A DNA stretch of 42,975 nucleotides from Candidatus Methanomethylophilaceae archaeon (GTDB taxonomy: Archaea; Thermoplasmatota; Thermoplasmata; Methanomassiliicoccales; Methanomethylophilaceae): positions 1 through 42,975 of the forward strand of contig JAFYAH010000004.1 of NCBI GenBank assembly GCA_017540825.1, in the 5' to 3' direction. Positions 1 to 42,975 of this stretch are shown here, in pieces. The translations under genes and the position numbers were made by a program. Position 1 is the stretch's first letter. Each line of letters starts with the position of its first letter. Under the pieces are notes generated by a model that was not told where the DNA came from, did not search any database, and saw only the letters and a list, made by a program, of their open reading frames with translations.

Positions 1-118
1 AACTGTCGATTGGGGATGCGACTCACCGGTGGGGCCCCCTAGCTGCAGCTATCGGTGGCCGGCACCGGCCATCGCCATTCGCGTGCGTGCGCACGTGCGC
101 GAGTACTATAGAGAACCC

Positions 119-613
119 TCATTTCATGTCGAGGTTAGGATCTACAACGAAGACAAGGAAGGCGTGAAGTTCGCCGACCTCCCAGACGACTGGGTATGCC
201 CCATGTGCGGGGAGCCCAAATCCGAGTTCTCCCCCGTGGAGTGATCGGCGCCTTTCCGAGACGTGCTCCATGGCCGTCTCGATTATCACTTTCACATGGT
301 CGTCGCAGAGGGAATAGAACACGTTGCGGCCCTCCTTCCTCGACGCCACCAGGTTCGCGTCCTTCAGGACCCTCAGCTGGTGCGAGACGGCCGACTTGTT
401 CATGTCCAGGATCTCGCATATGTCGCAGACGCAGAGCTCCACGGTGTTCAGAGCCAGCAGTATCTTCAAGCGAGTGCTGTCACCGAACAGCTTGAACAGA
501 TCGGCGATGTTCCCCGTCGCCCACTCGTTCGGCATGTTCGACCTTGCCAAGGTCACCGCGTCGCCGTGGACCTCGTGGCATTCGCACGACAGCCCGTCCG
601 CGTTCCGCGCCAT
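119..613 (-). CDS. ArsR/SmtB-family metal-responsive repressor
   Basis: 164 residues. Residues ~35-120 form the winged helix-turn-helix of the ArsR family: [14 protein letters not shown], then E-L-C-V-C-D-I (the alpha-3 metal site typical of ArsR/CadC), then recognition helix [11 protein letters not shown]. Such proteins are dimeric repressors released by metal or metalloid binding. The family is usually ~100-120 residues; the last ~40 residues here are antisense to the rubredoxin remnant and look like readthrough. A stop would be expected near 245-247, where CGA stands one substitution from TGA. The start lies 1 nt after the stop of the upstream membrane gene, so the two are probably co-transcribed. 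The family call is firm; the inducer is unknown. Confidence 0.85.
126..244 (+). pseudogene. Rubredoxin remnant (first Cys pair missing)
   Basis: The last ~30 codons match the C-terminal half of rubredoxin: an I-Y-N-E-D segment, the F-A-D-L-P-D-D-W motif and the second iron-binding pair C-P-M-C-G, ending in TGA at 242-244. Rubredoxins are small one-iron electron carriers and need a first C-x-x-C-G pair near the N-terminus; here it is absent. A TATA-like element (about 104-112) lies ~20 nt before an ATG at 126, which encodes M-S-R and is out of frame with the rubredoxin part. A short deletion that removed the first Cys pair and shifted the frame would explain this. An uninterrupted reading also exists from ATG 29, but its N-terminus is arginine-rich and not rubredoxin-like. 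Decay versus sequence error cannot be decided here. Confidence 0.55.
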
Positions 614-614
614 G

Positions 615-797
615 TCAGACCTTCCTCATGCGGAAGAGCATGAAGACGAGGACGGCTATCACCGCGACCGCTACCGCTGCGGACGCCGCTCCGAGAACCT
701 CGATGTTCCCGGGGGACAGGACGATCGCGAACGACATCAGCATCAGCACGACGGCCAATACGAACGCCGTTATGACCAGGGGGCTTTTCATCATGCA
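615..797 (-). CDS. Small two-helix membrane protein
   Basis: About 60 residues, starting at the Met-Met pair just before two hydrophobic stretches (V-I-T-A-F-V-L-A-V-V-L and A-A-V-A-V-A-V-I-A-V-L-V-F-M-L-F), joined by a short polar loop with S-P-G-N-I-E. A longer upstream start (890) is possible but adds a non-membrane segment that overlaps the divergent Sel1 gene. It ends 1 nt before the ArsR-family gene, so it is probably co-regulated with it and could be a membrane component of the same response. No family recognised. Confidence 0.6.
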   Translation of the reverse strand, partial: CMMKSPLVITAFVLAVVLMLMSFAIVLSPGNIEVLGAASAAVAVAVIAVLVFMLFRMRKV

Positions 798-884
798 TCG
801 CAATCGCCGGCCATATTCAAGTATTCTCGTATCGGCGTCGAGGCGCCTCTCAAAGTTTAAGCCCAGCACCGCTTTGCATGCCGC

Positions 885-1904
885 ATGCAAGACCCGGCGA
901 TGCTCTGCCAGAAGGCTTTAGAATGCTTCTCGAAGGATCCGAAGAGGGCTTTGGAGCTGTTCTCGGAGGCGGCCGATGCCGGATATCCCAACGCGTTCTT
1001 CGGGATCGCGGAGATGAACATGGCCGGGCTAGCGGGAGACCCGGACCCGGAAGCCGCCGCTGAACTGTACAGGACGGCTGCGGAGGCGGGACACCCACCA
1101 TCAATGTACAGGCTGGGGATGCTCTGCTCGGGCGCGGCAGGGTTCCCGGAGGACCCGGAGGCTTCGAGGTCGTGGTTCGAGAAGGCAGCCGAATACGGCA
1201 TGAAGGAGGCGTATCCCGAGATAGCCGAGATGTGCCTCTGCGGATACGGGGGACCGGTGGACCAGGAGAGGGCGTTCGAGCTGTTCCGCCTGAGCGCCGA
1301 GTCCGGAGACCCGATGTCGTCGTTCAAGCTGGGCTGCATGTACTCCGACGGCATTGGCACGGAGAAGAACGAGCAGGAGGCGATCCGCATGTTCCGCATC
1401 GCCGCCTTCAAAGGAATACCCGAGGCCCAGTTCAAGATGGGCGTCCTGACCCAGGACGGGGCGGTACCCGACGAGGGCATGAGCGCTAAGAAATGGTACG
1501 AGGCGGCGGCGGAATCGGGGCTGGCGGCCGCCAAGTTCAACCTGGGCACCCTCTACTACGAAGGCAACGGGGTGGAGAAGGACCCTGCAAAGGCCTTCGC
1601 CCTGTACAAGGAGGTCTCCGAGACGGGGGACGGGGACGCCCTCTTCATGGTCGGGAGGATGCTGTTCGAAGGGCTGGGCGTGGAGAAGGACCCGGAAGAG
1701 GGGCTCAGGTACTTCGGGATGTCTGCGAACGCGGGGAATCCGATGGCCATGGAGTTCGTCGAGAACATCCGGCGGCGCCAGAACGTCCAGCTGATCAAGA
1801 TAGACGGGGCGGACCGAGGCCTTTCCGAACGTGCGGATTCGCCCTGCGATGGTAGTTTTCCCCGTTCGAAAAACGGCCCTCCACAGGGGCGAAAGAACCT
1901 TTGA
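885..1904 (+). CDS. Sel1-repeat protein
   Basis: 339 residues made of about seven to eight Sel1-like repeats (SEL1 subtype of TPR, 36-ish residues each), recognisable by recurring A-x-x-L/Y-x-x-A-A-E-x-G-x-x-x-A-x-x-x-L-G and Y-x-x-G-x-G-V-x-K-D segments, e.g. the L-Y-Y-E-G-N-G-V-E-K-D block around residue 230. Sel1 proteins are alpha-solenoid scaffolds for protein-protein contacts. No signal peptide, so cytoplasmic. It lies 36 nt upstream of the Hsp70 operon on the same strand, but that operon has its own TATA box. A functional link (client adaptor) is possible but inferred only from proximity. The last ~35 residues are low-complexity and not repeat-like. Confidence 0.85.
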   Translation: MQDPAMLCQKALECFSKDPKRALELFSEAADAGYPNAFFGIAEMNMAGLAGDPDPEAAAELYRTAAEAGHPPSMYRLGMLCSGAAGFPEDPEASRSWFEKAAEYGMKEAYPEIAEMCLCGYGGPVDQERAFELFRLSAESGDPMSSFKLGCMYSDGIGTEKNEQEAIRMFRIAAFKGIPEAQFKMGVLTQDGAVPDEGMSAKKWYEAAAESGLAAAKFNLGTLYYEGNGVEKDPAKAFALYKEVSETGDGDALFMVGRMLFEGLGVEKDPEEGLRYFGMSANAGNPMAMEFVENIRRRQNVQLIKIDGADRGLSERADSPCDGSFPRSKNGPPQGRKNL

Positions 1905-1908
1905 CCAA

Positions 1909-1918
1909 CGTATAAATC
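1909..1918 (+). promoter_or_regulatory. TATA box of the Hsp70-vWA operon
   Basis: The sequence cgtataaatc is centred ~27 nt before the ATG at 1941, the usual archaeal TATA-to-start distance, so the transcript is probably leaderless. No Shine-Dalgarno motif is seen before the ATG. Confidence 0.55.
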
Positions 1919-1940
1919 ATGAAAGCATCATTAGGCAGCC

Positions 1941-3998
1941 ATGGTCCGCGTGGGTATCGATCTTGGCACAACCTACTCTGCCGTCGGGGTATGTAAGGAC
2001 GGAAAACCCGTCATCATCAAGAACTCTTATGGGAAGGAGCTCACACCCTCGAACATATGCTTCTACGAAGACGACGTGCTGGTCGGAGACGAGGCATACG
2101 ACATGATGGCCTCCGGCGCTGGAGACGGGGTCACCGCATTCAAGCGCAGGATGGGCATCCCTGGCGCGGTCGTCACCCACGACGGAAAGGAGTACACGGC
2201 GGAGGACCTTTCAGCCATACTTCTGAGACACCTCATCAAGGATGCCAGCGACGCCCTGGGCGAGAGGATCACAGACGCGGTGATCACGGTACCGCAGTAC
2301 TTCGACGAGACCAAGAGGCAGTCCACGATAAAAGCCGGCGAGGCCTGCGGCATCAACATCATACAGATCATCAACGAGCCTACGTCCGCCGCCCTGTACT
2401 ACGGCTACAACTACTCCAAGCAGAAGACGCTGATGGTGTACGACCTGGGCGGAGGGACCTTCGACGTGAACGTCATATCCTTCGACAACGGGAAGACCGA
2501 CGTGCTGGCCAGCAAAGGTGACCACTATCTGGGAGGCAAGAACTGGGACGAGGCCCTGATGAACCTCGCATGCGACGAGTTCGAGGACGAGTACGGCGTC
2601 GACCCTCGCAAGGACCTGGTATGCAAGAACATGATGATGGTGACGGCCGAGAAGGTGAAGAGGCAGCTGTCCGTGAGCACCAGCGCGCCGTTCGTCATAG
2701 AGTACCAGGGATGGACTGGCAAATACGCGATGACCAGGGACGCCTTCGAGCGCGCCTCCGAGCACCTTCTGATCACCACCAAGAAACTGTGCGACGACGT
2801 GCTGGAGGACTGCGGCATGAAATGGTCCGAGATCGACGAGATACTCCTGATAGGAGGGTCCAGCAGGATGCCCATGGTCCAGTCCTTCCTCAAGACGGAG
2901 ACGGGCAGGCCGGTGGTCCACCATCCGGACATGGAGCTCGCCGTCGCCAAGGGCGCCGCGATAGCCGCGATGCCCAGCCTGAGGAGGAAGGGCGACGGCA
3001 TGATCTCGGAAACCATCCTCACCGACGTGACCGCCCACAGCCTGGGAGCGATCGCCGTAGAGGAGGGCCAGGACCGGTACATCAACGAGATAATGATTCC
3101 CAGGAACTCCAGGATACCCTGCAGGTTCACCAAGAAGTTCCTCATCAAAGAGCGGAGCTGGACCAGCATGATCGAGGTGTTCGCGACGCAGGGGGAGTCC
3201 GCCGACCCCAACGACTGCGTCATAATCTCCAGATCGGAGATCAGCGGGTTCCGCAACGACGGCAAAGGCCTCACCATAGACATCACGTACACCTACGACA
3301 AGAACGGGGTCGTGGCCATCACGGCGGAGCACGACGGCAGCCCCCTGTCGGTGAAGACGACGCCGCTGCCCGAGGACATCACCTGGGTCACCGGAAAGCC
3401 CTCCGAGAGGAAGGACGCCAGGGAGGCCATCAGGAAGAGCATAGCGATCTGCCTGGACGTGTCCCGCAGCATGAAGAGCGACAAGTCCTCCAGCGTCGTC
3501 CCCTTGGAAGAGGCGAAGAAGTCCATCAAGAGCTTCGTGGACGGCTTCGACGAGTCCGAGGGCAACCTGTTCTCCCTCATCGTCTACAGCGAGAAGGAGG
3601 ATGTCGCATGCGAGCCCACGTCCGACAGGAAAATGTTCAAGGACGCCGTGGACCGCGTGAAGCTGAAATCCACCGGGAGAGGGACGGAGGCCGTTCCCAT
3701 AAACCTCGCCAGGAGCGTCGCCGAGAAGGCCGGGTACCTCTGCGTCATAGTGATACTGACAGACGGCAGGTGGGAGAAGAACATGGACAAGGCCATCACG
3801 CAGTCCAGAGAGTGCAGGGACGAGGGGATACCGATATTCGCCCTGGGCTTCGGAGACGCCGACAGAGGGTTCCTCAAGCAGATCGCGACAGTGGACAACG
3901 GAGGCATGTACACGCAGATCGAGAACCTCGGGAGCACGTTCGACACCATCGCCACAGCCATCAAGACCGAGAACATGGGAATAAGAACCAAGGAATGA
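1941..3998 (+). CDS. Hsp70-like ATPase fused to a C-terminal vWA domain
   Basis: 685 residues. Residues 1-~380 are an Hsp70 nucleotide-binding domain: V-G-I-D-L-G-T-T-Y-S (phosphate 1), Y-D-L-G-G-G-T-F-D-V near 167-176 (phosphate 2) and L-I-G-G-S-S-R-M-P near 304 (adenosine). Residues ~380-490 resemble the beta-sandwich substrate-binding part. Residues ~500-680 are a von Willebrand A domain with MIDAS D-V-S-R-S at 506-510 and a second L-T-D-G element, replacing the usual helical lid. ATP-driven client or partner binding combined with a metal-dependent adhesion-like domain is inferred. First gene of the operon; the next gene starts 7 nt after its stop. Cytosolic. Domain calls are firm; function unknown. 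Confidence 0.9.
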   Translation: MVRVGIDLGTTYSAVGVCKDGKPVIIKNSYGKELTPSNICFYEDDVLVGDEAYDMMASGAGDGVTAFKRRMGIPGAVVTHDGKEYTAEDLSAILLRHLIKDASDALGERITDAVITVPQYFDETKRQSTIKAGEACGINIIQIINEPTSAALYYGYNYSKQKTLMVYDLGGGTFDVNVISFDNGKTDVLASKGDHYLGGKNWDEALMNLACDEFEDEYGVDPRKDLVCKNMMMVTAEKVKRQLSVSTSAPFVIEYQGWTGKYAMTRDAFERASEHLLITTKKLCDDVLEDCGMKWSEIDEILLIGGSSRMPMVQSFLKTETGRPVVHHPDMELAVAKGAAIAAMPSLRRKGDGMISETILTDVTAHSLGAIAVEEGQDRYINEIMIPRNSRIPCRFTKKFLIKERSWTSMIEVFATQGESADPNDCVIISRSEISGFRNDGKGLTIDITYTYDKNGVVAITAEHDGSPLSVKTTPLPEDITWVTGKPSERKDAREAIRKSIAICLDVSRSMKSDKSSSVVPLEEAKKSIKSFVDGFDESEGNLFSLIVYSEKEDVACEPTSDRKMFKDAVDRVKLKSTGRGTEAVPINLARSVAEKAGYLCVIVILTDGRWEKNMDKAITQSRECRDEGIPIFALGFGDADRGFLKQIATVDNGGMYTQIENLGSTFDTIATAIKTENMGIRTKE

Positions 3999-4005
3999 TT
4001 GTTCT

Positions 4006-6978
4006 ATGCAGAAAGAGCCCTACTGCAAGATTCTCGGGATCAACCCGTTCAAGGAGAGCGAGTACGACGCCAAGAAGCTCGACGGCATAATCAGGGCGGC
4101 GTGCGAAAAATGGACGAGGGACTCCACCAACATCGACGAGGACGTGCGCCTCGAAGCCACGAGGAACCTCGACAAGAAGGCCCAGATGAACGACGCCCTT
4201 CTGGACCCGGAATCGAGAGGGAAGGAGTTCGAGGAGAGCAGGAAGACGCTGAAGTCCTTGCTGATGCCCCTGATGAACAGATGCCTGATCACGGAGGACG
4301 GGAAGAAGTACGCTTTCCCCAGGGCCGTCCAGGAGCAGCTCAGCAAGATAGGCTGGAAGGGGATCGGGCCCGAAGACGTCGCCGCGATACTCGGCCTGGA
4401 GAAGGGACGCCCCGAGCCTCCGGTCAGCCCCGTCGTCTCCAACTCGTACAGCTACCTGCAGAAGGTCAAGGCGAGCACGCCGATGGACGCCCTCAACGCC
4501 CTCATATCCAACCCGTCCCTCGGCATACAGCATCATTACCTCAACGATTCGAGCGGGACGGCCTCGGTAAAGGAGGCGCTGTCCAGATGCCTGGAGAAGC
4601 TCGCCGTCGTCAAGCTCTCCAACTTCCCCGAGATCAACTCTTACCTGGACTGCCTCAGGAAGCTCAACGCCCTCACCGACGAGGAGCTGGGGTCGCTCAT
4701 AGCATACAGCAGATGCTGCCGCGACCTGGACGACGCCATGGACGCCCTCGTTGCCGAGTGCTCCTTCGTCACCCGCAAGCAGATCGACGAGCTTCTGCCG
4801 TCGGACGTGGACCTGAAGCTGGGGATACCCGTGCTGGAGTCGTTCTGCTACAAGAAAGGCATAGCGGCCAACTTCTCCAGGACCGACACCAGCCTCGCCA
4901 GATGCCCGAGATGCCTCAAGCTCATCAACGAGGGCAAGGAAGCGATGGTGTGCCCCTACTGCGGAACGCCCATCAAGGCGAAATGCCCCAGATGCGGCAC
5001 GATGCAGAGCTGCGACAACAAGATCTGCATGAGCTGCGGGTTCGACTTCGTCAGGAACGTCGCGAACGCCAAGAAGATGGCCGTCAGCTTCCGCTCCAAC
5101 CTGAAGAAAGGCGACCTGCAGGCGGCGAAAGCCGACCTGGTGACGATCAAGGAGTCCTATTCGGCGAACATCAAGACTGCCACGCTGGAGAACGAGTACG
5201 AGAGATGCCGCGAGGACCTGGAAAAATACTCGTCCGTAGCCAAGGAGGCCTACAGGTGCGGAAGATACTACTCGGCGCTCGCGGCTCTCAGAGCCCTCGA
5301 ACGCAGATACCAGGAGGTCATCCCCAACAACCCGGATCTCGACTCGATGTACCGCAGCGCCCAGGGGTGCTTCGACCTCGCCCAGGAGTCCTGCGACGCC
5401 GCCAAGGGCGCGGAGGACGAGAAGAAGAGGCTGGAGCTGTACATCGACGCCGCGGAGCACTGCATGGACCATCCCGCCGCCAGGCAGTACCTCCGGAGCC
5501 ACCCCCCGCAAGGGGTTGCGGACTGCAAGGCCACCCCCACCAAGGACGGGACCATCCTGCTGACCTTCACGCCGCTGGGCGACTCCAAGGGAGTGTCGTA
5601 CTGCGTATACCGCGGGACCGAGGTCCCGGTGGTGAACGAGGACACAGCGCCCTTCGAGGTGCTCTCCAGGCACAAGGCTGAGACCGGTTTCGAGGACAAG
5701 ACCGTCGAATCCGGAGTCAAGTACCACTACGTCGTAGCGTCCAGGCGCTGGGGGATTCTTTCCAGGCCGATGCAGCACATAGGCCCGGTCGTCGCGTTCG
5801 AGAACGTCAGGAAGGTATCCATAAACCCGACGGAGGACGGGTTCCACATATCCTTCGAACGCCCTAAGGGGGCCCATGCGGTCCGCATAAGCAGATGCGT
5901 CAGAGGCGACGAGGAGAACTGCACCGACGTCGAGGTGGGAAGCGGCGAGGAATGCGACGACTTCTGCCTGGTCGGCAACATCTACATCTACTACTTCCAG
6001 ACGGAATACATGGTAGGCGACGTGCTGGAATCCTCGTCGTAGGAGGTCTACAACGCCCCTTCCATCAAGCTCCCGGACCCGGTCACCGACCTGAAGATCT
6101 ACCGCAACAAGTCGGACAGCACCTTCATCGCCAAATGGACGTCCAACTACAAGGTGACGCTCTACCAGACCTCCAAGAAGATCAACTTCAGCGGCAGGAC
6201 GATGAAGATGGACGACCTGACGGCGGTAATGGAGGAGATCGTGCCTCTGGACACGTACAACGACAAGATCCGCTTCTCCATGAGCGACGGCGCGGTGTGG
6301 TACGTGTACCCCGTCATCCAGGTAGGCAAGACGGCCATCAGGGGGGCGCCGGTATGCACCATGAACCTCGAGCCCTTCAGGGACATCGAGAGGAGGATGG
6401 TCAACAAGGACTGCGTAATCACCATGACCTGGCCGCCGGGCGCGATAGAGGCGGAGTTCAAGATCTCCAACAGCGAGATAAAGGACCCGGACGACCCGAA
6501 CCTCGAGAGGAGGACCGTCCGCCGCAAAGACTACGAGGAGGACAGGCAGGTCGTCATACCCATGGGCGAGTCGGTCAGGAAATACATACGCATATGCGCG
6601 AAGTACAGGGTGGAGGACGAGATCATGCCGTCTCGCCCGGTGGTCGTGAGCATCTATTCCGTGGAGTGCAGGAAGGTCAGGTACAAGGCGTCCAGGGACA
6701 AGAGGACGATGACGTTCAGCCTGTCCGCCGACCCGGAGGTGAAGGAGATCCCGGCGATCATGGCGGTCCAGTCCAGCGAGAGGATACCGCTCAGATCCGG
6801 CGACGGGGAGGTCGTATGGAGGTCCGAGGGGCCCATACCGTTCATCGGCGGCACAGCCACCGCGTCCTTCCAGTGCGGCCCGCAGACGGACATGGAGAGG
6901 ATAAGGCTCTTCTTCGTCGAGGAGGCCGACTACAACCTGTTCAAGTTCATCCATCCGATATACAGGAGGCGGCGATCA
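4006..6978 (+). CDS. J-domain-like / zinc-ribbon / FN3-like protein with in-frame TAG
   Basis: About 990 residues. Residues ~5-80 look like a degenerate J domain: P-Y-C-K-I-L-G-I-N at the start, a helix ending K-W-T-R-D where classical J proteins carry H-P-D, and A-L-L-D-P-E-S-R-G-K-E-F at the end. Two zinc ribbons follow (C-P-R-C/C-P-Y-C-G at ~300-318; C-P-R-C-G/C-M-S-C-G at ~327-345), a helical region to ~500, then repeated beta-rich FN3-like units. A TAG at 6040-6042 (codon 679) interrupts the frame between two such units; coding continues unchanged after it, so pyrrolysine insertion or a nonsense mutation is implied. The frame lacks a stop where the next gene begins: position 6977 is C where G would give ATGA; literally it runs on to a TAG at 7231-7233. 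Probable co-chaperone of the adjacent Hsp70s. Confidence 0.75.
6040..6042 (+). other. In-frame TAG (possible pyrrolysine codon)
   Basis: TAG between S-S-S and E-V-Y-N-A-P. Both sides are in the same frame (4006 and 6154 share phase), have the same codon use, and both encode beta-rich FN3-like sequence. Nearly all genes in the window end in TGA. Confidence 0.55.
6964..6978 (+). promoter_or_regulatory. Ribosome binding site and damaged ATGA start/stop overlap
   Basis: AGGAGG at 6964-6969 sits 5 nt before ATCA at 6975-6978. With G instead of C at 6977 this would be ATGA, giving the downstream GTPase an ATG and the upstream gene a TGA at once. The next two junctions of the operon (8222 and 9040) do use ATGA. 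Confidence 0.6.
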
Positions 6979-8225
6979 CGTTCGGGAGAAGAGAGAAGAA
7001 GCCGGCTACGCCGGAATACCTGTGCCCCCATTGCTTCGCCAGGTTCAGAATGGACACTGTGCACTCGGCGTGCAGCAGGGCGGGCTGCATCAAGAAGTTC
7101 GTCGAAAGCGCAGGCTATGCGGGCAACAGCAAGTACGTGTCATCCGCCCTCGGATGCGAGCTCGACCCGGAATACTCCAGCTTCATGGGAATCGCCGAGG
7201 GGGAGGAGGTCCTCCAGGCCAGGTACCACATAGTCCGCAACAGCTCGATGACGTGCGACATGTGCGGGAGGCGCACGTTCGTCCGCCTGTGCCCAGAGTG
7301 CCACAACGAGATCCCTCCTGGCGCGGAAGAAGGCGGCAACAGCATCTTCGTGGTGCTGGGGCCCAAAGGCGCCGGCAAGAGCCACTACATCGCAGTACTG
7401 GTGAACCAGCTCAGCAACTATGTGGCCGGGGAGTTCAACGCGGTCTTCAATCCGGCCGGCGACTCGACCATGGTGCACTACAACGAGATGTACAGGGACC
7501 CGCTGTTCAAAGAAGGTAGGAAGCTGGACTCCACCCGGCCGTTCAAGAAGGGGGACGACTCCAGGAAGCCGCTGGTTTACTACATGAGCATCGACAGGGA
7601 CGGCGCCCGCAAGGTGTACACCTTCGCCTTCGTCGACACCGCAGGCGAGGACACCGTCAGCACAGACACCATCAACAGATCCAACCTGGACACCCTGATC
7701 GCGGGGGCCGCGGGTATCGTCTTCCTGGTGGACCCGCTCCAGATAAAGTACATCAGGGACCGCATACACCTGGACGTCGTCCCCGGCCGCTCCGCTGACG
7801 CGGCGGACGCACTGAAGATCATAAGCAACACGATACGCGCCAAGCGCCAGCAGAGCGGGGGAGGCCGCATAGACATCCCCCTCGCGGTGACCCTGACCAA
7901 ATGCGACGTGCTTCTGAAGGCCCCGGAGGACGAGGAGGAGGACAAGATCCTCTTCTCCCCGGGATCGGCCGTCCGGATCCCTCGCGAGTCCGGCAGATAC
8001 GACAAGGAGAACCTCGAGCAGATAGACGTCGAGATCGAAGAGTACCTAAGGAGGACAGCTGGAGAAGACTTCATACAGACGGTGAACGGGTTCAGCGACC
8101 ACTGCTATTTCGCTGTGTCCGCCCTCGGAAGCAATCCCGAAGGCGACGACCTCCAGCGCGGCGTCATGCCTCTTCGCGTGGAAGACCCCTTCATATGGCT
8201 CCTCAACAGGAAAGGAATGGAATGA
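6975..8225 (+). CDS. Zinc-ribbon P-loop GTPase of the Hsp70 operon
   Basis: 416 residues if it starts at the ATC codon 6975, placed 5 nt after AGGAGG; no ATG, GTG or TTG exists before the first zinc motif. The N-terminal ~120 residues carry Cys pairs C-P-H-C, C-D-M-C-G and C-P-E-C-H, i.e. zinc ribbons. The GTPase domain follows: Walker A G-P-K-G-A-G-K-S near 129-136, switch II D-T-A-G-E-D near 221-226 and a base-recognition motif T-K-C-D near 307-310. This resembles the stand-alone GTPases found in multi-gene NTP-dependent conflict and signalling systems, though the exact family cannot be assigned by eye. Its stop overlaps the GrpE-like start (ATGA), implying coupled translation. Probably a nucleotide-dependent switch on the Hsp70 pair. 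Confidence 0.85.
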   Translation: MTFGRREKKPATPEYLCPHCFARFRMDTVHSACSRAGCIKKFVESAGYAGNSKYVSSALGCELDPEYSSFMGIAEGEEVLQARYHIVRNSSMTCDMCGRRTFVRLCPECHNEIPPGAEEGGNSIFVVLGPKGAGKSHYIAVLVNQLSNYVAGEFNAVFNPAGDSTMVHYNEMYRDPLFKEGRKLDSTRPFKKGDDSRKPLVYYMSIDRDGARKVYTFAFVDTAGEDTVSTDTINRSNLDTLIAGAAGIVFLVDPLQIKYIRDRIHLDVVPGRSADAADALKIISNTIRAKRQQSGGGRIDIPLAVTLTKCDVLLKAPEDEEEDKILFSPGSAVRIPRESGRYDKENLEQIDVEIEEYLRRTAGEDFIQTVNGFSDHCYFAVSALGSNPEGDDLQRGVMPLRVEDPFIWLLNRKGME

Positions 8226-9043
8226 GCGGTGAAAAAGAGAACAGACTGATGAGCTTTATCATGAACAACCGCAAATCTGCTAACACCAACACGGAATCCT
8301 CGAACGAAGTCGCCGACGAGCCCATGGAAGAGGAGGAGAGCCTGGCCATGGGGCGCATAGAGGAAGAGCTGAGAGCTATGAGGGAACAGCTGGAAGACAT
8401 GAGGGAGGAGCCGGAGCCGGGCATCCTCGAGAGGCTAGACAGGCTGGAGTCCAAGCTGGAGGACGTCCGCCTCGCCTCTGAAAGACCGAATGACGACATG
8501 GACGATCTCAAAGCCGGGATGCGCGAGCTTCTCGGCCGGAAGGCGGACCCCGCCACGTACATGACGTCGAGAGAGCAGATGAAGGCCATCGTCGCCGCGG
8601 TGGAGAGGAGGGATGCCGAAGTAGCCGACAAGGCGTTCCTGAGGTCTATGGAGCAGGTCGCGATCATGAGGGAGGACTTCCGCAAACTGTGCGACGGCGT
8701 CCGGGAGAAGCTGGACGTCATGAGCGCGGAAGAGGTCCTTTCGTCCTTCGAGGCGTACCTGGTGGACCTCGAGAACATACTCATCGATGGAGGGGCGTTC
8801 ATAGGGCCGTTCCCGTACGAGAGGCTGAACACCATACACCAGCGCATAGTCGGGGTAGTCCCCACGGGAGACGAGGAGAAGGACGGGACCGTGGCCGAGA
8901 GGCTGTCGGATGGCTACAAGCTGGGGAACAGGGTCCTCGTGAAGGAGAGGGTCACGGTCTACAAGCTGTCGGAGTCCATGAAAGAAAGAAACCAGTCGGA
9001 AACCGCTTACGAGGATACAGGAACAACGGAGGAAGAAGAATGA
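8222..9043 (+). CDS. GrpE-like nucleotide exchange factor
   Basis: 273 residues. The N-terminal ~130 residues are acidic and heptad-like (E-E-E-L-R-A-M-R-E-Q-L-E-D-M-R), a likely long coiled coil. The C-terminal part (~185-255) matches the GrpE beta-wing region: L-N-T-I-H-Q-R-I-V-G-V-V-P, then D-G-T-V-A-E-R-L-S-D-G-Y-K-L-G-N-R-V-L and V-T-V-Y-K. GrpE dimers open the Hsp70 nucleotide pocket to release ADP. It is longer than typical archaeal GrpE (~180-200) because of the extended coiled coil. Starts by ATGA overlap with the GTPase stop and ends by ATGA overlap with dnaK, so it is made with the Hsp70 it presumably serves. Confidence 0.85.
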   Translation: MSGEKENRLMSFIMNNRKSANTNTESSNEVADEPMEEEESLAMGRIEEELRAMREQLEDMREEPEPGILERLDRLESKLEDVRLASERPNDDMDDLKAGMRELLGRKADPATYMTSREQMKAIVAAVERRDAEVADKAFLRSMEQVAIMREDFRKLCDGVREKLDVMSAEEVLSSFEAYLVDLENILIDGGAFIGPFPYERLNTIHQRIVGVVPTGDEEKDGTVAERLSDGYKLGNRVLVKERVTVYKLSESMKERNQSETAYEDTGTTEEEE

Positions 9044-10611
9044 CGAAATACAGCATTGGCATCGACCTGGGCACCACCTACTCCTGCCTCGCCTACATAG
9101 ACGAGGACGGCAACCCCGTGGTCGAGAAGAACTTCGAGCAGGAGGAGACCACCCCCTCGGTGATACTGTTCAACGAGAACGGGAACATCATCGTCGGGTC
9201 TCCCGCCAAGGACATGGCCCTGATGTACCCCGAGGACAGGGTGGTGACCGCTGTCAAGAGGACCATGGGGACCGACTTCAAGATCTACATAGACGGCGAG
9301 TCGTACAACCCGGTGGCGCTGTCGGCGACCATCCTGAAGAAGCTCATAAAGGACTTCAACGACAACCACGGGTGCGAGATAGACGAGGCGGTCATCACCG
9401 TCCCGGCTTACTTCGGACAGAACGAGAGGGACCAGACCAAGACCGCCGGGACCATCGCCGGCCTGAAGAAGGTGCATATAATCAACGAGCCGACCGCCGC
9501 AGCCATCGCCTTCGGTTACGGGGAGAAGAAGGACGAGAAGGAGCGCGTGCTGGTGTACGACCTGGGCGGAGGGACCTTCGACGTGACCATCCTGGAGATA
9601 GACAACGGCGAGTTCACCACGGTGGCCACGGACGGCGAGAGGTACCTCGGAGGGAAGGACTGGGACAAGGACATGACCGACATCATAATCGAGAAGGTCG
9701 CCGAGGAGTCCGGCACGGATCCCGCCGAGCTCAGGGCCAACCGCGAGATCATGCAGACCCTCATATACGACTCGGAGACCATCAAGAAGAGGCTGTCCAC
9801 GGCGGAGACCACCAAGGGGACCCTCACGGTCGAGGGCCACAAGTACGTGTTCAACGTCAGCCGCGAGGAGTTCCAGAAGAAGTCCTCCGCCAACCTCATG
9901 ATGACCATAGACCTCATAAACAGGGTCCTCGAGTCGAAGTCGTTCACCATCGACGACATAGACGAGATCATCCTCGTAGGAGGCTCCAGCAGGATGCCCC
10001 AGGTCAAGAACGCCATCGCGGCCAGCTTCCCCGGGACCAGCATCAAGGTCTACGACCCCGACCAGTCCATAGCGAAGGGAGCGGCCATCTATGCCAGGTC
10101 CGTGGAGGCTATGGCGGACGAGGAGGCGGGATTCATACCCGAGGACGACTCCGCTCCCGTCAGGAAGGTCACCATAAAGAACGTCCTGAGCAAGACGTTC
10201 GGGATAAAGGCCATCTACGAGGACGGCTCCGAGAAGATCTCCAACCTGATATTCAGGAACGAGACCCTCCCCATCGAGAAGACCAAGACCTACTATCCTG
10301 CGGAGGAGGACCAGGCCACCATAAAGATCGAGATCTACGAGAACACCGCCGACAACAACGAGGACGGCCTCAGGACCGAGACCGAGAGCGGCAACCCGAT
10401 CGGGCAGTTCACGATGGACCTCCCTGAGGGCGCGACGAAGGAGACTCCGATCGAGGTCACCTTCCTGGCCACCGAAGAGGGAATCCTGACCGCCGACGTC
10501 AGCTGCATGGGGCAGCAGAAGTCCTACTCGGTGGAGAACGACCTCAAGATGACGGCCGAGGAGATAGAGAAGTCCCAGAGCATAATGGAGAAGGTCGTCA
10601 ACTGGAACTGA
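9040..10611 (+). CDS. DnaK-type Hsp70 with shortened lid
   Basis: 523 residues against ~610-640 for ordinary DnaK. Complete nucleotide-binding domain: I-G-I-D-L-G-T-T-Y-S, Y-D-L-G-G-G-T-F-D-V-T, L-V-G-G-S-S-R-M-P, and N-E-P-T-A-A-A. The beta-sandwich substrate domain runs to about residue 500 (T-F-G-I-K-A through the M-D-L-P-E-G strand); after M-T-A-E-E-I-E-K only one short helix remains, so most of the helical lid is missing. A short lid usually means fast or weak client retention. Last gene of the operon, translationally coupled to GrpE. Its sequence is much closer to canonical DnaK than the Hsp70-vWA protein, so the operon holds two different Hsp70s. Whether the genome has another dnaK is not visible. 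Confidence 0.9.
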   Translation: MTKYSIGIDLGTTYSCLAYIDEDGNPVVEKNFEQEETTPSVILFNENGNIIVGSPAKDMALMYPEDRVVTAVKRTMGTDFKIYIDGESYNPVALSATILKKLIKDFNDNHGCEIDEAVITVPAYFGQNERDQTKTAGTIAGLKKVHIINEPTAAAIAFGYGEKKDEKERVLVYDLGGGTFDVTILEIDNGEFTTVATDGERYLGGKDWDKDMTDIIIEKVAEESGTDPAELRANREIMQTLIYDSETIKKRLSTAETTKGTLTVEGHKYVFNVSREEFQKKSSANLMMTIDLINRVLESKSFTIDDIDEIILVGGSSRMPQVKNAIAASFPGTSIKVYDPDQSIAKGAAIYARSVEAMADEEAGFIPEDDSAPVRKVTIKNVLSKTFGIKAIYEDGSEKISNLIFRNETLPIEKTKTYYPAEEDQATIKIEIYENTADNNEDGLRTETESGNPIGQFTMDLPEGATKETPIEVTFLATEEGILTADVSCMGQQKSYSVENDLKMTAEEIEKSQSIMEKVVNWN

Positions 10612-10659
10612 CGCCTTCTGACAAAACCCCTTATGCTGGCCTCGGAGAAGGCTCCGGGG

Positions 10660-11064
10660 TCAGTCTTCTGAACTGTCGCCGCTGACTACGATCACGGTGC
10701 AATCGGCGTTCTTCACCACGTAGTTCGAGACGCTGCCCAGGAACAACCTGTCGAGGGAAGACCTTCCCGACCTGCCGACTATTATCGTGTCGCACTTGTA
10801 CAGGCCGGCGACCTCTATGACCGTCTCGTCGGGCTTCCCGACCTCGACTATCGTATGGACTATGGCTCCCTGCGACGCGGCCTTGCGCTGAGCGGACTCC
10901 ATGTACTCCTGGACCGACTCGTCGGGGTCCTCGGGGTCCATCTGGTCCTTCGAAACCACGGTCAGAATGTAGAGGGGCTCCGAATAGTTCACGGAATGCC
11001 GTATTGAGTAGTCGAGCGCCTTCTCCGAGTTGGGCTTCCCGTCGTAAGCCAGCAGTATCGTCAT
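10660..11064 (-). CDS. Universal stress protein (UspA family)
   Basis: 134 residues, one Usp domain. The N-terminal strand T-I-L-L-A-Y-D-G-K and the ATP-binding signature G-R-S-G-R-S-S-L-D-R-L-F-L-G-S-V-S (G-x2-G-x9-G-S) are intact, so this is the nucleotide-binding subclass. Convergent with dnaK, with 48 nt between the two stops. A TATA-like stretch at ~11087-11096 lies ~26 nt before the ATG, so the mRNA is probably leaderless. Confidence 0.9.
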   Translation of the reverse strand: MTILLAYDGKPNSEKALDYSIRHSVNYSEPLYILTVVSKDQMDPEDPDESVQEYMESAQRKAASQGAIVHTIVEVGKPDETVIEVAGLYKCDTIIVGRSGRSSLDRLFLGSVSNYVVKNADCTVIVVSGDSSED

Positions 11065-11238
11065 TTTAGGACGGATTGGCTATAGAAGTTATAAACATGA
11101 CGGAACATTCTGCCCGAAGGCCCACTTCCAGGCGTATGGATCGACACAAGCGCCCTCCCTCGAAGACGATCCGGTCCGCGTCTCGGACAAGGGGGAGCAA
11201 CGGCGTCCGTCGCGCTCCCCCAGAAAAGAAAGGGAGGA

Positions 11239-11269
11239 CCGGGCCCCCGAAGAGACGGAAGGGGCCCGG
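11239..11269 (-). terminator. Terminator hairpin downstream of mtaB
   Basis: A perfect 9-bp stem (CCGGGCCCC at 11239-11247 paired with GGGGCCCGG at 11261-11269) lies ~25 nt after the mtaB stop, followed on the minus strand by a pyrimidine-rich run (11222-11238). Confidence 0.6.
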
Positions 11270-11293
11270 AAGAGGTTTGGTAGTTCTTACGGA

Positions 11294-12694
11294 TCAGAGC
11301 CCGTAGTTCTTCAGGTTGAAGTTGGGGATGGCATCCTTGTACTTCTTGATTGCATACTCGACGAACTTGTCGGTGTCGTCGGGCAGGGCCTCGAGGTCCT
11401 TGATGATGCTCTGGACGACATCGAGCTGCTTGTTGGTCAGGGCGAGCTCCTTGGAGTCGTAGTCCGCCTTGATGATCTTGGCAGCGGTGAGTCCGGCGGC
11501 CTTTCCTCTGAGGTAGTAGTCCTTTCCGTTCGCGACTATGGCCTCTCCGATCTTGTAGGCGTTGTCGTAGGCGAGGATGTGTCCCTCGGGTCCGCGGACG
11601 CGGTCGGAGATCATGTACAGGTCCCTGAGCGTCTTCTCGTTGCCGGTGGCGATGGCGGTGTTCATCAGGGACACCTCGTATCCGAGGGATCCGAGCCAGC
11701 ACTGGACGGAGGTTCCTCCGAACTCGGGGTGGTACTCGACGGACTCGTTGGACCAGAGGTCGCACACCTGGGCCATCAGGTTACCCTGGAGATCGGCGTG
11801 GGCGCACTGGCAGTTCTTTCCCTCCTGGGCGCAGGGCTTTCCTGCGATGGCCTTGCATATGGGCCCCTCGTATCCGCAGTCCTTGTCAGGTCCGGATGCT
11901 CCGCACTCCCAGGCCACGAGGGTCCTCTGGGAAGCGATGGCACGGGTGACCGCGGAGTAGGTCCTCTGGACATCGTTGTCGAGGAATCCGCCTGCCATGA
12001 ACATCGAGGTGTTGGCTCCGGAGCAGTTGGTGTCTCCTCCGGCAATGCACTTGTTCTTCTTGGCGATGTCGACGAACTCGGACCAGACGTACTCCATGTC
12101 GATCGCTCCGAGGTATCCGACTCCGAAGAGGAACGCGACGATGTCACCGTTGGTGGTGGCGTAGTCGGCGAGCTCCTTTCCTCCCATGGTCTCGCACGAG
12201 AGGACGTCGGCGCCGTTCTCGCAGGCGACTTCCGCGGCTCTGAAGAGGGCCTCGGGGTAGCCGTGAGCTCCGCCCATTCCGGGCCTGAGCCCTTCCTCGG
12301 CCTCACGCTGGTCGGGGATTGTGTGCCTCACGGCGCAGTTGATCCCGTACTCCTCGTGGAACTTCTCGCAGATCTCTTTCTGGCCCTCGACGACGGGGGT
12401 GGACATCTTGGGGTTACCCATCTGGGAGATCCACTCGGTCTCGAGCTGGAGGTCGGGGAATCCGAGGGTGACCGCCCTGTTGAGAGCGTCCTTGGAGATG
12501 TAGTCGACGTACTCCTTCCTGAGCCTGGCGGGGTCCTTCTCGGATCCGGGCCTGGGTCCGTAGTTGAGCTCGGGGATGACCCTTCCCGCTCCGACTTTGA
12601 TTCCGAACCCGTACGATACAGGCTGTTTCGCGGTTCCGAAGACCATCTCGTCGGGGCTTCCATATGCCATCTTGGTGTACTTTGTGCTTGCCAT
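11294..12694 (-). CDS. mtaB: Methanol:corrinoid methyltransferase MtaB
   Basis: 466 residues from the ATG at 12694 (M-A-S-T-K-Y-T-K-M-A-Y); the longer start at 12724 lies inside mtaC. MtaB binds zinc and transfers the methyl group of methanol to Co(I) of MtaC, the entry step of methylotrophic methanogenesis. Family features: G-S-P-D-E-M-V-F-G at the start, the glutamate region S-C-E-T-M-G-G-K-E, and cysteines in G-G-D-T-N-C-S-G-A-N and E-C-G-A-S-G, which correspond to the zinc-ligand regions. Length matches the family (~460). It follows mtaC by 5 nt and is translated from the same message; an SD-like GGAG lies before the start. No pyrrolysine codon, as expected for MtaB. Confidence 0.96.
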   Translation of the reverse strand: MASTKYTKMAYGSPDEMVFGTAKQPVSYGFGIKVGAGRVIPELNYGPRPGSEKDPARLRKEYVDYISKDALNRAVTLGFPDLQLETEWISQMGNPKMSTPVVEGQKEICEKFHEEYGINCAVRHTIPDQREAEEGLRPGMGGAHGYPEALFRAAEVACENGADVLSCETMGGKELADYATTNGDIVAFLFGVGYLGAIDMEYVWSEFVDIAKKNKCIAGGDTNCSGANTSMFMAGGFLDNDVQRTYSAVTRAIASQRTLVAWECGASGPDKDCGYEGPICKAIAGKPCAQEGKNCQCAHADLQGNLMAQVCDLWSNESVEYHPEFGGTSVQCWLGSLGYEVSLMNTAIATGNEKTLRDLYMISDRVRGPEGHILAYDNAYKIGEAIVANGKDYYLRGKAAGLTAAKIIKADYDSKELALTNKQLDVVQSIIKDLEALPDDTDKFVEYAIKKYKDAIPNFNLKNYGL

Positions 12695-12699
12695 TTGAA

Positions 12700-13479
12700 T
12701 CACGCTCCAGTTATCTCGTCCCACTCTTCCCTTATTCTCTTCCAGTCGTAGCCAGCAAGGATCTTGTCGGCTATGGGGGGAGTCTGAGGCGCCTTCTCGG
12801 AATAGATTCCGAGCTCGAAGGACTCGGCGAAGTCCCTGTTGACAGCTCCTCCGGCTGCCATGAAGGGCATCTTGAATCCGTCCTTGACGAGGATCTCGGC
12901 GGCCCTGGGGAATGCGGTCATGGTGGTTGTCATGAGCGCGGTTCCGGTGACCAGCATGGGCTTGACCTCTTCCACCTTGGCGACGAGGTCGGTGACGGCG
13001 ACGTCCTTGCCCATGTCGATGACGGAGTATCCGGAGGACCTCATCATGACGGCGGCGATGTTCTTTCCGATGTCGTGGGGGTCTCCCTCGGCGGCGTGCA
13101 TGACGACGAGTCCCTTGGTCTGCCTTCCACCCTCGATCTGCTTCTCTGCGAGCGCGATTCCGATCTCCATGGTCTTCGCGGCCATCATGATCTCAGGCAG
13201 GTAGTAGATATGCGCGGCGTACAGCTTCGCGACACACTCCATTCCGACGACAAGCCCGTTGTTGATGATGTCCAGAGGCTTGTGAGTCTTGAGAGCGTCG
13301 GCGGTGATGGGTCCGACCTCCTTCAGCTTCATGTAAAGGACGGTCTCGGCGACCTTCTTGAGAACCGGGTCGGCCGGAAGCATCTTCTTCGCGATCGATT
13401 CGGGAGTGTCTTCGTTCTGCGCCTCGACGTCGTAACGCCTGAGGATCTTGGCGAAATCTACACCTTTGTATGCAATCAT
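12700..13479 (-). CDS. mtaC: Methanol corrinoid protein MtaC
   Basis: 259 residues. N-terminal helical cap (~1-115) followed by a Rossmann-like B12 domain with E-G-D-P-H-D-I-G-K-N, whose His is the lower cobalt ligand, and later the G-T-A-L-M-T-T-T and A-G-G-A-V-N-R motifs that complete the B12 site. It carries the methyl group from MtaB to the MtaA-type coenzyme M methyltransferase. A strong SD (GGAGG) sits 7 nt before the ATG. First gene of mtaCB; the upstream AT-rich region with an inverted repeat (13559-13600) is probably its control region. Oxidised MtaC needs reductive activation, for which the RamA homologue at 29.2 kb is a candidate. Confidence 0.96.
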   Translation of the reverse strand: MIAYKGVDFAKILRRYDVEAQNEDTPESIAKKMLPADPVLKKVAETVLYMKLKEVGPITADALKTHKPLDIINNGLVVGMECVAKLYAAHIYYLPEIMMAAKTMEIGIALAEKQIEGGRQTKGLVVMHAAEGDPHDIGKNIAAVMMRSSGYSVIDMGKDVAVTDLVAKVEEVKPMLVTGTALMTTTMTAFPRAAEILVKDGFKMPFMAAGGAVNRDFAESFELGIYSEKAPQTPPIADKILAGYDWKRIREEWDEITGA

Positions 13480-13535
13480 TTGTTTTCCTCCAATGCCATC
13501 GGATTGCTCTTTTGGCAGAAAATGCTATGCGATAG

Positions 13536-13547
13536 GGAATATTTAAT
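13536..13547 (-). promoter_or_regulatory. Putative TATA box of mtaCB
   Basis: Minus-strand ATTAAATATTCC, centred ~63 nt before the mtaC ATG, would give a leader of roughly 37 nt that contains the GGAGG ribosome site. It lies just inside the inverted repeat at 13559-13600. Confidence 0.4.
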
Positions 13548-13558
13548 CAATTGGATGG

Positions 13559-13600
13559 ATGTAACCTAAATCCACATTTTAATGCTCTATGAGGTTACAT
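13559..13600. promoter_or_regulatory. Perfect 9-bp inverted repeat upstream of mtaCB
   Basis: ATGTAACCT at 13559-13567 and its reverse complement AGGTTACAT at 13592-13600, half-site centres 33 bp apart (about three helical turns). It lies immediately upstream of the putative mtaCB TATA box, where an activator or a looped repressor dimer could bind. Confidence 0.5.
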
Positions 13601-14090
13601 TATTTATTGAGAACTCATCCAAAATTAATAATAGACAATAAAAATAGATTTATTGACAACTTAACATATATTTTGACACTACATCATCCTGTCGAAAAAA
13701 GGGCATACATCCATCAAATCATGGCATTTCAAGAGGATTCTGAGCTTTTTTCAGGACTGTCCGCAAGTCAATCCACGATTATGCTCAAAATACATGTTGT
13801 ATCTACAATAATAAAAACATGATTTGTCATTATAATGTTCGTATACTGGTCCTCCATAGCGGCGGCACATGATTCGCCCTTTCAATACGACAAACTAGCG
13901 CTCGCAGCAATCTTCGCCCAATGGCGACGACTGTATCAAAAACAAGGTAGGCGAAGACTCCGGCAGAGATTCCGGAGGGAGAATGGGTCGTCTGGGACGG
14001 ACGGAGTCTGCAGCAGGCTCCGCCTGTCCCAAACATATTGAAGAACTGCGATTCGTCAGACGAGGGGAGAAGCGCGCTTGCGAGCCGGGC
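13601..14090. other. Non-coding region between mtaC control region and TBP
   Basis: 13601-13830 is strongly AT-rich, unlike the rest of the window, with no convincing gene. 13850-14030 is GC-richer and holds only short reading frames without a recognisable product; a minus-strand frame (13830-14036) has one hydrophobic stretch but no family match. A hairpin at 13994-14006/14018-14030 (11 of 13 pairs) lies downstream of the TBP gene and may end its transcript. Confidence 0.5.
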
Positions 14091-14639
14091 TCAGGACATC
14101 AGCCCGGCTTCTCTGAGCTCGTTGGCGATCTTGTCTACGGCGCGGTCTACGTCCTCGGGCACCTTGGCGCCGGTGCAGACCATCTTGCCGGATCCGAAGA
14201 GCAGAACGACGACCTTTGGATCGTCGAGCCTGTATACTAGGCCGGGAAACTGCTCGGGCTCGTACTCGACCCTCTCCAGCCCCAGGGTTATGGCTACGGT
14301 GTTCAGGTTGATCTCCTGCTCGAGATCAGAGGAAGCTACGATGTTCTGGACCTCTATCTTGGGCTCGATGGTGATCTTGATGTCGGCAAGCTCGAGATCC
14401 TTCGCCACCTTGCTGATGGCGACCTTGACGTCCTCGCGGCACTTCGCACCGGTGCATACGACCTTGCCGCTCCTGAAGATCAGAGTCGCCGTCTTGGGCT
14501 CCTTGAGCCTGTACACGAGGCCGGGGAACTGCTGCGGGTTGTACTCCGCACCTGCGAGAGCGCTCTGGATTTTGTTGAGATCGAGCTCCTGTCCAAGGTA
14601 GGTCGAGGCGACAACGTTCTCGATGTTTTTCTTAGCCAA
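14091..14639 (-). CDS. tbp: TATA-binding protein (TBP), TTG start
   Basis: 182 residues in two direct repeats of ~90, each with N-I-V/E-N-V-V-A-S, Q-F-P-G-L-V-Y-R-L and V-C-T-G-A-K: the saddle-shaped TBP fold that nucleates archaeal transcription with TFB. Length is typical (~180). The start codon is TTG at 14637-14639, chosen because it opens A-K-K-N-I-E-N-V-V at the family N-terminus and has an SD-like AGGTG ~5 nt upstream; no ATG is available. The promoter carries two TATA boxes one helical turn apart. Confidence 0.95.
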   Translation of the reverse strand: MAKKNIENVVASTYLGQELDLNKIQSALAGAEYNPQQFPGLVYRLKEPKTATLIFRSGKVVCTGAKCREDVKVAISKVAKDLELADIKITIEPKIEVQNIVASSDLEQEINLNTVAITLGLERVEYEPEQFPGLVYRLDDPKVVVLLFGSGKMVCTGAKVPEDVDRAVDKIANELREAGLMS

Positions 14640-14658
14640 TATAACACCTGCCTAGGCT

Positions 14659-14679
14659 ATTTATATAGCATTTATATAG
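14659..14679 (-). promoter_or_regulatory. Tandem TATA boxes of the TBP gene
   Basis: Two copies of CTATATAAAT on the minus strand (plus-strand ATTTATATAG at 14659-14668 and 14670-14679), 11 bp apart. The inner box predicts initiation about at the TTG codon, the outer one ~10 nt upstream, which keeps the AGGTG ribosome site in the message. Confidence 0.55.
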
Positions 14680-14751
14680 GTTTCTATTTTTATGCGAAAG
14701 AAACGACCAAATCGATGCAAGTCACAGCAACTCAAGGGAGACCAAAATGGA

Positions 14752-14822
14752 GGTCGGGAGAGGGAATCGAACCCCCGTATACGGATCTGCAGTCCGTCAC
14801 ATAGCCTCTGTGTTATCCCGAC
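14752..14822 (-). tRNA. tRNA-Cys (GCA)
   Basis: 71-nt cloverleaf: acceptor GTCGGGA pairs with TCCCGAC; anticodon stem ACGGA/TCCGT with loop CTGCAGA, anticodon GCA; T loop TTCGATT on a 5-bp stem containing one G-U pair. No intron, and CCA is not encoded. The base after the acceptor stem (position 73) reads C, whereas tRNA-Cys normally has U73, a cysteinyl-tRNA synthetase identity base. Confidence 0.93.
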
Positions 14823-15125
14823 GCCAGTCTCTGCTTATACAGAAACGGTATAAAAAACATTCCCTTGGCTTCAAGTGCCGATGGCATAGCGTCGTACACG
14901 CCGGTTGGGCGCATCTGGCCCATGCTCCGAACAGGACGGCGATATGGCGAGTGCGTCCTAGGAACGGAGACGGAGGATGTTAACGCTGAGCGGATGCCGC
15001 CTGTCCAGAAGAGTGTTCGGCCCTATTTCGACCTCGATGGGCCCGGACACGTTGTCGAAGAGAACGTCGCCGTCCCGGGATCGTGGGCGCTCTGGACGCC
15101 TGCTCTCGGGACGACGGCGTTCGGA
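14823..15125. other. Intergenic region between tRNA-Cys and pyrK
   Basis: No supported gene. Beyond the pyrK TGA, the same minus-strand frame stays open for ~55 codons and contains a protein-like stretch (D-G-D-V-L-F-D-N-V-S-G-P), but no start codon fits, so it may be a decayed C-terminal part or chance. Confidence 0.4.
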
Positions 15126-15893
15126 TCATCTCAAGCTGACAATGCGGCCGCAGGGGTCCCTCTTGGACTTCCAGAACTCGGTCAGAAGAGGAATCTGCCT
15201 CTCGTCGAACACTGGCCCGTCCTTGCACACGCGCATGTCGTCCATGACGCAGCATCCGCAGATGCCGGCGCCGCACTTCATGTACCTCTCCATGGAGAGC
15301 TGGCATCCGATCCCCAGATCCTGGCAGGCCTTGTAGGTGAAGTACAGCATGACCTCCGGCCCGCATGCGAGCACGCAGTCGTACCTCTTCTCGGCGGCCA
15401 TCTCCTTCATCAGCTGGACCGCGTTGCCGTGGAAGCCCATGCTGCCGTCGTCGGTGGCGATGCGCAGATCCTTCGAGTACCTGCGCGCGAGGTCGTCCAT
15501 TATCACGTCGTCCTTGGTGCGGGCGGCGATTATAGCGTCGGCCCCGCTCTGGACAATGGCGGGGATGACCGCAGCCGTCCCCACTCCGCCTCCGACCACC
15601 AGCATCTCCCCGCGGGAGAGGTCGAAGCCGTTGCCGTACGGACCTCTTATCCTGATGCGGTCGCCGACGCCCAGCTCGTGGATCTTCCTGGTGGCCTCCC
15701 CGATGGCCTTGACGGTTATGCTCTTGGTCCTGGCGTTGATGCCCGATACCGACATGGGGATCTCGTCGAGCCCGGGGACCCAGACCATGACGAACTGCCC
15801 GGGCCTGACCTCCTCATTCCATCCGAACACGAACGTCTTGGTGTCGTAGGACTCCTCTATCACATTCTCTATTAGAACGACCGCCTCGCTCAT
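15126..15893 (-). CDS. pyrK: Dihydroorotate dehydrogenase electron-transfer subunit PyrK
   Basis: 255 residues. N-terminal FAD-binding beta-barrel with I-P-M-S-V-S-G, then an NAD-binding domain with V-V-G-G-G-V-G-T-A-A, then a C-terminal [2Fe-2S] cysteine set: C-G-A-G-I-C-G-C-C and a later C near K-D-G-P. It passes electrons from dihydroorotate oxidation in PyrD to NAD+ in class 1B enzymes. Start at M-S-E-A-V-V (15893), downstream of the longer M-L-R option. Translated with pyrD, which it overlaps by 80 nt. Confidence 0.93.
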   Translation of the reverse strand: MSEAVVLIENVIEESYDTKTFVFGWNEEVRPGQFVMVWVPGLDEIPMSVSGINARTKSITVKAIGEATRKIHELGVGDRIRIRGPYGNGFDLSRGEMLVVGGGVGTAAVIPAIVQSGADAIIAARTKDDVIMDDLARRYSKDLRIATDDGSMGFHGNAVQLMKEMAAEKRYDCVLACGPEVMLYFTYKACQDLGIGCQLSMERYMKCGAGICGCCVMDDMRVCKDGPVFDERQIPLLTEFWKSKRDPCGRIVSLR

Positions 15894-16791
15894 GCGCAGC
15901 ACCCTCCATAGCGGAAACGGAGCCGTAGCCGTAGTCGTGCATGAACGCCTCCAGCCCCTCGTTTATGCACTCGAACACGCAGGGGCCCTCGGTCAGAACA
16001 GCGCTCCCGACCTGGAACGCGGAGGCGCCCGCCATTATGTATTCGGCGGCGTCCCTCCAGGTGGATATCCCTCCTACGCCCACTATCGGTATGTCGAGCA
16101 CTGTCCTCAGGTCGTAGACGGCCCTCACGCCCACCGGCTTGAGTACCTTTCCCGACAGCCCTCCGAACCTGTTGCTCAGGACCGGCCTGGCGAACTCAGG
16201 GGAGATGACCATCGCCTTCAAGGTGTTGACGGCGACGACGGCGTCTCCTCCCGCCTCCTGGACAGCCATTCCTATGTCCGCCAGGATGTGCGAGTTGGGC
16301 GTCAGCTTGGCCCAGACCGGTATGTCGACCGCCGACTTGACAGCGGACACTATGTCCCTGACCATGCGGGGATCGGTCCCCACCTCCATCCCGTAGCCCT
16401 TGGCATGGGGACAGGACAGGTTCAGCTCGACCGCGCAGGCCCCGTAGTCCTCCATCTTCCCGGCCAGAGCTCCGAACTCCTCCGGCCCGGACCCGTATAT
16501 GGACCCTATGATCTTCCCGTGCGGGACAGCGACCTTCATCTCTTCCTCGAACAGCTCTATGCCAGGGTTGGGGAGGCCCATAGCGTTCACCATTCCGCCC
16601 TCCGTCTCCGTGAAGCAGGGGTTGGCATGGCCCTCGTTCGGCTTCATGCCCACGGATTTGCTGACCACGGCGCCAGCCCCGCATCCCAGCATGCGCACCA
16701 TGGACTGGCCGGTCTCGTCCATGATCCCGGAAGCCACCATCCCCGGCTTGTCGAAGGACAGGGCGCCGACCTTCGCTATCAAAGAAACCAT
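15814..16791 (-). CDS. pyrD: Dihydroorotate dehydrogenase, class 1B catalytic subunit
   Basis: 325 residues from ATG 16791, preceded by GGGGAGG. TIM-barrel FMN enzyme of pyrimidine synthesis: N-P-C-F-T-E-T near the start, catalytic Cys in E-L-N-L-S-C-P-H, the FMN motif A-V-N-T-L-K-A and G-V-G-G-I-S-T-W. The family usually ends soon after Y-G-S-V-S-x-M; here ~25 further residues read into pyrK (80-nt overlap). An ATGA overlap at the pyrK start would be expected but is out of phase by one base, so a small indel near the 3' end is possible. Divergent from the cysteine desulfurase. Confidence 0.92.
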   Translation of the reverse strand: MVSLIAKVGALSFDKPGMVASGIMDETGQSMVRMLGCGAGAVVSKSVGMKPNEGHANPCFTETEGGMVNAMGLPNPGIELFEEEMKVAVPHGKIIGSIYGSGPEEFGALAGKMEDYGACAVELNLSCPHAKGYGMEVGTDPRMVRDIVSAVKSAVDIPVWAKLTPNSHILADIGMAVQEAGGDAVVAVNTLKAMVISPEFARPVLSNRFGGLSGKVLKPVGVRAVYDLRTVLDIPIVGVGGISTWRDAAEYIMAGASAFQVGSAVLTEGPCVFECINEGLEAFMHDYGYGSVSAMEGAAHERGGRSNRECDRGVLRHQDVRVRME

Positions 16792-16850
16792 GACCTCCCC
16801 ATGGAGTCGTGTTAGATATAACTGGCGCGCTACCTTCGGACATGACAACC

Positions 16851-16858
16851 TTATTAAA
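16851..16858 (+). promoter_or_regulatory. TATA box of the cysteine desulfurase gene
   Basis: TTATTAAA, centred ~26 nt before ATG 16880, predicts a leaderless transcript starting at M-D-S-E-K and argues against the alternative ATG at 16868. Confidence 0.5.
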
Positions 16859-16879
16859 CCCCACATCATGGGGAAACGT

Positions 16880-18085
16880 ATGGATTCGGAGAAGGTTAGG
16901 CGGGACTTCCCGACGATAAGAAAGGGCCTCGGGATCTATCTGGACAGCGCATGCCAGTCCCTGCGGCCAGACTCGGTGATCTAGGCTATGAACGAGTACT
17001 ACGAGAACTACCCTGCCTGCGGAGGCCGCAGCGTCCACTCCATGGCCTCCAAGGTCTCCGTGTCCATGGACGAGACCCGCGAGAGCCTGGCCTCGTTCTT
17101 CGGGACCGACGACCCCTCCTGCTACGTGTTCACCAAGAACTGCACCGAAGGCCTCAACACGGCCGCCCTTGGCCTGGGCCTGAAGAAGGACGACGTCGTC
17201 GTGGTCACCGACACCGAGCACAACTCCAACCATCTGCCCTGGCTGTCCTTGGAGAAGGAGGCCGGGATCAGGCGGAGGATCTCCCGCTCCAGCGCCGACG
17301 GCGAGTTCGACATAGAGTCCTTCCAGAGATGCATGGGGCATGACGTCAAGGCGGTCTCTGTGCAGCAGTGCAGCAACGTCACCGGCTGCCTCGTCCCCGT
17401 CAGGGCGGTGGCCGAGATCGCCCACGACTACGGTGCGACCGTCATAATAGATGGCGCGCAGGCCGCACCGCACATGAAGGTGGACCTTGAGAGAATAGAC
17501 GCCGACATATACTGCCTGTCCGTCCACAAGATGCTCGGCCCGACCGGGATGGGCGTCATGTACGGGAAAAAGGAGGTGCTGGAACGCATGAAGCCTCTGA
17601 CCCTCGGCGGCGGAACCGTGGGTCTGGCCTCCTACGACAGCGCCAGCCTGGCTCCGATTCCCGACAGGTTCGAGGCGGGGCTCCACAACTACGCCGGGAT
17701 AATAGGGACGAAGGCGGCCCTCGAGTATCTGAAGGCTGTGGGAATGGACGAGATAGAGAGATGGGACTCCATGCTCGTCGAGAAGATGATGAGGAATCTG
17801 GAAGACGTGAGGAACCTCCATCCCGTGGGGCCTTCCGACCCCCGCAGGCGCACCGGCGTCTTCTCGTTCAACATAGACGGCCTGAGCTCCCACGACATCT
17901 CGATGATGGCCGACAGCATGGCCGGGGTGATGATACGCTCCGGGATGCACTGCGCCCACCCGTACTACGTGTCCCGCGGCATTGACGGGAGCGCGAGGGC
18001 GTCCACGTACCTCTACAACAGCACCGAGGAGATAGACGTGTTCACGGACACCCTGCGCCATATCGCCGAGGTATTCGGGGACTGA
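16880..18085 (+). CDS. Cysteine desulfurase (SufS-like) with in-frame TAG at codon 35
   Basis: 401 residues if the TAG at 16982-16984 is read through, matching the usual ~400-406. Before it: F-P-T-I-R-K-G-L-G-I-Y-L-D-S-A; after it, in the same phase: A-M-N-E-Y-Y-E-N-Y-P. The combined sequence aligns across the amber codon, which replaces a variable, usually acidic helix residue. PLP lysine in S-V-H-K-M-L-G-P-T (Lys217) and catalytic Cys358 in G-M-H-C-A-H-P fit group II desulfurases, which pass persulfide sulfur to Fe-S or thiolation machinery. Without suppression, a new ATG lies 3 nt after the TAG (16988) but would lack the N-terminal segment. Divergent from pyrD; the 3' end overlaps a minus-strand gene. 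Confidence 0.92.
16982..16984 (+). other. In-frame TAG, likely pyrrolysine position
   Basis: Flanked by D-S-V-I and A-M-N-E-Y-Y in one frame, inside a well-conserved enzyme of normal total length. The TAG is followed by GCT and then ATG, so re-initiation is an alternative. Confidence 0.7.
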
Positions 18086-18471
18086 CATCGCTTCGTTATC
18101 GTGACGGACCCGCCGTACCACAGCTCGAACTCGGCTCCGCATCTCGTCATCGCGGTGCGATATGTTCCGTCCTTCTCAAGACAGACTATATTGCTACCTA
18201 CCTTCAGCACGTGCTTGGACGACGGGAGTATGCGGGAGCCTTCGAGAGTCAGGCTCTCGGTCTCGGAGCCCTCGAAAGCATCCAGCATCTCGGCTATGTC
18301 ACCTGCGAGAGCTTTCTCCATATCGGATTCGGCGCGGTCCTGGTAGGAGCCCATGATCCCTGCGACGGTCACGAGCAGAACCGCCCCGCAGACGCAGAGG
18401 GAGGCCCTGGAGAGGGCGAACTCTATCAGCCCACCACCCCCACGACCAGATTGCGGTCTTCGGTCACGCAT
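18013..18471 (-). CDS. Pilin-like secreted protein 3
   Basis: 152 residues, third of three similar co-directional genes; it starts 46 nt inside the previous gene. After a short basic start, a single hydrophobic segment (~20-42, with S-L-C-V-C-G-A-V-L-L-V-T-V-A-G) precedes an extracellular-type domain with paired cysteines (C-L-E-K-D and T-R-C-G-A). The last ~25 residues run antisense into the cysteine desulfurase and end at TAG, so the true C-terminus may lie near V-T-I-T-K. Possibly a minor type IV pilin; family not certain. Confidence 0.5.
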   Translation of the reverse strand: MRDRRPQSGRGGGGLIEFALSRASLCVCGAVLLVTVAGIMGSYQDRAESDMEKALAGDIAEMLDAFEGSETESLTLEGSRILPSSKHVLKVGSNIVCLEKDGTYRTAMTRCGAEFELWYGGSVTITKRCQSPNTSAIWRRVSVNTSISSVLL

Positions 18472-18836
18472 CCGAAAGTGACATCGACGCTGCCGACTAT
18501 CTCGGAGACCTCCTCCGAGAGGACGACCGGGGCCTTGTCCAGATACACGGTCTTCTTCAGATCTCCGTTCACGAAGAAGCGAATGGAGTGCGCGTCCTTT
18601 CCCGGACCCCCTAAGACTATAGTCTCCTTGGGCCCCAGGTCCACATGCACGGTCTCCATCGACCCGGATCCGGAGCGGAACACCCTGTATATGCAGTCCT
18701 CCACGGCCGAGCAGCCGGGATCGGTGCCTGTGACGGAGGACTGCTCCTCAACCACAGACACCATACCGACTATAGTCGGCAGCATCAGGCCGATCAACAG
18801 GAATGACACCATCAGCTTCAGCGGCATTCCTATCAT
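18426..18836 (-). CDS. Pilin-like secreted protein 2
   Basis: 136 residues. N-terminus G-M-P-L-K-L-M-V-S-F-L-L-I-G-L is a type III/pilin-like signal and hydrophobic helix with almost no N-terminal tail; the rest is a beta-rich exported domain with two Cys (D-P-G-C and E-D-C-I-Y) that could form a disulfide. Starts 12 nt after the first pilin-like gene and overlaps the third, so the three probably build one surface structure. Confidence 0.55.
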   Translation of the reverse strand: MIGMPLKLMVSFLLIGLMLPTIVGMVSVVEEQSSVTGTDPGCSAVEDCIYRVFRSGSGSMETVHVDLGPKETIVLGGPGKDAHSIRFFVNGDLKKTVYLDKAPVVLSEEVSEIVGSVDVTFGCVTEDRNLVVGVVG

Positions 18837-18848
18837 GGCCGGCCTTCT

Positions 18849-19304
18849 TCAGGTGTAGTTGATGACAGCGAACTCGGTGCTGCAGTGTTCGCCGTACCCG
18901 GTCTTCATGACGTTGACGGTGACGGTCCCGAACGCTCCCCTTGGCGGGGTGACGACGAGCTCGTCGATGGTCGCGACTCCGTTCTCGTCGGTGTATCCGA
19001 TGGCCTTCCCTCCGTCGGACGTCCTGATTCCGAGGCCGCTGAGGTAGACGGTGGCCTCCTTGAGGGGGTTCCCGTCCTGGTCCCTTACGAGCACTGTGAC
19101 GGGATCGATGTTCCCGTCTGGGTCCGCCAGGCCCTCCGCAGAGATGACCTCGACGTCGGAAATGGAGTGGGGGGTTTCTATTCCCGCCATCCATCCGCTT
19201 AGTATTCCGATCGCCGCGACAGCCACGATCATCATGATCATGAGCTGGAGCGGCAATCCCTCTACACTTCCTTTCCTATCCGTAGTGAGCTTGTTGAGTT
19301 TCAT
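18849..19304 (-). CDS. Pilin-like secreted protein 1 with Ig-like domain
   Basis: 151 residues. K-G-S-V-E-G-L-P-L-Q-L followed by M-I-M-M-I-V-A-V-A-A-I-G-I-L resembles an archaeal prepilin peptidase site and helix. Residues ~65-140 resemble a carboxypeptidase-regulatory/Ig-like beta-sandwich (V-L-V-R-D-Q-D-G-N-P-L-K-E-A-T-V-Y-L, then G-Y-T-D-E-N-G-V-A-T), common in surface proteins. First of three genes; TTTAAATC about 30 nt upstream is the likely TATA box. Confidence 0.6.
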   Translation of the reverse strand: MKLNKLTTDRKGSVEGLPLQLMIMMIVAVAAIGILSGWMAGIETPHSISDVEVISAEGLADPDGNIDPVTVLVRDQDGNPLKEATVYLSGLGIRTSDGGKAIGYTDENGVATIDELVVTPPRGAFGTVTVNVMKTGYGEHCSTEFAVINYT

Positions 19305-19361
19305 ATCGCTCGGAGGTGATTTCTCCTTGAAAAGATTTAAAGCAGGTACGGTGCGCGCACG

Positions 19362-19901
19362 TTACATCAAGGAAACGGACTCGAGGACTGTGTGCTTGGC
19401 CCCGGATCTCCCCAGCTCGCTGCGCATAACCAGGACCGAATCGCATTCGAAGCTGGCGAACCGGGCGCCTTTGTACTTGGACACCAGGGACGAGACGTCC
19501 TTCTTGTATGAGCATCTGCCGATGGTCATGTGGCTCTTGAACGGCTTGTCGTCGAACTGAATGCCGGAGAGGTTCCTGCCTATTCCGTCGGAGATCCTCT
19601 CCAGGACGTCGGCCGGCTTGGCCCCGATCCATACCACGCGGGCGCTGCGCTCGCTGGGGAACGCTCCTGCGCCCTCCAGGACGACCTCGAAGGGAGGGAT
19701 GCCCTCCACAGCCTTCCTGACCGCGTCGGCGATCCTTGGCACCTTGCGGTCGTCCACGTCGCCGATGAACTTCATCGTCAGATGCATCTGGCTCTCCGGA
19801 GACGGCCTGATTCCGTCGATCGCCCTGATGTCCTCGAGGAATGGCTTCAGCGGAGCCGTGTCAGGCACCGGTATCGAGACGAACACGCGGATCAGCGTCA
19901 T
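19362..19901 (-). CDS. thpR: RNA 2',3'-cyclic phosphodiesterase ThpR
   Basis: 179 residues of the 2H phosphoesterase family. Both catalytic motifs are present: H-L-T-M-K-F (~41-46) and H-M-T-I-G-R (~131-136), about 90 residues apart as usual. N-terminal R-V-F-V-S-I-P fits ThpR/LigT (2'-5' RNA ligase-like). Start overlaps the phosphatase stop by ATGA, so the pair is co-translated. Its in vivo RNA substrate is not established for this group. Confidence 0.9.
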   Translation of the reverse strand: MTLIRVFVSIPVPDTAPLKPFLEDIRAIDGIRPSPESQMHLTMKFIGDVDDRKVPRIADAVRKAVEGIPPFEVVLEGAGAFPSERSARVVWIGAKPADVLERISDGIGRNLSGIQFDDKPFKSHMTIGRCSYKKDVSSLVSKYKGARFASFECDSVLVMRSELGRSGAKHTVLESVSLM

Positions 19902-20365
19902 AGCCCCTCCTTCTCCTTTATCCTCTCCAGGAGCGCCCCGCAGCCCCTGCAGACGTCCCTGTAGGTGCAATCGAAGTCTCCCGAGTACCATGGGTCCGCC
20001 ACGTCCCCTCCGCCGGCGTACGACATCAGAAGGGCGGTCTCGGAAAAGCCGTCGCCGGGGCTCAGGGTGCGGATGTACTCCAGGTTGTGGCGATCCATGC
20101 CTATTATGTAGTTGTACTCCGAGAAATCCGAGCGGGTTAGCCTTCTGGCCCTCTTGTCCTTGCACGATATCCCGTGCCTCTCCAAGACCTCCGCGGTCCT
20201 CGGGTCTGCCGGGTCGCCGATGTGCTCGGCGCTGGTCGCGCATGAGGCGCATGTTATCCTGTTCGAGAGTCCCTCCCTCTCCACCATGTCCCTGAATACG
20301 TACTCCGCCATGGGGCTGCGGCATATGTTGCCGTAGCATACGAATAGTACCTTGATTCCGCTCAT
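19898..20365 (-). CDS. Low-molecular-weight protein tyrosine phosphatase family protein
   Basis: 155 residues. The active-site loop V-C-Y-G-N-I-C-R-S-P (C-x5-R) is at ~10-19, and the general acid Asp is in V-A-D-P-W-Y-S-G (~122). Could act on phosphotyrosine or arsenate; the ArsC subgroup is less likely because no redox-cysteine pattern is evident. A TATA-like AAGTATAAT ~30 nt upstream suggests a leaderless message. Translationally coupled to thpR. Confidence 0.88.
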   Translation of the reverse strand: MSGIKVLFVCYGNICRSPMAEYVFRDMVEREGLSNRITCASCATSAEHIGDPADPRTAEVLERHGISCKDKRARRLTRSDFSEYNYIIGMDRHNLEYIRTLSPGDGFSETALLMSYAGGGDVADPWYSGDFDCTYRDVCRGCGALLERIKEKEGL

Positions 20366-20506
20366 CTCGTCACTCTCGCAACGCGAAAGGATACCGATTA
20401 TACTTTACTATCGACACCGTTCTCGGCCTACATCCATGCGGCTACGGCGGGCGCCGATGGATCGCGCCGATGGAACCGTAAATCGAGAGCCGTCGTGCGC
20501 AACAGT

Positions 20507-20515
20507 TGATATAAT
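20507..20515 (+). promoter_or_regulatory. TATA box of the 34-residue membrane protein
   Basis: gatataatc, centred ~24 nt before ATG 20535, supports a leaderless small gene. Confidence 0.4.
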
Positions 20516-20534
20516 CGTAAAGTGTTCAGCGCCC

Positions 20535-20639
20535 ATGGACGGCAAGATATCCACCCAGGACAGGCTCGTCAACAAGATGCCCATCGTGGCGATCCTGGCG
20601 CTAGCGGCTGTCGCTTTCGCGATGGTATATATTTTCTGA
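20535..20639 (+). CDS. 34-residue single-helix membrane protein
   Basis: M-D-G-K-I-S-T-Q-D-R-L-V-N-K followed by one hydrophobic helix (P-I-V-A-I-L-A-L-A-A-V-A-F-A-M) and a Y-I-F end. A TATA box at the right distance and the charged-then-hydrophobic layout support a real gene; the longer reading from 20352 crosses the phosphatase promoter and is unlikely. Convergent with the Sel1 gene. No family recognised. Confidence 0.5.
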   Translation: MDGKISTQDRLVNKMPIVAILALAAVAFAMVYIF

Positions 20640-20667
20640 AAAATGGGGGAGAGATCCCCCTGTTTCT

Positions 20668-22491
20668 TCACTTCTTCTGCTGCTCGGCCCTTCTCAACTG
20701 GTTGAGGGCCCTCTTGGAAGCCTGGTTGCCCTCGGCTGCCGCCTTGTTGAACCACTTCCTGGCCTCGGTGGGGTCCTTCTCGGTCCCTACGCCGTCCATG
20801 TAGCAGCGTCCGACGATGAACATGGCGTCGGCATCGCCGTTCTTGGCGGAGCGCAGGTACGAGTCGAACGGGGAGTCGTCGGACTTGGGCTTGATCTTCT
20901 CGCCGGTGACCTCCTCGACGATCTGCCTGGAGACTATGTGGCCCTGCTCTGCCGCGCGGGTGTACCATTCGATGGCCTTCTTCTCGTCGGACTTCGTGCC
21001 TATAGCGTTGGCATAGCAGTATCCGGCGTAGTACTGGCAGAGGACGTTGCCGTTCTGGGCTCCCTTGAGGAACCATTCGAACGCCTTCTTGTCGTCCTTG
21101 TCGGTGCCGACGCCCTCGAAGTAGGAGTACGCGACGTGGTACTGCGACTTCCCGAAGCCGTTCTCCGCGAGGCCCTTGTGGATCTCGAAGGCCTTCTCGG
21201 AATCCTTCTTGACCCCTCTTCCCTTGGAATATGCCTCCGCTATGGAGAACTGGGCCTTCATATAGTTGTCCTCGGCCGCTCTGGAGAGCCAGTCGAAGGA
21301 CGCCTCCTCGTTCTTCTTGACGCCGCTGCCGAGCGCATAAGCCGTCCCGACGTTGTAGCTTGCGACGGTGTTGCCGTGCGAGGCGGACATGAGGTAGTAC
21401 CTGAGGGCGGCCTTGTTGTCCTTCTTGAGCCCGATGCCGTTGGCGTAGTTGTCGCCTGTGGTGAGCTGCGCGTACGGATCTCCCAGGTCCGCGGCCCTCT
21501 TGAAGTTCTCCGAAGCCGTTGGGAGGCTCTTGGGGACCAGCTTGCCCTTGGTGTAAAGCTGCCCGAGCATGATCATGGCGTCGGTCTGCCCCAGCTTCGA
21601 GGCGGTCTCGAGAAGCTTCAGGCCGGTCTCCTTGTTCTTGTCCACGCCTATGCCTCCCATATAGCACCTGGCGAGGCCGTAGACGCCGTCGATCGAGTCC
21701 CTCATGGCGGCCGCTGTGAACCAGGAGAACGAGTAGTTGCCGTCCTTGGCGACCCCGATGCCGTCCATGTAGCATCTGCCGAGGTTGTACATGCCGTCGA
21801 TCGACCCCTTGCCGACCATCTCGTCGTAGATGGAGAACGCCTTCTTGTGGTCGCGCTCCACGCCCAGGCCGTACTCGTAGCATTTAGCTAGCGCGGTGCC
21901 GGCGGGAACGAACCCGTCCTCCCAAAGCTTCGCGATCATCGACGCGCCCTTCTCGCGGTCCCTGGCCACGCCTGTTCCGTTGAGGATGCACGTGGCGACC
22001 GCTAGCTTGGCATACATATGGCCCTTCTTGCACGCCTTGACATACGAAGCGAATGCGTTTTCCGGATCGAAAGCGGTGCCGACACCCAGCTCTTGCAGCC
22101 TGCCGAGCATGTACGCGGCATCTGCGTCGTCCTCCTTCTCGGACGCGCTGCGGAAATATTCGAGAATGGCACCGTCGGCCGGTGTTTCGTGCGTTTCGTA
22201 ATAGTGGGACAGAGTGCGAAGGGCCTGGGGGTCTCCCTTCATGAGCGCGCGGAAGTACCACATGGCGGCCTCGTCGAAGCAGGGCTCGACCGTTATGCCG
22301 TTGGCATAGCAGACCCCCACCGCGTTCTCCGCCTTGATGTTGCCTCCCTTGGCTGCGCAAAGGTAACACCTGAATGCTGCTTTCTCGTCAGCGTCGGTGC
22401 CCTCACCGAGCGCATACCTCTGACCTAGCTCGAAGCAAGACTGCACGTCCCCTGCCTCGGCCTTGGAAATCAACTGCTCTAAGGTTTCCAT
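20668..22491 (-). CDS. Large Sel1-repeat protein
   Basis: 607 residues composed almost wholly of Sel1 repeats (roughly 15-16), seen as recurring L-G-x-x-Y-x-x-G-x-G-V-x-K-D and A-F-x-W-x-x-x-A-A blocks, e.g. A-R-C-Y-M-G-G-I-G-V-D-K-N. No signal peptide or membrane segment; an intracellular scaffold is likely. Start chosen at M-E-T-L-E-Q-L (22491) because a TATA-like TTTTTAAT lies ~26 nt upstream; 22513 is an alternative. Longer and more regular than the Sel1 protein at 0.9 kb. Partner unknown. Confidence 0.88.
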   Translation of the reverse strand: METLEQLISKAEAGDVQSCFELGQRYALGEGTDADEKAAFRCYLCAAKGGNIKAENAVGVCYANGITVEPCFDEAAMWYFRALMKGDPQALRTLSHYYETHETPADGAILEYFRSASEKEDDADAAYMLGRLQELGVGTAFDPENAFASYVKACKKGHMYAKLAVATCILNGTGVARDREKGASMIAKLWEDGFVPAGTALAKCYEYGLGVERDHKKAFSIYDEMVGKGSIDGMYNLGRCYMDGIGVAKDGNYSFSWFTAAAMRDSIDGVYGLARCYMGGIGVDKNKETGLKLLETASKLGQTDAMIMLGQLYTKGKLVPKSLPTASENFKRAADLGDPYAQLTTGDNYANGIGLKKDNKAALRYYLMSASHGNTVASYNVGTAYALGSGVKKNEEASFDWLSRAAEDNYMKAQFSIAEAYSKGRGVKKDSEKAFEIHKGLAENGFGKSQYHVAYSYFEGVGTDKDDKKAFEWFLKGAQNGNVLCQYYAGYCYANAIGTKSDEKKAIEWYTRAAEQGHIVSRQIVEEVTGEKIKPKSDDSPFDSYLRSAKNGDADAMFIVGRCYMDGVGTEKDPTEARKWFNKAAAEGNQASKRALNQLRRAEQQKK

Positions 22492-22827
22492 CGCGCGGGC
22501 TACACTGATGTGCATTAAAAAATGTTCTGTTTGTCGAAGTCTAAAGTTAATCATTCCGTCCGGAAAAGCGTCGTGCTTTCTCGACAAGAGCAAAATGTAC
22601 CTTCATAATGAGTAAAAATAAATACTATATTAAATCCGAAGGTGAGACCTGGCGGTTTTATCCAATATCGGATTTAATACATCGCATCCAGCAGACCACT
22701 GCGGGCCTTAGAATTCGGCGCCCCGCTCATGCCGTTCGTTCCTCGGGGACGGCGACAAGGATGGAGGACGAAGGCGGATCGAACAGAGTCTTCCTGCCTC
22801 ATGGAAGGCATAACGTATCGCCATGAG
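22492..22827. other. Non-coding region upstream of the Sel1 gene
   Basis: Holds the Sel1 promoter (TATA-like at 22514-22521, minus strand), an AT-rich stretch with a perfect 12-bp inverted repeat at 22628-22679, then the 3' flank of the PQ-loop gene. Short reading frames here are arginine-rich and have no recognisable product. Confidence 0.5.
22628..22679. repeat. Perfect 12-bp inverted repeat
   Basis: TATTAAATCCGA at 22628-22639 and its exact reverse complement at 22668-22679, with 28 nt between; the spacer contains a small GGT-GAG-ACC dyad. Could be an operator or a transcribed stem-loop; no gene sits inside. Confidence 0.6.
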
Positions 22828-23142
22828 CTACGGAATCCACCGATCGCATCGCCTGTCGGAATGCCTTCCCTCCCTTTCAGCGTCATATCTGAGGTTCCTG
22901 AGATAGATGGCTATGTTCAATGCTACCAGCGAGAAGTTGAACGCGTAGAAGAAGATCACATATGATACGTTCCCGGAAGCGAACTTGCTCGCCATCCCGC
23001 ACGCGTAGCCTATCTCGATGACCACCATGAAGCCCAGGCTGACGCCCTTGGCGGTCCTGGACCTCCAGAGCTTGACGGTGGACATCGGCCATGCTGCCAT
23101 GAAGCATACCAGCATCCCGACCTCGAGCAGATCAGCTATCAT
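22828..23142 (-). CDS. PQ-loop / SemiSWEET-like membrane protein
   Basis: 104 residues with three hydrophobic helices. The first contains M-A-A-W-P-M-S-T-V-K-L-W-R-S-R-T-A-K-G-V-S-L-G-F, the proline-containing PQ-loop-type segment of SWEET/SemiSWEET transporters (usually ~90-100 residues with three helices). The start overlaps the DUF362 stop by ATGA. Ends at a TAG, one of only three terminal TAGs in the window; reading on would add ~39 residues of non-conserved sequence. Substrate unknown. Confidence 0.75.
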   Translation of the reverse strand: MIADLLEVGMLVCFMAAWPMSTVKLWRSRTAKGVSLGFMVVIEIGYACGMASKFASGNVSYVIFFYAFNFSLVALNIAIYLRNLRYDAEREGRHSDRRCDRWIP

Positions 23143-24254
23143 CGCCTCACCACCAGCAGCTCGTAGCTCCCGTCCCCCAGGCCCATCCTGGCGGCGTGCT
23201 CGAAATGGTTCTGCCATCTTGTCCCGGGCTGGTTGCACGCGATGACGTCGTCCGGCTCGGACCCTCCGCAATTGTCGTAGACCCTGCTTCCCGGCAGCGC
23301 CTTCTGCTTCTGCACGAGGTCGATGCAAGCCTTGTCCAGAGCTATCGGGTCAAAGGAGGCCAGCATCCCGATGTTCGGGACTATCGGCACGTCGTTCCAA
23401 GCGGCGCAGTCGCAGAACGGAGACACGTCGCAGATTATGGAGACATGGAAGCAAGGCTTGTCTCTGATCAAAGCTGCCGCGTACTCCACCATCTTCCCGT
23501 CCACCAGCTTGCCGTCCCTGTCCCCGGTGGAGCAGAGGGCCTTCCTGGGGCATGCGCCTATGCATCTCCTGCAGCCTACGCATGTGGTCCTGTCGATGGC
23601 CGCCTTCCCGTCCAGGATTGCTATGGATTCTTCCCCGCAGGCTGTGGCGCACCTTCCGCACCCGACGCACCGTCCCTCGTCCACTTCGGGCACCCCGTCG
23701 ATGTGCAGCTCCTTCTTCCCGCGGCGGGAGGCGCATCCCATGGCCAGGTTCTTGATCGCGCCGCCGAAACCGGTGGTCGCATGGCCCTTGAAGTGGTTCA
23801 AGGTGATCAGGACGTCGCAGTCGGCGATGGCCCGCCCTATCTTCGCCGACCTCACCAGCTCCCCGTCGACAGGGATCTCCACGTCGTCCGTGCCTCTCAG
23901 TCCGTCACCTATGATTATCTGGCAGCCCGTGGTCGTCGGGTTGAACCCGTTGAGGGCGGCGCACTCAAGATGGTCCAGCGCGTTCCTCCTGCTGCCCACG
24001 TACAGCGTGTTGCAGTCCGTGAGGAACGGCATGCCCCCTTTCTCCTTCACGATGTCCGCTATGACCTTGGCGTAGTTAGGCTTCAGGTAAGCCAGATTCC
24101 CGAGCTCCCCGAAATGCATCTTGATGGCCACGAACTTCCTGTCCATGTCCATCGAGCCGATCCCGGCGGCCCGGACGAGCCTGTCCAGCTTCGAGGGGAG
24201 GCTGTCCCCCAGCTTGCAGCGCATGTCGGTGAAGTAAACTTTAGGACGCGACAT
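23139..24254 (-). CDS. DUF362 protein with 2x[4Fe-4S] ferredoxin domain (copy A)
   Basis: 371 residues. DUF362 N- and C-terminal parts (K-V-Y-F-T-D-M-R-C-K at the start; G-M-L-A-S-F-D-P-I-A-L-D-K-A-C late) surround an inserted dicluster ferredoxin with C-V-G-C-G-R-C-A-T-A-C and C-V-G-C-R-R-C-I-G-A-C-P (~190-235). Probably an electron carrier or metal-cofactor protein; DUF362 function is unsettled. It is the second of two tandem copies, 36 nt after copy B, and shares an identical 71-nt stretch with it (24007-24077 versus 25156-25226). Confidence 0.88.
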   Translation of the reverse strand: MSRPKVYFTDMRCKLGDSLPSKLDRLVRAAGIGSMDMDRKFVAIKMHFGELGNLAYLKPNYAKVIADIVKEKGGMPFLTDCNTLYVGSRRNALDHLECAALNGFNPTTTGCQIIIGDGLRGTDDVEIPVDGELVRSAKIGRAIADCDVLITLNHFKGHATTGFGGAIKNLAMGCASRRGKKELHIDGVPEVDEGRCVGCGRCATACGEESIAILDGKAAIDRTTCVGCRRCIGACPRKALCSTGDRDGKLVDGKMVEYAAALIRDKPCFHVSIICDVSPFCDCAAWNDVPIVPNIGMLASFDPIALDKACIDLVQKQKALPGSRVYDNCGGSEPDDVIACNQPGTRWQNHFEHAARMGLGDGSYELLVVRR

Positions 24255-24290
24255 GCGCGACGCAACGCCGGAGGATTATTTCGTTTTTGT

Positions 24291-25403
24291 TCAGCTCACG
24301 CGTATGAGCTCGTAGCTCCCGTCCCCGAATCCCATGGCCTCCGCATGCTCGAAGTGGGACTGCCACCTGGTCCCGGGCTGGTTGCATCCGAACACGTCGT
24401 CCGGCTTCACGCCGTTGGAGTTGTCGAACAGCCTGCTGCCCGGGATCATCGGCTGCTCCTGGACCAGGTCCACGCAGGCCTTGTCGAGGGCATAAGGGTC
24501 GAACGAGGCCAGCATCCCGACGTTGGGGACTATGGGCACGTCGTTTCCGCCCTGGCAGTCGCAGAACGGGGACACGTCGCAGATTATGGAGACATGGAAG
24601 CAGGGACGGTCCTTGACCACGGCGGCAGCGTACTCCACCATCTTGCAGTCCACTATGCTCCCGTCCTCGTCGTATGCGGCGAATATGGCGTCGGTGCCGC
24701 ACATCCCGATGCATCTCCCGCATCCGACGCACTTGCCCTCGTCTATGGAAGCCTTCCTGTCCACGATCGCGATGGCCCCCTGAGCGCAGGATTTCAGGCA
24801 TCTCCCGCATCCTATGCACTTGTCGGCGTCGAGATGGGCGGTCCCGTTGCTGTGCATCTCCATCTTCCCGCGGCGAGATGCGCATCCCATGGCCAGGTTC
24901 TTGATCGCTCCGCCCATGCCGGTGACCTCGTGGCCTTTGAAGTGCGTGAGCGATATCAGCACGTCGCAGTCCGCTATCGCGCGGCCGATCTTGGCGGCTC
25001 TGACGTATCTGCCGTCGATGGGGATCTCAACGTCGTCTGTCCCCCTCAGGCCGTCCCCTATGATTATCTGGCATCCTGTCGAAATGGTGCTGAACCCGTT
25101 CATGTTGGCGCAGTCCAGATGCTCCAGCGCGTTCTTCCTCGAACCGGGATAGAGGGTGTTGCAGTCCGTGAGGAACGGCATGCCCCCTTTCTCCTTCACG
25201 ATGTCCGCTATGACCTTGGCGTAGTTCGGCCTCAGGAACGCAAGGTTCCCGTACTCCCCGAAATGCATCTTGATGGCGACGAACTTCTTCTCCATGTCTA
25301 TGGTCTCTATCCCTGCGGCGCGGACGACCCTTCCGAGCTTCGACGGGAGGCTGTCGCCGAGCTTGCAGCGCATGTCTGTAAAGTAGACCTTGGAACCAGG
25401 CAT
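24291..25403 (-). CDS. DUF362 protein with 2x[4Fe-4S] ferredoxin domain (copy B)
   Basis: 370 residues, same architecture as copy A throughout: K-V-Y-F-T-D-M-R-C-K start, ferredoxin motifs C-I-G-C-G-R-C-L-K-S-C and C-V-G-C-G-R-C-I-G-M-C near 190-230, and N-Q-P-G-T-R-W-Q near the C-terminus. The first cluster differs slightly (K-S-C-A-Q rather than T-A-C-G-E), and both differ from the usual C-P ending. Leading gene of the DUF362-DUF362-PQ-loop operon; divergent from the AdoMetDC-like gene. Duplication appears fairly recent given the long identical DNA run. Confidence 0.88.
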   Translation of the reverse strand: MPGSKVYFTDMRCKLGDSLPSKLGRVVRAAGIETIDMEKKFVAIKMHFGEYGNLAFLRPNYAKVIADIVKEKGGMPFLTDCNTLYPGSRKNALEHLDCANMNGFSTISTGCQIIIGDGLRGTDDVEIPIDGRYVRAAKIGRAIADCDVLISLTHFKGHEVTGMGGAIKNLAMGCASRRGKMEMHSNGTAHLDADKCIGCGRCLKSCAQGAIAIVDRKASIDEGKCVGCGRCIGMCGTDAIFAAYDEDGSIVDCKMVEYAAAVVKDRPCFHVSIICDVSPFCDCQGGNDVPIVPNVGMLASFDPYALDKACVDLVQEQPMIPGSRLFDNSNGVKPDDVFGCNQPGTRWQSHFEHAEAMGFGDGSYELIRVS

Positions 25404-25493
25404 GGGCTTACGACGTCCTATGCGTATTTCGTTCTTTCCGAGGGACGAGGCGGCACCGCATGATGACCCGTACGAGATAGCTGTCGGCCCTCA

Positions 25494-25511
25494 TTGTCTC
25501 CACAGAGACAA
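25494..25511. promoter_or_regulatory. Palindrome between divergent genes
   Basis: TTGTCTC-caca-GAGACAA, a perfect 7-bp dyad with a 4-nt centre, midway between the divergent DUF362 and AdoMetDC-like starts; a plausible operator. Confidence 0.4.
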
Positions 25512-25592
25512 ATCCGGATTCCCCTCGGGCATCGTTTCAAATATGGAAACCTGTTACGCGAGTTCGAGGACCCCGTTCCTCAAGTGGTTACG

Positions 25593-26018
25593 ATGTACAG
25601 CATGAGTCAATACGCAGGGAAGCTCCTCTCCGACGAGGAGTCCATCTCAAAATACAACGACGAGAAGCAGTGGGGGCTCCACATCGCAATCGATCTCGGA
25701 GAGTGCGATCACCAGAAGATCTGCGACGGCGAATACATCAAGAAGTTCGCCATCGACCTCGCAGACCACATCAAGATGAAAAGGTACGGAGAGCCCATCG
25801 CGGTCCGCTTCGGGGCGGAGCCCAAGGTCCAGGGCTATTCCCTCGTCCAGCTGATCGAGACGTCCTGCATATCCGGCCACTTCGCCGAGGACACGGACAG
25901 GGCGTTCGTGGACGTCTTCTCCTGCAAGGAGTTCCCTCCCGAGGCAACGGCGCAGTACTGCAAGGAATATTTCGGCGCCAAGAAGATGCAGTACGCCACC
26001 CTTTTCAGAGACATCTGA
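25593..26018 (+). CDS. S-adenosylmethionine decarboxylase-like protein
   Basis: 141 residues. The segment I-E-T-S-C-I-S-G-H-F followed by A-F-V-D-V-F-S-C-K-E-F resembles the processing-site serine and downstream core of AdoMetDC (SpeD), which self-cleaves to form a pyruvoyl enzyme for polyamine synthesis. The canonical E-S-H-x-S-I-H is altered, so this may be a SpeD-like paralogue with another reaction or no activity. Start at M-Y-S-M-S-Q-Y; nine nt later a second ATG is possible. A hairpin terminator follows the stop. Confidence 0.62.
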   Translation: MYSMSQYAGKLLSDEESISKYNDEKQWGLHIAIDLGECDHQKICDGEYIKKFAIDLADHIKMKRYGEPIAVRFGAEPKVQGYSLVQLIETSCISGHFAEDTDRAFVDVFSCKEFPPEATAQYCKEYFGAKKMQYATLFRDI

Positions 26019-26029
26019 GCGTTCAAACA

Positions 26030-26055
26030 GGGGCGAAAGCCCCCCTTACATTTTT
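26030..26055 (+). terminator. Hairpin terminator after AdoMetDC-like gene
   Basis: GGGGC-GAAA-GCCCC at 26030-26043, a GNRA-capped 5-bp stem, followed by a T-rich tract (TTACATTTTTC) 12 nt after the stop codon. Confidence 0.6.
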
Positions 26056-26147
26056 CTTCCCATACTTCTCAATAGGCTTCAACAGCCAAGCGCATGGTTG
26101 TACTCACTCCATTCCATGTTATCCTTTTTGTATAATTCTTAGACATA

Positions 26148-26159
26148 GATATAATATAC
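26148..26159 (+). promoter_or_regulatory. TATA box of the ABC importer
   Basis: gatataatatac, ~40 nt before ATG 26194, leaves a ~15-nt leader that contains an SD-like GAGGTGA just before the start. Confidence 0.45.
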
Positions 26160-26193
26160 ACCTGTCTGAGATAGCGCACCCAGAGGTGAAAAC

Positions 26194-27408
26194 ATGGACA
26201 AGAAGATCCTTGCCGTTATACTGGCGGCTGTGGTCATCGTCGCCGCTGTGGCCGTGTACTTCGCGCTTAACAACAACGGCGGCGGCAACGACGACAAGAA
26301 AGACTACGTCAGCCTCGGCCTTACCAACAACTTCTTCCCAGACCATACCTGCTGCGTTATAGCAGCCAACTACAACTATCTCCAGAACAACGCAGAAGGA
26401 GCCGAGAAGTTCCTTGCTGGATACTACGACGCTGTGAAATTCGTGGAAAATTCGATAAACAACCCGTCTTCCGACGACTACAAGTGGCTCGTCTCGTTCA
26501 GCAAGACGAAGGTCCCAGGGCTTAACGACCAAGAAGTCAAGGACGCCCTGACCAACATCTCCTACCTCTATGCGGACGGAAACAACGGAAACCTGTCGAG
26601 CCTCAAGAGCGACATCGCGTCTCTCGTAGGCGGGCTCAAGGACGTAGGGGCCCTCCAGAAGGAGATCACCGACCCCGCTTCCTTCGCGAACAACTTCGTC
26701 AACGACACTTACATGAAGACGGCTATCGAGGACAAGGACAGCCTCAAGCCTGGAACCGCCACCGTCAAAGTGGCCGTCATAAGCGGAGACATCCACCAGA
26801 TTGCCGTTCATGTCGGAATCGAGAAGGGGATGTTCAGGGATTACGGAGTGACCGTCGAGATCTCCAACGCCACCAACGGAGGGGGCATCGCGACCTCTCT
26901 CATCAACGGGGACGCCCAGCTCGGTTTCCTCGGCGCGCCGCCAGCGACTATCAACATGATCAACTTCGGATACGTCGATTCCGAGTCGGTCAAGGACACT
27001 TCCAAGGCATTCAACCTCGTCGCGCGCGTCAACAGCGAGGGCTCCGGCCTCTACATCAACGCGAAGGTCCTTGACAACCCCAACGCATCCGTCCTGAAGA
27101 GGAACGGCACCGAGTTCTTCAGCAACATCGGAGAGGCCTACACCGTCGGCCCTGCGAACGCGAAGGCCTGGGGTGGGCTCGTCTACGGAACCCCCGGGAC
27201 GACCTCCATACAGCACATACAGCTCCTGACCCTTGCGAAGGACATGGGGCTCAAGGTGAAGCAGTACATGGTCGGAGACAGCATATCCTCCGACACCCTC
27301 TATTGGATAACCAACCTCGCCAACTTCCAGACCATCACCGGCGATAAGACCATCAACGCAGGCATAATCTGGGAGCCCCAGTTCCAGAGAGTGATCCAGG
27401 AATCCTGA
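26194..27408 (+). CDS. NitT/TauT-type substrate-binding protein, apparently circularly permuted
   Basis: 404 residues with an N-terminal hydrophobic anchor (I-L-A-V-I-L-A-A-V-V-I-V-A-A-V) and a G-N-D-D linker; no lipobox Cys. Residues ~37-185 carry the sequence normally at the C-terminal end of SsuA/TauA-like proteins (P-D-H-T-C-C-V-I-A-A-N, then repeated helices). Residues ~188-404 carry the normal N-terminal part: V-K-V-A-V-I-S-G-D, G-I-E-K-G-M-F, L-I-N-G-D-A-Q-L-G-F-L-G-A-P-P-A-T-I-N, ending at I-W-E-P-Q-F-Q-R-V-I, which is mid-protein in ordinary members. All parts are present once, so a circular permutation is the simplest reading. Delivers an unknown small molecule to the permease downstream. 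Confidence 0.85.
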   Translation: MDKKILAVILAAVVIVAAVAVYFALNNNGGGNDDKKDYVSLGLTNNFFPDHTCCVIAANYNYLQNNAEGAEKFLAGYYDAVKFVENSINNPSSDDYKWLVSFSKTKVPGLNDQEVKDALTNISYLYADGNNGNLSSLKSDIASLVGGLKDVGALQKEITDPASFANNFVNDTYMKTAIEDKDSLKPGTATVKVAVISGDIHQIAVHVGIEKGMFRDYGVTVEISNATNGGGIATSLINGDAQLGFLGAPPATINMINFGYVDSESVKDTSKAFNLVARVNSEGSGLYINAKVLDNPNASVLKRNGTEFFSNIGEAYTVGPANAKAWGGLVYGTPGTTSIQHIQLLTLAKDMGLKVKQYMVGDSISSDTLYWITNLANFQTITGDKTINAGIIWEPQFQRVIQES

Positions 27409-27416
27409 GTAAACAG

Positions 27417-27441
27417 CCCCGGGGCGACCCGGGCCCTTTTT
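27417..27441 (+). terminator. Hairpin/T-tract after substrate-binding protein
   Basis: CCCGGG-gcga-CCCGGG stem within 27417-27436 followed by five T at 27437-27441. It lies between the binding protein and permease genes, so it may attenuate expression of the transporter relative to the binding protein. Confidence 0.55.
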
Positions 27442-27492
27442 CTTAAAAAATACTAATTACCTAAACGCGATTCTAGCCGGGATGTGGGCTGA

Positions 27493-28299
27493 ATGAGTAT
27501 TAAATTTGACGAACATAACAAATACCATCGTCTGGTCAGGACATCCATCATCACGGTAGTGTCGCTGATCGCATTCGTCTGCCTGTGGTGGCTGGTATCC
27601 AAGATAGCCAACAACGCGGCGATACCCGAGCCTGTCGAGACATTCCAGGCGCTCTTCGACCTTATTGCAAACGGGGACGCGGTGACCGGCCTGTCCCTGT
27701 CGACGTACATCTCGTCCAGCCTCAGCAAGTTCATAAAGGGCTTCCTGCTCGCGCTGGTGGTCGCTCTCCCCCTAGGTCTGCTCCTGGGGAACTTCAAGTA
27801 CGTCAGGGAGTTCGTCAATCCTTGGATCGAGGTCCTCAGGCCGATCGCGCCTATCGCATGGGCCCCCATATTCATCCTGCTGTTCGGCTACATCCAGGGA
27901 GCCACGTTCGTCGTCTTCATAGGGATATTCTTCCCTCTGCTGACCAACATCATATTCGGCGTCTCCAAGATAGACAAGGTCCTGATAGACGCGTCGAAGA
28001 CCCTGGGGGCGTCCAACATGCAGATCTTCCTCAAGGTCCTGATCCCGTCCACGATCCCTTACCTGATGAACGGGATAAAGGTCGGTCTCGGAATCGGATG
28101 GATGTGCATCGTTGCCGCAGAGCTGTACGCCACCCCTCTGGGAGGGATAGGGTTCTACGTCGCGAACATGATCACGTACGGAGCGTTCCCGCAGGCCTAC
28201 GCGGGAATCATAATAATCGCGGTTCTCGGACTGCTGACCACCGGACTGGCGGAATACATTTCCAAGAGGGTCTCTAAGAGAATGGGGATGGATGCCTGA
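27493..28299 (+). CDS. NitT/TauT-type ABC transporter permease
   Basis: 268 residues, ~6 membrane helices, including W-W-L-V-S-K-I near the N-terminus and the EAA-type loop D-A-S-K-T-L-G-A-S-N-M-Q-I-F-L-K-V-L-I-P (~178-197) that docks to the ATPase. The permease and ATPase stop/start overlap by one base (TGATG), so they are co-translated. Family (SsuC/TauC/NrtB) is firm; substrate unknown. Confidence 0.93.
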   Translation: MSIKFDEHNKYHRLVRTSIITVVSLIAFVCLWWLVSKIANNAAIPEPVETFQALFDLIANGDAVTGLSLSTYISSSLSKFIKGFLLALVVALPLGLLLGNFKYVREFVNPWIEVLRPIAPIAWAPIFILLFGYIQGATFVVFIGIFFPLLTNIIFGVSKIDKVLIDASKTLGASNMQIFLKVLIPSTIPYLMNGIKVGLGIGWMCIVAAELYATPLGGIGFYVANMITYGAFPQAYAGIIIIAVLGLLTTGLAEYISKRVSKRMGMDA

Positions 28300-29159
28300 T
28301 GTCTAAAGACAAGATAAAGATCGAAGGCAAGAAGTACGACGAGGAGCGCGTCCGCGCCGACCGCACCGACGAGCTGTACAAGCACATCAAGGAAGGAGAG
28401 ACGCTCATGTCCATCGACAACCTCCGCGTGGTCTACGTGACCGACGACAGCGAGACCGTGGCGGTGGAGAACTTCACGCTCGACGTGAAGAAGGGGGAGC
28501 TGATATCCATCGTAGGCCCGTCCGGCTGCGGGAAGACCACCATCCTCCGCTGCATCGCAGGGCTACTCCAGCCTACTAGCGGTAAGATCACCATCGGCGA
28601 CAAGGAATGCACCTCGCCCGGATCGGACCGCGGAATGGTGTTCCAGGACTTCGCCCTGTTCCCATGGAGGACGGTGAAGCAGAACGTCAAATTCGGCATG
28701 GAGATAGCCAAGGTCCCGAAAGAAGAGTGCGAGGAGAGGGCGATGAGATACATCAAAGCCGTCGGCCTGGAGAAGTTCGCCGACTCCCGCATACACGAGC
28801 TGTCCGGCGGGATGAAGCAGCGCGTAGGCATCGCACGCGCCATGGTCATGCATCCTGCCGTCATCCTGATGGACGAGCCGTTCGGCGCGCTCGACGCCCA
28901 GACCAGGAACATCATGCAGGAGCAGCTCAACAAGATCATCACGCACAGCGAGAGGACGATCATCTTCGTCACCCATTCCGTGGACGAGGCGCTTTACCTG
29001 TCCAACAGGGTCGTGGTGCTCACCAAGAGGCCTTCCACGATCTACAAGGTGATAGACATCCCCTGGGAGAGGCCGAGAGACCGGGCGAGTCCTGAGTTCA
29101 CAGCTCTCAGAAAGAAGATACTCGAGTATCTGGAAATGCAGAACGTCATGGAAGACTGA
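28299..29159 (+). CDS. NitT/TauT-type ABC transporter ATPase
   Basis: 286 residues. Walker A G-P-S-G-C-G-K-T-T (~69-77), Q-loop V-F-Q-D-F-A-L-F-P-W-R, signature L-S-G-G-M-K-Q-R, Walker B V-I-L-M-D-E-P-F-G-A-L-D, and switch His in V-T-H-S-V-D-E-A. The ~35-residue charged N-terminal extension (E-G-K-K-Y-D-E-E-R) precedes the usual start at M-S-I-D-N-L, which could be an internal start. Drives the importer with the permease upstream. Confidence 0.94.
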   Translation: MSKDKIKIEGKKYDEERVRADRTDELYKHIKEGETLMSIDNLRVVYVTDDSETVAVENFTLDVKKGELISIVGPSGCGKTTILRCIAGLLQPTSGKITIGDKECTSPGSDRGMVFQDFALFPWRTVKQNVKFGMEIAKVPKEECEERAMRYIKAVGLEKFADSRIHELSGGMKQRVGIARAMVMHPAVILMDEPFGALDAQTRNIMQEQLNKIITHSERTIIFVTHSVDEALYLSNRVVVLTKRPSTIYKVIDIPWERPRDRASPEFTALRKKILEYLEMQNVMED

Positions 29160-29172
29160 TCTGCAGCCTGGA

Positions 29173-29196
29173 GGGCCTCCGGGCCCTTTTCTTTTT
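29173..29196 (+). terminator. Terminator of the ABC importer operon
   Basis: GGGCC-tccg-GGCCC stem at 29173-29186, then TTTTCTTTTT (29187-29196), 13 nt after the ATPase stop. Confidence 0.65.
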
Positions 29197-29236
29197 ATAA
29201 AATGAAGACGCCGACCAGCGCCGGCGCCGAATGGTT

Positions 29237-30853
29237 TCAGAATGTCAGCTTGAGCCTGTCGTACTTGTAGACCTTCTCCGGACAGACGAACTGGCACCTG
29301 TAGCAGGCGGTTCCGAGGCAGTCCTTGGTCTTCACGACGATCTCCTTGTCGTCAGTGACCGTCAGAGCCTTCTCGGGGCACTCCCTCTGGCACTTCCTGC
29401 ATCCTGTGCATCCTTCCATGTGCCCGCGGAGCTCGGTGCCTATGTCGTGGAGGATCGTGAGCCCCCTGTCTCCGAGGTCGGGGATGTCGCGGGCGACCAC
29501 GCGGTGGACCTCGGGCGCTCCCCTGGGCTTCGGAAGCTCCTGGATCCCGGCCGCGGCGTTATTCTTGTTGTACATCTCCATGCTCATGCCCTCGTCGCAC
29601 ACTGCGAGCTCCTGCATGTAGATCTGCTCGAATATCTTGTCGGACGCGAACATCACGTGGTTCGCCCTGATGCCGTTCGCTATGTCCTGCAGCTCGTCCA
29701 GAAGCTCCGGGTTCCTCAGGATGTCCGTGGACAGCGCGAGCGAAGTGTTCCCGTACTGGTAGATCGTGCTGCACGAAGGCGGGACCAGGCCCACTTCCCT
29801 GGCCTTCACGGCGTCCACGTAGGTCCCGGACGCTCCCGCCATGTACATTATCTTCATGTCTTCGAACTTCACGCCCGCATGCTCCAGGAGCGTGAAATGG
29901 CCGGCCCTGATGGCGCCGATAGCCTTCATCGCCTCGGCGACGTCCTTGGAGTCGATGTATATGCCGTCCTGCATGTGCATCTTGCCGTCCGAGGTCTTCA
30001 GCTTGCCCTTCTTGTACAGATGGCTCTCGAGAGCGACGGAGACGGCCGCTACCACGCCTGTTCCGGTGATGCCTATGGCCTTCCCGCTCATGGGGCCGCC
30101 CTTCTCGATGGTCTCGAGGCCGAAGTCGATCCTGTCCCCGTCCTGGGGCGTGATGGAGTCGTCCAGCACCTTGCAGATCCACTGGAAGTCGTACTCGAGG
30201 TCGGATATCGCCCCCGGCCCAGCGAGCATCCCGCACTTGATCGACTGGCCCTCCATCGCAGGGCCTGCCGCGGCCGATCCCGTGTAGATGTCGTCTCCGA
30301 CCTTGAGGGCCATCTCCGCGTTGGTCCCGTAATCCGTGACCATGCAGTTCTCCTTCTGATCCAGGAAGCCGCTCTTGTACATCATGGCGAGGGCGTCCGC
30401 GCCGATCTCGTGCCTTATCGCAGGAGGCACCAGGAGCTCGCATGAGTCCTTGACGTCCAGCCCCACGTCCACTGCGGAGAACACCCCTGCGTCCCTCTTC
30501 TGCTCCTTGATCCCTCTGGCCTTGTGGGCGTTCTCGCCTGCGAAAGCGAGGTCGTCCACAGGGATCCCCTGGAACAGCGACAGCTGGATGGGGTTTCCGC
30601 ATATGCTGACCCTTTCTATGCTGTTCTTTTCGGCCCCGAGCGCGGTTACGACCTTGTTGGCCGTGTCCATGAGGATTTTGTGCGCGACATCCGTCCCGAC
30701 GTTTATGCAGAAGGTCAGGTGGTCCATTATGTTCGCTCCGGGCAGCGGATGGCACTCCGTCACCGCGGTGGACAGGATCCTGCCGGTGTCCAGATCGACG
30801 GCGTGCCCCCTGGTCCCGCTGGTCCCTATGTCCAAAGAAATTCCGTATCTCAT
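29237..30853 (-). CDS. ramA: RamA-type corrinoid protein reductive activase
   Basis: 538 residues. The N-terminal actin-like ATPase fold (I-S-L-D-I-G-T-S-G-T-R-G; later V-T-D-Y-G-T-N-A-E-M and G-T-G-V-V-A-A) is followed by a C-terminal two-[4Fe-4S] module: C-T-G-C-R-K-C-Q-R-E-C-P and C-L-G-T-A-C-Y-R-C-Q-F-V-C-P. RamA uses ATP and electrons to return Co(II) corrinoid proteins to Co(I), reactivating methylamine and related methyltransferases; it could also serve MtaC here. Length matches M. barkeri RamA (~60 kDa). SD GGAGG just before the ATG. Follows the His-rich metal protein by 62 nt on the same strand. Confidence 0.93.
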   Translation of the reverse strand: MRYGISLDIGTSGTRGHAVDLDTGRILSTAVTECHPLPGANIMDHLTFCINVGTDVAHKILMDTANKVVTALGAEKNSIERVSICGNPIQLSLFQGIPVDDLAFAGENAHKARGIKEQKRDAGVFSAVDVGLDVKDSCELLVPPAIRHEIGADALAMMYKSGFLDQKENCMVTDYGTNAEMALKVGDDIYTGSAAAGPAMEGQSIKCGMLAGPGAISDLEYDFQWICKVLDDSITPQDGDRIDFGLETIEKGGPMSGKAIGITGTGVVAAVSVALESHLYKKGKLKTSDGKMHMQDGIYIDSKDVAEAMKAIGAIRAGHFTLLEHAGVKFEDMKIMYMAGASGTYVDAVKAREVGLVPPSCSTIYQYGNTSLALSTDILRNPELLDELQDIANGIRANHVMFASDKIFEQIYMQELAVCDEGMSMEMYNKNNAAAGIQELPKPRGAPEVHRVVARDIPDLGDRGLTILHDIGTELRGHMEGCTGCRKCQRECPEKALTVTDDKEIVVKTKDCLGTACYRCQFVCPEKVYKYDRLKLTF

Positions 30854-30915
30854 TTGCTTTCCTCCTTAAACGGTTTGAAAAAGGATGGAAAAGGTTTAGT
30901 CTGATCTTGTGAGCT

Positions 30916-31950
30916 TCAGTGTTGATGGTCTCGGCACTTGTCCTCGTGGCCGTCGTCGCAGCATCCGCATCCGCATTCGCCGTGGTCGTGGCAGTGGCAG
31001 TGGCTCTCGCCGTTGATGGAGAACTCGATGTCGGCGTCCTCGATGGCATGGAAAATCCTGTGGATCAGATCGTGCTCTTTCACGTCGCTGCCGCACGCCT
31101 CGAGGCGGAAGAACGCCTTGGGCGATGACGGAGCCTTGCCCTGTATGAGCGTGACGTCCTTGTCCTGAAGAGTCAAGACCGCCCAGTCCGAACCTTCCGG
31201 AGCGATGGTGATCTCTATCAGGTCCAGCATGCCGTTCTTTTCCTGCACCCAATCGAAGACCTCCCCCAAGGAGTCTATGATGCCCAGGACATCCGCTGGC
31301 TTCATGTCTACGAAGGTCCCTGTCATCGCGATAGCCACTTCCTCGTCGTGGCAGCAGCACTCGCCATCGTCGTGGTGATGGTGGTGATCGTGGTCATGGC
31401 CGCAGCAGCACTCGCCATCGTCGTGATGGTAATGATGGTCATGGCCGCAGCAGCACTCGCCATCGTCGTGGTGATGGTGGTGATCGTGGTCATGGTCGTG
31501 GTCATGGCCGCAGCAGCACTCGTCATCATCGTGGTGATGGTGGTGGTCATGGTCGTGGCAGTGGCACACGGGCTCGTCGAGCTTGTAGTCCAGGCCCGTG
31601 TCCTCAATGGCATGCCACATGGCGTGCTTGAGCTCGTGCTCGTCAACGTCCACGACGGCCGTCATGAAGGAGAACTTGACCTTGTCCTGCGGACCGAGCG
31701 TCCCATGGTGCTCCACGCCGTTCTCGAGATCGGTGAGGTTCAGGGTTATTCCCGAGCCGTCCTCCTTCACGATTGCGGCCTTGATGTGGCCGAGAAGAGT
31801 CCCTGTCTCGGCGACTACCCACTTTCCGACGGAGAGGAGGGCTTTCGCGAACCTGGCCTCCGCATCCGCATTGTATCCCTCGATGGTGCCGGTGAATCCG
31901 ACCGCGCATCCGCCTGCCATCTCCAAAGACGTGCTCTCATGATCGCTCAT
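30916..31950 (-). CDS. His/Cys-rich metal-binding protein with two-domain repeat
   Basis: 344 residues. Two homologous halves: each ends in a W/F-H-A-I-E-D block followed by C-H-C-H-D-H-type clusters (A-M-W-H-A-I-E-D near residue 108 and R-I-F-H-A-I-E-D near 305). Between them is a ~75-residue tract of near-repeats combining E-C-C-C-G-H-D-H and H-H-H-H-H-D-D segments, encoded by repeated DNA at 31351-31556 with unit offsets of 51, 45 and 63 nt, all in frame. High metal capacity (Ni, Co or Zn) is evident; a metallochaperone or store is inferred. It starts by ATGA overlap with the CobW-like GTPase and sits upstream of ramA. Confidence 0.85.
   Translation of the reverse strand: MSDHESTSLEMAGGCAVGFTGTIEGYNADAEARFAKALLSVGKWVVAETGTLLGHIKAAIVKEDGSGITLNLTDLENGVEHHGTLGPQDKVKFSFMTAVVDVDEHELKHAMWHAIEDTGLDYKLDEPVCHCHDHDHHHHHDDDECCCGHDHDHDHDHHHHHDDGECCCGHDHHYHHDDGECCCGHDHDHHHHHDDGECCCHDEEVAIAMTGTFVDMKPADVLGIIDSLGEVFDWVQEKNGMLDLIEITIAPEGSDWAVLTLQDKDVTLIQGKAPSSPKAFFRLEACGSDVKEHDLIHRIFHAIEDADIEFSINGESHCHCHDHGECGCGCCDDGHEDKCRDHQH
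31351..31556 (-). repeat. In-frame DNA repeats coding for His/Cys clusters
   Basis: A 12-nt core (GCAGCAGCACTC) recurs at 31351, 31402, 31447 and 31510, flanked by GTG/ATG-rich runs encoding His and Asp. Spacings are multiples of three, so unit gain and loss would keep the frame. Confidence 0.8.
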
Positions 31951-32534
31951 TTCATCATCTCGTATACTTTGTCCATGTTCTTTCCGGTCATGGCGGAGAC
32001 GGGTATGACGGGCTTGTCTGGATACTTGGCGTTTAGCCAGGCCGTCACCTCCTCCACCTGCCCGATCTTGGCGATGTCGCACTTGTTGATGAGAATGATG
32101 TCGGCGCTGTTCATCTGCATGGAGAAGAACTGCTCCTTCTTCTTGATGAGGTCCTCGAACCTCTGGACGTCCGCGACCCCTACGATGTAGGTCTCCTCCG
32201 GATCTATCATCGAGACGCGGACCAGGTCCTTCACCTTGTGGGGGAGGGCCAGTCCCGTAGGCTCGATTATTATGATGTCGGGGTCGATGTCCCTCACGAT
32301 GTTCTTGAGCGCCGACTGGAGCGTCCCGGAGAGGGAGCAGCAGATGCACCCGTTGGGGAGCTCGATGGCGTCGTACCCTTCCGCTTTGAGGGTGGCGCCG
32401 TCGACCCCTATCTCTCCGGACTCGTTGACCAGGAGGGCCGTCTTCTGCCCGCGTTTGGTGTACATGGACGCGAGCCTCATCAAAAGGGTGGTCTTCCCGC
32501 TTCCCAGGAACCCGCCCAATATATAGACATACAT
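31947..32534 (-). CDS. CobW-like (G3E) metal GTPase, short form
   Basis: 195 residues. Walker A G-G-F-L-G-S-G-K-T-T, the metal-binding G-C-I-C-C-S motif (C-x-C-C) typical of COG0523/CobW, I-I-E-P-T-G-L-A, and N-K-C-D (~150). The usual C-terminal CobW domain is missing, so this is a GTPase-only form. Family members insert or deliver Zn, Co or Ni. Co-translated with the His-rich protein, making a metal delivery pair comparable in layout to nickel GTPase/His-rich chaperone couples. A TATA-like TGTAAATAC ~28 nt upstream suggests a near-leaderless message. Confidence 0.9.
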   Translation of the reverse strand: MYVYILGGFLGSGKTTLLMRLASMYTKRGQKTALLVNESGEIGVDGATLKAEGYDAIELPNGCICCSLSGTLQSALKNIVRDIDPDIIIIEPTGLALPHKVKDLVRVSMIDPEETYIVGVADVQRFEDLIKKKEQFFSMQMNSADIILINKCDIAKIGQVEEVTAWLNAKYPDKPVIPVSAMTGKNMDKVYEMMK

Positions 32535-32682
32535 GGATTCCCAGATGTCCTTACACGTATTTACAACAAATGCCGCATGTGCATCGGATGTGGCTACATG
32601 TCAGATTAGCAGCCATCGGACTGGGCGTTCAGGGATGAGAAGCCGAAGACGGGACCTGGTTTACCGCGTCTCCGAAAGGATG

Positions 32683-33441
32683 CTACCCGCTGCCTCGACG
32701 TCCCGGGGGAAGGTCCCGGGCAGCGCCGGGTATCGCCGAGGGCACGATCGCCTCGATGCGCGGCGGCCTTCGCCCTCGCCTCTTCGATAGCTCCTCGACC
32801 TTGGCGGACAGCGCCTCTATGGCGGCCTCCAGCTCCCTGATCCTGTCCCTCATGGGGTCGGGAAGCTGGTTATGCATGTTGTCCAGGGAGCCGGTCTTTA
32901 TCCCGGCGTGCCTGACGATCCTTCCCGGCACCCCGACCACGGTGCAGTCGTCCGGGACGTCGCGGATCACGACGGCTCCGGCGCCCACCCTGACGTTGTC
33001 CCCTATGGTTATGTCCCCCAGGATCGACGCGTTGCATCCGACCACGATGTGGTTGCCGAGGGTGGGATGCCTCTTCCCCTTGCTGGTAGAGACGCCTCCC
33101 AGAGTTACGCCCTGGTACAGGGACACGTTGTCGCCGATGATGGTGGTCTCCCCGATCACGACCCCTGTGGCATGGTCTATGAAGAACCTCTTACCTATGG
33201 TCGCCCCCGGATGTATGTCGCATCCGGTCAGGTGGTGGGCGTAGTAGTTGATCTCGCGGGCCTCGTCCTTGCGCCCCTCCAGCCAGAGCCTGTGGCTCAT
33301 CCTGTAGTAGCACACGGCGTGGAATCCCGTATGGTACTTCCTCGCGTCCTCCTCGTCCACCACGGCGGGGTCTTTCTCCAGGACCACGGCCAGGTCGTCG
33401 GGGTCTACCTCCATTTGCTCGTGATGCATCGTCTCCATCAT
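32683..33441 (-). CDS. cysE: Serine O-acetyltransferase CysE
   Basis: 252 residues. Left-handed beta-helix hexapeptide repeats (D-I-H-P-G-A-T-I-G, V-V-I-G-E-T-T-I-I-G-D-N-V, G-D-I-T-I-G-D-N-V-R-V-G-A-G) and the catalytic region D-H-A-T-G-V-V. Makes O-acetylserine for cysteine. The start (M-M-E-T-M-H-H) overlaps the upstream stop by ATGA. The C-terminal ~35 residues (R-G-R-R-P-P-R-I-E and beyond) are arginine-rich and end at TAG; a TGA follows 17 codons later. Coupled with a reductase-like gene, consistent with sulfur assimilation. Confidence 0.9.
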   Translation of the reverse strand: MMETMHHEQMEVDPDDLAVVLEKDPAVVDEEDARKYHTGFHAVCYYRMSHRLWLEGRKDEAREINYYAHHLTGCDIHPGATIGKRFFIDHATGVVIGETTIIGDNVSLYQGVTLGGVSTSKGKRHPTLGNHIVVGCNASILGDITIGDNVRVGAGAVVIRDVPDDCTVVGVPGRIVRHAGIKTGSLDNMHNQLPDPMRDRIRELEAAIEALSAKVEELSKRRGRRPPRIEAIVPSAIPGAARDLPPGRRGSG

Positions 33442-35372
33442 TGGTCGAACTCCTCCGATCCCTTGGCGAAATTGACGGACGGGCACGGCCCGAAGCAGTC
33501 CTTGCAGAATATGCACTCGTCCTCCCTGATCCGCACCTTCCCGTCCTCCATGTAGAGCGCCCCCTGCTCGCACCTTGCGGCGCACAGCCCGCATCCGACG
33601 CACTGCTCCGCGCGCATTATGACCTGTATGGCCTCGTCCATGTGCGCCGAGGCGTCGTTCTTGATGTTGGCCTTGCATATTATGGACCCTTCCCTGTAGA
33701 TCGTGATGTAGTCGGCGGTGACGAACTCCCCCTCCGGGTCCATCTCCACCACCCATCCAAGGGCGTGGCAGAACGGCTTGACCTTCTCCAGGTCCAGCGG
33801 CCTCGACACCGCGGCCTCGACGCTGTAGCCGATCACGCAGGGAGAGTACCCCTCCTGGACCTTCACTATCAGCGGCCCCGCCTCCGGCGCCTTGGTCTGC
33901 CTCGTGAGCTCCGAGACCTCCCTGCCGGAGACCCTGTGGACCTCCTCGCGGATGGATTTGGGCGCGTTCTTCCACCTCCACAGGGCGTACTCCTTCCACT
34001 CGGGAGGCAGCCCGCGGTCCTTCATGTAGCTTTCCAGATAGTCGTTCCACTGTCCCCATCTCGAGCTCCCCTCGGCGACTATGTCGAACTCCGCGAGGTC
34101 GGACGCGGGGCAGAGGAAGCACCCTATCCTGTCCAGGCCGCGGGTGTACCACACGTTGAACGGCTCCTTCCTCAGGAATATGTACATCCACACGTGCATG
34201 GCGCACCAGTTCTGTATCGGCGAGGCTCCTGTCTGGCCGGGCGTCCACGGGTTCTGCCATACGCGCGGCTTGGCGTTCCTGGCCTCCGACTCGTACTTCC
34301 TCTGGCCGATGAACGAGAGCACCCCCTTCGGATAGTTCTTGACTATCGCCCCCACCGTTGGCCCGAGCTTGTTGGTCTTGCAGCACCACCTGTAGTCCTT
34401 GGCCGGCGGGCCGAAGTAGACCAGGTTCCCGAAGAATGCGTCCGTAGGGGCCTTCTCCTCTATCAGGGTCAGCCCGTGCCTGGCGCAGGTGTCGCGGACG
34501 TGCTGCACGGTCTCTTCGAACTCCAGGCCGGTGTCCACGAAGAGGACCGGCAGGCTGAGGCCGGCGTCTATGGTCAGAAGAAGCGTCGCCAGGCTGTCCT
34601 TCCCTCCTGAGAACGACACTATCGCAGGGACGTCGTGCTTCTCCATCGTGTTCTTTATGAATCCAGTCGCCTCGGCGACCCTCTTCTCTATGACCGCCCG
34701 ATTGGCCTCGACCGCCTGGTCCCAGGAGTTCGGCCTGGCGTCGACGGCCTCGCGCTCCTCAGGCTTGTACCACCTGGTCTTCACGGCGACCCCCTTGTCC
34801 GAGGACACCATCTCCGGCCCGGACATGCGCGCCACGCCGGTCGCCACGACCTCCCTGTCAGCGGTGACCATGATGACCTCGTCGCCTGGCTTTATGCCGG
34901 GGTCGGCGTCCACGACTCCGGGGGCCATTAGGTTTTTGCTCTCCTGCACGAAGGGGACCGCGCTGGGGTCGCACACCACGTATCCCCTGGTGTACCCCCT
35001 GGCTATCCTGAATGCCCCCTGCATGCGGGACACGAACTTCCACCCTGACCCGATGTCGTACCTCATGGTGGCTATCACGCTGCCGTCTACGACGACCTCG
35101 TCCATCCTGTCCAGGCCCGGGGCCTTGCTGAGTATGACTAAATGGCCGTCGGGAAGGACCGATTTCCCGGTTCCCTCCCCGTAGTCCCTGTCCAGCACGT
35201 CGCGTATCAGCCCGATGTCGTGCTCGAACGCCGGCCTGGCGTCTCCGGGTGGGGTAAGCACGACCTCATGGGTCCTCTCGCCGCATCTCGGGCACTCTTT
35301 GGATTCCAGAATCGGGAGATTGCAGCCATGGCACCATCTGAGATGGTTCTTCCCCAGTCTTATCGCAGCCAT
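33438..35372 (-). CDS. PAPS-reductase-family protein fused to zinc ribbon, PUA-like and ferredoxin domains
   Basis: 644 residues. Zinc ribbon at the N-terminus (C-H-G-C and C-P-R-C-G), a PUA-like region to ~200, then the adenine-nucleotide PP-loop V-S-F-S-G-G-K-D-S-L-A-T (~250) of PAPS/APS reductases, W-C-C-K-T-N-K motif (~328), C-A-M-H and C-F-L-C-P cysteines, and a C-terminal dicluster ferredoxin (C-V-G-C-G-L-C-A-A-R-C; C-I-F-C-K-D-C-F-G-P-C-P). Archaea use such fusions for sulfonucleotide reduction or for RNA thiolation, and the PUA-like part favours RNA. Co-translated with cysE, which favours sulfur assimilation. Possible TATA GTTAATAAC ~30 nt upstream of the start. Confidence 0.85.
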   Translation of the reverse strand: MAAIRLGKNHLRWCHGCNLPILESKECPRCGERTHEVVLTPPGDARPAFEHDIGLIRDVLDRDYGEGTGKSVLPDGHLVILSKAPGLDRMDEVVVDGSVIATMRYDIGSGWKFVSRMQGAFRIARGYTRGYVVCDPSAVPFVQESKNLMAPGVVDADPGIKPGDEVIMVTADREVVATGVARMSGPEMVSSDKGVAVKTRWYKPEEREAVDARPNSWDQAVEANRAVIEKRVAEATGFIKNTMEKHDVPAIVSFSGGKDSLATLLLTIDAGLSLPVLFVDTGLEFEETVQHVRDTCARHGLTLIEEKAPTDAFFGNLVYFGPPAKDYRWCCKTNKLGPTVGAIVKNYPKGVLSFIGQRKYESEARNAKPRVWQNPWTPGQTGASPIQNWCAMHVWMYIFLRKEPFNVWYTRGLDRIGCFLCPASDLAEFDIVAEGSSRWGQWNDYLESYMKDRGLPPEWKEYALWRWKNAPKSIREEVHRVSGREVSELTRQTKAPEAGPLIVKVQEGYSPCVIGYSVEAAVSRPLDLEKVKPFCHALGWVVEMDPEGEFVTADYITIYREGSIICKANIKNDASAHMDEAIQVIMRAEQCVGCGLCAARCEQGALYMEDGKVRIREDECIFCKDCFGPCPSVNFAKGSEEFDQ

Positions 35373-35403
35373 CTTTCTCGATATATGACAACGCTAGGCG
35401 TTA

Positions 35404-36708
35404 TTAACTTGTTATGCCGCAAGGTCGTTCCAAGGAAGCCTTCCTGAACAGCGAGGGGTCGGCATCCAAGGGCATCGTCGCGTCGTATCCCACCTTCCAG
35501 GTAGTCTTGCCGTGCGAGCTGGGGTCCAGCGATGAGCCTGCTGCGCCAGGGACCATCAGGATCCTGTCCGCCTGCATCCTGGTCGCGACCGCCCATTCCA
35601 CCTGCCTGTCGTCGAAGATGTCGATGTCGTCATCGACGATTATCACCTGCTTCATGGACGGATGCCCGGTGAATGCGGCCATTATCGCGTTCACCCCGTC
35701 GCCTTCCTTGTTCTTCGCTATGGACACGACCCCGTTCAGCCAGCAGCATCCCCCTTCCGTGAGGCGGACGCTCCTCACCCTGGGGACGGCCTGCCTGACG
35801 GTCTTCAGGATCATAGGCTCCCTGGGTAGGCCCATGAGCATGTAGTGCTCGTATCCGCCCGGCAGGACCAGATGGAACACCGGGTCCTTGCGGGTCCAGA
35901 CCTTGTCCACCTCGATGACTGGCTGCTGCCTCTCGAAGTCGTACGTCCCGGTGATGTCGACGAACGGGCCTTCCTTCGTTTCCGCGAGGGTTATGCGGGC
36001 CTCCATGACGTAGTCGCAGTCGGCCGGGACCAGGATGCCGTTGTCGCACCTTCCGACCTTCAGAGGAGTCCCGTGGCCCTTCAGGTGCATCGCGGAGGCT
36101 ACCTCCAGCTCGTCGGAGCCGAAATCCATCGATGTGGCGGCGGCAAGGAGGACCTCCGCGCAGGCTCCCACGCAGATGGAGACCCTGAGCTCCTTCCCGG
36201 CCGCCTTGGACTCCTTGTACAGAGTGAATAGGTGCCTGGGAACGAGCCTCACTGCTATCCTCCTGTCGTCCATGATCATCATCCTGTGGAAAGAGACGTT
36301 CTTCCTGCCGTCAAGGTCGACGACTATGACCCCTGCCGTTATATAGCGCCCGCCGTCCTCGGGGAAAAACTTGGGGACTGGAAGGGACAGGAGCCTCACG
36401 TCCTTCTCGCAGGAACGAAACTCGGGGCCTTCTACGATCTCGCATCCCTTGGGGCTGGCAATCGCTTCCATGAGATGGGTAACAATCCCTTCTTTTGGAA
36501 CGCCGAGCGCCGAGGCTATCTTCTCGCGGGTTGAGAACAAGTTGCCCGCCGCCTTCGATCCGTTCAGGTCCTCGAAAAGGACGGTGGCCTCCTGGTCTTT
36601 CATCAGTGCCCTGGACACATCCATTGAATCGCTCACAACGTGGCCGGGGATCCTGACGACCCCTGCGCCTAGAACTCTCTCTACTGCCATGCCTGGACAT
36701 CTGCTCAC
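35404..36708 (-). CDS. UbiD-family decarboxylase
   Basis: 434 residues (ATG 36690, M-A-V-E-R-V-L, is an equally possible start). UbiD family: L-F-E-D-L-N-G near the start, I-A-V-R-L-V-P-R-H-L-F, D-E-L-E-V-A-S, E-A-R-I-T-L-A-E-T-K-E-G-P-F and D-I-T-G-T-Y-D, plus late V-D-D-D-I-D-I-F-D motif. Members bind prenylated FMN and decarboxylate alpha-beta unsaturated acids. In archaea a UbiD homologue acts as phosphomevalonate-pathway anhydromevalonate phosphate decarboxylase, so an isoprenoid role is plausible but not proven by the sequence. Ends 31 nt before the PAPS-reductase-like gene, same strand. Confidence 0.88.
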   Translation of the reverse strand: MSRCPGMAVERVLGAGVVRIPGHVVSDSMDVSRALMKDQEATVLFEDLNGSKAAGNLFSTREKIASALGVPKEGIVTHLMEAIASPKGCEIVEGPEFRSCEKDVRLLSLPVPKFFPEDGGRYITAGVIVVDLDGRKNVSFHRMMIMDDRRIAVRLVPRHLFTLYKESKAAGKELRVSICVGACAEVLLAAATSMDFGSDELEVASAMHLKGHGTPLKVGRCDNGILVPADCDYVMEARITLAETKEGPFVDITGTYDFERQQPVIEVDKVWTRKDPVFHLVLPGGYEHYMLMGLPREPMILKTVRQAVPRVRSVRLTEGGCCWLNGVVSIAKNKEGDGVNAIMAAFTGHPSMKQVIIVDDDIDIFDDRQVEWAVATRMQADRILMVPGAAGSSLDPSSHGKTTWKVGYDATMPLDADPSLFRKASLERPCGITS

Positions 36709-36769
36709 GCGTAGTTATCGGTTGCGAAGAAACCCAGAACCTATGACGGAATCGGAGTGCAAAAGGTTC

Positions 36770-36963
36770 GATCCGAAGAAAAGCGGATCTGTCGAGATCG
36801 AATCTCTATGAAGACGCTCGCAGTCCCGAAGGATCTGACCTCGCATGAACAACACGGACGGCCTGAATTGATGGGTATGGGCCGTTCCATCAGGCTGCTG
36901 CCTAACTGTATGTCGGAGGGATGTCCCTCCGGTAAGGGATTTGCCGCCGGGGGCGCCGGCGGC
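36770..36963 (-). promoter_or_regulatory. Cluster of stem-loops between giant LRR gene and UbiD gene
   Basis: The 268-nt gap contains four perfect dyads: GATCCG/CGGATC (36770-36789, loop 8), GAGAT/ATCTC (36794-36806), CGGAGGG/CCCTCCG (36914-36931, loop 4), and GCCGCCGG/CCGGCGGC (36943-36963, loop 5). The last two lie just downstream of the giant gene's stop, fitting transcription termination or mRNA 3' processing. No gene is seen in the gap. Confidence 0.5.
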
Positions 36964-36976
36964 TTAAAGGTTAATG

Positions 36977-39900
36977 TCAGTCGACCAGGAAGAGCTTTCC
37001 TCCCATGCCTTCGAACGTCTTCCCGGCAAGTCCGTCGGCGGTCCTGGGGACGCCGGCGTCGCCGTCGTAGAACAGGTTCCTGAAGAACGCGTTCTTACCG
37101 ACAGACGAGAGGGACTCGGAGAACGCCACGGACGTCAGGCCGGAGCATCCGCTGAACGCGGAGGCCCCCATCTCCGAGACGCCGGACAAGTCCAGGGCGG
37201 AGAGGGACGCGCAATTCGCGAAGGAGTAGTCGCCCAGGAAGGAGACTGCCCCGAAGACGACGCTCTCGAGGCTGCCGCATCCCGCGAAGGACTTGTACCC
37301 CACGGAGAAGACGGAGCCGAGGTCGACGCTCGTCAGGGCCTCGCATCCGTAGAACGCCTTGTCGGCCACGGAGACGACCTGCCAGTCGAAGCCGAGGTAG
37401 CGGACCGTCTCCGGGACGGCGAGATCGGCGGAGGCCTCGGACGCGAATCCCTTGAGTGATACGGACTTCTCTTCTCCGCTGGAGACTATCCTGTACTTCA
37501 GGCCGCCGGCGGAGAAGGTCCCGCCCTCCTTGGGCACGTACACCTCGAGATGTGTCCTGCTGCCGGTGAACTTGTGGCCTGCTAGGGAGTCCGCGGTGGG
37601 CTTGATCTCCTCCTCGCCGGAGTAGAAGGAGCACTTGTAGAACGCGTTCTCACCTATCTCCTCGACGGAGTCGGCTATGACCACGTAGCTTATCCTCGCG
37701 CAGGAGCTGAACGCGCTCTTGCCGATGGACGCGGCGCCGTCGGAGATCCTGACGACCTTCAATGCGGAGCACCCGTAGAACGCGTAGGGCCCTATGTCGG
37801 CCCCTATGGTGACGGAGGTGAGGCCGTAGCAGCGGGCGAAGGCCTTCTTGCCGACGGTGACGCCGAAGGCGTGGCCGCCGACCTCCAGGGTCCCGGGTAT
37901 GGTCAGGGCTCCCTCGGGGGCGACGTCGTACCCGGTCAGGGTGACGGCCTCCGGGTCCATGGAGGCGATCTCGTAGACGAGCCCGTCGATCACCATGACG
38001 GTGCCGACTTCATAGGCGTACGAGACCCCCTCGAACGTGTTGTCGAAGGACTGGTACAGGAGCACGCCGCTCTTCTGGACCTCCAGGACCATGGAGACGG
38101 GTATCCCGGGCGCCCTTGCGGACCACGAGAACGACGCCGCGCCGTCCGCGGCCGCGACCGTCGACTCGGTGCTCGCGAAGGTCCCGTCCTCGAAGCCGAG
38201 CATGACGGAGACCCTCAGGGGGTCTGTGTCGATCGTCAGCACGTCGAAGGACAGCGATACCGTCCCGGGGGCGGCGCCGGCCTCGATGTTGGAGACCTCG
38301 TAGGTGGGTATCTCGGCCCAGGCCAGGTGGTACGCGGTCCCGCCCTCGGCGAACGAGGTGCCGGACAGGGACTCCGCCGCGTTGCCGCCGGCGTCCGTCC
38401 AGACGGGCATGTAGCCCTCCCTGTACACGCCGGGGAAGCTCCCGGGGACCTCGGTTCCGATGACGCCTATCATTGCAGAGTCGGCGATCTCGGCCCCGCC
38501 CTCGTAGAACCTGACGGTGGATACGTCCGTGCCGGGAGCCATCTTAAGGCCTAGGAGGGAGCGGTCGCCGATGTTCTCCGCGAAGGAGCACTCGGACACG
38601 CCCTCGCCGTCGATGTAGGAGAGCACGTCCCCCTCGCTGACGGCGGCGCCGTTGGCGGTTATCATCCAGTAGTGGTCGGTGTCGTAGCTTCTGTTGATGA
38701 AGGAGTCGACGGCGGCCCACTCGTACTGCATGACGGTGTTGGCGGGCGCATGGACGACGGTTATGGAAGACTCGGACACGACCTTCCCGAACATCCTCGA
38801 GACCTCGGCGTTGCCGTCTATGACCAGCAGCTGGGAGCCGAGCGACTTCGCAGCCTCGTAGGCGTTCTTCCCGTACGCGACGTGCCATCCCGCCTGGGAG
38901 CCGTCGTCGAGGAAGAAGTAGTAGGGGTTCTTCCCCGGAGAGGTGTATCCGAACACGTGGCCGGAGTCGTTGTACCATATCATCTGCCCGTCGCTGCCTG
39001 CGCGGACGGCCTGCGAGCAGTAGTCCCTGACGATGTGGTCGGTCGTGGTCCTGCTCATGACGTAGCCGTCGTCTCCGAAGTAGCATTCCATTATCCCGAA
39101 GGAGATGTTCTCACCGGAGTATGGAATCATATAGACGTATGCCAGGCGGCCGTTGTCCTCGGTGGAGTATGACCAGTCGACTACGATGGACCCATGGGAG
39201 AATATGAACTGTTCGGACCCGAGCAGCTCGCCCAGGGAGCCGTCCTCGTTCATGCTGAACGCATACAAGGTGGCGCTGACGCAGATGAATCCGATGCCAT
39301 TCTTAGCCACCATCTGCGATATGAACCCTCTCTTCCCGTCAAAGGTGTAGTCCTTGACCTCGCCGAACTCGAGCCCGTCGGCCTTGACGTAGGCCAGGCT
39401 ATCGTCGGCGTTCTTGGCGACGGCGCCGAACAGCCCGTTAGTGTATCCGCCGAGGTAGATGGTGCCCTCGTACATCGAGATCCACCCGTCGTCGAGGTAG
39501 GACCTCTCGAGCGAGGGCATCGCGACGTATGTGGAACGGCCGTAGTTCGGGGAGGAGTCGTCGATGCACATGGCGGTGATCCCCCTCTGGGACCCTTCCA
39601 CGTAGACCCTGTAGACGTAGCCGCCGTCGAACGCGCTCATGGCGAACCCGTAGCTGGAGTAGACGGGCTTGGCGAAGTCGCCCACCTTCTCCGGATACAT
39701 GACGCCGTCGACCGCCTGCGAAGCGTCGGCAGGGAACCTGTACAGAGATGTGCCGGAGTTCCAGAAGTAGCCGTCGTAGTACTCGTAGCCCTTGAAGCTC
39801 TTATCCACCGTGAATAGGAGTTCGAGATCGGTGTCGTACACCTTGTCGGTGTAGTAGTCGATGATCATTCCATGGCCGTATCCTAGCTGGTGGTAGAACG

Positions 39901-42900
39901 CGTTCGTGCTGTATGAGGGGGCCGTCTTGACCACGTATCCGGTGTCGGACTCGACCTTGTAGATCTTGTCGTAGATGCGGAGGTATACATAGTCGTCGAC
40001 TATGAGCGGTACGGACGAGTGCCCTCTCCAGGCCGATTCCGACTTGTCTATGACTCCTCCCGCCTCCCACATCTTGACCGTGGATGTCAGGTCGGTGGGC
40101 ATCCCCTGGTAGGTGCTCGAGATGAGCCCGGAGCTGCTGGAGTAGTAGCTGTACGTGACGGTGACGACGAGATCGTCAATCAGACCCTCTATGACGAGAG
40201 GCTCTCCGGCGGGCAAGACATTCAGGACGCCGTCGACGACGTAGCACCACTCGATGGGGTCGTAGCCCGGGTAAGGCGCCAGGACGAGCGAGTAGGCGGA
40301 CCCTTCCTCGAAATCGAACTGTTCGACAGCCGTGCCGTCCAGCAGCACGTCGCCGCAGTCCACGTCTATGAAGACCACGGTCCCCCTGGACTTCCAGTCG
40401 GGGACCAGCACGAGGTCGCCTAGGACCTGGGATCCGAAATCGTACTCTGTCCTGTCCTCTGCAGTCAGCCAGACGCCGCCGTACTCGGCCCTGCTCTTGA
40501 CGAAGGTGGGGATCTCCGAGTCGATTATGGTCATGCCTACGGGCACGGAGATCTGGACGCTGTCCTTCCCATCGGACGAGCCGCCGTCGCCCTTGAACGT
40601 CACCTTGGCCATGTCGCCGGAGGAGCGGTCTTTGGGCGATATGCTCAGAACGGTGTCGGATACCATCGAGACGACGACCGCACCGTCCTCAATATTGACA
40701 GTGGAGCCGTTGTCCGTGTAGAACTCGAGGTCGTAAACGGTGTACCCGCCCTCGACGTGGAGCCTTATCTCGGCTGCTCCCTGGGACACGCTTATACTTT
40801 CAACGACGACGTCCGCGGAGCCCATCTTGGAAGGAACGAAGACCCTGCTGCCGTCTCCGTATCCCTTGGCTACCTGGCCTATCGCGCTCAGAACCGAGAC
40901 GATCTCGTCCGGCGTCTCCTCTGGCACGTAGAACGTCAGCTCGCATCCGTTGCCGGAGAAGGACCTCTGCGAGAACACGGTCTGCTCCGGGCATGCGAGG
41001 AATACCGACTTCACCATGGCCGAATCCAGCGCGCCGTCCCTCAGGACGACGCCTTCCTTGTCGATCGTGATAGCAGAAACGCCGGAGTCCTTCAGGGCCC
41101 AGGCGCCTATCTCGGTTACGGGGGAGCCGTCGGCGACCGAAAGCTCGGACAGGCCGTTGGCGACGGCGACGAGCCTCCCGCCCATGAGGAGCATTCCGTC
41201 CTCGGAGCTGAAGTACATGTTGCCTCCGTCGCAGGAGATGCTGTCCAGGCCGTGGATCTTCAGGGAGTTGACGGCGATTATCCGCTCGCCGATGACCAGG
41301 TCCTTGGAGTCCACGTCAAAAATCACGAAATCCTTGTTGGCTATTTCGTTCGCATTGCCGTAAATCTCGTAGAAGCCTGGAGGCAACGTGATATTGGGAT
41401 AGGTGTACACGGACTCCAGCATAAGGCAGTTGGAGAGGTCGATGCTCTGGACGCCGCTCTGGTAGCCGCCGAAGGTCCTCAGCTGCGACCCGTCCTCGAA
41501 CACAATGCTGCTAGCTGCATACTTGAACGCGGAGTCCCCGACCTCGGTGACGGACGCCGGGACGACGATGTCGTGGACGATTCCGCCGGCATACTCTTGT
41601 TCGAAAGCGCTGTTGTTAATCTTGGTCAGCACGGAGTCCGCAGGCATAGATATCGTCAGCTCTCCCGTTGAGAGACGGTGGAATGCACCACCATATATCT
41701 CGTTGAGGCTGCGACAATTAGTGAGATCCACCGTGCGGACGCCCTGGAGGCCGCTGAAGGCCGCGTAGTCGATGGTGTTGACGCTTGAGCCTTCCTCGAA
41801 CGAGATATCCTTGCCGGACGCGTCGAGGAAGCCACCGTAAACGGCATTGACGAGAGTGTACAGGCCCGGCTCCCCTCCCTGGGCGGAGTATCCGTTGAAC
41901 ACGGCGGAGAAGGCGCCCTTGCCTATGTACTCCACCTCCCCGGGGATGACGATGCCGGTGTCGGACTCCGACCTGACGAAGTCGAACGCCTTGTCCATGC
42001 CGGCATAGCCCGCAGAGACCCGGCTCTCCTTGGCGAACGCCCCCTCGCCGATCTGCGTGATCACGCATCCCTCCGGTACGACGACCTTCTCCAGCTTGTC
42101 GCAGAAGAAGAAGCTGCCCTTCCCGACCGTGCATGAATAACCGTCCTCGTGGGCCCCGAAGACGACCTTGGTCAGGCTGTCGTTCTTGAGGAAGGCGTAG
42201 TCCTTTATCTCGGTCAGCTGGGACTGGTCGGAGAACTCCACGGTAGCCAGCTGCGTGCCGTAGAACGCCTTCTCACCTATTGTCCTGACGGTCGAGGGAA
42301 TCGTGATGGACGTTATCATGGACTTGCCGAACAGGTAGTCGGGAATGTCCCTGAGCTCTGGGTCGAACTCTATGTCTGCCAGGGATGCGACACCCTCGAA
42401 CGGGAACATACCCCACTCGAGGCCGGCAGGAATAGTTATAGACTTTATAACGGGATTGTCCTTGAAGGCGTAGTCCCTGACGATCGCAACACCATCGGGA
42501 AACACGTATTCGGAGCCGTCGCCTATATACTGGACCAGTTCCATCCCATCGTACGTTGTCAGCGATCCGTTTTCAGTTATCTCAAAATATCTGTTCTCTT
42601 CGCTCAACGTTATGCGGGCCTTGTAAGGGAGAGCACCCGGGCCAATTTTTTGCAGTCCCTTTGGCAGATACAGGTCGCCGATGAGGCTGCACAAGCTGCT
42701 CTCTCCGATCTCCTCCAGCTGAGAGTCCTCCGATATACGCAATATTGCCAGATTAGTAAAACACTGATTGCCAATACTCTTCACCGAATCGGGTAGAACC
42801 ACAGTGAATACGGAAGGAAGTTTAGAATGATCATCGTCCTGCACCGGCAGCTCGCCGACCACGGATATGCTGACGTGGTGGTAGAAGTTCTTCTCGGGGA

Positions 42901-42975
42901 CCGTGATCTCCTCGCCGGTGTCGTCGTCGTAGTCGAACGTCGGGGGCACGTACATATGGTAGTCGAACGATATGG
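36977..42975 (-). CDS. Giant BspA-like LRR surface protein (5' end beyond window)
   Basis: About 2000 residues visible; the reading frame continues past an internal Met at 42955 to the window edge without a stop, so the N-terminus, including any signal peptide, is missing. The first ~700 visible residues and the last ~280 are LRR_5/BspA-type leucine-rich repeats (I-G-x-x-A-F-x-x-C and V-x-I-P-x-x-V-x-x-I-G), as in gut microbial adhesins. Between them is an ~800-residue beta-rich region with Y-V-Y-L-R-I-Y-D-K-I-Y-K-V-E and similar strands, possibly a propeller, followed by InlB-like/cell-wall repeat-type sequence. No C-terminal anchor helix; it ends right after the last repeat. Likely extracellular and adhesive. 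Two tandem hairpins follow the stop. Confidence 0.85.
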   Translation of the reverse strand, partial: ISFDYHMYVPPTFDYDDDTGEEITVPEKNFYHHVSISVVGELPVQDDDHSKLPSVFTVVLPDSVKSIGNQCFTNLAILRISEDSQLEEIGESSLCSLIGDLYLPKGLQKIGPGALPYKARITLSEENRYFEITENGSLTTYDGMELVQYIGDGSEYVFPDGVAIVRDYAFKDNPVIKSITIPAGLEWGMFPFEGVASLADIEFDPELRDIPDYLFGKSMITSITIPSTVRTIGEKAFYGTQLATVEFSDQSQLTEIKDYAFLKNDSLTKVVFGAHEDGYSCTVGKGSFFFCDKLEKVVVPEGCVITQIGEGAFAKESRVSAGYAGMDKAFDFVRSESDTGIVIPGEVEYIGKGAFSAVFNGYSAQGGEPGLYTLVNAVYGGFLDASGKDISFEEGSSVNTIDYAAFSGLQGVRTVDLTNCRSLNEIYGGAFHRLSTGELTISMPADSVLTKINNSAFEQEYAGGIVHDIVVPASVTEVGDSAFKYAASSIVFEDGSQLRTFGGYQSGVQSIDLSNCLMLESVYTYPNITLPPGFYEIYGNANEIANKDFVIFDVDSKDLVIGERIIAVNSLKIHGLDSISCDGGNMYFSSEDGMLLMGGRLVAVANGLSELSVADGSPVTEIGAWALKDSGVSAITIDKEGVVLRDGALDSAMVKSVFLACPEQTVFSQRSFSGNGCELTFYVPEETPDEIVSVLSAIGQVAKGYGDGSRVFVPSKMGSADVVVESISVSQGAAEIRLHVEGGYTVYDLEFYTDNGSTVNIEDGAVVVSMVSDTVLSISPKDRSSGDMAKVTFKGDGGSSDGKDSVQISVPVGMTIIDSEIPTFVKSRAEYGGVWLTAEDRTEYDFGSQVLGDLVLVPDWKSRGTVVFIDVDCGDVLLDGTAVEQFDFEEGSAYSLVLAPYPGYDPIEWCYVVDGVLNVLPAGEPLVIEGLIDDLVVTVTYSYYSSSSGLISSTYQGMPTDLTSTVKMWEAGGVIDKSESAWRGHSSVPLIVDDYVYLRIYDKIYKVESDTGYVVKTAPSYSTNAFYHQLGYGHGMIIDYYTDKVYDTDLELLFTVDKSFKGYEYYDGYFWNSGTSLYRFPADASQAVDGVMYPEKVGDFAKPVYSSYGFAMSAFDGGYVYRVYVEGSQRGITAMCIDDSSPNYGRSTYVAMPSLERSYLDDGWISMYEGTIYLGGYTNGLFGAVAKNADDSLAYVKADGLEFGEVKDYTFDGKRGFISQMVAKNGIGFICVSATLYAFSMNEDGSLGELLGSEQFIFSHGSIVVDWSYSTEDNGRLAYVYMIPYSGENISFGIMECYFGDDGYVMSRTTTDHIVRDYCSQAVRAGSDGQMIWYNDSGHVFGYTSPGKNPYYFFLDDGSQAGWHVAYGKNAYEAAKSLGSQLLVIDGNAEVSRMFGKVVSESSITVVHAPANTVMQYEWAAVDSFINRSYDTDHYWMITANGAAVSEGDVLSYIDGEGVSECSFAENIGDRSLLGLKMAPGTDVSTVRFYEGGAEIADSAMIGVIGTEVPGSFPGVYREGYMPVWTDAGGNAAESLSGTSFAEGGTAYHLAWAEIPTYEVSNIEAGAAPGTVSLSFDVLTIDTDPLRVSVMLGFEDGTFASTESTVAAADGAASFSWSARAPGIPVSMVLEVQKSGVLLYQSFDNTFEGVSYAYEVGTVMVIDGLVYEIASMDPEAVTLTGYDVAPEGALTIPGTLEVGGHAFGVTVGKKAFARCYGLTSVTIGADIGPYAFYGCSALKVVRISDGAASIGKSAFSSCARISYVVIADSVEEIGENAFYKCSFYSGEEEIKPTADSLAGHKFTGSRTHLEVYVPKEGGTFSAGGLKYRIVSSGEEKSVSLKGFASEASADLAVPETVRYLGFDWQVVSVADKAFYGCEALTSVDLGSVFSVGYKSFAGCGSLESVVFGAVSFLGDYSFANCASLSALDLSGVSEMGASAFSGCSGLTSVAFSESLSSVGKNAFFRNLFYDGDAGVPRTADGLAGKTFEGMGGKLFLVD

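Follow-up and report, generated by a model that had tools for sequence, protein, structure and literature searches.

Does an archaeal operon coding for two different Hsp70s together with a J-like protein, a GrpE-like factor and a GTPase merely duplicate the housekeeping chaperones, or does it encode a dedicated machine, and in the latter case for what task? The question is raised by positions 1941-10611 (+ strand) of a 42,975-nucleotide stretch of Methanomethylophilaceae DNA, hereafter the window, where sequence and Pfam matches define the gene order Hsp70-vWA, J-like scaffold, DO-GTPase2, GrpE-like protein and lidless Hsp70. The original prediction, made from the letters alone, described an uninterrupted five-gene Hsp70 operon; all five genes proved real, but the length of the J-like gene and its junction with the GTPase gene had to be revised. 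Here, we addressed what these proteins are, how the operon is distributed and inherited, and which of several functional readings agrees best with these data.

Composition of the Operon

The first gene (1941-3998, + strand) is a single open reading frame with Pfam matches to HSP70 (4.5e-106) and VWA (2.3e-17), so that the proposed vWA domain on one of the Hsp70s stands. Pfam and alignments, including that with DnaK, assign residues 4-466 to NBD and SBD-beta and residues 501-664 to vWA, which sits where the lid would be and, according to the alignment and a MIDAS survey, keeps its MIDAS intact (DVSRS, GRGT, LTDG). The second Hsp70 (9040-10611, + strand; Pfam HSP70 2.3e-98), rightly described as lid-deficient, aligns with DnaK residues 5-510, again over NBD and SBD-beta. 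Thus Pfam and the DnaK alignment revealed no alpha-helical lid in either operon Hsp70, it being replaced by vWA in one and missing in the other; nucleotide motifs are intact in both, and judging from sequence both lidless proteins look ATPase-competent. The proposed GrpE-like factor (8222-9043, + strand; coiled coil plus C-terminal beta domain) gives only a sub-threshold Pfam match (6.6e-4), and its assignment was secured by an AlphaFold model matching solved GrpE structures (PDB 3a6m and 1dkg) with probability 1.00.

Tight spacing had been taken as a sign of joint synthesis, and a 7-nt gap after the first gene and ATGA overlaps at 8222-8225 and 9040-9043 were indeed found, but no ATGA exists at the J-like/GTPase junction. 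A TATA box (TATAAAT, 1911-1917, + strand) is centred about 27 nt 5′ of the first ATG, and in the 20 relatives inspected the Hsp70-vWA gene is preceded, at a similar distance, by a TATA-like box; since this position is kept, the operon probably starts there, and the box is the probable promoter of a leaderless transcript. The gene immediately upstream (885-1904, + strand; Pfam Sel1 9e-51) encodes a Sel1-repeat protein and adjoins the operon in 17 of the 20 fetched relatives, having the same orientation in the window and a divergent one in most relatives. From this conserved vicinity, it is a possible partner of the system.

Canonical chaperones are encoded in the same genome, at the ends of two other contigs (C44 and C62), as a grpE-dnaK pair and a dnaK 3′ end accompanied by dnaJ with intact HPD, which means that housekeeping is covered outside the operon. 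With the canonical DnaK-DnaJ-GrpE set the operon shares Hsp70 NBD and SBD-beta, the J fold and a GrpE-type nucleotide exchange factor, and it differs by the lack of lids (vWA occupying the place of one), the lack of HPD and the presence of a GTPase. These features bear on the simplest alternative, according to which the operon is a general stress set providing back-up DnaK for cytosolic folding without any special GTPase cycle. The intact nucleotide motifs of both Hsp70s and the presence of a GrpE-like protein agree with it; nevertheless, such a role appears rather improbable given missing lids and HPD, the GTPase in the operon and the complete DnaK system encoded elsewhere. No heat-shock signature was found, and the palindrome preceding the operon in relatives (described below) also precedes carbon-metabolism genes (malic enzyme, PEP synthase, acyl-CoA synthetases). 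Together with a separate dnaK locus, conservation of gene order was named in advance as a check on a dedicated system, and the same five-gene order was observed in 20 of 20 relatives fetched full-length, far above chance. For a relative to be included, its GTPase had to lie on a contig of sufficient length for reading, and neighbouring genes were identified by homology rather than by full annotation. The operon is therefore neither the sole dnaK locus nor an arrangement confined to one species, and its separation from housekeeping is upheld.

The J-Like Scaffold and Its In-Frame TAG

The J-like gene was initially thought to end at 6042 after 678 codons. Coding in fact continues to about 6972, and the gene covers 4006-6972 (+ strand) or about 989 codons, provided that the TAG at 6040-6042 (+ strand, residue 679) is read through. 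Its product comprises a J-domain fold at about residues 1-92, a double zinc ribbon (300-345) and a helical part. In the AlphaFold model of residues 1-330 (pLDDT 89) the J fold matches the DnaJ J-domain 5nro_B with probability 0.95, TM-score 0.73 by target and rmsd 3.0, but with an E-value of 1.8; the Tid1 J-domain is matched as well. The assumed J-domain partner was thus recognized correctly as to its fold, but it is devoid of HPD: this motif was found in none of the archaeal J-like sequences, and four bacterial relatives retain NHP without D. From its homology with bacterial orthologues, the C-terminus is predicted to be an FN3-type region; Pfam fn3 matches occur in these orthologues only (best 1.7e-5, in L177), the window protein giving none.

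The J-like gene of relatives encodes one uninterrupted protein some 990 aa long. In the nearest species (L031; protein-level identity about 70%), TAG occupies the same residue. Comparison of these two species gave dN/dS of about 0.23 downstream of TAG and 0.31 upstream, the former value indicating that the distal part is translated. Division of the region into two genes is ruled out by one-protein relatives and by selection acting beyond TAG. Since the codon is kept in the nearest relative and PylS is encoded in the window genome, TAG is probably decoded as pyrrolysine. Across 21 loci, core genes stop at TGA in 102 cases and at TAG in one, and reading through this single TAG brings the frame to the customary ATGA overlap. 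Infrequent use of TAG as a stop and Pyl-containing proteins are described for “Ca. M. alvus” in the part of Borrel et al. (2014; PMC4153887) considered here. Encoded PylS, rarity of TAG stops and TAG within a non-methyltransferase gene liken our case to the Methanomassiliicoccales Pyl proteins given there, among which the J-like gene is not reported. In-frame TAGs were also seen at the same position of GAP1 in two species (L156, 10610-10612; L160, 10607-10609), relatives having Leu, and in one second Hsp70 (L151, 9688-9690). As judged from these codons, sense use of TAG is widespread, and a peculiarity of the J-like gene is ruled out.

The DO-GTPases

The predicted zinc-ribbon GTPase is confirmed as DO-GTPase2 (6978-8225, + strand; Pfam 1.4e-12 and alignment), having two N-terminal zinc ribbons with conserved zinc-binding Cys and intact motifs GPKGAGKS (Walker A), DTAGED and TKCD. 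A profile of the protein compared with PDB sequences gave no solved relative above noise. At its junction with the J-like gene, relatives have TGA followed by ATG and the window reads GGCGGCGATCACG, lacking both the J stop and the GTPase ATG. Initiation at ACG (6978, used here for the gene boundary) or ATC (6975) after AGGAGG (6964-6969) would explain this arrangement, as would an assembly error; one further relative (L033) also has no ATG at this point.

The in-frame TAG, the stop and ATG missing in the window and the loss of HPD might be taken for signs of decay, implying that the operon is a remnant which lost GAP1 (a component of related systems, see below), had its J-like gene broken and was deprived of the GTPase start. 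This appears very improbable: TAG is common to species about 70% identical, purifying selection extends beyond it, PylS is encoded with TAG nearly unused as a stop, frames are intact in other relatives, and the missing ATG, likewise observed in L033, may be an assembly error of the window MAG.

A second, membrane-bound DO-GTPase is encoded elsewhere in 38 of 55 genomes having the core and in none of 24 family genomes without the operon. It bears N-terminal hydrophobic segments, which none of the five operon proteins has. The copy of the window genome (contig C50) scores just below the 27-bit cut-off (24.8 bits, Pfam DO-GTPase2 2e-5). No membrane DO-GTPase was detectable throughout genus g24 or in most of g21, so that it is either dispensable there or has diverged beyond detection. 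Its gene adjoins that of a PpiC-type prolyl isomerase in several genomes (L200, L202, L203 and L206); in the clade of the window, the PpiC-type gene is replaced as a neighbour by a glycosyltransferase-like gene and by genes for large proteins that look secreted.

Relation to GAP1-N2 DO-GTPase Systems

The GTPase and the vWA-bearing Hsp70 had been regarded as an unusual combination suggestive of defence or signalling. That it is unusual as such is not supported, the same combination being found also in Azospirillum, Alkalihalobacterium, Lachnospiraceae and others, and the pointer to conflict or signalling systems was apt, matching the Hsp70 theme of DO-GTPase/GAP1-N2 systems. These were described, with a Hsp70/GrpE theme, as predicted conflict systems (Kaur, Burroughs, Iyer and Aravind, 2020; PMC7159879), and in the portion of that text considered here Hsp70-type systems rest on computational prediction. 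Bacterial loci (Azospirillum, Alkalihalobacterium and others) have the order GrpE, Hsp70, Hsp70-vWA, J/FN3, DO-GTPase, GAP1 and TM-GTPase, the last not being seen in the Lachnospiraceae stretch; Pfam confirmed GAP1-N2, DO-GTPase2 and the Hsp70-vWA fusion in the bacterial loci, and assigned fn3, TPR and zinc ribbons to the J/FN3 protein. The archaeal operon contains the first five parts in a different order and has no GAP1. Within the limits of the published passages referred to, it resembles the theme in zinc-ribbon DO-GTPase, Hsp70, GrpE and second Hsp70, as well as in the TM DO-GTPase present in most core genomes; the FNIII protein, which the theme has fused to DnaJ or TPR, may correspond to the J-fold scaffold with its predicted FN3-type end. 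The operon departs from the theme in the absence of GAP1, altered order, vertical inheritance in gut methanogens and, in the genus of the window, a membrane GTPase unlinked from the operon. The same passages characterize the second Hsp70 only as lacking the peptide-binding domain and do not mention the vWA fusion found in archaea and bacteria. Since GAP1 defines the published systems, the operon, as far as sequence comparison goes, is a GAP1-less relative of them and not a member, and what is new is a GAP1-less, vertically inherited version of the Hsp70-type DO-GTPase system. Another known system, CoCoNuT type III (PMC11090510), likewise has Hsp70 NBD/SBD (CnuD) in a GTPase-bearing operon with VWA genes nearby; it differs by McrB GTPase, a degenerate Walker A-like motif in CnuD and nuclease effectors, and its VWA is not described as fused to Hsp70, unlike that of the operon.

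The Pfam GAP1-N2 model found no GAP1-N2 in the operon and none anywhere in 49 of 55 core genomes. It is present in six of 79 family genomes, all from the genus of the window, always at a second locus. The window genome is among them, its fuller locus on contig C35 (L061, 6556-18639) encoding GAP1-N2, DO-GTPase, TM-GTPase, Hsp70, Hsp70-vWA and a J-like protein.

Distribution and Inheritance

The survey covered 79 Methanomethylophilaceae genomes at least 80% complete, many of them incomplete MAGs. Taken as a marker of the core, the GTPase occurs in 55 of these and in five of 12 genera, being nearly all-or-none by genus: 26/26, 3/3, 12/12, 10/10 and 4/5 in five genera and 0/23 in the seven others, where one genome (G006) gave only a fragmented, paralogous match. 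In 293 sampled genomes of the phylum, Hsp70-vWA was detected at the cut-off used in 21, all Methanomethylophilaceae, and the core was found in none outside this family. GAP1-less copies, mostly single in the genome, form one clade with support 99/94 in a tree leaving out the long-branch L158. Genus-wise presence, flanks (Sel1 and UspA) conserved across relatives and a single clade indicate, by sequence comparison, that the operon is inherited vertically in the family and is not a mobile island.

These data bear on the possibility that the operon still acts as an anti-invader conflict system, FN3 and vWA serving as sensors, GTPase and Hsp70 setting the threshold and effectors being encoded elsewhere. 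Homology to DO-GTPase/GAP1-N2 systems, predicted to function in conflict (Kaur et al.), and the fuller GAP1-containing copy at C35 of the same genome speak for it. We nevertheless consider it unlikely, as the operon has no GAP1, no recognisable effector is found beside it, a PADLOC scan gave no match beyond noise, and even for GAP1 systems defence is a prediction in the text of PMC7159879 referred to above. An NCBIfam scan returned no specific family. A mobile, patchy distribution with variable effectors was not observed; with its fixed synteny and its occurrence in nearly all genomes of five genera, the operon does not behave like mobile defence genes. The defence role suggested at first is weakened accordingly for the window copy.

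Proposed Function

The reading we prefer, with a probability of about 0.45, is that the operon encodes a cytosolic GTPase-gated Hsp70 machine derived from Hsp70-type DO-GTPase conflict systems, which lost GAP1 and acquired a fixed cellular function. Since inheritance is fixed and effectors are lacking, a maintenance role is favoured over suicidal defence; the machine would be likely to remodel proteins of the membrane or cell surface or to control their quality. As suggested by operon structure and co-occurrence, the scaffold would dock both Hsp70s and the GTPase. Clients might be engaged by the vWA metal site and SBD-beta or by FN3 arms, and this engagement might be linked to the soluble DO-GTPase pairing, in a GTP-dependent manner, with its membrane partner where there is one. 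GTP hydrolysis, instead of an HPD-bearing J-domain, would license Hsp70 either to hydrolyse ATP or to release its client, and resetting of the cycle would fall to the GrpE-like protein. Client identity and the coupling of GTPase to Hsp70 are guesses. A more specific version, in which the soluble and membrane DO-GTPases as a pair took over the trigger from the HPD J-domain and the vWA MIDAS became the client receptor in the course of conflict-system domestication, is regarded as doubtful.

The operon, which lacks GAP1, is of interest as a minimal Hsp70-GTPase core that is syntenic and nearly universal in five genera, complete genomes being available for some of these. Its biochemistry is thereby open to direct testing, free of toxic effectors. 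The Hsp70-vWA fusion and the loss of HPD are common to archaeal and bacterial versions, and the operon suggests that a conflict system can turn into a cell-maintenance machine.

Upstream Palindrome and Other Window ORFs

The palindrome CTACGAAWWTCGTAG precedes the operon in most relatives (L094-L113), with a handful of sites per genome compared to 0-1 for the control. It was also observed 5′ of genes for malic enzyme, pyridine nucleotide-disulphide oxidoreductase, PEP synthase and acyl-CoA synthetases and may define a small carbon-metabolism regulon, which would include the operon in relatives and not in the window species. As an operator of the operon in the latter it was rejected, being absent there and present in relatives. 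Elsewhere in the window, the ORF list contains a CobW-like nucleotide-binding ORF followed by a His/Asp/Cys-rich repeat ORF (HDHDHHHHHDDGECCC) at 30916-32534, and the translation of a 1992-aa ORF at 36977-42955 resembles, by eye, a BspA-type leucine-rich surface protein.
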